Shown here: one piece after another, positions 1 to 64,000 of the stretch
Numbering within the stretch: the stretch's first letter is position 1
How the letters are laid out: each line of letters starts with the position of its first letter
Assembly (NCBI RefSeq): GCF_020085105.1
Contig: NC_058056.1
Location: forward strand, 14,241,929 to 14,305,928
Origin: Siniperca chuatsi
Lineage: Eukaryota > Chordata > Actinopteri > Centrarchiformes > Sinipercidae
Length of the DNA: 64,000 nt
Reading direction: 5' to 3'
The notes under the pieces: generated by a model
Seen by the model: the letters and a program-made list of their open reading frames with translations, nothing else
Database searches by the model: none
Told to the model about the DNA's origin: nothing
Translations under genes and position numbers: made by a program

Positions 1-732
1 TTTCAGCTATGTCGTAGGAAGTCCTTTGGGCCGGTGAAGGACTTTTCTGTCTTCTAAAGCAGTGCAAACTGACACCTGGCCATTACTAATTGAAGGGAAG
101 TGTGGGTTTTGAACAGCGAAGCTGACATCTGTCAACCTAAACAAAGCTTGCTCTACATCTATTGGCACACGTAAGGGTGTGAGGGTGATGAATGTCTTTG
201 GCTGGCTTTCCAGTGCAGATATGAGCATAACAGCTGGCAGATCCTCAATGTACCACATCGTGTTTACCTAGCTTAGCACTAAGCAGAAGAGTGGTGGAAG
301 GGCACAAGTCAGTAAACCAACCTGTAAGCGCCATGCCTTCTGTAATTCACCCTGGAGAATAGAAAGGGGCAGTCAGTAATGGCAGAAATAGAAGGTTTCC
401 ACTTCCTCCATAAGGCGCCTGAGCACCTGCAGTCCTGCTCTCCGTTTCTAATCACAGCACACGCTTGTTTAGATTTCTCATGCTGCTGTGCTCTGAACAC
501 TGAAACAGATATGCTCCTGACAATGCAGCATGGGCCACTACATTTGATTAAGGTCAGGCATTGCTGTTGTCTTTGAAAATATTTGTGTTTAAATAAAAGA
601 AGAATGTGCATAGGTAGATTTCATCTGAAAGTGACTGCTTTTGTTTTCGGCAGGTATAAATATTTTACTCTAGAGAAAAGTAGACGTAGTGTATTTGTTT
701 AATAGTGCCCTTTTCCTTTCCTTTGCTTTCAG
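1..732. other. No exon recognised before the first visible exon of the consortin/NRAC-family gene
   Basis: I see no exon of the downstream gene here; this is presumably intron sequence of the gene truncated by the window edge. An 83-codon reading frame open on the minus strand at 7-258 has protein-like composition but no splice context or family match I recognise, so it is not called as a gene. It could be an old transposon fragment. Confidence 0.4.
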
Positions 733-3700
733 ACCTCATCTTGCTCTAGAATACAGCGGTAAGGTATGTCAGTTTCATCATTCTCTTTGCTTTCTCTCTA
801 GATTTTTGAACAAATTAAACATTTTATAGCATTCTTGTGTCAACTTCAAATCACCTCTGTCTGTTACTTCATATTTCAGGCTACAAAGATACACCAGAGG
901 GCCTTTGGTAATGACCACCCCATTACAGCCAGAAGCCTGGAGCTTATGGCCACCGTCTATGCTGAGATTGGCAAGACTGAATATTCAGGTAAACACTCAC
1001 CTGGGCTGAATGATAAGAGTTGCACAGTAAACACTACTGTCATCCTGACGGGATGTTACGACAAATAGACTTACTGTATGTACAGTGAAAAACAAACACG
1101 GTTGTATGATTCTGAAAACGACAGTGGAGGACGCCTCTCAGCAGTATATAATTTAACACGGTTAACATTAGGGGGTGGAAATCTCGCTGTCTCATGAAAC
1201 ATGAAAATACCAGAACAGCAATGTTAATCTCAAGAACAAGTTATCTCCTCTGTGCTTTAGAAAGCACACAGCACAGCGAGGATGTGGTTTCAAGCAATTC
1301 AGTTAGCCTTTAAACCATGTCATCCTGTGAAAATGTTAAATTAATAAACACTCGCAGTCATGTTGGACACGAGTGGTTTTATGCAGAGCAAAAAAGAAAA
1401 GTATTTTTGTGACAGTTTGAGGGCACAGTTTTGTTGTAGTACAGTATGTATGCTTGGCTTGCATTAAAAAGGGAGCAACACGCCCAATTCTGAACTCGGC
1501 ATTTTTGTGAAGACTGCTGTGGTGTTAAAAGCAATACGTAGAAACCAGCCTTGTTGTTGAGTCAGCTTTCAGAGGCAGTGGTGCTGAACAGGGACAGCTA
1601 CATAAAGACAGGAGTGTACAGCATATAAAGTCAAAGATTTACAACACTCCTCGTTGTTTACCTCACAACTTTGGTGAAAATGTGCAGGGTCAGAAAGCGG
1701 TTGTTGTTGCAGATAAGAACACACAGTAGTCTCTGTGCACCTTTTAGTTTGTATTGCAAAAAGAACTTTAAAAAATGTTGTACTATTTCAAACATGTTAT
1801 GTAAATGTCCCAATCATTTTCACAATATCCACTGAATTCCACTTCAGAAATTATGGCAATAAATAACTGGGCACAGGCAACAGTCTCTCTCTATAGTAGA
1901 GAGTATCTTTAATAGACTAACAGTCTATAAAAGATGTTTAACTGTCCCTAAATATGTGAGCCTGGATTTTACTTTGATTCACTTTTAGAAAACATAACAA
2001 CTGACTGGTAGAATGGAAACTGTGGAATGTTTGACTGTCTTTCAAAATCTGGCAGTGTCATTAAATTTTCTATTAATTTTGGTAAGGTTATATTCACATG
2101 TGTATTTTCTATTATTATTTAGCACATTTATGGGTTGCTACTTTTCTTGGCCTTAGCTGGTGCAGCATCTTCCTGTAAAAGTGGAAATTAAAATGAGGCA
2201 GGGTTTTTTTCCCACAGAACTCAAATCTTCTTTAAGAACATTTATCTTTATAATACACACAAGAAAGTCTGTAATAATAGTGGTTAAATTCCCATGTCAT
2301 GTTTTATAAAGATTCAAAATAATGTTCATTAAAATTTGGGGTTTTTTAACAGATAAAAGATAATTTACTCTTGGTTCTAAATGTCTGCCTGTCTCTCTGT
2401 GTCTCTCTCATTCAATCAATCATTCTCCATAGAAGCTTTTCTAGTTGTAAATGACCCAGAACAGTAATAGATTGACTTATCAATTGATTAAATCACCGAT
2501 TAGTCAGGCAAGTGGCTAATTCATCAGCCAGTGTTGACAGACAAACATGCACAGTATTTAGTAGAGATATGGGAAACTTTCAGACAATACAAATGAAGGA
2601 GCAACCAGACTGAGGCTCATTTTTTCCTCTTTGGGCAGTAGTATGTCTTTTTTTAGAAACTGTGATGAGATCTAGTAAAATTACATTTGGTGAGTAAGAC
2701 CAGAACTTTATTTTTATTTTATTTTAATGTAAACATATTGGGGAAAAAACAAGTGAGTTGTAACTTCAAACTACTCTTCAACTCTACCTGGCACAAACAG
2801 AGTTAACTCCTACATCTTTCCTCCAGCACATTTGCTTTAACTTTGTATGTTTAACTTCACCTCATTGTCTGTCTTCGGAGCAGACGGCAGACTCCAGTGC
2901 GAAGCAACACTAGATCACTACTCATGTATGGTCATGGTTCTCTTAATAGACTCCCTGGGTCAGTGTGTGTCTGCGCTGTCCAAACGCTTTGCTGCTGCAG
3001 AGTCCATTAGAGACACCGTCAACTGTCTTCCTCATTCCCACCGGGAGAAACACTCAGAGATCCGCCACAGAAAGGACGCCGACCAGCAACAGGAGGACAC
3101 ACCGAAACCTAAGGTAATGTTAACAACACCTGCAGGCATCTTCAGCAGTGTTACTCTGGATACGAGCAATTTGTTTGCAAAAGATCGGTGCCTTCCAGGT
3201 GTTTGCTGCCTGTCTTTTTTATTGAAATTCACTTGGAGCTTGTTATGGGTATACTTATCCTGAGCTGTATCTAATGCAGGTAACCAATGGCAAAGTCCCC
3301 ACCTCCATTCTAAAGAGGCCAAGTCCCAACTACGGGTCAGACACAGAACCCAACTACAGACGGAAAGGTGAACGAAGGGTTCGATTCAGGGAGCCAGAGA
3401 CCACAGTACATGGTGAGAAAACCACAACCCACAGACAGTCAGATGTGTTTGTACAACAAGAGAGAATATGCTGCCCTCTGGCGCTTTAACACCTGGATCA
3501 AACTAGTCCAGTAACTTCATATCACCCATAGTTTCTGCAGTCTGTCCATGTCAGCTCAACATTTACAGAGGCATTGATAAGGGAATGCATGCATACAGTA
3601 ACAATATGAATGTAATTTTGTTTGTTTATAAAAATTTTCCTCGAAATTGGTGCCATCCCAGCTTGCAGTGGGGCCCTCAACCCATATGTAACAGCGGTGT

Positions 3701-4507
3701 ATGCCTTGCACTTAGCAGTAAAGAGAGAACAAAATGCATTAAAAACATCCTGAGAGTGCATCGTAAACTATTGTCCTTCTGGGATTCTCTACTATTTAAA
3801 AATAATGTAATGCCGAAAGACTTCCAAACAGGAGCAAGTGATTTACTCTTTCGTAATTAATTATGCATGCATATGAGGCACCATGGAGTCTGTTCCAGAG
3901 AGATAGTGGAGTCAATGAGGGCACAGCAGCCGGTTGGTTGCTGCTGTACATCAGAGGTTGGCTCTTGTTGACTGACTGGCCTCTTTTCTGTCGGCTTCAC
4001 AGACATTCCTTACTGTGACTGTTTAGGTGGTAAGTCTGTCTGAAAGTGTTGAGAATGATTATGTTAATGTGCATGGGAAAGTGACAACAACACTACTACA
4101 CTTTTTATTTAAAAACCTGCCATGCAAAATGGACCCCCTTTTTTTAACAAAGTTTGAAACACAGAAAGCACAATTTGTGTGACAATTCTCCACCACCACC
4201 ACATGAAATCCTCCATTAAAAACTTGCCTCTTGAGTTCTGACTCAGATACTCATTTACAAACCAAAATTGTGAAAAACTGGTCTTGGTTTTATGTTTGTA
4301 GCCTATGAGACGACACCGCCCCGCCCCCACATCGCCTTGTTCACTTGCCTCTTCCTGCTGATGTCATTCCTGGGCGTGGCCATGTACTGCACAGACCGCC
4401 GACGCCCACAGCGAGTGTGCGAGGAGCTGGAGGCCGCTTTGGCTGTCTACCTGCTGCATATGAAACAGCTCCTGTGGGGCTGCTGGATATGGCTGACCAT
4501 GCAGTGA
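733..4507 (+). CDS. Consortin/NRAC (C14orf180)-family membrane protein, C-terminal part (5' end outside window)
   Basis: Six exons join in frame: 733-763, 880-988, 2884-3113, 3280-3412, 4003-4029, 4302-4507, giving the last 244 residues. The first two encode a TPR-like helical pair (LALEYSGK then AFGNDHPITARSLELMATVY). The fourth has a basic PTSILKR segment followed by RRVRFREPE. The last has one hydrophobic membrane segment (LFTCLFLLMSFLGVAMYCT) and a short amphipathic tail ending WIWLTMQ. A VRF(R/Q)E motif followed by a single C-terminal membrane span ending in YCT is what I recall of consortin, the trans-Golgi connexin-sorting receptor, and of its short relative NRAC. Adjacency to tmem179 matches human 14q32.33, where C14orf180 is next to TMEM179, so an NRAC orthologue that keeps a consortin-like TPR region is the favoured reading. 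The exact member is not certain. Further 5' exons must lie left of the window. Confidence 0.68.
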
Positions 4508-7036
4508 CTGAGACCGACCACAGGTGGAGACATGAAGCCTCCTTTATTGTTTCCAGATCCCTCTTTTTTCCTATCTTTGAAAGAGCCCAGGCCTACAAAC
4601 ACCTCAGCCATGTGCCACGGCTCTGTACACTGTATGTGGTGTTAAACCACTCTCACAGTGAAAAAGGGGAAAGTGTGTAATCCCAGAAATATGTAGCTTT
4701 CATGTCTGTATGTACTGTATATATGTACTAAGGTGGTGGTCATGCCACTCCTTATTTAAGTTATAATCATTTTGCACATCTGCAATGTTGATCACATATA
4801 ACGCTAACTTAATCACCACAACCATTTGATTTTTCAGTTCATGTCACAGTCTAATGTATGTGAGTGAATGTTTCCATGAAATGCAAATATTTATTTTGTT
4901 ACAGTACATGATTAGTGTATATCAGATATTACACAGAACTGAATGTGTATATATGGTTCAATATACTAAGGACTATCACAATATTCCGCCTTGTAATTGC
5001 ACGTTAATGAATGTAGAGATGTTGGGAAACAGTTTTTGATTGGCACAGTGCACATTCAAGAGGAGGAGGATGGAAGCACAAATGTGTAAACTGTTCGATA
5101 ATGATCTGTGGGAAAGAAAACACAGGGCTGCATCACTTCACAGTACCAGGTTGAATGGCTTAACAGATGAAAAACACCTCTTTCTTCACAGACTTTTCTT
5201 CAGCTGATTCCTAGCTCCACTGTGGAGGAAATCTGCAGCACAGTGTTCTCTCACAATTCTCTCTCCTTATCTATTGCCGAAGAGAATATACTCAAACTGA
5301 ATGAATGCTAATACTTTTGACAGTGTTCCTCTTTATAACCACTGAAATCCCACAAAATATCCTTGATCCTAAATGTTATTTAACTGTTTTCTTTTTGTTA
5401 CATTTCTATTTAAAAACAATAATATTCAGGTTTTAATCGTGATGTCAAATGCTCATCAAGCTTTGGACAAATGTATGGATGGGTGTGGGCTCAACAAATA
5501 TTTGCAATATGTAAAAAAAAAAACAAAAATCAAGGATGTCCTCCTATATCAAGCTTATTACTACTAATATGAGGCCAAACACAGAAATAGAACAGAATCA
5601 GATACTGTATGTTATTGTTTGCGAGTCCCTTTATCAAATTAAGCAAATATAATTCAAACAGCCAAACCACCACACAAATGAATTATAGGAATTAAAGGGC
5701 ACAGTGATGCGCATCCCACAGACCTCTCATTATGAGCAATAACACACATCACATAGTTTAACATAGTAAAACATTGTTCTTTATATAACAGGTTTCAGGG
5801 AACTCAAAAGGAAAGCGTTGGATTTTGGAGGTTTCACATTTGAATGTCAAAGCAATATAAGGCTAATAACGCCTCTATAGAAGAAAGAAATACTCTCGAC
5901 TCTGTACTGTCAAACTAAATAATTAGCAATAAAACAATACCCAGTGAACTCATGTTCTGTATATGCACATTTAGCTTAGAAGCTGCATTTCACGGCTGTC
6001 CAAACATTTATGGTCACTTTGAAAGAAGTGCCTTTATGGAGGGTTTTCTTGGTTCCTACCATTTTATGATTTCATTTGTTTTGAATAAAACTGTCATTGC
6101 CTATCAAAGTCAAGCAGATGATTTTCTTTCTCCCTGTAATCTCTGACAGCAAGTGAAGTGCAATGTGTATGTAACAGGGAGAGAGATGCATGCAAGTACA
6201 TTTGTGCGTCTATTCACAGTAATACAGTATATTGGTTTGTAGCCTATAAAGTGTGAAGGAGAAGCCTGAGTTACTACTGTATATGGCACAGAATAGGATT
6301 TGTTTTTTATTTCACACAGATTGCTAAAAGCATTTTTCGACTGGCTGCCTGATACATGAATGTTCTAAACTACAATTTGTCATTTTTATAAAACGCCTTT
6401 TGTAACTGCTGATTAACACTGCAAAAGCACACATCATATTTCTTTGCTGCAGCATGCAAAGAATTCTCACTTTATCAAGTAGTGTGCAGTGCGTATCCTA
6501 ACAAAAATAAGTCTACTTTAGGGACACATTTATTGGTGTATAAAACAAAAGAACATCCCTTTACATCTAAAAACCACCACCCTATTCATTTGTCATGCAT
6601 TAGGTCCATGCAGAAGTTTCACAAAGACAACATGATCCATCAGCCAGTCTGTCCAAGCCATTAATACTGTGTTGCTAAATAGAAATTCATGAGTTGAGAA
6701 AAACTGGGTGTATATTTCCATTAAATGGTTTTAATACTATCAGAGCTGGGCTGTGGTTGTGTGTGTTGAAGAGGAATACACACAATGGATGAATAAACTC
6801 AATAAAGCAGGACTCTTCCAAAGGTTAACAACCATTGGGAGTATTTTTTTTTAGGGTAAATCAATTACTTTTGGAGAACAAAGCTAAAACCTTCTGTTTG
6901 ATTCACTCGATAGTCAATGGGAGCAAAAGCCAAATCATTTTGATTGTCTACATAGGCAAATAGTAGTGCTGCTCATGGCAGGCGAGAAGACTGTATGGTT
7001 GAGTGTGAGTGTGTGTGTTTGTGCGTCCTCTGGTGT
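4508..7036. other. Tail-to-tail 3' regions of the NRAC-like gene and tmem179; no gene seen
   Basis: AT-rich sequence between two convergent stop codons. Several AATAAA-type signals occur on the plus strand (for example near 5928-5934 and 6083), so long 3' UTRs from either side are likely. No long open frame, RNA gene or recognisable transposon was found. Confidence 0.45.
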
Positions 7037-13829
<6,793 letters not shown>

Positions 13830-16800
13830 TTAAAATTCTTCACCTGATGTGATAGCTGCTCCCAGCTCTGTAGCAGGTAGAAGGCCACTGGAAGCTCTAC
13901 GGGTTTCCAGGTCCTGTTTCCACCAGCTGCCCATTTTGCTATGATCGAGCCAGGCTGAGGTGCTCTGGACACAGGGTTCACCTGTCTTTAATTGGGCTTT
14001 GAAGGAGCTCACACTGGTGGTGTCAGAAGGAGAAGAGGTGGTTTTGATGTTGCAGGTTGGGCTGGGGGTCAGAAAGCTACCAGAGATCTGAAGCTGTGTG
14101 GGGCCAATAGAGCTGCACACAGGGGAGAGAAGGGAGATGTCGGGCAGACACTTCCTTGCTGAGGCGCTTGAGCCACTGGCTACAGGATCCTCTGACAGAA
14201 AGCTCTGGTGAAGGTCAGTCCGAGTGGTTTCAGTCGTAGCACAGGAGAAGCCTTGACTGAAGCATTCCACTTCTTCCTCTTCCTGGTGATGCTCATATGT
14301 TTTCTGGGTACATACAGTGAAAACATTAAACATGAATAGCCCCATTTTGAAAACAGGTACTGTGACAATCAACCTATAGTGTGTACTGTTTAGTTAAAGA
14401 GAGAGACTGCCTACCTGATGAAGTTCTTCTTCCAGGAAACAGTCAAATGTGGCTGCCTCGCTAAAACTGGGAATATCATAAGGGATGCAATCTGATTGGT
14501 CGTCTTGGTTGAGTGACACTGCAGAGCTCCACATATCAGTGACATCTTGGGAACCATGAACGATTTCTGCAGACACTCCTTTACTGCAGGCCATTTTCTC
14601 TGCAGATAAAAGTTCATGCAGAGATGTAAGCATTCAGCAGACCACAATTCAGCGTGATCATTTTGTCCCTCCAGCTGGATGCACCTACACACCATCGTCA
14701 GGCGAGAGGAAACTGTGACTCTCCACCTGGGGCTCACAAAGATTGGGCACTAAATGGCTGTCCACAATGCTGTTGAGCGAAGGGGGAAGATTCATTCTGT
14801 AACCACAGCGAACAAATGTCAACCAGTTTTAATTTTCTTGTGTACCATAAGTATAGTGTGAGATAAAATGACCTCTGACCTCTCAACTGCATCAACAGTG
14901 AGAAAGTCCTCGCTTGAGAAAACATCTTTCTTAACATCTTCTCCCTCTAAAAAAGAAGTTGAAGTTTCTCTTTATCTTTTGACTGCCTCTTAATGCCAAT
15001 AGTGTGCAAATAAAATCCAACACAAAGCTTACCCTCTGGAGAAAGCACCAAAGCGTCTTTGTTCAAGTTGCTGAGGGAAATTGGGGCTGTGGCGCCATCT
15101 AATGTCACTGTCAGCTCAGGGCAATCTGGAAAACCGTCATTTGATGAAGGGGTTCTGCTGTCTTCTTCGTCTTCCTCTTCCCTGCTTTGGTTCTCTCCAT
15201 CAGTAAGGAGAGAAGAGATCCTCTGCAGAGTCATGGTACTTTCATACACATAAGGACGGTCCCGTCTCAACAGAGGCAAGGAGGAGGCCGAGGTGAAGGA
15301 GAAGACAGACTCAGAGTTCAGATCCTCAGAAGAAGAAATGTGCTCTGGTGGCTCAGGTTGCTGCTGGGACAAGAACACACATAAAGTGCATTATTTCAAA
15401 ATCACATACAAAAAATCAGTTAACTTTTAGCAGAGACAATGAAAATGTATACGTAATGGATAGGCTTATCCTCTTCTGTTTCATCTATATGTGCTGTTTC
15501 CTCTGATTCTTCTACCATGTCCATTGGGGAGGGGCTGGGCGTGAGATGACGCAGAGCCTGGGTTGACAGAAACATCTCTCTGCTGTTCGATTTTCTCTCT
15601 GTGTGCTCTGGCCACACCACCTCACTGAAATAACGAACATGGAGGAATGATCTGCTGAGTTTTCTGGGATACTGAACATTTTTTAACATATTTCAACCTC
15701 TGTTATCCACATTTCATCTACAACCTCAGTACCTTATCTTGGGATGTGGCTTTCTCACTTCCATCACAGCCTTCCTGACTAGTTGGACCAGTTTGTCTGA
15801 GGACACTCTGTTGACTTTCTGAGCTTGATACAGTTTGGCTGACAGCGGGCACGGTGGCCTTCCTGCTGAATGGTCGTATAAAATTAAATCTCATGGTAAA
15901 ATATAATGCACTTTATTCTGTCCTGATACCATTTAATATTCTATTCATTTAATCTGCCTTACCTTTCTTCATCAGCGGCAACTGTGACCCTGTAGCCTCA
16001 ATCCCAATTACATGGTCTCCTTCACCCTGATAAAGATTTTTTGGAAAAAGAAAAGTCATTTCAAGGCTGAATATCTTTGATACATCCATTTTGCTGTATT
16101 ACAAGAGATTCACCTACATTGTATCCTGCAGGGATGTACTTTAAAGCCTCTGCACACAGACCAAATCCACTGCAAGCCTGGAGGAAGTACATGACCATAT
16201 CGTCGCTTTCTGTGTGGCCTCTCTTCAGCAGAGCCCAGGCATCAGAGACACAACTGGATTGCGAATAATCTTGGTAATGTTAGATGTGACTTGATAATCT
16301 CAGATGATCAAAAACATGACCAGTAAGCCATTAGTGTACCAGAATGTACCTGTTTTGAAGTAGTACATCTGCACAGAGCTTAGCATCCTCAACGCTCTCT
16401 ATTGCGGGTCTGGTCCAGTGGAGGTACCTTAATGCCAACTGAGGCTGCTTCCTCGTTAGCAGACAGTGGATGATGCAACGATGTTGCCAGGAGAGCCAGG
16501 GAACAGCAGCCCTAGGGCTCAGTAATAGCTCCATGGAGGCCTGGGTGCAACAAGATGTAACACGACATAAAGCAGCAATATAAGGATTTATTTTGACTGA
16601 CATTTAAGATGTTGTCTCTAAACATCTCTCCTACTTGTTGTTATCAAGAAGTAAACTGGCAAATTTCTTATCATCCATGAAAGCATCTCCTCTTCCAAAA
16701 GAGAGATATACTGACATAACTAATGAGTGGCACAGTGGAGCATTAGTACATTAATCGTGTGCTACTCAAGTGGCCCATTAGTGTTACCTGCAGACCATTA

Positions 16801-19063
16801 TGGCTGCTGAAACAAGGACACTAATGTAATCAACCGGATGGTTATCTGGCCCTTGAATTGCACTCGCATCACAGTCAGCTTGCACATGTTAATTTTAATG
16901 ACTTCATCAAAATCAGAATCAAGTCACTCACCTAATGCATAAAATCAATTTTGCCTTTTTCTTATATACCTTGACGTGCCCATGATCAAGCATCCAGAAG
17001 GCCCTGATTTGTTGGGAAAAGCTGGAGGGAATAGTGAAGGCATGGCAGAAAGATTGGAGGAGGTCGTCTTTGCACTGCAGGAAGTTCGCCATATCCAGGG
17101 CAAAGTACATGAGCTGTGATACATATAGGTTAAGAACTACATAACCTGAATCAAATATATATAGTATTTATCTGGAATAAAACAAAAAGGAGCACAATAG
17201 AAGAAAAATGTACAGCAGGGACGCTGGAAGTCACAGTTCAGGGTGCTGAGAGAGGGCCAGTCTATATATTGACTTCTTACTAAATGGTTTGCAATATTCA
17301 TGTTTTTTTGGATTAATTTGAATTGCCACGATATATATAGTAGTTATTAACAAAAATCTACAACAATTTGAGAATGTTTTACACTACAGCAGACAGCAAA
17401 CTTGAACACTAACATACTGTATGTTAAGCAGCCACAGCAACTGCACAGTCAACAACAGGAACTAATGCATGAGAAGTGCAAGGAGATGAAGAGGGAGAGA
17501 CAGCGCCGGGACGTGGGTGAGAGCTGTGACCCACGACCATCTCATCATAGTTTATAATAATTCAGCGCAGTGAGTATACAGACATCTGTTTACTGTTGAC
17601 AGAGATTCCAGTCTGCAGTGTAGTTCATACACTTCACTGATAAACCACAGAATTAAGAAGAAGTTTGCATCACACTTTTTTATCAATTGTTGGTTTTTTA
17701 AAATGCCTGGTTTTATGCTCCACAGAGGGCTTTGTCGATGCTGTATTTGGATGGATACAAGTGCTTGGACTGACATGTTGTCGATATGAGGCACCAGCAC
17801 GAGCTTCAGCAGGGCCTGCAGATTAGGAGGAGGATAACACTGGTCTGTGCAGTCTTCAGAAGTCCAAATGCACCCATGCTGCCTGTCCAACTGAGACACC
17901 ATACCCTGTATCAAAGACCTAAATCTTTCTCCCTCCTCCCATCTAGTCAAATGTAAGAAAATAGAAAATCAGAGAGGAAATAAAGAGAGAAACTTCAGCA
18001 GGAGTAAAATAAGTACAATGGCTTGGAATTCCTCCATCAAGTCCAATGATCAGATGAGTTACCCAGGTGTCTCGAGACAAGCTTTCCGATGACTATGATC
18101 CATTTCCTTCCACATCTGAGCAATGCGCTTCACCTCGTGAGCCTCTGACAGCAACACCAGAGAACAGAAAAGAAAATTGAGGTGTCATAACAGCTCATCA
18201 CGTCAAATGAATGTAATGTGTGTGATCATATCTGTACCAGGGTACTTGGGCAGAAGCCCCATGATGCCCCACCACTGAACCAGCCGTCCCAGCCAGATGT
18301 GTTGCTTTAGAGCCCTGTGCTCTCGGTTCCAGCAGCTACGTTTAACATCTGAGGAGCCGAATGTATCCCTGCACACCACACATGGGACCCCCACACCTAA
18401 ATAAAAACATACAAATTTTAATTCTAGTGAATTCTAGTAGACATATCAGAGGGTTAGGACTACAGTTGCAGTCACAAATATTAACCAAACCATCATGCTG
18501 TTCCAGCTGTACGCTGTATGTGTTCTGAAGTTTGTACCGTGCCAGAGGTGGGCTGAACTGAGCTGCTTTCTTGCCCACTGGGCCAGGGTGAGCAGGTTCC
18601 TCAGTCTCTGGAGCAGCATGTGCACTCTGGTGAAAGAGCTCCGGTCCAGAAACATCCACAGGCCCTGGCAGCGGCTGAAACCTGTGGGAAAACACAAGAG
18701 GTACAAAAATCCATAGTGTGTACTTTGCAATTCAAACATTTAAACATGATTAATGAAGGAACATGTTCTTACATAGGGTTAATAACTCCTTTTTAGCAAA
18801 CTCTGATGTCCTCTGTACCCAGCAGCTGAAAGTCGGTAGGATTTCCTCCACATCAACTTCACCTGCAGCAGGGTATTATTGGAGATGAAATGTTAAACAC
18901 TCAAACAACAAGTGTTTTTGCAAGTAGTGGACAGAACAATATTTTTTTGGTAGTCAAATGCTCATAATGTACCATCAGCTGTAAGCTTCCGTAGCCAGTG
19001 GATGATGGCTCTTATGTTGTTGCTGGCTAACGCCTCGGCCCACTGGCCCTTTCTATCCAGCAT
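13830..19063 (-). CDS. ELYS-domain protein (AHCTF1/ELYS paralogue without the N-terminal propeller)
   Basis: Seventeen exons (minus; 18973-19063, 18773-18862, 18538-18681, 18238-18396, 18063-18144, 17759-17942, 16970-17113, 16350-16540, 16118-16253, 15963-16026, 15733-15862, 15453-15624, 15033-15363, 14880-14946, 14693-14796, 14415-14599, 13830-14303) join without a break to 2748 nt, 915 residues. Residues about 190-410 resemble the helical ELYS domain: YPPPNLQALLKLVLVPHID, FWMLDHGHVK, LSWQHRCIIHCLL, LALRYLHWTRPAIES, then a repeat-like helical stretch. Residues about 110-141 hold C-x2-C, then C-x4-H-x5-H, possibly zinc-binding. The C-terminal half is Ser/Glu-rich and low complexity. ELYS recruits the Nup107-160 complex to chromatin, but the roughly 2,200-residue vertebrate protein starts with a beta-propeller that is absent here; an in-frame TGA lies 27 bases upstream of the first ATG. 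Function of this short form is unknown to me. Confidence 0.72.
17114..17758 (-). other. Probable U12-type (minor spliceosome) intron 6 of the ELYS-like gene
   Basis: The donor reads GTATCCATCC, close to the U12 GT-AG consensus GTATCCTT. A branch-site-like TTCTTAAC (consensus TCCTTAAC) lies about 15 nt before the acceptor, and there is no polypyrimidine tract in between (CTATATGTATCACAG). The flanking exons join in frame in phase 0. One donor position departs from consensus. Confidence 0.6.
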
Positions 19064-19618
19064 GATTGCCCTCGCACCCCGGAATCCTCACAGAGACAAG
19101 GGAGATTGCATGGGAAACAAATGCTGATACCTATGGTTCATTATAGCAAAAGAAACAAATGGTTATGTATGAAAACATCTTACATACTGTATATTAGAGG
19201 TGTTTTAACCATAGCTAATGTAATGCATGGTATCTCAATGAGTGGTTAAATAACTTGTGCACTTAAGCCTGGAAAACCTCTAATAGACATGTTTCCATAA
19301 TTAGATCAACAGATTGTGCAAGAGCAGAATAAAGCGTGAATGTGGTAGTCATTATTTTGAGGAGCCTCCATAGAGGAAATTGTAAAGATTTGTTGAATAC
19401 TCACTTGGAGACGTGGTTTGGTTGTCCAGTGGCTCTGTTAAACTTCACTCTTGGTCTGTGCTGTGTGTTCTGTCTGCCTTGCGGATTTGCTGACTGGCCC
19501 GGTGGCTACGGTAACGGTCTCTTCTTACACAAGCTACTTTGGTACATGTTAATCCACTAATCTCACTCTCAGTTAACATTTCATTGGCTGATTTGCAGCG
19601 TGGCTGTGAGTATAGGGA

Positions 19619-19621
<3 letters not shown>

Positions 19622-19666
<45 letters not shown>
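19622..19666. repeat. (TG)n microsatellite
   Basis: An uninterrupted run of TG dinucleotides about 45 nt long upstream of the ELYS-like gene's first exon. Confidence 0.97.
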
Positions 19667-19667
<1 letters not shown>

Positions 19668-19922
19668 ATGTTGAAATGAAAGTTGGAAACAGAATAGGTA
19701 TGACCAGCAGGGGTGAGATGATAGTAGGAGGTGAAAATTAACTTCTTAAATGACAGAGGGAAGAAAACTACCCTGCTTTCTACAGCTTGAATCATTCAGG
19801 CATTTGGCCCTTTTGGCCACACCCCAGTCAGTGATGTCACAACCAGGGTTTTCAACACTGTGCAAAGGCAAAACACCTGCAATGAAATCACTGTGGTCAA
19901 AAGCACCACATGCCCGGAAAGT

Positions 19923-20247
19923 AGAGCTGCAATGATTAATCAAATTAATCGGCAACTATTTTGATGATCAAATAATTGTTTTAGTCATTTCCTAAGCAAA
20001 ACTGCTTCTCAGATGTGAGGATTTGAGGCTTTTCTTTGTCATACATAATAATAAACTGAATATCTTTGGGTTTTGGACTCTTGGTCAGACAAAACAAGAC
20101 ATCTGAATGTCACTTTGAGCTGTGGTAAATTATAGTGGAATTTTTCACTTTTTTCTGACATTTTATAGACAAAACTATTAATTGATTAATTGAGAAAATT
20201 ATTGGCAAATTTATCAGTAATGAAAATAATTGCTACTTGCAGCCCTG
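19923..20247. mobile_element. MITE-like non-autonomous DNA transposon with CAGGGCTGCAA-type ends
   Basis: The left end reads AGAGCTGCAATGATTAATC. The right end, reverse complemented, reads CAGGGCTGCAAGTAGCAATT. The interior is AT-rich with ATTAATTGATTAATTGAG blocks. This matches my memory of a very common fish repeat family with an AGGGCTGCAAC terminus. Target-site duplication is not clear, and internal divergence suggests an old copy. Confidence 0.65.
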
Positions 20248-20803
20248 ACTGTTTCCACCAGTAGAAAGCAGTGCACCAGCAGTGGTGTACCATATATTGA
20301 GGTATACCTAATATTGTGATAATTCATTTTTAATTCTTTCTGTGTTCAATTTATTTTTATTTGTCATTACAAGCTGGTTGAATTAAAATGTGTTCTCATG
20401 GTGATGCAGTAGGTTGAGATTAACTATCAAATATCACCTTTTAGAATGTCCATTCAAATATCTACGCTTTTATATTACATTTACTTTTGACGCAAATGAA
20501 AACAGACACAAACACAAACACACACACAAGCACACAATGGCCATCATCCATTACTTTCACAGTGCTGGGACAGTTTTGCATAGGTGGCAGAAGGTCCAAA
20601 TCCCTTGTGGGGCCCAGGGATGATTAATGATTAAAGGGGATTAGGAGGAGGGTCAGGACTTGGCTACTAGTCTACTAATGATGCGGCTGTGGCTGCCTTC
20701 ATACTATCTGTGTCACTACAACTCGCCTCTCTCAGGACTAAATCTGAGGATGCCAGCTGGAAAACAAACTGAAAATGAGAGGAGAATGATGTTTCAAGGT
20801 GAA

Positions 20804-20816
20804 TGCTGACCAGGAT
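20804..20816 (+). promoter_or_regulatory. Candidate NRL/CRX-like site upstream of prph2
   Basis: TGCTGAC, the half-site bound by the rod factor NRL, is followed closely by GGATAA, and a CRX/OTX-type GGATTA lies at 20638-20643. All are within about 750 bp upstream of the prph2 start, in the expected place for a photoreceptor gene. Such short motifs also occur by chance. Confidence 0.25.
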
Positions 20817-21367
20817 AAGGTAGGAACAGTGGACCTCATGGATTCTGTTTCATTGCATCAGTTACTTCTTACATTTTATATGTTCAGGAACTTTGTCCAG
20901 ACAGAAATACCCAGGTTCACTGGATTTAAAAAGGAAATTATGTTTTTGAAACCACATTACATCTTGCTGATCCTTTCTCAGTTTGTCTCACATGTAGATT
21001 GTTTTCGCGCTTGCATACAACTGATCACATGTCATTTTATTTTGTCTTAACAGTGTTTTCCATTCCAACAAATTGTGCCTGTCATGTGAGAACATTTATT
21101 TTACTCTCACCACTGTAGTCTCACAGACCTGCCTGCATCTACAGTATAACCATAATGCAGCATCCACAAGATATCGATCACGACTACCAGGCTAAGCTGC
21201 TTATGAGAGGACCTTCAGAGAACTGTACAACCACTCCCCCTCCCCTTGGTGCCCCACACCCCCTAAAGGAAAACCTGTTCCACTCCCCTGGTCTACCTGT
21301 GTCCCACCCTTAATCCCCCGCCTCCCCACTGGACTTAAAAGAAAACTTAGAGAGGAGATATATATAT

Positions 21368-24300
21368 ATGATGGCGGTCTTGAGAGTTAAGTTCACAAAG
21401 ACCAAGAGGGACAAGCTGGCCCAGGTGCTGTGGATCCTGAACTGGATCTCAGTGGTGACAGGGGCCATCCTGTTCAGCCTGGGGATCTTCCTCAAGGTGG
21501 AGATCAACAAGCGAGAAGAGCTGATGGCTGAAAGGGACATCCAGTATGTGCCCAACATGCTGATTGCCGTTGGCCTCATCGCCTGTGCCATAAACTTCCT
21601 GGGTGGGAAGATCTGCTACGACTGCGTGGACACCACCAAGTTCTTGCGCTGGAAGCTGATCATGCTGCCCTACATCATATGCACCTTCTTCTTCACCTTC
21701 TGTGTGCTGGTGGGTGCTCTGATGTGTTACAGCATGCGTGGGGAGCTAGAGGAGTCTCTGAACCTGGGACTGACAGAGGCTATGAGGTTCTATAAGGACA
21801 CAGACACACCAGGACGATGTTTCCTGAAGCGCACTGTGGACATGCTGCAGATAGAGTTCCAGTGCTGTGGAAACAATGGCTATAAAGACTGGTTTCAAAT
21901 CCAGTGGATCAGCAAACGATACCTGGATATGTCCCAAAAAGAGGTGGTGGAGTAAGTGCAAATTACAGAATGAGGACACTGATTTAGTAAAGAGTATATT
22001 CACACTTAAGATGGCATAAAAAGGGACTGTATAAAAATGATCAACATAGTAAAAAAAGCTCCAACACCCTCCCCCTAAAATCTCAAAATATGTGTTAGTG
22101 CAACTCTTAATAACTTTCAGCCTTAATAACTTAAAGAGGCAAAACATAAAACAATTTTAAGATACTGTAATATACTTTCAACCTTAACATATATACATTT
22201 ATAGCAAACATAATACAGTTATGAATATTCCAGCCACTCTGCTTTAGAATAAAAAGATACTAAATAACAGGTTAAACCTGAATTATAATAACACTGATTC
22301 TGTGTCACTGGTAACTGACATATTGGTCCTACTGCATAATTTGCTCCTTTCTTATTAATCTGGCACAAGAAGACTGAAATATATGGAAATATACATTTGG
22401 GATGAGTAAAAGTTATAAGATCCTTCCCTGCTCTCCTAAAAAAAGTCAGACTAACCACCTTTCAGCAAGAAGAAAAACTGAATATCCCCCGTAATAATTG
22501 TGTACAGTCCCAAACAATGACACACTAAGGTCAAATCTTTCACACACTGCTTTCTTTTCAGCCGCTTAAGAAGTAACGTGGAGGGGAAGTACCTGATGGA
22601 CGGAGTCCCCTTCAGCTGCTGCAACATCAATTCCCCACGGCCCTGCATCCAGCAGCAGATCACCAACAACTCCGCTCACTTCAACTACGAGCACCAGACG
22701 GAGGAGCTGAACCTGTGGATGAAAGGGTGTCGCCAGGCGCTGCTGGAGTACTACACCCACATCATGCAGTCCATTGGCCTCACGGTCCTCATCACCTGGC
22801 TGTTTGAGGTAAGGAGATACAAGTTGGTAACAAAAGTATAAAATATAGCATCTCTGGTTCTGTTGCATCAATTCTGGTACTTTTTGAAAACAATTTAAAC
22901 AATGTAGTGTAATGCTAAATTGGTGGAGTTCTCTTTTAAATAGACAGCTTTCTCAATAAAGAGCTGCATTTGTGTTGGCACTACTATTGTCGCAGTAGCT
23001 GTTTCTACTTTACAACTCTTTGAAATTATTGTTTATCTTAAAACAATTTGAAATATGAGTCATTATAACATAAATCACTTCAACAGTGACAAGAAAAGAT
23101 TGGCTATTGGCTGTTTTTCATTAAAAAAAAGATTTATAGATACTTGTGGAGGACATGATCAGTGTCACCTCAGCCATTGCATTAACACTGTTATTGCACA
23201 TACACTTGCAGTACTAATCCTTGAGTAAATCTCCACTGTCGTATTATCTCTGGGTCATCCATGCAGCACATGAAGTGGACTTAGTTGCATATCTATATAT
23301 GTGTATATTAGTTGCATACATTCATATGTTAAATCAGGTTTCTCTGCAACAATTTGAAATGCTGTCACCATACCAAAATGTTTAGAATTTCTTGCTCTGA
23401 AGGTTCAGTTAGGGCCTAATTCAGTAATAGTGGTAGGGGACTGTAGATCTACTATTACAAGCTCCATGGACAAAATAGCAGATCTCCTCTCTCAGTATTC
23501 TGATGTTGAATTAATTGTTGTGGGTGACTTTAATCTGAATTGGCTGAATAATTCATCTGATCATCTCAAGGAGGTCAGTAGTAACCTCAATTTATCCCAG
23601 CTGGTTACAGAACCCACTAGGCCAAATTTGAAAGACTACTCTAGGTCTACTCTAATTAAGTTCATCTTTTCCAAAAGGATTGACAGAATTATTGCCTGTG
23701 GTGTCTTTGACCTAGGAATTAGTCATCATTGCCCTATAGTATGTATTAGAAATATTCGGTTAAAACAGATAAAATCTCATACGGTTACAAAGCGAAATAT
23801 GATACATTTAATGATCAAGCCTTTTTAACTGACCTTTTCCATAGCGACATACACTATACATCTGAAATCCCAGATGTTGAAATGGCACTGGATTTTTTTC
23901 ACAAAAAATCTTCTCTAAGTCATTAACAAACATGCACCATTCAAAAAGCTTGGAATAAAAGATACATCAACTCCTTGGTTTTCACTGAATTATTATCTTT
24001 ATTTAAGGAAAGGAACAGAGCCTGGTCTCTTGAAAGACCCTCAGGGGCTCCATTCCATTGATCATCATTTAGACAGTTTAGAAATAAATGCGCATCATCT
24101 GTGAGAAACACTAAATCTAATTATTATTCATATTTAATTACTAGTTCCTATTCACATCCTGCAAAATTTGAAACCAGTGAACTCACAAACAAAACCACTA
24201 TTTCCCTACCTGTACATATTAATTGTGGTGAATGTTTGATTTCTGAACAGGAATAGGTTTAGCTTTCAATAGACACTTTGCTGATACTGTGCATTTATTT

Positions 24301-26054
24301 GAAAAGGATTATAATCTTATTAATAATGATTGTGTTTGTACCATGAACCATGTTTCTCAGTTTACCTTTCAGCCCTTCACTCCTAGTGATATATTCAAAG
24401 CATTGCAAGCCATTGAAACCAGGAGTTAAACTGGAGAGGATACAATGGATCCTTTTTTTCTAAGACTGTCCGCTCTATTTATTACAAAGCAATTAACACA
24501 TATATTTAATCTTTCTATCACAACAGGCATATTTCCTAGTGTTTGGATGTCGGCCCATGTAACTCCACTACATAAAGGAGGTGATAGAAATTATATAGAT
24601 AATTACAGACCAATCGCTAAATTATCTTGTCTAGCAAAAATCCTGGAATCTTTGGTAAATGACCAGCTCAAGGCATTTCTTTCAAGTCACTCTGTATTAA
24701 GTCTGCACCAATCTGGATTTAAAGCTAATCACGGCACTATTTCAGCTATTACATTAGTTACAAATAATATAGTATCCGCTTTAGACAATAAGAAACATTG
24801 TGTTGCCCTTTTTATAGATCTGTCAAAAGCTTTTGATACAGTCGATCATCCTTTGCTCTTACTAAGGTTATATAGTATTGGCTTTGATGGAAAGGCTTGT
24901 GATTGGTTCCACAATGATTTATTTGACTTCAGAGTGTGAAGTCTGAGTTCTTGCCGGGGTCCTGTCCTCTTCACCATTTATATTAATGATATTGTCTCTT
25001 CAATGAGTGGCTGTCATGTCCATCTTTATGCTGATGACACTACTGTGTATCGTCTTGGTGATTCTGTACAACTAGCCATTAAGAACCTGCAATTTTCCTC
25101 TAATGCTCTACAAGATGCTCTTATTAATCTTAAACTGGTACTTATTGAAAATAAAACAAAATTCATGCTGTTTACCAGACAGAGATATTGATTATAATAG
25201 TATGCATATATCCACTGCGAATGGATCTTACATTGAGAGAGATACTAAATATAAATATCCTGGCATCTGGCTTGATGAGAAAATTACATTTAAATACCAT
25301 ATGAACAATCTTGTCAGCAAACTGCGTCAAATAATTGGCTTCTTTTACAAAAATAGAACCAAGGACTAGTAGAAAGAGGATTGTTGAGGCAGTTTTCCTC
25401 AGGCAATGAGGCCCACGGCAATCGGCATGTTGGGCACATACTATATGTCCCTCTCAGCCATCAGCTCTTCTCGTTTGTTGATGTGTATGATTTTTCTTTA
25501 TTCTCATGTGTGTTTGTCCTATTCATTTTTTACTTATATGTAACTCAACATCATTGAAAATCAGGGCAACCTCAATGGTTCTTTAATTAAAGGTTTGAAA
25601 TGAAATGATATATCAGTTTCTAAAACGTATCTGTCACAGAGCTGCAGATACAAACTAGGTACAAAATGACAGCCATATGGAGGAAACAAACAAAACTACT
25701 TCTTTGACCTCTTGTATCATGATTTGTGTTCACATTTTGTGTGATGTTCTCACTAATATGCATCTGTGTGTCTTGTTTTAGCTCTCAGTGTTGACAGGGG
25801 TTCGTTTCCTCCAGACCTCTCTGGAAAATGTGCTGAGACAGGGCGACCCCAACTCTGAGTCTGACGGCTGGCTGCTGGAAAACAGCTTTATGGAAACGGC
25901 CCGCACCAACCTGAACATCATCAAGAGCCTTGGCAAGAGCAACCACATAGACATAGCCAACAATGGAGACCCCAACATTAATGTTCCCTCCACCTCTAAA
26001 GCACACTATGGGCCAGACAATGTGCCACCAAAGCAAACACCTGAAGCCAGTTGA
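21368..26054 (+). CDS. prph2: Peripherin-2-type photoreceptor tetraspanin
   Basis: Three exons (21368-21951, 22562-22808, 25782-26054) join to 1104 nt, 367 residues (366 if the second of two adjacent ATGs is used; human PRPH2 is 346). Exon structure matches human PRPH2/ROM1. Four membrane segments are visible at about 20-42, 62-82, 100-122 and 265-285. The large disc-lumen loop keeps the family marks [36 protein letters not shown] and GCR, which supply the conserved cysteines, and NNSAH, the PRPH2-type glycosylation site. The product shapes rims of rod and cone outer-segment discs by oligomerising with itself or ROM1. The gene is tail-to-tail with ubr1, as human PRPH2 is with UBR2, so it may be a duplicate (prph2-like) that mammals lack. 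Intron 2 carries a LINE and an inverted fragment of exon 1. An AATAAA lies at 26192-26197. Confidence 0.93.
23420..25607 (+). mobile_element. Degenerate L2-like (Jockey-superfamily) LINE in prph2 intron 2
   Basis: An apurinic-endonuclease remnant shows [10 protein letters not shown] and a degraded SDH motif (GISHHCPI) at 23430-23760. Reverse transcriptase follows at 24445-25366, with [35 protein letters not shown] (motif A) and YADDTTVY (motif C). The frames are broken by several stops and shifts, so the copy is dead. The coding part stops abruptly after [10 protein letters not shown] at about 25399 and is followed by an inverted piece of prph2 exon 1, then a 3' tail ending AATTAAAGGTTTGAAATGAA. 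Clade assignment is by memory of the motif set. Confidence 0.8.
25400..25482 (-). pseudogene. Inverted partial copy of prph2 exon 1 inside intron 2
   Basis: The reverse complement of 25400-25482 aligns without gaps to prph2 exon 1 at 21503-21585: 83 positions, 7 mismatches (about 92% identity). Read in the exon frame, five of the seven differences are synonymous, one changes Leu to Pro and one turns a Gln codon into TAG. It replaces the C-terminal reverse-transcriptase segment of the surrounding LINE. Confidence 0.9.
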
Positions 26055-28520
26055 CCTTTCTCAGTGAACAGCATCCCTAAAGGGCTAAATACTTAAAAAG
26101 AGTTGTTGACATTACATTTATTGTTTTTTATCCGTATGAGTCAGGTCAGGAATTACAACTGAGAAATCCCTATACAAAGGTGTTTGTGGAAAATAAAATA
26201 TATTGTGTGAAATATCACACAATATGTGATAACTTTCCTTGAATGACAGGGTACATCTTTTCCAAAATGTAGATAATGCCTTGTTGACTTTTTACAAAAT
26301 ACATATTCCTTTTTCCATTGATTCAAACAGCATAACATAAATCATAAATCATCACAAATGTACATATTTTTCTGAACATCTGTACACATCTGTACTGTAA
26401 TTTGTTGTTTACAAATGATATCTTGTTGCCTGTGTGTCATGTGGTTTTGCAACAGTTGTCCAAAACTGTTTCGTACACCTGTCAGTTGCAACATTGACTG
26501 AGTCAAAATGAGCTTGACATATTATTGTTTGATGAACACAAATTAGTGATGTGGGTCAGAGGTTGAAGCCCACAATTATGCCTGATTTTGCCTCAAATGC
26601 AGTCAAAGAGTTTGGAATTACTCTAGCAAGAATTTGTAGGATATGATTAAAATTAACTTCCACAAATCAAGGGGCAGGATGATTTGGCCTCAAGTTAAAT
26701 AGGTCTTGCAGAATAAAATTGGTTCTGGGTGTCTGGATCAGTAGTAAAATTTTTGGATCCCTTCTGTGCATTTTACCTGACTTTAGCAACTGTACCAATG
26801 GTAGTAAACAATGGCATAAATACTGTATGTTCTTGCTTTCATATTAGTTACAAGCACATAACCAGACAGAAATCTAATTTTAAACACATTATAATCCATT
26901 TTCTAGAACATTTGAGTTGTCACTACAATGGATCTCATGTGCCTCAGCAATGCCACCATGGTCTTATCTTAAAACACCTCAGTTATTTTCACTGGGATGA
27001 GCTACCAAAAACTTGACAACAAACCTTCTGAGCTGGTGATGACTGGGTTTTATTGTTTGTGATTGTTTTGTTAGGGCTGCAAACCAGTACATTGCAAACT
27101 AGGCTACTATATCTTACTTTGTTTTAATGATAAAGCCTTCAACATATTGGCTGGTGGCAGGGTCTTGTCTGTTGGTCAAAGGAACTCTCTGCTTTCTCTG
27201 CCTTTTCAGAAATTATACAGCACTGGCAGCTGAGAGGGCAAATTAAAGCTTAAGCATTTGGGGGGGAAAGGAAACTTGGAGGTTGCTAAATTAAAGCATG
27301 TAAGTTAATAAAGTTTTCATTCTGGCTATGAGACAATGTGTTAAAATGCACAAATCATGTGAAAGTATCAGTCTTGTGAAATAAGAGAATGCTGCCTATT
27401 TTTGACTCATTCTAGGCTCTTACTTGATGGATAAAACAATATTGATGGGGGGAAATGGTTAATTTATTCTATGGGTGAGCAACATGAAATGAGATTTTGT
27501 TCCATTATCATGAAACAAATATAATTCCATAACACATTAGATTTTTATAAATTGTGACACCAGTCACCTAATTCAGGGCACAAGAGCAGTTCATCCATAT
27601 ATAGGCTAGTGTCTTTATTTCACAGCCTGGAAGTCATCTAGTACTGTCAAACAACACAAAAAGGAGCAAGTTTTCTATTCACACTTTTTTTTTCCTGAAA
27701 AGGCTGAGCAATAATGACTGGAGTAACTGAGAAGATATCATATACTACCTTAGATTTTTTTTCAATAAAAAGTACTTTTCTTTCTTAAATAGCATATTGA
27801 ATTTTTTTTTTTTTAACTTAAATTCAATTTGTGTTAAGTGAATCAGCACCACATGGTGAACTGTGACTAATAATCTGTCTAGCAATGGTCCCTTTGATAA
27901 GTTTTAATAATTACAAACATACAGTGGATATCTGACAATCATAATCACTTTGGCCTATTAGGGATTTTTGTTAAAAGGGCATATCATAATACCATATAGT
28001 ATGGTGGCGATGTTTTCATATAATTCACGCACTGATTCTTAAGGTCAGTGAACTTGTAACCATAAATGTCTAAATATGGCTGAAATATTCAGAGAACTTT
28101 CAATCGGTGTCAAAATGTCTGCTTATCATTAAATGCATCTACATCAGGAAATCATGGAAGCAGGTTACTGTATACTTCTCTCTGAACACTGTCTTAAAAC
28201 AACTTTAAAAATAATGTATACACTCAAAATGCTTTATCCATTACATAAGCATCTATATATGGGTGAAGGTGACAGTAGGATGTGGCTCCATCATTTGGAC
28301 CATCTACATAATTAATGGGCAAACGCAAAAACATGTAGGACCATGATGAAACATTTTCAAATGAATGTACCCTCCAAAACAGCAGAATTCAACAATTATA
28401 ACTTATGACAAATCACCATTTCTAACACACAGAGAATGCAGAAAATTCACAGCATTACTGAGGAGAAATAAATACATAAACTGATAACAGAAACATGTTA
28501 TTGTGTATCTGATGTTTGTC
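26055..28520. other. Convergent intergenic region between prph2 and ubr1
   Basis: AT-rich sequence following the prph2 stop. It contains the likely prph2 polyadenylation signal and several short poly(A)/(T) runs (for example 27801-27814). No exon, RNA gene or intact transposon was recognised. Confidence 0.45.
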
Positions 28521-28526
28521 TTTATT
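28521..28526 (-). promoter_or_regulatory. Polyadenylation signal (AATAAA) of ubr1
   Basis: TTTATT on the plus strand gives AATAAA on the minus strand, 400 nt beyond the ubr1 stop codon. This would give a 3' UTR of about 420 nt that includes a long CA repeat. Confidence 0.5.
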
Positions 28527-28749
28527 TAAATGAGCCTCTTTGCAAATAACATTACTCTAGGAGAAACTCATTCTCACAGCAGACAATCAAATTAAAACAA
28601 GGCGACTTGGGTTTACTCATTATCCATCAGCCTCCATTATTCTTCATCTTCCTCCTCTTCCTCTTTCGACTGTTCCACTTCTCTAGACTCCAGTAGGGGT
28701 TTCATCAGGGAGGGACTGGCTGCTCAGGCCTCCTTTGATTGCAGGAGGG

Positions 28750-28842
<93 letters not shown>
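28750..28842. repeat. (TG)n / (CA)n microsatellite in the ubr1 3' UTR
   Basis: About 93 nt of uninterrupted TG. In ubr1 mRNA sense it is a (CA)46 tract starting about 85 nt after the stop codon. CA-rich RNA can bind hnRNP L, but no role is shown here. Confidence 0.95.
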
Positions 28843-28843
<1 letters not shown>

Positions 28844-28925
28844 ACGCACGCCTCAGGAGTACTGGAGCAGATTGTGCTCTATGGCTGTGCTCTTTACTTC
28901 CTGGCCACTGCAGCTGGAACAATCA

Positions 28926-31900
28926 TCACAACATCTGCCACTCAAAGGCAAACATAACATTGACCACCTCTAGGCTGCGGGCGATTTCTTCCAGGATGCA
29001 GTGCTGCTGCCACAGCTGGTTCAGCTTCCTGTAGCGCTCCGGGCAAAGGTGCAATGGATTGCCCCTTCTAAAAATTAAAAGATAGAATGCCTGATTTATT
29101 CAAGGGTTTGTCCAAGAAAACGCACAATACATTTGTTATGACAAGATTATATACTTCATGGCCATGGCTATATGCTGCTCAGAGTGGCTGCAGTCACTCC
29201 CTACAGAAAGAGATTCTTAACATAAACTTTGCAAATTTACAAACAGTAATGATTCATATGATTAGTGGGTTTTTTCTCCAGTGACTACATTGTTGGATGA
29301 CACTAAACTCTGCAAGACTTTAATGGAAGACTTTTGCAAAATAGGACAGCATGATTTGTGCAGTGTTCTGCACCAAAATTTGACTTAATATAACATAATA
29401 AAAAATGTGTGATATAATCTTGCTCCCAATCTGGAAATCAAGTTAATATGGTCTAGTACCAACCAATTTCAAACAAGGACACATGGTGTCATTGATGAAA
29501 AGCACCAGGCACCACAAATATTATCCAAATGTAGGTTTGCGACTTAAGGAGTGTCAGACCTGCAGTTCTGTATAAAACTGCAGCTGTAACATTCACTGTC
29601 TGGAGGTGGTGGAGGTGTTGAAATTGCAGCAGCTTTTACTTTTTTGCCTGTAGGAGGCAATATCTGCAAATGTCTACATGCAATTCTGTGCAGAAGTAAT
29701 AACAATTCAGCACCTGGAAAATAAGCTATGATTCTTACCCAAGGTGAGGATCAGTCTCCCCATAATCGTCCAGGAAAGGAGCAGGGTATGTGCTTCCTCG
29801 AGTCTTACTGGCCATCAGTACAATTTCACACTCTCTTATCCTGTCAACAAGAAATCAATCTTTATTTATATAGCACATTCCATGCAAGAAAGAATACAAT
29901 TCAAAGTCAAAAAATACAGTTAAAAAACAAGTTTTAGAGCTGAAAAATAATTCCCTTGATCCCTATAAGGCCTAGAATTGACCTACCTGAGGAACATGCC
30001 CACTCCAGCACCACAGGTTGCAGCGTGGGCAGTGCAAGCTCCCACATCTTCCCCATCCAGCTGGGTGACACAGCAGGAGCTCTGAGAGCACAGCATGGCC
30101 CCACAAAACAGGCACAGGGTCGGATGCTTCCTCTCATCATCTGTAGACTTGGGACACCTGAGGACAAAGTACAGAGGAGACAAGCGGGTTGAACACCTCT
30201 AGCAGATTTTCTGCTGAAAGGCGGTGATTGACTTCAATTTCCCACTTACTGAAAATGGCTGGCTTGATTGAGGAGAGCGCTGTAATCTTCGGGAAGATCA
30301 ATCAAACGATTCCTTCTCCTGGGGTATCTGCGGAAAGAGTTTAATGATCAATTATTAGAGATGTATTACAAAATAAAAGTGGGACTGAAGGAATACAAAG
30401 GCCAAAGTCTACCTGACTGTCTGGATTTTGCCATTCAGGGCTTTGGTTACAGCTGGGCTCCCACACCACCTAAGGAAGAAAAAGCATTGTCATAAAACTG
30501 CTCACCTCACCAGTGAATACTAAAAGTTTACTGATCAAATACATCAACCTTGTCTCAATGTTTATCACCTACCTCTGCAACAGTGGAGTAACGGAGTCTC
30601 TGTGGTCCTGGAAGAGCTGGAACACATTGGCGGGTAGTGCCAAGTAGCTGCATAGTGCCTCCATCTGTCCTTGAGAGGTAACTGCAAAGACCCAAAATGT
30701 CAGCTTGAATTCATCAATCATCATATGCAATAAATTATAATGATGCTTCGGTTTGACCTACCTGCAGTACTTAAGAGCTCCTCTGGAGGATGTACTCCTG
30801 TAAGGCAATTGAAAAAGAGAGCAGCACAGCGCAGGAAAGGTTCGATTCCTCTCTTCACTCTTTCTGCCACAGAGCTGCCAGACACATCTGGAATCAGCCT
30901 GATGAGCAAACCACAGAACATCCTGTCAAACAAGCTGAAGGCAGTCTACATTAGCCTATACATCTCTGAGCATGCAGCATGGAAAAGGCCTTGACAACAG
31001 GGAACAAGGAGAAAGATTTGCCTCTACTGACAGGGCATTTGCTTCCATTACAAACAGGCGAGGTCGATTCCTGTCAAGTTTGATTATGAAGCAAGCTAAT
31101 TAAAAATTAATGTCCTGCTCTGCCTGCTACATCAAACTTTCCCCACAGTGAATATGTCTGTAGACTGTGTTTATGGACTACATGGATTGTGAATTTTTGT
31201 AGGTAAAAGTTGTGTGTTTTTTCAGGGAAACGTTTTCCCTGAAAAAAAATTCTGTTTTTCTTGTCAAGAGCTGCTACTTAAAGTCTGATTTAAAACAAAT
31301 CGCAATTACAAATCTGGCTGTCATTTAGTTTCATGTCTGATATGAACGAAGGTTTTCAAAATCTTCTCCTTATTGTAGGGTAGAGGAACAGCCAAACTGA
31401 GCTTACAAATTAATTTGCATTTTGCATGTCGCCTCTTCCGCTTGAAACCGTTGGACACAGTTTACTACAGTCCCTTTCGTTTTTTTACAAGAGCAATTCT
31501 GAGCTTAGTAATATGACTTTTCTAAAAATAAGAAATCCTAAGCTTGTTCTCTAATAAGGAAAAGAGAAATTAGTTGAATATATTTATATATTTAAAGCCC
31601 AACTTATGAGGCAATAATTTTGTCTTAATTAGTAATAAGTTTTAAAATGAAGGAATCAGAACAACCAATCTTTTAGTTTAGTTAATATTCTGTTAATGAG
31701 TTTTGAACTCAAAAGAATTACATGTCTACGTGAGTTATTATAAAGCGAGGACATCTATTACCTGCCATCCCTGTCTTAGCTTTTAATGGTTGTTGCTGCA
31801 TGTTGCTGTCTATGTTGCTGGCATTTGTAAGAGAAACTGTTTTGTTTTGTCTTTCATTCATTAGGGAGGGAGAGTGTACCTCATTAACCTTTGGTTTACC

Positions 31901-34900
31901 ACTAGCCTAATAAAGTTAAACTGAAATAAAAAACTACAAGCAATTGATTTAATTCACAGATCTCATACTTGGGTTTTTTTTAACCGTATACAAATGTCAA
32001 ACTAAAAAGAAAATTCTGCTTGTTTATTTTGCCTGATAAACAATAGGATGATGAGAAACACTTGTACCTTCCAGTGTGTTGTGACACAGTAGTACACAGC
32101 TCTACTGCTGCTCTCGCCTCCTCTGTCTCTTCTCCACCTGCTACTGCATGGAAATCTAGGCAGAATTGACACCATTATTTAATCATCCTTGTTATTGTAC
32201 AGCATTCTGAGATAGTTCAGTAAATGGTACATATCAGTAGTATTGTTAGATTAGAATGTTTGATTGAGGTTTTTGTTGTGTGTACCTGTAGAAGACAGGA
32301 GGATCTGCAGCATGTGAGCCATGGTGACCAGATGCAGAATGTGCAGGTGGTTGTAGGCAGAGCTGACAGCAGACGGCTGTAGGTCTACAGCCTCCTCCTG
32401 GTACAGTGAGGGTACAGACAACACCAACCCCACCTGACATAACACACAAGAACACATACACCATTAACAAAAAATGAAAATTCTAGCATGTTAACAAATG
32501 CAAGTAAAAGCTTTAAATTGGGAGAAAATGTAATTCAACAGAACTTGAGAGATGAGAACAAGAAGAGTTTAAGTCATTAAGTCATCCTGGAAGAAATCGC
32601 CCGCAGCCTAGAGGTGGTCATCATTCTCAACAGAGCTTTCCCTTTAGGGGAAACCTACCAGAAGATGGAAGAAGTCCACCTCCAGAAGAGAAGGAGTATT
32701 CTTTCTGCTCATGACTGGTAGCAAGACTGGGGAAAGAGGTCGCACTTATCACCACAAGGCAAATAGACAGGAAAGCACCCTTTATTTACAGTATATAGCA
32801 AATTTCATACACAGGGGAAAACAGAATGTGCTTTACATGACAAGGAAAACTGTACAATTACGTCCAATGGATAGATAAATATGATGTATTCTTAAAAGAC
32901 CACATACCCCCAAACATGTCTGTGAAGTGCCTTTGAATGACAGCCTGGGAGCTCTTAAGTCTTTGAGCTGCAGAAAACTGAACGATTGCCTTCAGACCTG
33001 CAAGCTAAAATAGAGAAGCATTTCACAAAAGTGATCTGACAAAGTTAAACCCAAACCCATACAGTGCATGCATTGTGTGACAGCTGTTCACTAGTCAATA
33101 TGTGGCATCCAACCTGTCTGTTTTGTAAGGACCCAAAGAGTGGCTTGCCCTCTTCCTGCAATATGTTTTCTGTGAAGACATGCAAACATATTTTGAGAAT
33201 TGCAAAAACATGAAACGTGACAGAGTGACACAATAAGCCAACTCTTACTGTACCTATGGCCTGAATAGTGAAGGCACATGTGTTCCAAGTCATAAGGGGC
33301 ACACGTGGGCACAGTTCATTGGGTGCCGTCTGCAGCCCCACCCTGTGGACTGTGGTGGCACAGACAACCAGCATCTCCACTATGCTGTCTGAGATCTTCC
33401 TCCTAAAAACAACCAGCAGCAGAGAATTCAGACTGCTGTGCTACAGGAAACATAGATACTTGAGAAAAACTGAAGGAGCTGACAGTTTCACTCACGGTTC
33501 TTGTACTCCATAGCTAAGAATGGATCTAAAGTCTGGCTGGCCCTCTCCACACATCCCCACATCCCCATCAACACTACTGCCTTCTGTGTTGCAATCTGCA
33601 TGAGAGAGAGAGAGAAAATCATCAATTATCTCATGTCACATCATCACCGGAGTATCACACATTACAAACTAGGCATAATGACATTTGATGGTAACTGCCG
33701 AAGCAGAAGAACTGATATTAAATTTTAAGGTGAGCCGCAATCAGAAAACAGGTGCATGAAGAGACTAGCATGTGAAGATGGTTTGCTGCAAATTAAAACT
33801 TTTCTGGAGGATATAGCAATGCTTTTTCCTGTGCCATTGCTGTTCACCCATTGAAAGAGATGTAATTATTGTATGTTGCGTATGTCCTCTTACCATTATC
33901 CTGAGTGACTGACTTTAGTCCTTTAATCCTGGCAGAGAGGATCTGGATCCAGCGAGGCAGGGTCAAATGTTGTCCAATTATCTCTGCATTTTCACTACAC
34001 AGATGAAACAAATATTCAAATAACTTTTATACATTTGTGCAACCAACAATTCATCGCAGATTGGCCTGAAGAAGGTGGGCTGGACTTACTAGTTAAACAT
34101 TAGTGGTTCCAATGGGATAAGAGGGACAACAGTATTGCACAGACTCTTGCACAGGGGACACAAGTACTCCCCATTCTCCAGGTCGATGATCAGCTCAGCA
34201 TGGAGCCGGTTCCTGGTCGTATTCTGAACAGCCTCAAAATATCTGAAAAATGCAGAGTTTAACAAATGAACTGTCAATCGTGCACTGAAAGAATAATAAC
34301 TAGCAAATTTGTTTCATGTAATAACTCACTTCTGCCAACACGTGGCATGCATGACATGTCCGCAGCTGCCAGTGTGGGTCCCAACTGCCAGTTCAGGAGG
34401 CATGAAGAGGGGATATGATGTCCCTGTCCCTTTAAGGGTGAACAATGAACATGTTTAATTTTCCCCATCAAATTACAGTTTTAAATTAAATTAAATGATT
34501 AGTGAATTGAGACTGACCATCTGCTCTGTTGGTCGGTATCTTTCCTCTGCACTGTGTGAGAACTGTGGACCTCTGGACACACGCAGTCAGTACCATGGCT
34601 TGAGCCTGGGCTGCCACTTCCTGTTCTTCCTGGCAAAGAATGCAGGTGAGCACCTCCCTCTCTGCTGGAGTGGACCCTCGGTGAGGCCCGATGGCTACAC
34701 ACAGCTCCATCTGCTCCATGGCACAGCTAGAGGAATAAACATAACCCAAACTAGAATTAGTCAAATTAATTTAGTTTGGATCTTTATCTCCTGCCAGCTA
34801 AACACACACATGGGTTTTGTTTTGTTTTTGTTTTTTTCTATGGTCCTGCTCACCTCTCAGTGGTTGTAACAGGCTCTCCCTGTGTCCCGCTCTCTGGCAT

Positions 34901-37900
34901 GTTGTCATACAGCATCTTGTTTGATTCAATGAAGTTTTTCTGCATTGCTGACATCTGGGCCATAATCTTCTGCCGGTGGAGTTTGGCTGCCTCTGCCTTT
35001 CTTTTGCGCTCAGCCTTCTCTTTGTCCTGAGCACTCTGGAATAAAAACAAGTCAGACAGCAAAACTTTTCTATTAATTCTATTCTATTTCTTATAATTTC
35101 AGAAGAGGGCTTGACTGACGGCTAGTTTGCATTTGCCACCTTGAACTCCTGTTCTAGGTATTACTGCCCAGGGCCCTCTTTGAGCAAGCGTACAGTCAAG
35201 TCAATTGTATTGTTACATTCACATTATTAAAAATTCATCATTCATTGTTCTTTACCTCTTCGGGCTTGGTTGTCTCCATGCTCATGGAGGCTGTTGGACT
35301 GGACTTCTCTCTAAGGCACTTGACAATCTCAAACATCTAGCAGAAAAATATAAAATTAAAATGGTGACGGTAACTGGAAAATAAATGCATCCATCCATGA
35401 TAGAAACTGTAATGTAAATGATAAAAATACAGAATGAAAATTGGCTAACTGAATAGCCTACCTGTAGGACCCATTTGACCATGTCTTTTTGAGCTTCAAG
35501 GGAAGGAACAGCCTTAATCTTGGACAACAAGAGGAACACTGACTTGCCGTGTTCTGAACCAATTTCTGGAAGAAGAGAGGAGACATTTATGTCAGAAAAT
35601 TCACAAAACCAAACCAGTTTATTGCTGTCAGAACAATGATGAAATGTGAATGAGTGACACAAAACAATTGGTTTTCACTCACTGCGGGCCTTAAGGCTGA
35701 AATCAAAGGTCACTTCCTCCACAGTGCTATCTTCAAGCTGTGTTTTCTCTTCAAGCAATGCCTGACCTATCAAGTGCAGGGCCTGTGTGGTAAATGCATA
35801 CATTTTGTTATAGCAAGTGGTTTGAGTAATAAATAGCAAAGGCAGAGCATGGTAGACTCTGTAAAGGAAAAAAACAGATGTAATGTGTACCCTCTGGATC
35901 ATGGCTTCTGTCCAGTGAGTCGCCCGGTCCTCTGCAGCTCTCTGCAGAACGCGTCTCAGGACATGGATGATAATGTCACAGCAGAGCAGACGCACTATGC
36001 TGGAGAAAGCTGGGCAGAAGGCTGGGGGCACCGGAGGGCGCAGAGCTGAGAACAAACACAAATAGAGGGAATGTTAGTAGGGCTGATTCATTAGCAAATG
36101 GAGTACAGAAGATTGTCACATTCTTGGAGCTGTACGGAGGCCTGTGCAGAGCAAAGACATTGGTCACCTTTATCATTGCTCTCCTGAGTCCTCCTCTTCT
36201 TCTGGGACTCTTCCGCCTACAACAAGTAAAAGATGAGAATGAAATGAGGAATATTCAACAGAAGTTGTGTCTATTTAGTGTAAAACTGGTGTTGAGACAT
36301 TGCTCTACCTTGCTATGCTGAGATCTTGAATAATGGTAGAAGAAGGGGTTGAATTCTACCAGACGCTCTTTTTTTACTTCGTACAACCCATGTCCTGAAA
36401 CTCCTGGTTTTCTAAAAACAAAGGCAAAATAGACATTAAACCCACTCCGAAATGACTGTTAAGATAAAACTCATAAGCTCTTTCACAGTCATTACATACT
36501 TGAAGGTGGCAACTTTGGTAATTACAGTCTCCAGGCCTGTTTCATGGCTCTCCTACAAAGAAAACATTTTGAACTCGTTTTTAAATGAGTAAACCAAGAA
36601 AAGAACTCTATAATTTAGACTGTTCATGTAGCTTACGTTCTCCGGCAGACCCTTGACCAGGCTACTATGAGCCATGGGCTCAATGCACAGCAGGTGAATA
36701 ACCTCCCTCATTGTCACGTCCTCTTTGGTTACCTGACTGATACCGGGGACATAGCGCTCACCTGGAAACACAACACTGGTCAGACACTATAGTATGGTTC
36801 ATATCCAACCAACTAACTTCCCAAGTTTGATTAGTTGAATGTGACACTGTACCAACGATGACGATAAGGAGGAACAGCATCTCTTCTGTCAAACGATTCC
36901 ACTGTATCAGTTCATCCTGGAAATTGAGTTGCACTTAAGTTAATAAGTTTGGTGGCACGACAACATTTTTTCAGAATGATTATTGAGGTAATGCTTACCT
37001 GGTCTTTGCTTGAGCAACTTCCATTAAAATAATCGAAGAGCTCAAATCTCAACAAGATTAGCATGAGGAAGTGGTTGGGGTCCATTTTGGAAGCAGCTAT
37101 CTGTAAACAATTTGTGGGGAGGGTGATATGTTACCATATTGTGTATATATAAAAAGTAAAGGGTAAGAGCATGAGAAAAATTCTACGTCTGTCACCAACC
37201 TGAAGCATGAGAATGTCCTTATCGTACATCTCGTCCCTGCATTTTACATCCTGATAGTAGAAGACCTGATCATGTAAAACAACAATTAATTTACTTGTCA
37301 TTTATTAATTGAAGAAATAACAGAGAGAATAAATACAGAATAAAAACAATCCCTTGAACATCCAAAGAATGCAGTATACCTGGCTGACCAATGAGAGCCC
37401 ATTTCTCCGCCACATTTCAGCTGAGACCTGTGCAGCCAGCACCACACAGCGCAGAGGATGCTCTGCCAGCTGGGTGTGCTCATAACTTTCCTGCAACAGA
37501 CAGAAAGAAACCTTAACTCTCAACAGCCAGCAGTGGTTAAGATTGTTCCTTCAATAAACACAACACAGCATATGCTGAATATCTGCTCACTGACTCACTG
37601 ACACCAGTAGCTTACTAAACATTTAAATCATTGTGGGGTGTTTTTCATGTCACTTACAGGATCATCCAGACGTTCAATTGCCCCTGTTCTGCACAGAAGT
37701 ACATACAGGCCTGAGGATCACAATGTACAGAGCAGTAAGCTCACAGCTGACAGAAAAAATACCAATAAATCACTGAGAGTCTCAAATATTAGTTCTCCTA
37801 CCAGCCAGTAGCCTGGAGATGGGCAGATGTATGCTGACAGGCTCCTGAGACACTTTGTATGGACAAACATGGAGGATGTGCTTGCACATGTAGTAGTCAG

Positions 37901-40900
37901 TGGCCTCCCTGTGGAAGGGCTGGTTACTGCACTGCATCAGGACTTTGTGGCACTCTTTAAATGCAAACAGCAAGATCTCTTCCTGGGGGGGGGCAAACAA
38001 GCAATAATTGACCACAGCAATTCACTCCTCTCTTCTATATTTCTGCTACTTCTAAGTGAATGGACAGTGAGGGGGTTTCAAAGCTATGCTCCCTCTATTT
38101 GTGAGATAACTCTATTGTTTGATGGACAAATTGCAAGACAACTCACATCAGAGGAACACCAGTCCTGAAACATAGCAAGAATGTGGCGGAGCTGGATCTG
38201 AAGAGAAAAGCCAGCCTCCCATTCTGGCTCTACAGCAATGTGTTGACCAAACTGGCGCTTCACCTCCTCCATACCCTGATAAGGACAGTGCAAGGATTCA
38301 TTAAATATGTGGTTTGTCAAGTTACCATAACCTGATGTAATAGTCCTGCTATTACACACTATCAAAGAATGAATCAGGGTTGAAATAAATATTACCTGCA
38401 TGCATTTGAGAAACCCAAGAAAGACTTTGAACCCCTCTATGAACTCTGTCCGCAGCTCTTCAGTCCATATTGAGGGTTTACTGATCAGAATATACCTGAG
38501 AGAGACACATACGTTACATCTTAGATAAAGACCAAGAAAGTTAGGAATGAAGATTTTGTTCAAATTGTTTCCTGTTTAATGACCTGAGGTCGTGGAAGAT
38601 GACCTGGATGCGTGAGAACTTGTCTGAGTTGTAGCCAAGGAAGAAGAAGCGATTGTTGACATCCAGATGTTCACGCAGCAATTCCATGACTGTATCGACT
38701 ATCACTTTAATGACATTCGCCTCTTCGATCAGCTGTCTGGCCTAGAGAAGGAATAGGAATGTGAGGATAGAGATGGCTGCTAAGGCACAGATATGTTGTA
38801 TGTCTGTGGTCTTCTTAAAGAAGCACAAATATTAAAAGACATATAATACTTACCCCACTATAACATAACATCTACAATGATGCCCTAACTACAAACAACA
38901 CTTACCAATGTGGGCACAGTGAATATCTGAACAGACAGAGCAGTGATGGATATACTCCTCTCATGGTCGTCATTTATGAAGTCCTTTTGCAGCTGCTTAA
39001 AGTGCTGAAAAGACAAAGATGGGGCATGTATTAATTTAAGCAAGTGAAAGAAGTGCAAAAAAATTTACATTCACCTATTTTTTTTTACCTTTGTAAACTC
39101 AATTGCAAAAAGCCTCTTGAACTCTGTGTCCATTAGCATGCTACAGAAAATTAGTTCATGTACTATCTTGCGAGCTCCTTGAGGAAATAAGAAAAAAATC
39201 TTCATGTTAGTGTCATATGGATTCGAGTTAAGATTAAAAGATTAAGCTCTTATTCTATGTGAAAATCAAACTCAGATCTACTTGCCTTTGTACATCCTGG
39301 CATCGTGCAGCATGAGTCTGCTGATGAGGCAAGGTCGGTCTCCGTCTGCATTGGTCTCTAGCGCCACCTGACAGAAGGCCTGCCTGAAGCCCACTGCACA
39401 AGACACACACAGGTTCCCAGTCACATGTCATGCAACTGTGCATGGACAACTGAGCATTAAGGTGTAGATAAGTTTTCTAAAAAAAAAGGTACATGTCAAA
39501 GGTGCGCAACCAATAAATAAAGCTGTGAGTTTGTGTGGTGCAAGTATGGTGACAATGATGGTAGCACCTGAGTAACTGATGATCTTTTGAAACCAGGAGC
39601 CAAGGTGCAGAGCAAAAGTTTGATGAGCCATTACTGCTGCGTGAAGGATTTCCACACGTAGTGGCTGCAGGGAAATGTGTTCAGAGTTGGACTGCAATAT
39701 AGCAGTAAAAGAGTTAGAGCTCACTTATTTCAGGTTCAAGACTAAACATCATTCTAAATTTCTAAATCAATGTCTAAACTGGTGTAGAGTTAGTGGCTGG
39801 TGTTTACCCTGATGAGCTCTTTTGCTTGCTGGCAGGAACGAAGGGTTCCTCTCTTTACTGCCCGCCGACCCTGTGCAACAGTTAACAATAATTACATAAT
39901 GGCATAATCTGCAATGGATATGATGAATGCAATTATGGAAACAGATTCAAATCAATTTCCCATTGACATGACAGTATTGTAAAGGAAAAGTCAAGAGCAA
40001 ATAAAACCAAAAAATACCTCCTTGTCAATAAGTGCTGTGTGTGTCTGTGCTTCAGCCACATCACAGTTAACAGAATGCTGCAGGGTGTAGGTCACATGGT
40101 CATACGAGTGGTGCTCATCATTGTACAGTACACAGTAGTATGCATTGTCTTTTGTCCTGCATGGATTGAGAAATACACCGTTAGGTTGAGTGCTTTGCAT
40201 ATAGATTTATGTGTTTTGCATGCAATTAGACAGGCCATACCGGGGCTGGAGCTCAGCTGATAGCTCCAAGTTCTCCTCCCATACCAAGAAATCTGTGACG
40301 TATTGCAGCAGTACCCGGAAAAGTTTCTCAGCGCGCTCATATAACTCGGGCTCCAACCCACACTCATCCTGCACAAAATCAGAGAATCACACGGGACTCA
40401 CATTTTTGAGCACACCACTAACACTCTCAGGCGGTCTCTTGCTTCAATAGTAAAGTACTTGAAACACTGTCTTAGACTTACAGTATCAGAAACATTTCTC
40501 ACACATTTTGTGACAACAAACATTTGTTAGTGACATCAATATTGAACCTAGAGTGATTTAATAAATATGTTGCTGTGTTTTTTTCACAAGTGTTTTTTTC
40601 TAATATAACTTTCCAAGTTTAAGACTGACATGGACAAAGTTTGCTGTAATAACCTTTATTAATTCCCTATTTCCTGTGTCACCAGCAGTGACTCTATAAT
40701 AGGAACTGGTCTACAGATTTTGCTTAATAAGAGCTAAACAGGCAGCTGGCCTGGTAAAGTTAACATCAAATTCCTTGAGAGCAAACATTCCCCATAGCAG
40801 CTATTTCATACAAATGGCTGACATTTGACACATAAACCAAACAAAACATACAGTGAGTATGTGTATTTACACCAGTCTCTACGTCACACTACTGTGTGAG

Positions 40901-42580
40901 AACAAGCTCTGGAATCTGCAACAATCTAAACAATGAGGGGTCTGAAACAGCATGATGGGTTTTCATGTTCAGTGTGGAGATGCTTTCATGGCCATGCGAT
41001 GTGTCACTGATTGTTAAACACAGGTTCAGATCTGGTGTAAAAAAACACAAAGCAGCCTCCCAGACTCGGGCCAGTGATGTCTGTTAATAGAAGCACCTGC
41101 TGTTTATGGAAACAGGCACAGAGCCATCAAGATGTACATCTGCTCATAGCCCAGCATGATCTTATCAGAGAAAAGCCCAAACACTGTGATCAGCAAAGAA
41201 AGGCCTGACAAACAACTGCTGAACAGTAACAACCAATCATCAAAATGTGTCCCAGGGGCAATTTGGTAGGAGAAGCTATAAAGGGAATACAGTTCTGCAC
41301 AGTTCAGCAGGATTTAAGCAATTGTAGAAAGGCTGCTCTCAATCAGTCTCACTGACAACTCTTTTCCACCAGCTTTCATGCACTCAATCACCCTCCTAAT
41401 CTCTTAACCTAGTTATAAATTTTCTCAGTTGGTGCAGGTCAACAATATGCTTTTCTTTCTCGTTTCCGGAGCCTAAGCCACAGCCAAGAGAGCGGCACCC
41501 AGGACTAAGATGGGAAAATAAGCATTCTGGGGTTCACTGACACAGAATGGGACAAGTGCGCCCCTCCCACGTCCCTCTTTCCGCTCTATTATGTAACTTA
41601 CCGTAACCATGGCAGTGGCTGCCCCTGGGTCGTGTTTGGAGCAACAGGGGCCAATCTTCCAGGCTTCTACATCCCCACAATCACAGAAGCCCCCACCTGA
41701 TGACGCGTGCATCTGTGGAAAAAAAGTACATACTTTATGTCACTGAGAGTGATTAATGGATACACGCAACAGCAATTAAGTTATACAACTGCTTTAACTG
41801 TGGGAATGCATTATTACGCAACACTGGGGTTCCAACATGAAAGGCCAAACATAAGTCCTATAATGATTTGAAATTAATCAATCACAGATCTTAGTGTATC
41901 TAGAAATGGGCCGTAGAGCAGGGTAATCAAGTTGACATTATAGCGCACAGGAGTGGATCACAGAGAATAGGGATTGACAAGGGCACGGTAAGGATGCTTT
42001 AATTTGTGTGGGCCCATATAGAGATGTAAATTCTCAGAACACAAATCCAATGATGAGTGACATTATATTATTCCCATTTATCCAAGGAGGAACAAGCTGA
42101 CTGTGGCTGATTAATGTACTCAAATAAAACATGTTAATTTGGATTTCATTAAAAATTTAAACAGTTATATTGACACCAACCTTGTAACGATGGCTTTTGT
42201 GCACGCTATCCTGGAAGCAGTCCATGCACAGAACACAAGTGGGATCTATGGCACAGTCCCTGCAATAAGAAGACATGCCACTTTAGTTACTGTAAAAACT
42301 GCATGACGACCTCTCCTACATTAACCAAACGTATACTTCGATGTAAACATCCACAGTGTAAACTTGATGAGCACATAAACTTTAGTTGTATTTTGTGTTG
42401 ATATTGATTCACTGTCATTGGCTGCATATTATATTTATTATGTATCACAGTATTCCTTATTTTAAAATTACTCATTATATTAAGTGACTTGCAACTAAAA
42501 TGTTTGTAGTTGTCAAGTTGTTAAGAATATTTTTTGTCATATAGTATATACTCTTTATTAAGAGTATATTACTAAAGTAC

Positions 42581-42623
<43 letters not shown>

Positions 42624-44866
42624 GAATACAGTGACAGTGCCTTCCCTTGTTCATAGAGAATATCTACTGGGATACACCACTGACTTTTATTATGTCTAAT
42701 TATGCAAGGACATACCAGTCATTTCTTAAATACAACTCATGTTGACATAAAATGCAAATGACAGCTTTGGGAAGGAAATTGAAAAAAACTACAGCAAAAA
42801 CTGATGGACGAGCAGATGCACATATGTAAGTGAGTGATACGGTATTTTGCATCATTCAGGTCCACTCACGGACTGCCCCATACTGAAACCTAAGAGATTC
42901 TACTCATTAACTATTCATTTTTAACACTTAGCCTAAATACTGTAGGGTTGTCATGTAATTAGATAACCATAGAACTAAAACCTATTGAGGCCAAACTATT
43001 CACTCCAAAAGTACTTAACGATGTCAAATATCCTCCATGTACGTATATTCCTGTCTTTGAACTCTTTGGCTTTATACCTCATCCAGTAACCCCAGATTCC
43101 ACTGGGGCTTAATACTGTGCGAATACTTTTTGATACTGGCATTTCATAAATGTTAGCCCAAATGTTAGTTACTGACAACAACAAATAAATATTTTGTATT
43201 TTAATCATAACTACTATTATTATTGCTTATTGGTATAATTTATTTTTACAGAAGATCAGAGGGTCTATTCAGACCTGCAGGAGTAGACGGTCTCTCCTTC
43301 TTTGAAGACACGTCCACATAGCTGGGAGGAGGTGCTGCCCTGCTTGAGCTTCTCCAGACCCTCCTGAGGATCCTCTCCAAACAGGAAACACTCCAGAGGG
43401 TGGAGGAGTCGGCTCTGCTTGAGCTCCTCTTCTTCCTGAGGGCTGGACTCCTTCTTCAGGCAGAATATCTGTGGCACCTGCTCCTTCAGGTAGCGGAGCA
43501 GCTCCGCCCTGCTGTCTGCTGCCTCCAGCCATTCCTGCAGGACAAAAGTGAAGAGCATGACTGTTTGGCAATGGGAAAATGTGTACCCCAACCAGCCTGA
43601 CATCAAATTGAAAAAGCTTACGTGAGAAAAAAATAAGAATTACTAATTGGTTTCTATTAACTTAAAGCTAGGGTAGGTAACGTTGGAGAAACTAGCAAGA
43701 GACAGCTAGATTTTGAAAGTATCCAGCTGAAAAAATCTTCCACCCCCTCCCTTCAGGCCTCCCTCCAAAGCCACTCCCCAAAACACATTTTCATGTGTTC
43801 ATTCAACAAATATAACAAAAACTGCTTCTGAAATACATTACCTACCCTAGATTATTATTAGTAGGGAATTTGTCACACTGCTTCCATCGAATGATGAGTG
43901 AATTTCATTAAGAAACATGTAGTAGTTTTAAATAATATAAACATTTTTACAGTACTCACAGCTGTGCATTAACTTTGATTTCTATATAGTGCCCTGTTTT
44001 ACCACATGTATTTCTCTGGGATTTGTTCAATTCAACTTCCAGCCAACAGCCAACTTAAGTGATTGGTTGAAATGGTTAGGTGAAAACAATAATGATGATG
44101 TGTTTAGTGTTTATTTTAACTGCATATATGCTGGCGGTTATACACTGTAGCTGCATACTGTACGTGGACGCTGGAGCTACACTAGATATCCAATAATTTT
44201 CATATTTTATAGTGCTGGTTCTGCAAGTGTAATAGGCCACATCTACAAACAATGCCTGTCATTTCTGTCAGTTTTGTCTGTTGTCCTCAAGTCAATTTAA
44301 CTGTAAGCTGTAACTGTAAATATCTAGGTAGGTCAGATTAACTTTCACACTGCGAACATCGTCTGGGACTGGTTTATAACTGACAAAACGTTGCAAGAGT
44401 TTGAGGTCCGAAATCAGTCGGGACGATGGTGCTCAAAATTTATAAACTCATGTCAACTCATGTTGTGGCGCTTTGGACAAAAGCGAACACCAAAATACCA
44501 CAGGATGGAGATTAACACACTACGGAGAATACAGCCATATTTTCCCCGACTGGGTTGTCTGCTCTAACAAGTCCTGACTCCAAAACCAGCAAAATACACT
44601 CACTATTGGTGAGGAGGAAATATTGTAGCCTCTGCAGAGACATTTTAACCATTTACGTAGCTAGCACAGGAGCTAACCATGAACGCTAGCCTGGTAACTA
44701 GTACCCTCTAACTGCGCGGTTAAACTATATTGACCAGAGAAACTAACACATTATACTTCCGTGCTTTGTCCCTGGGTCTTAGTAACCACTGTCAGCTATA
44801 TTAGCTATTTAAAAATCATACCTTGCTGAGCTGCAGTCCGTCTAGGGATTTCTCACCCTCCGCCAT
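28926..44866 (-). CDS. ubr1: E3 ubiquitin-protein ligase UBR1 (N-recognin)
   Basis: Forty-seven exons on the minus strand, the number I recall for human UBR1, join to about 1,742 residues: 1 44822-44866, 2 43275-43534, 3 42181-42259, 4 41602-41712, 5 40241-40368, 6 40018-40156, 9 39286-39393, 12 38584-38741, 15 37802-37982, 21 36637-36761, 25 35891-36045, 30 34518-34726, 32 34090-34242, 35 33254-33402, 38 32659-32728, 39 32286-32433, 41 30762-30898, 45 29987-30157, 47 28926-29067, with the rest between. The UBR box is clear ([39 protein letters not shown]), followed by the ClpS-like region, the [20 protein letters not shown] basic helix, the RING-H2 (CILCQEEQE ... [14 protein letters not shown] ... 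CPLCKSL) and the C-terminal UAIN-type domain ([14 protein letters not shown]). [16 protein letters not shown] and [16 protein letters not shown] match UBR1 over UBR2. UBR1 binds basic and bulky N-terminal residues for proteasomal degradation. Exon 38 shows an apparent 1-nt deletion, and the intron after exon 9 has a GC donor. Confidence 0.96.
31217..31247. repeat. Near-perfect palindrome in ubr1 intron 40
   Basis: Two 14-nt arms (TTTTTTCAGGGAAA and its exact reverse complement) are separated by 3 nt. It could form a hairpin in DNA or RNA; no protein-binding family is implied. Confidence 0.85.
32583..32620 (+). repeat. Perfect 38-bp inverted copy of the last ubr1 exon, in intron 38
   Basis: The plus-strand sequence 32583-32620 is identical to the minus-strand (mRNA-sense) sequence of 28961-28998 in ubr1 exon 47, covering codons for [12 protein letters not shown]. 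It therefore lies antisense within ubr1 intron 38. Similarity stops sharply at both edges. Exact identity over 38 bp that includes third codon positions suggests a recent event. Confidence 0.93.
39178..39285 (-). other. GC-AG intron 9 of ubr1
   Basis: The exon ends AAAG and is followed by GCAAGT, the known strong context of GC donors. The next exon starts after CTCAAG, and the join [21 protein letters not shown] preserves frame and the UBR1 alignment. No usable GT donor keeps the frame at this place. Confidence 0.75.
42581..42623. repeat. (TCTA)n microsatellite
   Basis: About ten TCTA units in ubr1 intron 3. Confidence 0.95.
43668..43850. mobile_element. MITE with perfect 13-bp terminal inverted repeats
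   Basis: The ends are CTAGGGTAGGTAA (43668-43680) and TTACCTACCCTAG (43838-43850), exact inverted repeats around a 157-bp non-coding core, in ubr1 intron 1. This resembles a common fish miniature DNA transposon. No clear target duplication was seen and superfamily is undetermined. Confidence 0.8.
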
Positions 44867-44870
44867 ATTC
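44855..44870 (-). promoter_or_regulatory. ubr1 start context resembling a TISU/YY1 element
   Basis: The translation start reads GGAATATGGCGGAG on the minus strand. ATGGCGG at a first-exon start is the core of the TISU element, which binds YY1 and supports initiation from very short leaders in housekeeping genes. The flanks match only partly. Confidence 0.35.
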
Positions 44871-45100
44871 CATTTGCCGTAAAGGAGGAGGTGTCACTAG
44901 GAGACTGTTCTCCTTGTAATCGAAACCTTTTGCGACGCTGTTAGACCATAATTAGAATAGTCAGAAGTATCTAGATATAGTTAAGCACTCATAGCTTAGT
45001 CTAGTAACCAAATAGGATACTTGTTTGAAAATTTGCCTTTTTTATTAGTAATGTGCTTCTGGACAAAATAAGCATTTTGTAAACAACAAATTCTGCTAGA

Positions 45101-45117
45101 CTCGCCCTCTGGTGGCA
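45101..45117 (-). promoter_or_regulatory. CTCF-like motif upstream of ubr1
   Basis: The minus strand reads TGCCACCAGAGGGCGAG, which fits the CTCF core CCASYAGRKGGCRSY at all but one position. It lies about 240 bp upstream of the ubr1 start codon and 300 bp before the LINE. Occupancy is unknown. Confidence 0.45.
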
Positions 45118-45427
45118 ACCTATAAGTTCTGCATACATGATTTGACAATTATTAGGTTACGTTTTGAGTCCATGTGAAATATTTTTTTCGTTAAATGTTG
45201 TTATGTTAGAAAAAAAACAATTACTAACAAAGACATTTTGTGTATCAGTGTCTCTGTGTATAGTATTATTGCTCTGTGTGTCCCACACAGCCAGTGATTT
45301 CAATGATGTCGCTGTTATTGCCTAAATTAATGTATCCGCCAGTGGAGATTTGCATGTAGATTGTGCTGGAGTAGCAGCCTTATACATGGTCTACGGTAGG
45401 AACCCAGCCACTACCTGCCACAAAAGC

Positions 45428-45593
45428 GAAGAAGAAGAAGAAGAAGAAGAAGAAGAAGAAGAAGAAGAAGAAGAAGAAGAAGAAGAAGAAGAAGAAGAAG
45501 AAGAAGAAGAAGAAGAAGAAGAAGAAGAAGAAGAAGAAGAAGAAGAAGAAGAAGAAGAAGAAGAAGAAGAAGAAGAAGAAGAAGAAGAAGAAG
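45428..45593 (+). repeat. (GAA)n trinucleotide tract, about 55 units
   Basis: About 166 nt of uninterrupted GAA, just inside the left target-site duplication of the LINE and about 560 bp from the ubr1 start codon. Long GAA/TTC can form triplex DNA, as in the FXN expansion; no effect is shown here. Confidence 0.96.
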
Positions 45594-45832
45594 ACTTCCC
45601 GTGGAGGAGCGAGGCGCTGAATTCGAGTGACTGTCGGCGTCTTATCTAGGACTGGCGGTTGGCATAAACTGGTTTGTGACTGGATCGGGATGACAACACA
45701 GGTAGAAAATGAGGAAGACGATATGTAGTTTGATGACTGGACTCCGGTTTGTAGAAGAGGGAGAGGTAAAGCAAAGACGAGACAAAGAAGAGGAGGTGAG
45801 GGCGTCTGCCAGCCAGAGCAGTAAAAGAAGCT

Positions 45833-45833
<1 letters not shown>

Positions 45834-45863
<30 letters not shown>
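45834..45863. repeat. (GA)n microsatellite
   Basis: Thirty bases of GA repeats within the 5' part of the LINE. Confidence 0.95.
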
Positions 45864-45864
<1 letters not shown>

Positions 45865-48800
45865 AATTTAAAATAATACTTAAATTCAGGAGGGAAGATG
45901 AGCAAGTGAATATAAGCTCAATAGCTTTATCTAGGGAGCTGAAAAAGAAGTTAAGAGGAGTAGAAATGGCCAAGATTCTTCGAGATGGGAACCTGTTGAT
46001 AAAATGTAGAGATGAAGAACAGAGAATATAAAGCTTTGCAGGTTGAAAGTATTTGCAAAAGAACAGTTTGTGAAAGAAGAGTTCTGGGTGAGATTAAAGT
46101 TACCCGGGGAGTGATAACAGGCAGTCCCACTGATGATCTGGAGAAACTCAAACAAGGTATTCATCTAGGCGGGGTGAGGAGACTAAAGAGATAGTTAAAG
46201 ACAGTCAGTGGTGAGAGAATAGAAAGTTTGTCAGTACTTCTGGATAAAATAAAGATAGGCTGTATGAGTTTCCCAGTCAGGGCTTATGTTCCTCCTCCGC
46301 TACGGTGTTACAAATGCCAGAGGTATGGGCATATAGCGATGGTGTGCAAAGGTGTGCCAAATGCGAAGGGGATCATAGATTTAGGGAATGTGGAGATAAT
46401 GTGCAGGCTAAATGTCGTAATTGTGGTGGATAACATAGTGCGGCATTTGGGGGTTGTGAAGTCAGGAAAAGAGCAGTGGAAATTCAACAAGTAAAAACCA
46501 CTAACAACATAAGTTATGCTGAAGCAGTGAAGACGGTGCAAAGACAAAAGGGAATGGAAGAAACAGACAAAACCAGTCAAAAAATTCAAGACCAGAAGGA
46601 GGTCAAAGAGGGCAAACTACTGAACTGACAGTAGATAAGCTGCTTATGTAATCAACTGTGCAGATCAAGTTAAACACAACACAGAGAAAGTCAAAATAAT
46701 TGTGAAGGGAGCTGAAAAATTCTTGGCTAAGAAAGATCCGTCCTGGGAACAAATCAACAAAAGACTTGAGGCAGAAGGGAAACCGGGGGTCTTGGGAGAA
46801 GGAACCTAATCATTATTCATCAATGGAAAGCAAGGAGTTTAATAGCAAACGCTCAGGAATTTAAAGGATTTGTTAAAGGTCTCAGAAAGAAACCGGAAAT
46901 AATATGTATTCAAGAAACATGGCTTAAGCCTGCATTAGAGCTTGTAATAAAAGGATATAATAGTATACAGAGATAGAGTGGAGGGAAATGGAGGAGGCTG
47001 TATAGTATTTGTGAAACAAGAAATGCAATCTAGAGTACTGAAGAAAGGAAACAATTTGGAAATGATAGTAATGGAAGTTTGGACAAAAGATGGTACTATT
47101 AAAATAGTACATTTTTACAATCTTTGCAAAAAGCTTTCATTAGAAGTACTGGAGGAATTAGCTGTAAATCTAGAAGGAAAAGTTATTTGTTGTGGAGATT
47201 TTAATGCTCATAGTACATTATGCGGAAGCTATAATGATGGAAATGGAGAAGTGATTGAAGAGCTAATAGAAATCAGAAATCTAATATGCCTCAATGATGG
47301 AAATGGTACCAGAATAGATGTTAGTAATGGTACAGCCATAGATCTTACTTTAGTGTCAGAAACAGTGGCAGGTATTTGCACGTGGGAAATTGTAAGAGAA
47401 ACAACAGTAGGAAGTGACCACTATCCTATATTAACTAAAGTAGTGCTGAGTACGGAAGAATATGGTACTGGAGGAGTAGATCGATGGGTTTTTAGCAGTG
47501 CTGATTGCGAAAAATGTAAGAAGATTAGTGATAAAGAATTGCAAAAAGTTGATGTTAATCAAGATGTTGATGAACTAAATATTTCTGTGTGTGAAGCCAT
47601 TCTAGGGGCAGCAAAGCAAACGATTCAAAGGAAAGAAGGTAAGCATAAAAAGAAAATCGTACCATGGTGGACAAAGGTGATAAAATCACTAAATAAAGCT
47701 TTTAAAATGGTAAAAAAAAGAACTCACAATTTTCAGAATCTTATTGAATATAAAAGGTTGCAAGCTAAGGTAAGGAAAACAATTAAAAAGGCAAAGAAGG
47801 AGTTGTGGAGGAAGGTTTGTAACTCAGAAGGAAGAGAAACAGAAATTGCTGCAATAAGGGGAATGATAAAAAGAATGAATGGGATTAAAAGAGAGTATGA
47901 ATATCCAGTCTTAGTGGACAATGGAACTGCAGCTGTGACAGACGAGGACAAAGCAGAGATGTTGGCACAAACTTTTGTTAAAATCCACAGTTCTAATAAT
48001 AATAGTGAAGAGGGGCGAAGGGAAAATACAATAGCTGAGAATAAGGAACTACTACAGCAAAATGAAGATACCAATGATTTAACAAATATACCGTTCACAA
48101 ATACAGAACTGAATCGTGCTCTCAGGAAAACTAAGATGTCAACACCGGGGAAAGATCAGATATGTTACATTATGATAAATCATTTTAGTGAATCATCGAA
48201 GGACATCCTACTGGAACTATATAATAAGGTTTGGGAGAAGGAAAATTGCCACAAGTCTGGAAAGAAGCTGTTGTAGTTCCGATACGCAAGCCAGGAAAAC
48301 ATTGCACAAACCCAGGGAATTATGGGCCTATTGCCTTAACCTCCAATGTATCCAAAATAATGGAGAGAATGATAAATGTAAGATTGACGTATTAAATGGA
48401 AAGCAAAGGCTATGTATCAAAATATCAGAGTGGATTCAGAAGAGGCAGAAATACCATGGACCCTGCTTTATGTTTAGAACATGAAATAAGGAAAGCGCAG
48501 ATTAATAGGGAAAGCATAGTGGCCATCTTTTTTGATATAGAGAAGGCTTATGATATGATGTGGAAGGAAGGATTAAAGGCCTGACGTATAGGTGGATCAT
48601 GAACTTTTTATACGGAAGATCAATTCAGGTAAAAATAGGGAGGTGTTATTCAGGAAAAAATTGGTTGAAAATGGAACTCCTCAAGGGAGTATAGAAATGA
48701 CAGTAATTTAAAATTATATAATCAAGAATTGGAGAGAATGAAACAATTTAAATTGCTAGGGTTGTGGTTTGATGAAAGAATCACATGGGCAGTACATATT

Positions 48801-50433
48801 CAGAAGGTAACTGACAAGTGTAAAAAAAAGTATTAAATGTAATAAAAAGTCTGGTGGGAAGTGAATGGGGGGTGGAGAGATCAGCATTGAAAACCATCTA
48901 CATAGGATTAATAAGATCAGTATTAGATTATGGGTGTGTAGCGTTTGGATCCGCAGCAAGTACATCTCTCAGAAAGTTAGACAAGATTCAATATCAGGCT
49001 TTAAGACTATGTTCAGGTGTCATCAGAACAACCCCAACATCAGCATTACAAGTGGAAATGGGAGAAATGCCACTGGAATTAAGGAGAATACAGCTATCGT
49101 TAAACTACTGGGTTAATTTAAAAGGACATAATGAAGATTATCCAATGCTAAATGCACTAAAACCCTGTTGGGAAAAGGAGAGGAGAGAAACAAAAAGTTT
49201 TGGATGGACAATTGAGCAGAAAGCAGAAGAACTAGAAATAAATGAACTAAAGATTAGTCCAACAGTCCCACTCCCAGTAATACATCCTTGGATGCTCCCT
49301 GACCCGACTGTAGATCTCACATTGCTTGCAAAAAGAACAAAGATAAGGAGCTTATTTTACATCCACAGATAATACAGACCTATATAGAAAGTATCTATTT
49401 CAGCTATGTTCAAATTTATACAGATGCTTCAAAGAACACAGCTAACAAAATTGGTATTTCATTCATAATTCCAGATTTCAACGTTAAAATTGGCAAACGA
49501 ATCAGTGATGGAGTATCGGTGTATACTGGGGAGATGCTGGTGATTTTGTTAGCATTGCAACGGGTTGAAGATGTGAGACCTTTGAGAGCAGTAATATGCT
49601 TTGATTCCAGCTCATCATTAATCAGCTGGAAACACAGCCATTCAGACAGCAGACCAGATGTCTTAATAGAGATACAACAAACACTATATAGAATTCAAAT
49701 GATGGGGCTAAATATGACATTTGTATGGATACCAGCACATGTAGGAATCAAAGCAAACGAAAAGGCTGACAAGTGTGCAAAAGAAGCCACAAAAACAAAT
49801 CACATTGACATTACAGTAGCCCTTAGTAAAACGGAAATGAAAACCACAGTTACGGATAAGTTGAAAGAAAGGTGGCGAAAGCAGTGGGAAGAAGAGAGAA
49901 CAGGAAGGTGATTATACAACATTCAAAGAAAAGTAGGTCTGATGAGGAAAACGTGGAGAACCAGGAAAGATGAAACAATAATATCCAGGCTACGTTTTGG
50001 GCACACAAGATTAAAAAGTACATTATGTAAAATAGGAAAACATAATGCAGGACAATGTACATTCTGTGATCAAGAAGAAACGTTAGAACATGTTATGATT
50101 CACTGTCCAAAATATGATGCTGAGAGAAGAAAATTGACACTGCACCTTAAAGAAATAAAGATGAGGTTTGATTTACGAGCTCTTTTACAAAGAAGTTCTA
50201 GAGAGAAGTGTTATCTATTAACACTTCTTAAATAAAGAGAATTTAACTATGGTTTGTTTTATTTAATTTTAATTTTTTTATTGGATTTTCTCAGTTTATT
50301 TTCTTTTATTTAATCATTAGTGAATGTATAGTTAGTGTCCCGATCTACACTCCATTCCAGTTGGTGGCGGTAATGCACCATAACTTTGGTTGCCAACCGC
50401 CATAAAACTTTACGTAGAAGAAGAAGACCCCAG

Positions 50434-50450
50434 CCACTAGAGGGCGCTGG
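50434..50450 (+). promoter_or_regulatory. CTCF-like motif upstream of atxn3
   Basis: CCACTAGAGGGCGCTGG matches the CTCF core at every position. It sits about 80 bp before the atxn3 start codon and overlaps the right target-site duplication of the LINE. It is on the opposite strand from the motif at 45101, so the pair is divergent. Confidence 0.5.
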
Positions 50451-50530
50451 TCGAGAGTGTCCCTGCTTTTCATGGTGATGAATGCAGCGGGGCTAGAGGT
50501 CAGAGTTGAATGTTTGACAGAAAGCTGAAT

Positions 50531-53413
50531 ATGGATTCCATATTTCACGAGAAAGTAAGTTAAAACGTTTAACTTAAAATATTTAACTACAAGTAATTCG
50601 TCGTGTTTATTCGGGAAGCCTTGGACCATCTGGCGGCGATTTGTTTACCGGCGCTATCTGACCGGTGTTAAGAGATTTGTGGTGGTGTTTGGCAGTATTG
50701 TTGTCTAGACAGCTAAAATGCTAATTGCACCTGCTAGTCAGAGCTTATGAAAAGTTTGTTTTCAGATAGGAGTAACAACGCAGAAAGCTTTGTAACATTT
50801 GCATGCATGTTATTTTTTAAATTAGTAAACGAACTGACTTAAAATTAGCTATGTTAAGCCAGTCTGGTCTTAAAGGAGCATTAAGAGTAGTTGTACGTAA
50901 GCTAGCTGTATGTAGCTCTACTGCTGTATGACTGTTAGCGTAGGGACAGACCAAATCCATTACATTTTATTATTAGCTAATTCTATGTCCATAAAGCTAA
51001 CTAAGTTGTTAAGAAAACAACTATTTCATCGTGCTATCATGTTAGAAGTGTCATCAGCGGCAGTGTCTTAACAATAACCAATCCTTTATTTGTAGCAAGA
51101 GGGCTCTCTTTGCGCCCAACACTGTCTCAACAACCTTCTGCAGGGTGAGTATTTCACTCCTGTAGATCTGTCCTCCATCGCTCATCAGCTTGATGAAGAG
51201 GAGAGAATGAGAATGGCTGAGGGAGGTATGGCCAGTGAGGAGTATAGGACCTTCTTACAGGTGAGGAGACATACTGTATAAGGTAAATGTGAGTGCAGCA
51301 GCCTATTAATACATGCTATTACCTAACAATAACTTTATGCTCTGAATGTGTTTCTAGCAACCATCTGGGAACATGGATGACAGTGGGTTCTTTTCAATAC
51401 AAGTGAGTTTAAGAGATTCACTTTGTCTTGTACAACAGATTAATAACCATTATAAGTTAGTAATATCAATTCCCTTTTCTGTCATCTCATTCCTCTAGGT
51501 AATTAGCAATGCTCTGAGAGTGTGGGGCTTGGAGCTAATTCTCTTCAACAGCCGGGAGTACCAGAGCCTGATGATAAATCCAATGTAAAGTTTCTTTGTC
51601 AAGACTTTATTGTGTGATCTCTTAATCTGTTTTCATATAACTACTTTAGAGTTTAAGTTGATGGTGACAGCTATCCCTACTTTCATGTTTCAGAAATGAG
51701 AAAGCCTTCATTTGCAACTACAAGGAGCACTGGTTTACTATACGCAAACTTGGACAACAGGTATGAGGCACTTGTCATCATAAACAATATGAATACAGCT
51801 TGATTTACTAAAAGTGTTTTGTTTTCATTGCAGTGGTTTAACCTGAATTCACTACTGACTGGACCAGAGTTGATATCAGACACCTATCTAGCCCTTTTCC
51901 TTGCACAGTTACAACAAGAAGGTATTGTAAAATTGACTTTTATTTATAATATGTTTAGATGTCGCAATGCAGAAAAGATTCTAAAAGTTGTATTTGTGCA
52001 GGTTATTCCATATTTGTGATCCGAGGAAACCTCCCTGAGTGTGAAGCAGAGCAGATCCTTGGGATCATGAGAGTGCAGCAGCAGCAGCGGCCAAGGCTTA
52101 TTGGAGAGGATGAGGCCCAGACAAGTGCAGGGTATGTACTATATGTACAGACAGTACAATATGGAGGACCCTGAAATTACTCAAAAAGGAGTATCTTAGT
52201 ATATGTTTCAAGTTGCTAAAAATAAACTTTTGACTTTAAGCCTGATTAAGCCTTGTACTGTGAGCAGCAGGTCAGCAGCACTGAGCCATACAGAGATGGG
52301 CTTTGGTGTGGAGGATGAGGTTGTAGATGACGATGAAGAGCTGAAGAGAGCTCTGGCACTCAGCAGACAGGACATAGATGTGGAAGATGAAGAAGCTGAT
52401 CTTCGCAGGGCCATACAGCTCAGCATGCAAGGTAAAGGATGAGTCATCCAAAGGTTTTAAAATATTATTTTGTTTCTTCATCCAGATTAATTGTAATTAA
52501 TTCATAAACCCACAGTGCTTTACCCATGGATCATATCAATGAGTCAGTTAGTTTTCAGTCTTCACAAATTGTATTCCAGGTTCACAATAATAACATTGTT
52601 TTAAGTATATATTTATCATCATTTTGTGTTTTGCATATCAGTACTGAAAATTAGGTCCTTTTTATAATGTTATAGGAGCAGTGATGAGCAACAAGTCCTC
52701 AGAGTCTGAAATGGGAAATGTGAAATCAGGGAGCCAGTTAGCAGGGAGTGCAGGAGGACAAAAAGGCCAGAATGACACACTCACGGCCGAGGAACTGCGG
52801 AAGAGGAGACAAGCCTATTTTGATCGGTACTTTTAACTGCATGCCTGGTGACTACTGTACATACAGTGGTTGGACACAATATTGTAAACACTTATTAGCA
52901 ATCTAATTCAGTAGTCCTGCAATAAGCATTGCTTTGTAAATTTTATGATGTTAAATTTTATAGTGCAAATGTGTCCTCATTAAAAAAAATTGTTAAAAAT
53001 TACAGCTTATATCAACACCCTTTGATATAAACATTATTGTGGTGGTATTGTTTTGAGGCCATAATTGTTGTTGTTGTATTTGATTTATATTTATAGCTGA
53101 TTGAAGTGTTCATATTATTGTGTGAATGGAAAATGAATGCATGAATTTTGATAGAAATTCTCTCTGTTTACTTCTTAGGCAGCAGCAACACGCTCACCCG
53201 AACATTCCTCAACAACCAGACACAAAATCAACAGGTGGTTCAGGTAAGTTCATCTGATTTTTACTATAAATCTAGTGCAGATTATTTAATGAATTTTATC
53301 AAAAAGCCTATTCAAAAAAGACATGAAATATTCTAACCTAAGCCCTCTTCCCTCTTCTAGGAACAGTTAACACTGGCTCTAAAGAAGACCACCAACAAAA
53401 GCCCAGCCAGTGA
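50531..53413 (+). CDS. atxn3: Ataxin-3 (Josephin-family deubiquitinase)
   Basis: Eleven exons (50531-50554, 51096-51260, 51358-51402, 51499-51584, 51694-51760, 51834-51921, 52002-52131, 52268-52431, 52676-52826, 53179-53243, 53361-53413) give 345 residues. Exon sizes 165, 45, 86, 67 and 88 equal those I recall for human ATXN3. The Josephin catalytic triad is present: Cys14 in GSLCAQHC, the His of YKEHWFTIRK and the Asn of WFNLNSLL. Two ubiquitin-interacting motifs follow (DEELKRALALSRQD, EADLRRAIQLSMQ) and then the VCP/p97-binding RKRR box. The polyglutamine position holds only QQQ followed by HAHPNIPQQ. The protein ends at KPSQ, without the third UIM of the longest human isoform. Ataxin-3 trims ubiquitin chains with VCP in protein quality control. 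The gene is head-to-head with ubr1 across the LINE. Confidence 0.96.
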
Positions 53414-55743
53414 AGAAAGTGTGAAAGGTTTGCCTATGTTGTTTACCAGCTGCCACGATTGGCAACCCCATACAGGGGTAGCTTTGCTCCTTCCTCTAAC
53501 CTTTTGCACATGCGAACATAAGGACAGTCAGAAGGCTGACACGTTTCCCTTGGTTAGTTCGCTGACAGGCTATAGAGAGGAGAACAACGACAAAGAAAAG
53601 CAGAAGTTAGTCTAATCTAACTCACTGAGGCTGGGAAAAGGGTGACCACAGAACTCATGATGCAGTTAATCCAAGTTTGCAATTGCCTTTTTACCATGGC
53701 GCCTTCTATTTCTATTGTATACTGTTTTTTTATTCAAATTTTTCCTCTGGAAGAGATGGAAAGGAATCTTCAGCATACAAAGGGTGTGTTTACTTGAGTG
53801 GGGGTGAATACATACAGAGATGGGTGTTCTGTGAAAGCCATAGGAGACCAATGTTAAGACCAGAGATAGATAATGACAGAGCCTCCTTCCTTTACATTGG
53901 ACTTGCGTTTGTAGGACATGAGATGTGATTCCAACGCCTGCCCCACCAGAACACCATTGTAGTTTTGAAATAATTTATTGTTGCAGTGTACTGAAATATC
54001 CTTTAGCCAGCTGCACTGACATGTGTGGGTCATTTATTCCTGACACCATCAATCATTTTACTTGTGAATGTGAGCTCCCACCGTATTTAGACAACAACAT
54101 ATTTTTGATGTTGTGGCTTTGTTTTTACCTTAAGTGTAAAAGTAGGCATAATGAATAATGTAAGATTACACAGCTCACAAACACTTCATTTAAGGGTGTT
54201 TTCGATGGACAGTGAACAAAATAATTCTATAGAGCTATTTGCTGAATCTAAGATACTTTTGACTGATACATATTTTTCATATCTTGTCCAGAATAAGTTG
54301 ACCTGTAATGGGGAGCAAAGAAGCAATCTGTAAACACCATGAAACTGCAGCTGATAGATAGAATATGTTGTTAATTTTCCCAGCACAGTATGATCACTTA
54401 AACCCCCCAAAAACGTCTGGTATGTCCAACCAGCCTAACTTCTATATGACTTCATCTGTTATTTCTCTGTATAGGGAATTAATTATAAAGAAAAGATTAT
54501 TAAAATGATCATTCTCCTTTTGACGCACCTTCACAAACCATTGATAGTTTTACTCTCGTATATTACAGCCCCTGAAATACTTGTTTAATTGCGCTGATTT
54601 GACTGATTTGAGCAATGTTGTACACATTAGCCATTGGCTGATTTGGAAATATCCAAATCTCATAATTTGTATATTATAAAATCCAAAGAGTGAAACAAAA
54701 CATCAAAAATGTGTCACCATGCATACACTTTAAAGTGTTCATTGTATTTTTTTGCATTTGTTTCTGACTTGTTTAGAATCTCTCTTATTTTCCTCTACAA
54801 GCTTCCATTCAGTCCTGAAAACCAAAATCTGGTTACAACACACAATGTTGACGAAGAAACCACGTTACAGCATTACAACAGTGAAATTTGTTTACAATTA
54901 TTATGTTTTCTGGAACCGATGACCGTTCGGCATGGATATATCTTGAAGCCTCCACGAAAGTATTGGCTGTCATGCAATGTTTGACTTCTTGTGCTGGATG
55001 ACTTCCAAGAAGATTCCCTGATTTTGTAATTTTTTTCCTTTCCTTTGGATCTGTTAGGCATTTTTTTTTCTATTTAAAATGCACTTGTGAAAGAGTATAT
55101 AAAATGTTAGCAGTTGGGTTTTTATCATTCCATTATTTTCACTCACTACATTCTTACAATAAGTACTCACCATTTTTATTAGATTTCACATGTTACCATA
55201 GCACATTCTTTCATTTAATGTATCAGTTCTTGTTCCAGGATTAAACTGACATTCACTCCTCCTGTAGTTTCTCACGTCTCATTTTTTGTAACTTAACGTT
55301 AATATGCAGTTATTGATGGTTCTTGTGACATTACTGGAAAAGAAAAACACCCTTAACTCTATTTGGAACAACACAACATGCGTGGTTAATATGTAACGCT
55401 CAGAGCACACTTGCACTTTGTTTCCCCAAATAATAGATGGAGCTTTCAGACGTAATCTTGCCCAAGCTGAATGGTACGTATGACAGTTAATCGTGAAAAA
55501 AATGTATTTCAGTCAACTATTACATTTCAAAACTGAATTTATGCTAGTGGTTTTGGTGGTAACATAAGTGGAAAAAATATCTTATTTGTGAGATCTAATT
55601 GTCATTTTTTGTAGATGGGTTGGTTATTGTGTTACTGTTCAATTGTGCTTTTTTCATATCTTTTGACATCTACATGTCTGCGTGTTTCAGGTTGTGCACC
55701 CAAACCTTCTCAGACTCAAAGTATGGTTGTACACAAAGTGAAG
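53414..55743. other. atxn3 3' region and serpina10 upstream region
   Basis: Open frames here lack splice context and family similarity. The first part is presumably the atxn3 3' UTR. A splice acceptor (TGTTTCAG) at 55690 lies just before the serpin start, so a non-coding first exon of the serpin gene probably sits in this stretch. No repeat family was recognised. Confidence 0.45.
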
Positions 55744-57376
55744 ATGGGATTTATTTTCATTGTAACCTACATGTGCTTCCTTGCTCCTGTCCACCACGCA
55801 CACCCTCCAAACGCCACCATCTCAGATCTTTCCTTCAAAAATATGGACTTTGCCATGAACCTTTACAGAAAAATATCCAGCTACCATGACAAGAACATCT
55901 TTTTCTCACCTCTGAGCATCTCTACCAGCTTTGCTGCTCTCTTAATGGCTTCTGATGGTGTCACACACGGGGAAATACTGAAAGGACTCAACCTGGAGCA
56001 GCTGGAGCAGCATGACCAGCCAGAACTTATCCCAAAACTCTTTCAACTCCTTAATGAGAACATCACACTGAATGGAAAACTGAAACTGGACCAAAGCATG
56101 GCCCTCTTCATGCGCCAGCAGTTTAGGGTGGAGAAGATATTTGAGGACCAAATCAAGAAGTTTTTTGACGCGGACATCAAAAGTCTAGACTTTGCGGACA
56201 CAAAAGGGAGTATCCACTTCATCAATGAGTATATCAAGCACAAGACGGAGAACAAAGTGACTGAGATGATTTCCACCCTGGATGCACTGACCCAGCTCAT
56301 GTTAATCAACACAATTTTCTTCCAGGGTAAGTTGAATCACTATAGTATAGTTCAGAACTTCTTGGGTCATTAATAACTATGCTTTGACCCCCATTTGTGT
56401 ATTGATCTTTGACCCTTAATAAACTAACAGTAAAATTTCCTCCACAGGCACCTGGCAGATACCTTTCAACCCAAATTTCACTGAAAATGCACCCTTCTAC
56501 ATTGACAACTATAGCATTGTGGAAGTTCCAATGATGTTTAAAGAGGATAAGTTCTACACAATGGACGACGTTCCTCTTGGAGCCAGAGTGCTGAAGCTAC
56601 CATACCACGACGGTGTTTCCATGCTTATCCTGCTACCCAACAAAGGCATGGACTACACTGCAGTTGATGATGAGATCACTGCTGAGAGGTTCCTCAGCTG
56701 GATCAGAAAGCTGCAAAAAATGTGAGCACATAGAAACTTGTGGAAAAATGTCACGTTTTACACCCACCTGTCAGGCTCGTCTTTCTTTAGCTTTTCTACC
56801 ATTTTATTGTCTGTGTTCTGTTGTGTGTTAGCAATTATAATCTTCTCTAGAAAGGTACTGTAAAAAGCACCCAGCAACAAACGTGCAAATACATGATATA
56901 AAATACCTACAGCAACAGATAACAAGTGAGTCTACATGTCTTGTTCACAGCAAACTGGAAGTCAACGTTCCCAAATTCAAAATGGAGGAGTCATATTCCT
57001 TGCACAACCTTCTACCAGATATGGGCATGGCCAGTATCTTCAGTTCTTCAGCCAATTTGACAAAGCTGAGTAAGGACGGTGGCCTCAAAGTGTCAGAGGT
57101 TAGTTTTCAATTCCACTGTGCTGTTACAACATACTTGCATGTTCCAACCTCTGCAGATGACAAATTTTTTCTTTCTACTTAAAATCACAGATGCTGCACA
57201 AGGCTGTGATTGAGGTGGATGAGACAGGGACCACTGCAGCAGCTGCCACAACAATTGGCATCATTCCATATTCCTTACCCAGGACCTTCACTGTCAACAG
57301 ACCATTTTTCTTCTTCATATACCATGAAGACACAAATTGTCTGCTATTCATGGGCAGGGTGATCAACCCCACCTAA
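55744..57376 (+). CDS. serpina10: Serpin A10-like (protein Z-dependent protease inhibitor)
   Basis: Four coding exons (55744-56326, 56448-56721, 56951-57098, 57191-57376) give 396 residues, in the clade A exon layout. The start MGFIFIVTYMCFLAPVHHA is a signal peptide; an in-frame ATG seven codons upstream (55723) is possible. Serpin core marks include NIFFSPLSIS, LMLINTIFFQGTWQ, LPYHDGVSMLILLP, the hinge EVDETGTTAAAAT and the end RPFFFFIYHEDTNCLLFMGRV. The reactive loop aligns IIPY-SLPRTF with human ZPI ITAY-SMPPVI, placing P1 at Tyr362 and P1' at Ser363, the unusual P1 Tyr by which ZPI inhibits factor Xa with protein Z. Neighbourhood to ddx24 fits human 14q32.13. The hinge is intact, so an active inhibitor is expected; it would be secreted, mainly from liver. 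An AATAAA lies at 57466-57471. Confidence 0.88.
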
Positions 57377-57655
57377 TACTAGCAGTCATGACTGTACTGT
57401 TTGAGCTCTGAAGTGTTGTCTTGTGCTGGTCTGTTCTGTAAGCCTACCTATATGTGATACCAATTAATAAAGAAGTGTGCCTTTCTTTTGTATTGAATCA
57501 AATCATTTCAGCTTTCAAATAATATGTGCAAAACACATACTAATTAAGAGCAGGTTGGGTATATACATGTGAGCGCCACAGTAATTGAATCACGTTCCAT
57601 ATAAGTATTATATTAATAAATTACTTAAATTGCAGTTTTCAATCAAATACATCAG

Positions 57656-58090
57656 TACCACTTTCCAATAAGGCCCTGTTTATGGGGTTTGGACAACAGC
57701 CTAGTGTATTATAGTTATTAACATTAAAAACTTCAGACTTGATGGATTATCATAAAAACCATTGACTAATGATTTATTTACATTTATAATTGTATGCAGA
57801 TGACCTGCAAACTTTTGCTAATGGCTTATTAGAAAATGAGAAACATGACCCTATTAATGACTTATTATCAGTCATATCTGCAGACTTGGTGGCTTATAAG
57901 AAGTGAGAAACTTATGAGCATTTGTTAATGACTTGAAGGTTCACCAGCAAGAGATTTTTAACAACCTGGCAACATGGAGGCTGTTCTCATGAATGGATTA
58001 TAACTGATGTATAAAGCATTAATATATTTATTTTTAAATCATCAATAAAGCCATTACTTACGATCTATAAACCTTTTATTAAGGGTGGTA
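57656..58090. mobile_element. Old non-autonomous DNA transposon with TACCAC ends
   Basis: The left end reads TACCACTTTCCAATAAGG. The right end, reverse complemented, reads TACCACCCTTAATAAAAGG, an imperfect inverted repeat. The interior has several diverged copies of a phrase built on TAATGACTTAT / TAATGGCTTATTA. This resembles a frequent fish repeat; target duplication is not clear. Confidence 0.6.
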
Positions 58091-58434
58091 CCAAAACATC
58101 CAGTCTATTAGATGTGTCCCAGCTCAAACACTGAGCTCAGTCACATTAGAAATGTCTGAAAATATTACTTTCTCTGAATCGTATTAATATCTGACTTTAT
58201 GAATATGATCACTATCAGGCTACTGATCATTTCAAATAGATGATTTTAAGATATTGTGATTGTTTTGCTGATAAAACAGGATTTAACAAAACAGATAATA
58301 GCAGGAACGATTTGTTAATCCCAGTGAAGAATAAATAATATGACTAACATACAGTAGTCCTATACATAACCTTTTAACGGCCCCATCCTGCAGGAAAGAA
58401 ATCGCTGTTGTTGGACAAATAAAGTTTTTCACAC

Positions 58435-58440
58435 CACGTG
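58435..58440. promoter_or_regulatory. E-box (CACGTG) near the ddx24 promoter
   Basis: A canonical MYC/USF E-box lies about 320 bp before the ddx24 start codon, close to where a non-coding first exon should be. Ribosome-biogenesis genes are typical MYC targets, but a single hexamer is weak evidence. Confidence 0.3.
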
Positions 58441-58759
58441 ATCAGCACTGTCATGGCTGCGCCCTCGTGTCATGCTTGGATGTTATCATTTGTAACACTA
58501 TTTTGACGTCTTAAAAAACCACAGCCAAGTCAAGGTAGTAATTTTTTAAAATTGTTTTTACTTATACATGTTGTATAGTTGTTTATATTTTACCAAGCCA
58601 AATGAATCTGATATATTTACGAGCATTTTATATATAGTTGCAGTGCCTCGGTACCCAGCTGCTAGCTAACTTCACACGTAGCGTTACGCTTTTAACAACT
58701 CTGAGGGAGGCAATTTAACATTTTGGCGTAACTCGGTTAGTTTATTTATTTGTAGGAAA

Positions 58760-61700
58760 ATGAAGACAAAGAAGATGAAGCCGAAAAATAAGCGTCTGTC
58801 CTCCGGGCTAAAAAAAAAAGACAAACGCAGCATCCATGTGAAAGGAAAATGGAAAGCCATAGAGCTCGATCCCAGTCTCTTCTCCGAGGAGGGCTTAGAG
58901 GGTCTGGTGTGTTTTGAAGAGCTAACAAATTACCGTCTGATAGACTCCGAGGTGGCTGTAGCTAAAGCAGCAAAAGAACTGAAAAATGAGAAGAAGAAGA
59001 AGAAGAAGGCGAAGAAAAGAAAAGCCAGCGAGGGAGAGGAGTCTGGAGAGAAGGTAGATGTGGAGAGCAAAGAGGGAGAGAAAACAGCTGAACCAGCCAA
59101 GAAAAAAACCAAGAAGAAGAAGAAAAATAAGAAACTGACAGCAAAGGAGTCAGTCCAACCAGATAACATTTCTGCAGAAGTGACACAGGACGATGTAGCA
59201 GCAGGTGTGGAGGGAGGAGAAGATGTAACAGCTAAAGAAGCCACTTTAACAGATACAGCCATTAGCTCAGAACCTCATTCCCAATCAAAACTCACAAAGA
59301 AGAGTAACAAAAAGAAGAAAAAGACACAGAAGCAGCAGATAGAAATGGATACAGGCCCAGAAGAACAGCCAAACCTGGAGTCTCCATCAGAACTTCAGGC
59401 TCTGGAAAAAGAAAAATCCACTCAAGATAAAATGACAAAGCCCCCCAAGCAGCAAAAGAATTGGACAAATGCAGCACTTTCTGGCTCTATTGACAAAAAT
59501 ACTGATGTTTGTGCATGGAAGGACCTGTTTGTTCCCTCCCCTGTGCTAAAGGCACTGAGCAGTCTTGGATTTGGTTCACCGACCCCTATTCAAGCCCTGG
59601 CTTTGCCTCCAGCTATCAGGGATCGTATGGATATCCTGGGGGCGGCTGAGACAGGTAAGTTAAAATACCTTTTTCTCTCTTAAGTTATTGTCAAAGTTTT
59701 TGTCTCGTGACAATCTGTCCTCATATTTCCATAAGTGAAGCTAATGTGAGCACTGGCATTACAGGAAGTGGGAAGACATTGGCTTTTGGCATTCCCATGA
59801 TCCACACCATCCTGGAGTGGAGAACCGGTTCAGAAAAGCCTGTTGTTGACAGCATTGAACCAACCACAGAGGTGGAGAGTTTGTATTTACCAGCTATAGA
59901 CGAGTCCACAAAGTCAGGTGACACAGCTGAATCCACAATAGAAGAGGACGAGGAGGACAACATGGAGGCTGAGGAAGAAGGTGGTGAAAGCATCACAGAG
60001 CTGGATCAAGGTGACACAGAAGAACATGACAGTGAAGATGACGATGAGAGGCTTGGGTGTGTTAAAGTAATTGAAAATGCAGACTTTGACTTTGACCCCA
60101 CCGCTGAAGCAGAAGAAAAACCTGCTGGCAGTCGCAGTCAGCCGCTGCTTGGACTGGTGCTCACTCCCACCAGGGAGCTGGCTGTTCAGGTCAAGCACCA
60201 TATTGACGCTGTCGCAAAATTCACAGGTAAGTCATTAAAGTTTTAAAGTTTTTTTTGTTGTTTTGTTTGTTTGTTTTTTGAATTAATTTAACAGAATTAT
60301 GAATGTCAAGATACTCAAGATGTTACTTTTGTGCAGACATTAAAACAGCGATAGTGGTGGGTGGAATGTCACAACAGAAACAAAGGAGGATGCTGAAGCG
60401 AAGACCAGAGATCATTATTGCCACTCCAGGACGTCTGTGGGACTTGATCAAGGAGAGGCATCCACATCTGTTGAACTTGAGACAGCTCAGGTAAGTCACA
60501 CTTCACACCTCTTTCTAATATGATTGGGGTGATATGGTAAAATATATATATATATATATGAAACAGAATATTTTTCAGATATTAATATACAGTATATACG
60601 TACATACATATGGCAAACATTACAGATTGATCAGCCATCCTCAGCATCTGGCAGAAGTGTCAGGGATTTCCAGATTGTTTAAAAAGAGTATATAATTTTC
60701 TCCAACTTAATAAAGGTTGGTATAACATAATAGTTTTTAAGTATAATATGCTTTGAGTCAGTAATTTGGACAACAGAATTTTGTTGTGTTGCTAATGTTA
60801 TGATCACATCATCACAATACGAAGCCACTGGAAGTCAGTAAACTGTAGTACTGAATTATCATCCAGCCCTACTTTCTTATTTATTCATCAGATTTTGATA
60901 AACAGCATTATTGGTTTTGGTTCTTGAAGGGTAGGTGGATAACCATAAATGTTTGTCAGGAGGGACCACATTAGCCAGTTCCTATACAAGATGTAATCTT
61001 CTTCTTTCTTCTTCTTTTCCTTTCGGCTGTTCCCTTTCAGGGGTCGCCACAGCGAATCATGTGCCTCCATCTAACCCTGTCCTCTGCATCCTCTTCACTC
61101 ACACCAATTAACTTCATGCTATACAAGATGTAATACAAATATAAAATATATACTGTATCTAAAATGCTCTGTAATTACTGGTGCATGAAATGGCTTAAGA
61201 AGAAACAGTCCAAGATATCCATGCCATTGACTTTCTAACTTCCATGGCCTGTAGGGCCTTAAGTACAACATCAGCAGTGAAAGGTTAAATAAAGCAAAGA
61301 GACCTAGCATCGACTGCATGCACATAATTGCTATTTGTAGGAGGGGTCCCTGTGCAGTAATTTTCAAACAAAATGCCAGAGGCAGCAGCAAAATGTTTGT
61401 TGGAAGCTAAACAGATACCACAGGTGGTGACTTTGTTTTTATTGAATGTGACTTCCTTCCAGGATTTAGTGCGTCTGTCCGATGTTCATGCTACCTTTTT
61501 ATTAACTACTCTCGGTTGTGTTATTCTACAGATGCCTGGTTATTGATGAAGCAGATCGCATGGTAGAGAGAGGCCACTTTGCAGAGCTGGAGAGTCTGCT
61601 GGAGATGCTGAACACTGTGCACTTTAATCCCATGAGGCAAACATTTGTGTTCTCGGCCACACTGACCATGGCTCGCAGCCTGCCCACCCGGCTCCTGCAG

Positions 61701-63628
61701 AAGAAGAAGAAGAAGAATCTGGACCAGAGGAGCAAGCTGGAGATTCTCATGGAGAAAGTGGGGATCAAGTCCAAACCCAAAATCGTTGACCTGACCAGGA
61801 AGGAGGCAACTGCAGAGACTCTGACTGAGACACGGATCCACTGTCAGAAGGAGGAAAAGGACTTTTATCTTTATTACTTCTTGCTCCAGTATCCTGGCCG
61901 CACCATGGTGTTTGCCAACAGTATAGACTGTATCAAGAGACTGAACTCCCTGCTGGTTATCTTGGACCGTACTCCTCTGCCTCTTCATGCCAACATGCAC
62001 CAGAAACAACGCCTCAAAAACCTGGAAAGGTTTGCTGAGAGGGAGAGGTGAGTTTTGCACACACTTGCAGTAGCGGTCTAAAGGTATTTGCCTTAGGTTG
62101 GGACTTAATCTAGTAACTGTGTACATATCATGAAATATAAAGAACTGTTGACTGCTACTAAAGGCTTAAGGGTTTTATCAGGTATTTGCGAAAAGGCTTT
62201 TTTTATGGCTTAATCAACAGAGGGAAGAGCTTCTTCAGTGGAGGTGGAGAAACAACTTCAGTGCACTTTGATTTGTCTGTACATGTGCTTGTGTTGCTGC
62301 CATCTTGGCAAGGTGTCCCTTGGTAAAAAATAAATAAATAAATCACAGTGGAAGTTTAAAAAATTTAGAATTATAATCATTTAACACAGTGATATGTACT
62401 TATTTAAAGATCAGATTATTAATTTGGTAACTAAGAGGCAGTTCTTGTAATGAACCCTGTGCTCACTGTCATAGAAAGTGACATTCACACCTTTATGTAG
62501 TTAAAATACCTCATTATTTGGCTTTTTTTTTTTTTTTTGGAATAATCAACTCAAAGCCCAAACAAATGTAAATATTTCTTTCTCAAACACTGAACTTCAC
62601 CATTGACTCATTACTTACTTAATTGATGCTCGAATTTCCAAATTTCATTCAGTTGTGTTCTGCTGACTACTGATGTGGCAGCAAGAGGACTGGATATTCC
62701 CAATGTTCAGCATGTTATTCATTACCAGGTAAGCTTTTTTTGACTTAGCAATTATTATTTTTGACTGAAAGCCAGTTACGTCTATTCAAACAAAGAGTAT
62801 TGTCCTATAAAAACAAGAGTACTAATTAACTGTAACACTAACCAGGTTCCCAGGACATCTGAGACTTACGTCCATCGGAGTGGCAGAACAGCAAGAGCCA
62901 CCAAAGAGGGTCTCAGTTTGCTGCTAATAGGCCCGGACGACATGATGAACTTCAAAAAGATTTACAAGGCTCTTGGGAAGGACGAGGAGCTTCCCATGTT
63001 CCCCATAGAGATCAAATGCATGGAAGCAATCAAGGTGAGATCCTGCATTAGGTCCTGCCCTTATGTGGCATTAAAAAGATTATATTCGATAGTTTATTGT
63101 CGAATGTGTTCCTCCACAGGAACGGGTGAACTTGGCCAGACGGATAGAGAAGATTGAGTTCCACAATAGCAGGGAGAAGCACCACAACTCCTGGTTCAGA
63201 CAAGCAGCAGAGGCCCTGGAGGTGGACCTGGATGATGATCTTTTAATTGGTAAGACCAACACAACACAAAATCTCTTGTAACATGTTCAGTTTATTTAAA
63301 AATGTTCAAATACAGACAATTGAATATGTGACTTATGTCAGGCAGAGCAAAGGATGAAGACGCTGACAGAGAGCAGCAGAAGATGGTAAAGGGGATGAAA
63401 AAGCATTTGAAGCATTTGATCAACCAGCCTGTTTTCAAGAACGTGACAAAGACCAAGTACCCCACTCAAATGGGAAAGCTCTCCCTGCCTCACATGCCTC
63501 TAGCAGGGATGGAAAGTGCCCTTACCAGGGTTTCAATACAGGAGGAGAAACAGAAGTTAAAGAAAGCTGTTCCACCACAGCAGAAAAAGCAGAAGAAGCA
63601 GAAGAAAGAACAGCAGCAGCAGCAGTGA
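58760..63628 (+). CDS. ddx24: ATP-dependent RNA helicase DDX24
   Basis: Eight coding exons (58760-59654, 59765-60226, 60337-60490, 61532-62047, 62653-62728, 62846-63034, 63120-63249, 63342-63628) give 902 residues without a break. An unusually long Lys-rich N-terminus (about 1-250) contains nucleolar-type KKKKK tracts and KGKWKAIELDPSLFSEEGLE, characteristic of DDX24. DEAD-box motifs in order: Q motif (FGSPTPIQALALP), I (AAETGSGKT, about 295-303), Ia (PTRELA), Ib (TPGR), II (DEAD, 509-512), III (SAT, 545-547), V (TTDVAARGLD, 681-690) and VI (HRSGRTAR, 711-718). An acidic insert of about 110 residues separates motifs I and Ia, as in family members. The Lys/Gln-rich tail ends in a QQQQQ run. 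DDX24 acts in the nucleolus in large ribosomal subunit assembly. Confidence 0.96.
60541..60560. repeat. Short (TA)n tract
   Basis: About ten TA units in ddx24 intron 3. Confidence 0.85.
60998..61118 (-). mobile_element. 5'-truncated retroposon fragment with GAA-rich tail
   Basis: A perfect 16-bp direct repeat, CTATACAAGATGTAAT, flanks it (60982-60997 and 61119-61134). The segment carries the fish-wide 3'-end phrase GGGGTCGCCACAGCGAATCA and, on the minus strand, ends in a GAA-rich tail. This marks a retroposition in antisense orientation to ddx24, inside intron 3. The parent LINE family was not identified. Confidence 0.85.
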
Positions 63629-64000
63629 CATGTTAATGGGAATGTGTGTTTTAAAAGACCATCTTTGATTTATGTAATTGTTGATTTATGTATTTTTTTA
63701 CATAAATTAATTTCAATTCATTTAAATACTTATTGCACAATGTGCAAAAATTGTATTTCCAGATGTTGAACCGCTGTACACTGCAAGATTTTATAAAAAT
63801 CTGTTTTCACGAGTGTCTTAAAACCCATTTGGGATTTCATTCAACCAAAGTCAATATTCCTGAGTTGAGCTGAGTCCTAGTGGATCGCGGGTCAGTGTTG
63901 AGGTCGTGGGTAGAGAATGTTATAATGTGACGTTTGGTAGAGGAGGTGCAGGGAGGGTTCAGCACCCTCTGGAATGATGTGGTGGGCCAATTGCTGTTCA
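63629..64000. other. ddx24 3' UTR and downstream sequence
   Basis: AT-rich for about 200 nt after the stop, then more GC-balanced to the window end. No clear AATAAA and no further exon was recognised. Confidence 0.4.

Follow-up and report, generated by a model that had tools for sequence, protein, structure and literature searches.

Organization of the prph2 locus

The window, that is the whole stretch of 64,000 nucleotides of Siniperca chuatsi DNA analysed here, carries on its forward strand a gene of three coding segments which we designate prph2. The coding part of exon 1 (21371..21951) begins with the ATG at 21371 and is followed immediately by the donor GTAAGT; exon 2 (22562..22808, 247 bp) is followed by the donor GTAAGG, and the coding part of exon 3 occupies positions 25782..26054. 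The three exons, with GT/AG borders, join into an intact open frame of 366 amino acids with no internal stop, whose product is a tetraspanin (PF00335, E 5.8e-35). The name prph2 was kept because Peripherin-2 (7zw1_A, E 3.1e-139), the best PDB match of the product, outscores ROM1 (7zw1_B, E 1.3e-69). Intron 2 (22809..25781, 2973 bp, plus strand) houses a LINE and, inside it, the short inverted copy of exon 1 described below, hereafter the patch.

Besides the patch, exon 1 has four relatives in the genome, located on C16 (74% identical), C14, C11 and C20. The relative on C16 (L008, C16:28814000-28819000) is a second peripherin-2-like gene, its exon 1 displaying 74% identity in DNA and 71% in protein, and is probably a teleost duplicate.

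Other features of the window include an uninterrupted GAA array at 45428-45594 (55.7 copies, 167 bp, 100% matches), which is long for a pure trinucleotide tract, and a pure TG array of 46 copies at 28751-28842, downstream of prph2; the latter, together with a CA-rich segment at 20497-20537, forms low-complexity inverted repeats that span the whole of prph2. Scans of the window with Rfam (gathering scores) and ARAGORN found nothing.

An inverted copy of exon 1 lies in intron 2

The patch comprises the 83 bp at 25400..25482 (minus strand), which are identical at 76 of 83 positions to the reverse complement of 21503..21585, its source segment in exon 1 as located by both genome search and alignment; there are 7 mismatches and 0 gaps. 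The two arms are separated by 3814 bases, with exon 2 placed between them, and their similarity stops abruptly at both ends. The coordinates, the 83-bp length, the antisense orientation and the 7 mismatches given by an earlier, sequence-only reading of this locus were all exact on realignment, and the presence of an inverted exon 1 copy in intron 2 is confirmed as a real observation.

When the 83-bp fragment was searched against the 719 Mb assembly at E 0.001, skipping simple repeats and very common words, two matches were obtained, the patch itself and exon 1; the E value of the latter (9e-26) rules out a chance similarity. Within the window, a self-comparison filtered for low complexity (E 1e-4) gave the patch and exon 1 as the sole repeat pair of at least 40 bp, while an unfiltered one of the 20-30 kb part returned TG/CA-type inverted pairs up to 40 nt as well. 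The fragment showed no match at E 1e-3 to any of the relatives on C16, C14, C11 and C20, and for this reason the host prph2 is the likeliest donor. An origin from a prph2 paralogue present in the genome, which had been suggested previously, is not supported, as even the closest one, on C16, has only 74% identity to exon 1 and gives no match with the fragment; the other half of that suggestion, a divergent allele as the donor, is possible.

The arrangement was judged from the assembled sequence, in which a chimeric inverted read, or a similar artefact, could conceivably have produced the patch. This explanation is hardly credible, since a chimera would be nearly equal to exon 1, whereas 7 of the 83 positions differ, 5 of these 7 being synonymous, and since a piece of the LINE is absent from this very position.

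The patch replaces part of a LINE

The patch interrupts a decayed LINE, which we take to be L2/CR1-like and which has the orientation of the gene (plus strand), with relatives among loci L010-L022. The upstream part of this element, which contains a reverse-transcriptase segment, spans 23405..25399, and its 3' end region is found downstream of the patch at 25483..25613, where 21 other matches of 75-88% identity were recorded; both the 5' and the 3' limits are approximate. RVT_1 was detected (E = 1.5e-15) in a stop-free stretch upstream of the patch, and the LINE stretch 24413-25402 has stops in all three frames.

We compared both flanks of the patch with the rest of the genome, where the left flank (25200-25399) has at least 13 other matches and the right flank (25483-25620) at least 21. 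Nine of 13 other left-flank loci come within 15 bases of the junction (L010, L018, L019 and L020 stop short of it), and all nine, which are distinct loci, run on as LINE and none as exon sequence: six go on with ATCAGTTTTGGAT or a close variant, and in the other three (L013, L015 and L017) the LINE continues after small deletions of its own. Both flanks occur in order in L010, L013 and L017. In three distinct relatives the stretch separating the counterparts of 25399 and 25483 could be measured, being 380 bp in L013, 201 in L017 and 111 in L011.

These results exclude that the patch is a standard part of the LINE family, the condition under which the first interpretation was to be abandoned: genome-wide, the fragment matches only itself and exon 1, it is not in the family consensus, and 9 of 9 relatives lack exon sequence at this point. 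Because L013 holds 380 bp of LINE there, the patch replaces LINE sequence and was not merely inserted into it. That the end of the LINE coding region is replaced was also proposed before, with the boundary set exactly after a run of named codons; the replacement holds, while the boundary is off by one base, since identity with the LINE extends to 25399, a position inside the Leu codon that closes the VFL motif. Judged from these alignments, the patch is a deletion in the LINE which was filled by an inverted local copy.

The same data bear on the possibility that the patch arrived together with the LINE, the reverse transcriptase of the element having jumped to another template in the course of target-primed insertion. 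A similar age of fragment and LINE, which is possible (see below), would agree with this. However, LINE and gene run in one direction and the patch in the other, so that first-strand synthesis would need an antisense prph2 RNA or the genomic template strand, and LINE sequence is found on both sides of the patch, which would take two jumps; for these two reasons we regard such a jump as very unlikely.

Differences between the arms, selection and age

Read in the exon frame, the changes from exon to copy are AAG-AAA, GAA-GAG, ATC-ATA, CAG-TAG, CTG-CCG, GTT-GTG and ATC-ATT, that is, five synonymous differences, one stop (CAG to TAG) and one Leu to Pro; the count of five synonymous differences in seven reported earlier is reproduced in the frame starting at the ATG in 21371. 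Random single changes in the fragment would be synonymous in 22-27% of cases, and five or more in seven have a probability of 0.007-0.019, depending on the transition bias. Given this synonymous excess, some of the differences probably originated on the exon side, under constraint, which suggests, as had been put forward, that the exon has been under selection since the copying; a divergent donor allele is a possible alternative source of the excess.

In order to polarise the seven differences we used a single outgroup, the C16 paralogue, in an alignment read by eye, with little result. C16 agrees with exon 1 at 21541 and 21542 (an adjacent pair) and at 21561, and the changes at these three positions, one of them making the stop, are probably specific to the copy. 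At 21511 and 21571 C16 agrees with the copy, weakly suggesting that the copy keeps the older base, third positions being unreliable at such a distance; at 21532 and 21580 it agrees with neither. The adjacent differences lie at 25443-25444 in the copy, where the exon has CC and the copy AT (exon strand), one of them creating the stop codon, and are possibly one double substitution.

The age of the patch was approached through the private divergence of the LINE. Between 24400 and 25625, 42 changes were counted in 872 comparable sites (4.8%); these are unambiguous sites (41 others were ambiguous) covered by at least 4 relatives, in alignments of 75% identity or more. At this rate some 4 neutral changes are expected in a stretch of 83 bp, and the 7 seen, which are split over copy and exon, are compatible with this. 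In age, the patch may thus come close to the LINE insertion, seven sites being too few for finer dating.

Junctions and proposed origin of the patch

By eye, no poly(A) or poly(T) tract was seen at the edges of 25400-25482, nor were duplicated recipient bases (target-site duplication) seen on its two sides. With both hallmarks absent, the patch does not qualify as a class 1 templated sequence insertion or LINE-mediated insertion.

As observed, the left junction has 0-1 base of microhomology and 4 matches in the 20 flanking positions. When the family form of the LINE is used at this junction, CAG is common to LINE and exon, and the two resemble each other with interruptions (AGGCAGTTT / AGGAAGTTT); 11 or 12 of 20 positions match, depending on the family form, a value reached by 25 or 9 of 4664 gene positions, in an alignment which was picked after looking and presupposes a loss of 2 bases. 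This gives a hint of priming from the left end of the LINE. The right junction matches at 3 of 20 positions in the observed sequence and at 6 of 20 in the family form, with which it has AT in common if, in our reading by eye, about 11 LINE bases were later lost around AACTG repeats.

Two features by which a templated insertion is recognised are present at this locus: an identifiable template is still in place, exon 1 inside its intact 366-aa frame, and the recipient is continuous in relatives, at the left junction in 9 of 9 loci and with both flanks in L013, L017 and L011. The local donor, the inverted orientation, the deletion in the recipient and the sharp ends all argue for this kind of event. 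We therefore consider it highly probable that the patch is a one-off templated insertion, an inverted local copy of exon 1 made by break repair or by replication template switching after the LINE had landed. This agrees with the original proposal that a break in the LINE was repaired with exon 1 as template, which is supported by the genome search, where nothing but exon 1 and the copy matched, and by the continuity of the LINE relatives. Somewhat against it, the five synonymous changes are above what is expected if both arms changed at an equal neutral rate. Also counting against it are the few matches at the junctions as they stand and the 3.8 kb between the arms, a distance well in excess of both the 100 bp scanned by MMBSearch and the 41-nt spacer of yeast foldbacks.

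The sequence of events could have been as follows. The L2/CR1-like LINE would have landed first in intron 2 of prph2, and a break or a stalled fork would then have arisen within it. A free 3' DNA end would have annealed about 3.8 kb away, on the opposite strand, to exon 1 of the same gene, from which some 83 bases would have been copied before the newly made strand was joined again to the LINE beyond the break, with a loss of approximately 380 bp of LINE as judged from L013. Candidate pathways are microhomology-mediated break-induced replication, template switching, and a synthesis-dependent repair that end joining completes. Disease-gene rearrangements have reportedly been ascribed to replication-based mechanisms.

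The template may instead have been RNA, a prph2 transcript being reverse transcribed by a LINE-encoded enzyme to fill the break, in the style of class 2 templated sequence insertions. The fragment lies wholly within one exon, so that spliced RNA and DNA are indistinguishable as its source, and class 2 insertions, which have no target-site duplication or poly(A) and show end-joining features, have had an RNA origin proposed for them (PMC5110952). On the other hand, the fragment was donated by the very gene that hosts it, from a distance of 3.8 kb, for which a DNA template needs no further assumption. In addition, prph2 is a photoreceptor gene, and its transcription in the germ line is expected to be rare. 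An RNA template is accordingly an unlikely source of the patch, and we infer that exon 1 was copied as DNA.

Possible pairing in the prph2 pre-mRNA

The duplex predicted for the two arms has an energy of -150.1 kcal/mol, compared with -56.4 for the lowest of 284 control pairs of 83-mers (300 pairs were drawn from exon 1 and intron 2, those overlapping the patch being dropped), and when the two arms and their flanks of 100 bases were folded as one joined sequence, 78 arm-to-arm pairs were predicted. On these predictions the prph2 pre-mRNA could form an 83-bp duplex of exon 1 with intron 2. Editing, or the circularisation of exon 2, is conceivable in principle because the arms flank exon 2. The guidance of exonic editing by intronic complementary sequences is an established principle, and ADAR enzymes favour an A opposite a C mismatch; in the predicted pairing of the arms, the A at 21532 is opposite a C.

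A functional antisense copy, which would pair with exon 1 and alter editing, splicing or exon 2 circularisation, thus has the predicted energy and fold in its favour. Nevertheless, the 7 mismatches in 83 positions are about what drift predicts, and kept pairing is not visible from one genome; furthermore, 3.8 kb separate the arms, and splicing normally removes intron 2. Such a role of the modelled duplex is most improbable, and we would likewise give only a very slim chance to a one-step repair event having provided this fish lineage with an intronic antisense that guides editing or circularisation, in the form of exon 2 circles or of exon 1 editing that includes 21532. A function of the patch being improbable, it is best described as a neutral-looking intronic scar.

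Comparison with known templated insertions

Several known systems resemble the templated insertion proposed here. MMBIR-linked templated insertions (MMB-TI) copy a template found close by in inverted form and show microhomology that is short or interrupted (PMC8421209); of the resolvable germline junctions, 138 of 155 in one donor and 135 of 148 in another had at least 1 bp of it. The patch is also a short, inverted copy of a nearby template, with possible microhomology at the left junction; in contrast to the events described there, for which MMBSearch scans 100 bp for the template, its template is 3.8 kb off, about 380 bp of the recipient were lost, and its microhomology is weakly supported.

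Class 2 templated sequence insertions, which according to PMC5110952 lack LINE hallmarks and have RNA proposed as their source, are similar in that polymorphisms of this class consist of a sequence copied from elsewhere which fills a break, with a deletion and end-joining-like junctions. They have distant genomic donors, whereas the patch was donated by its own host gene and stands inverted to it.

A single event of template switching is able to give rise to reverse-complement stems (PMC8794818), and the patch would likewise be a reverse-complement copy, produced in one event, with which the transcript could form a stem. The helices treated there are those of RNA genes, with 2 to 10 consecutive pairs, while the patch has 83 bp, a spacing of 3.8 kb and a predicted stem. 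Finally, short foldback inversions at yeast breaks range from 2 to about 150 bp with a hairpin spacer of 41 nt (PMC11724301); the patch is an inverted templated insertion at a putative break and its size falls within this range, but its spacing of 3.8 kb differs from the 41-nt loop.

In the literature searched we did not find the same arrangement, an inverted exon copy in an intron of the same gene, which does not imply its absence from print. The patch is a further example of a known mutation class, and its value is that of a clean vertebrate germ-line case of a local inverted templated insertion, in which the donor, the recipient and the lost sequence are all identifiable. If the pairing of the arms were to act, this locus would mean that a single repair event can supply a coding exon with an intronic partner strand.
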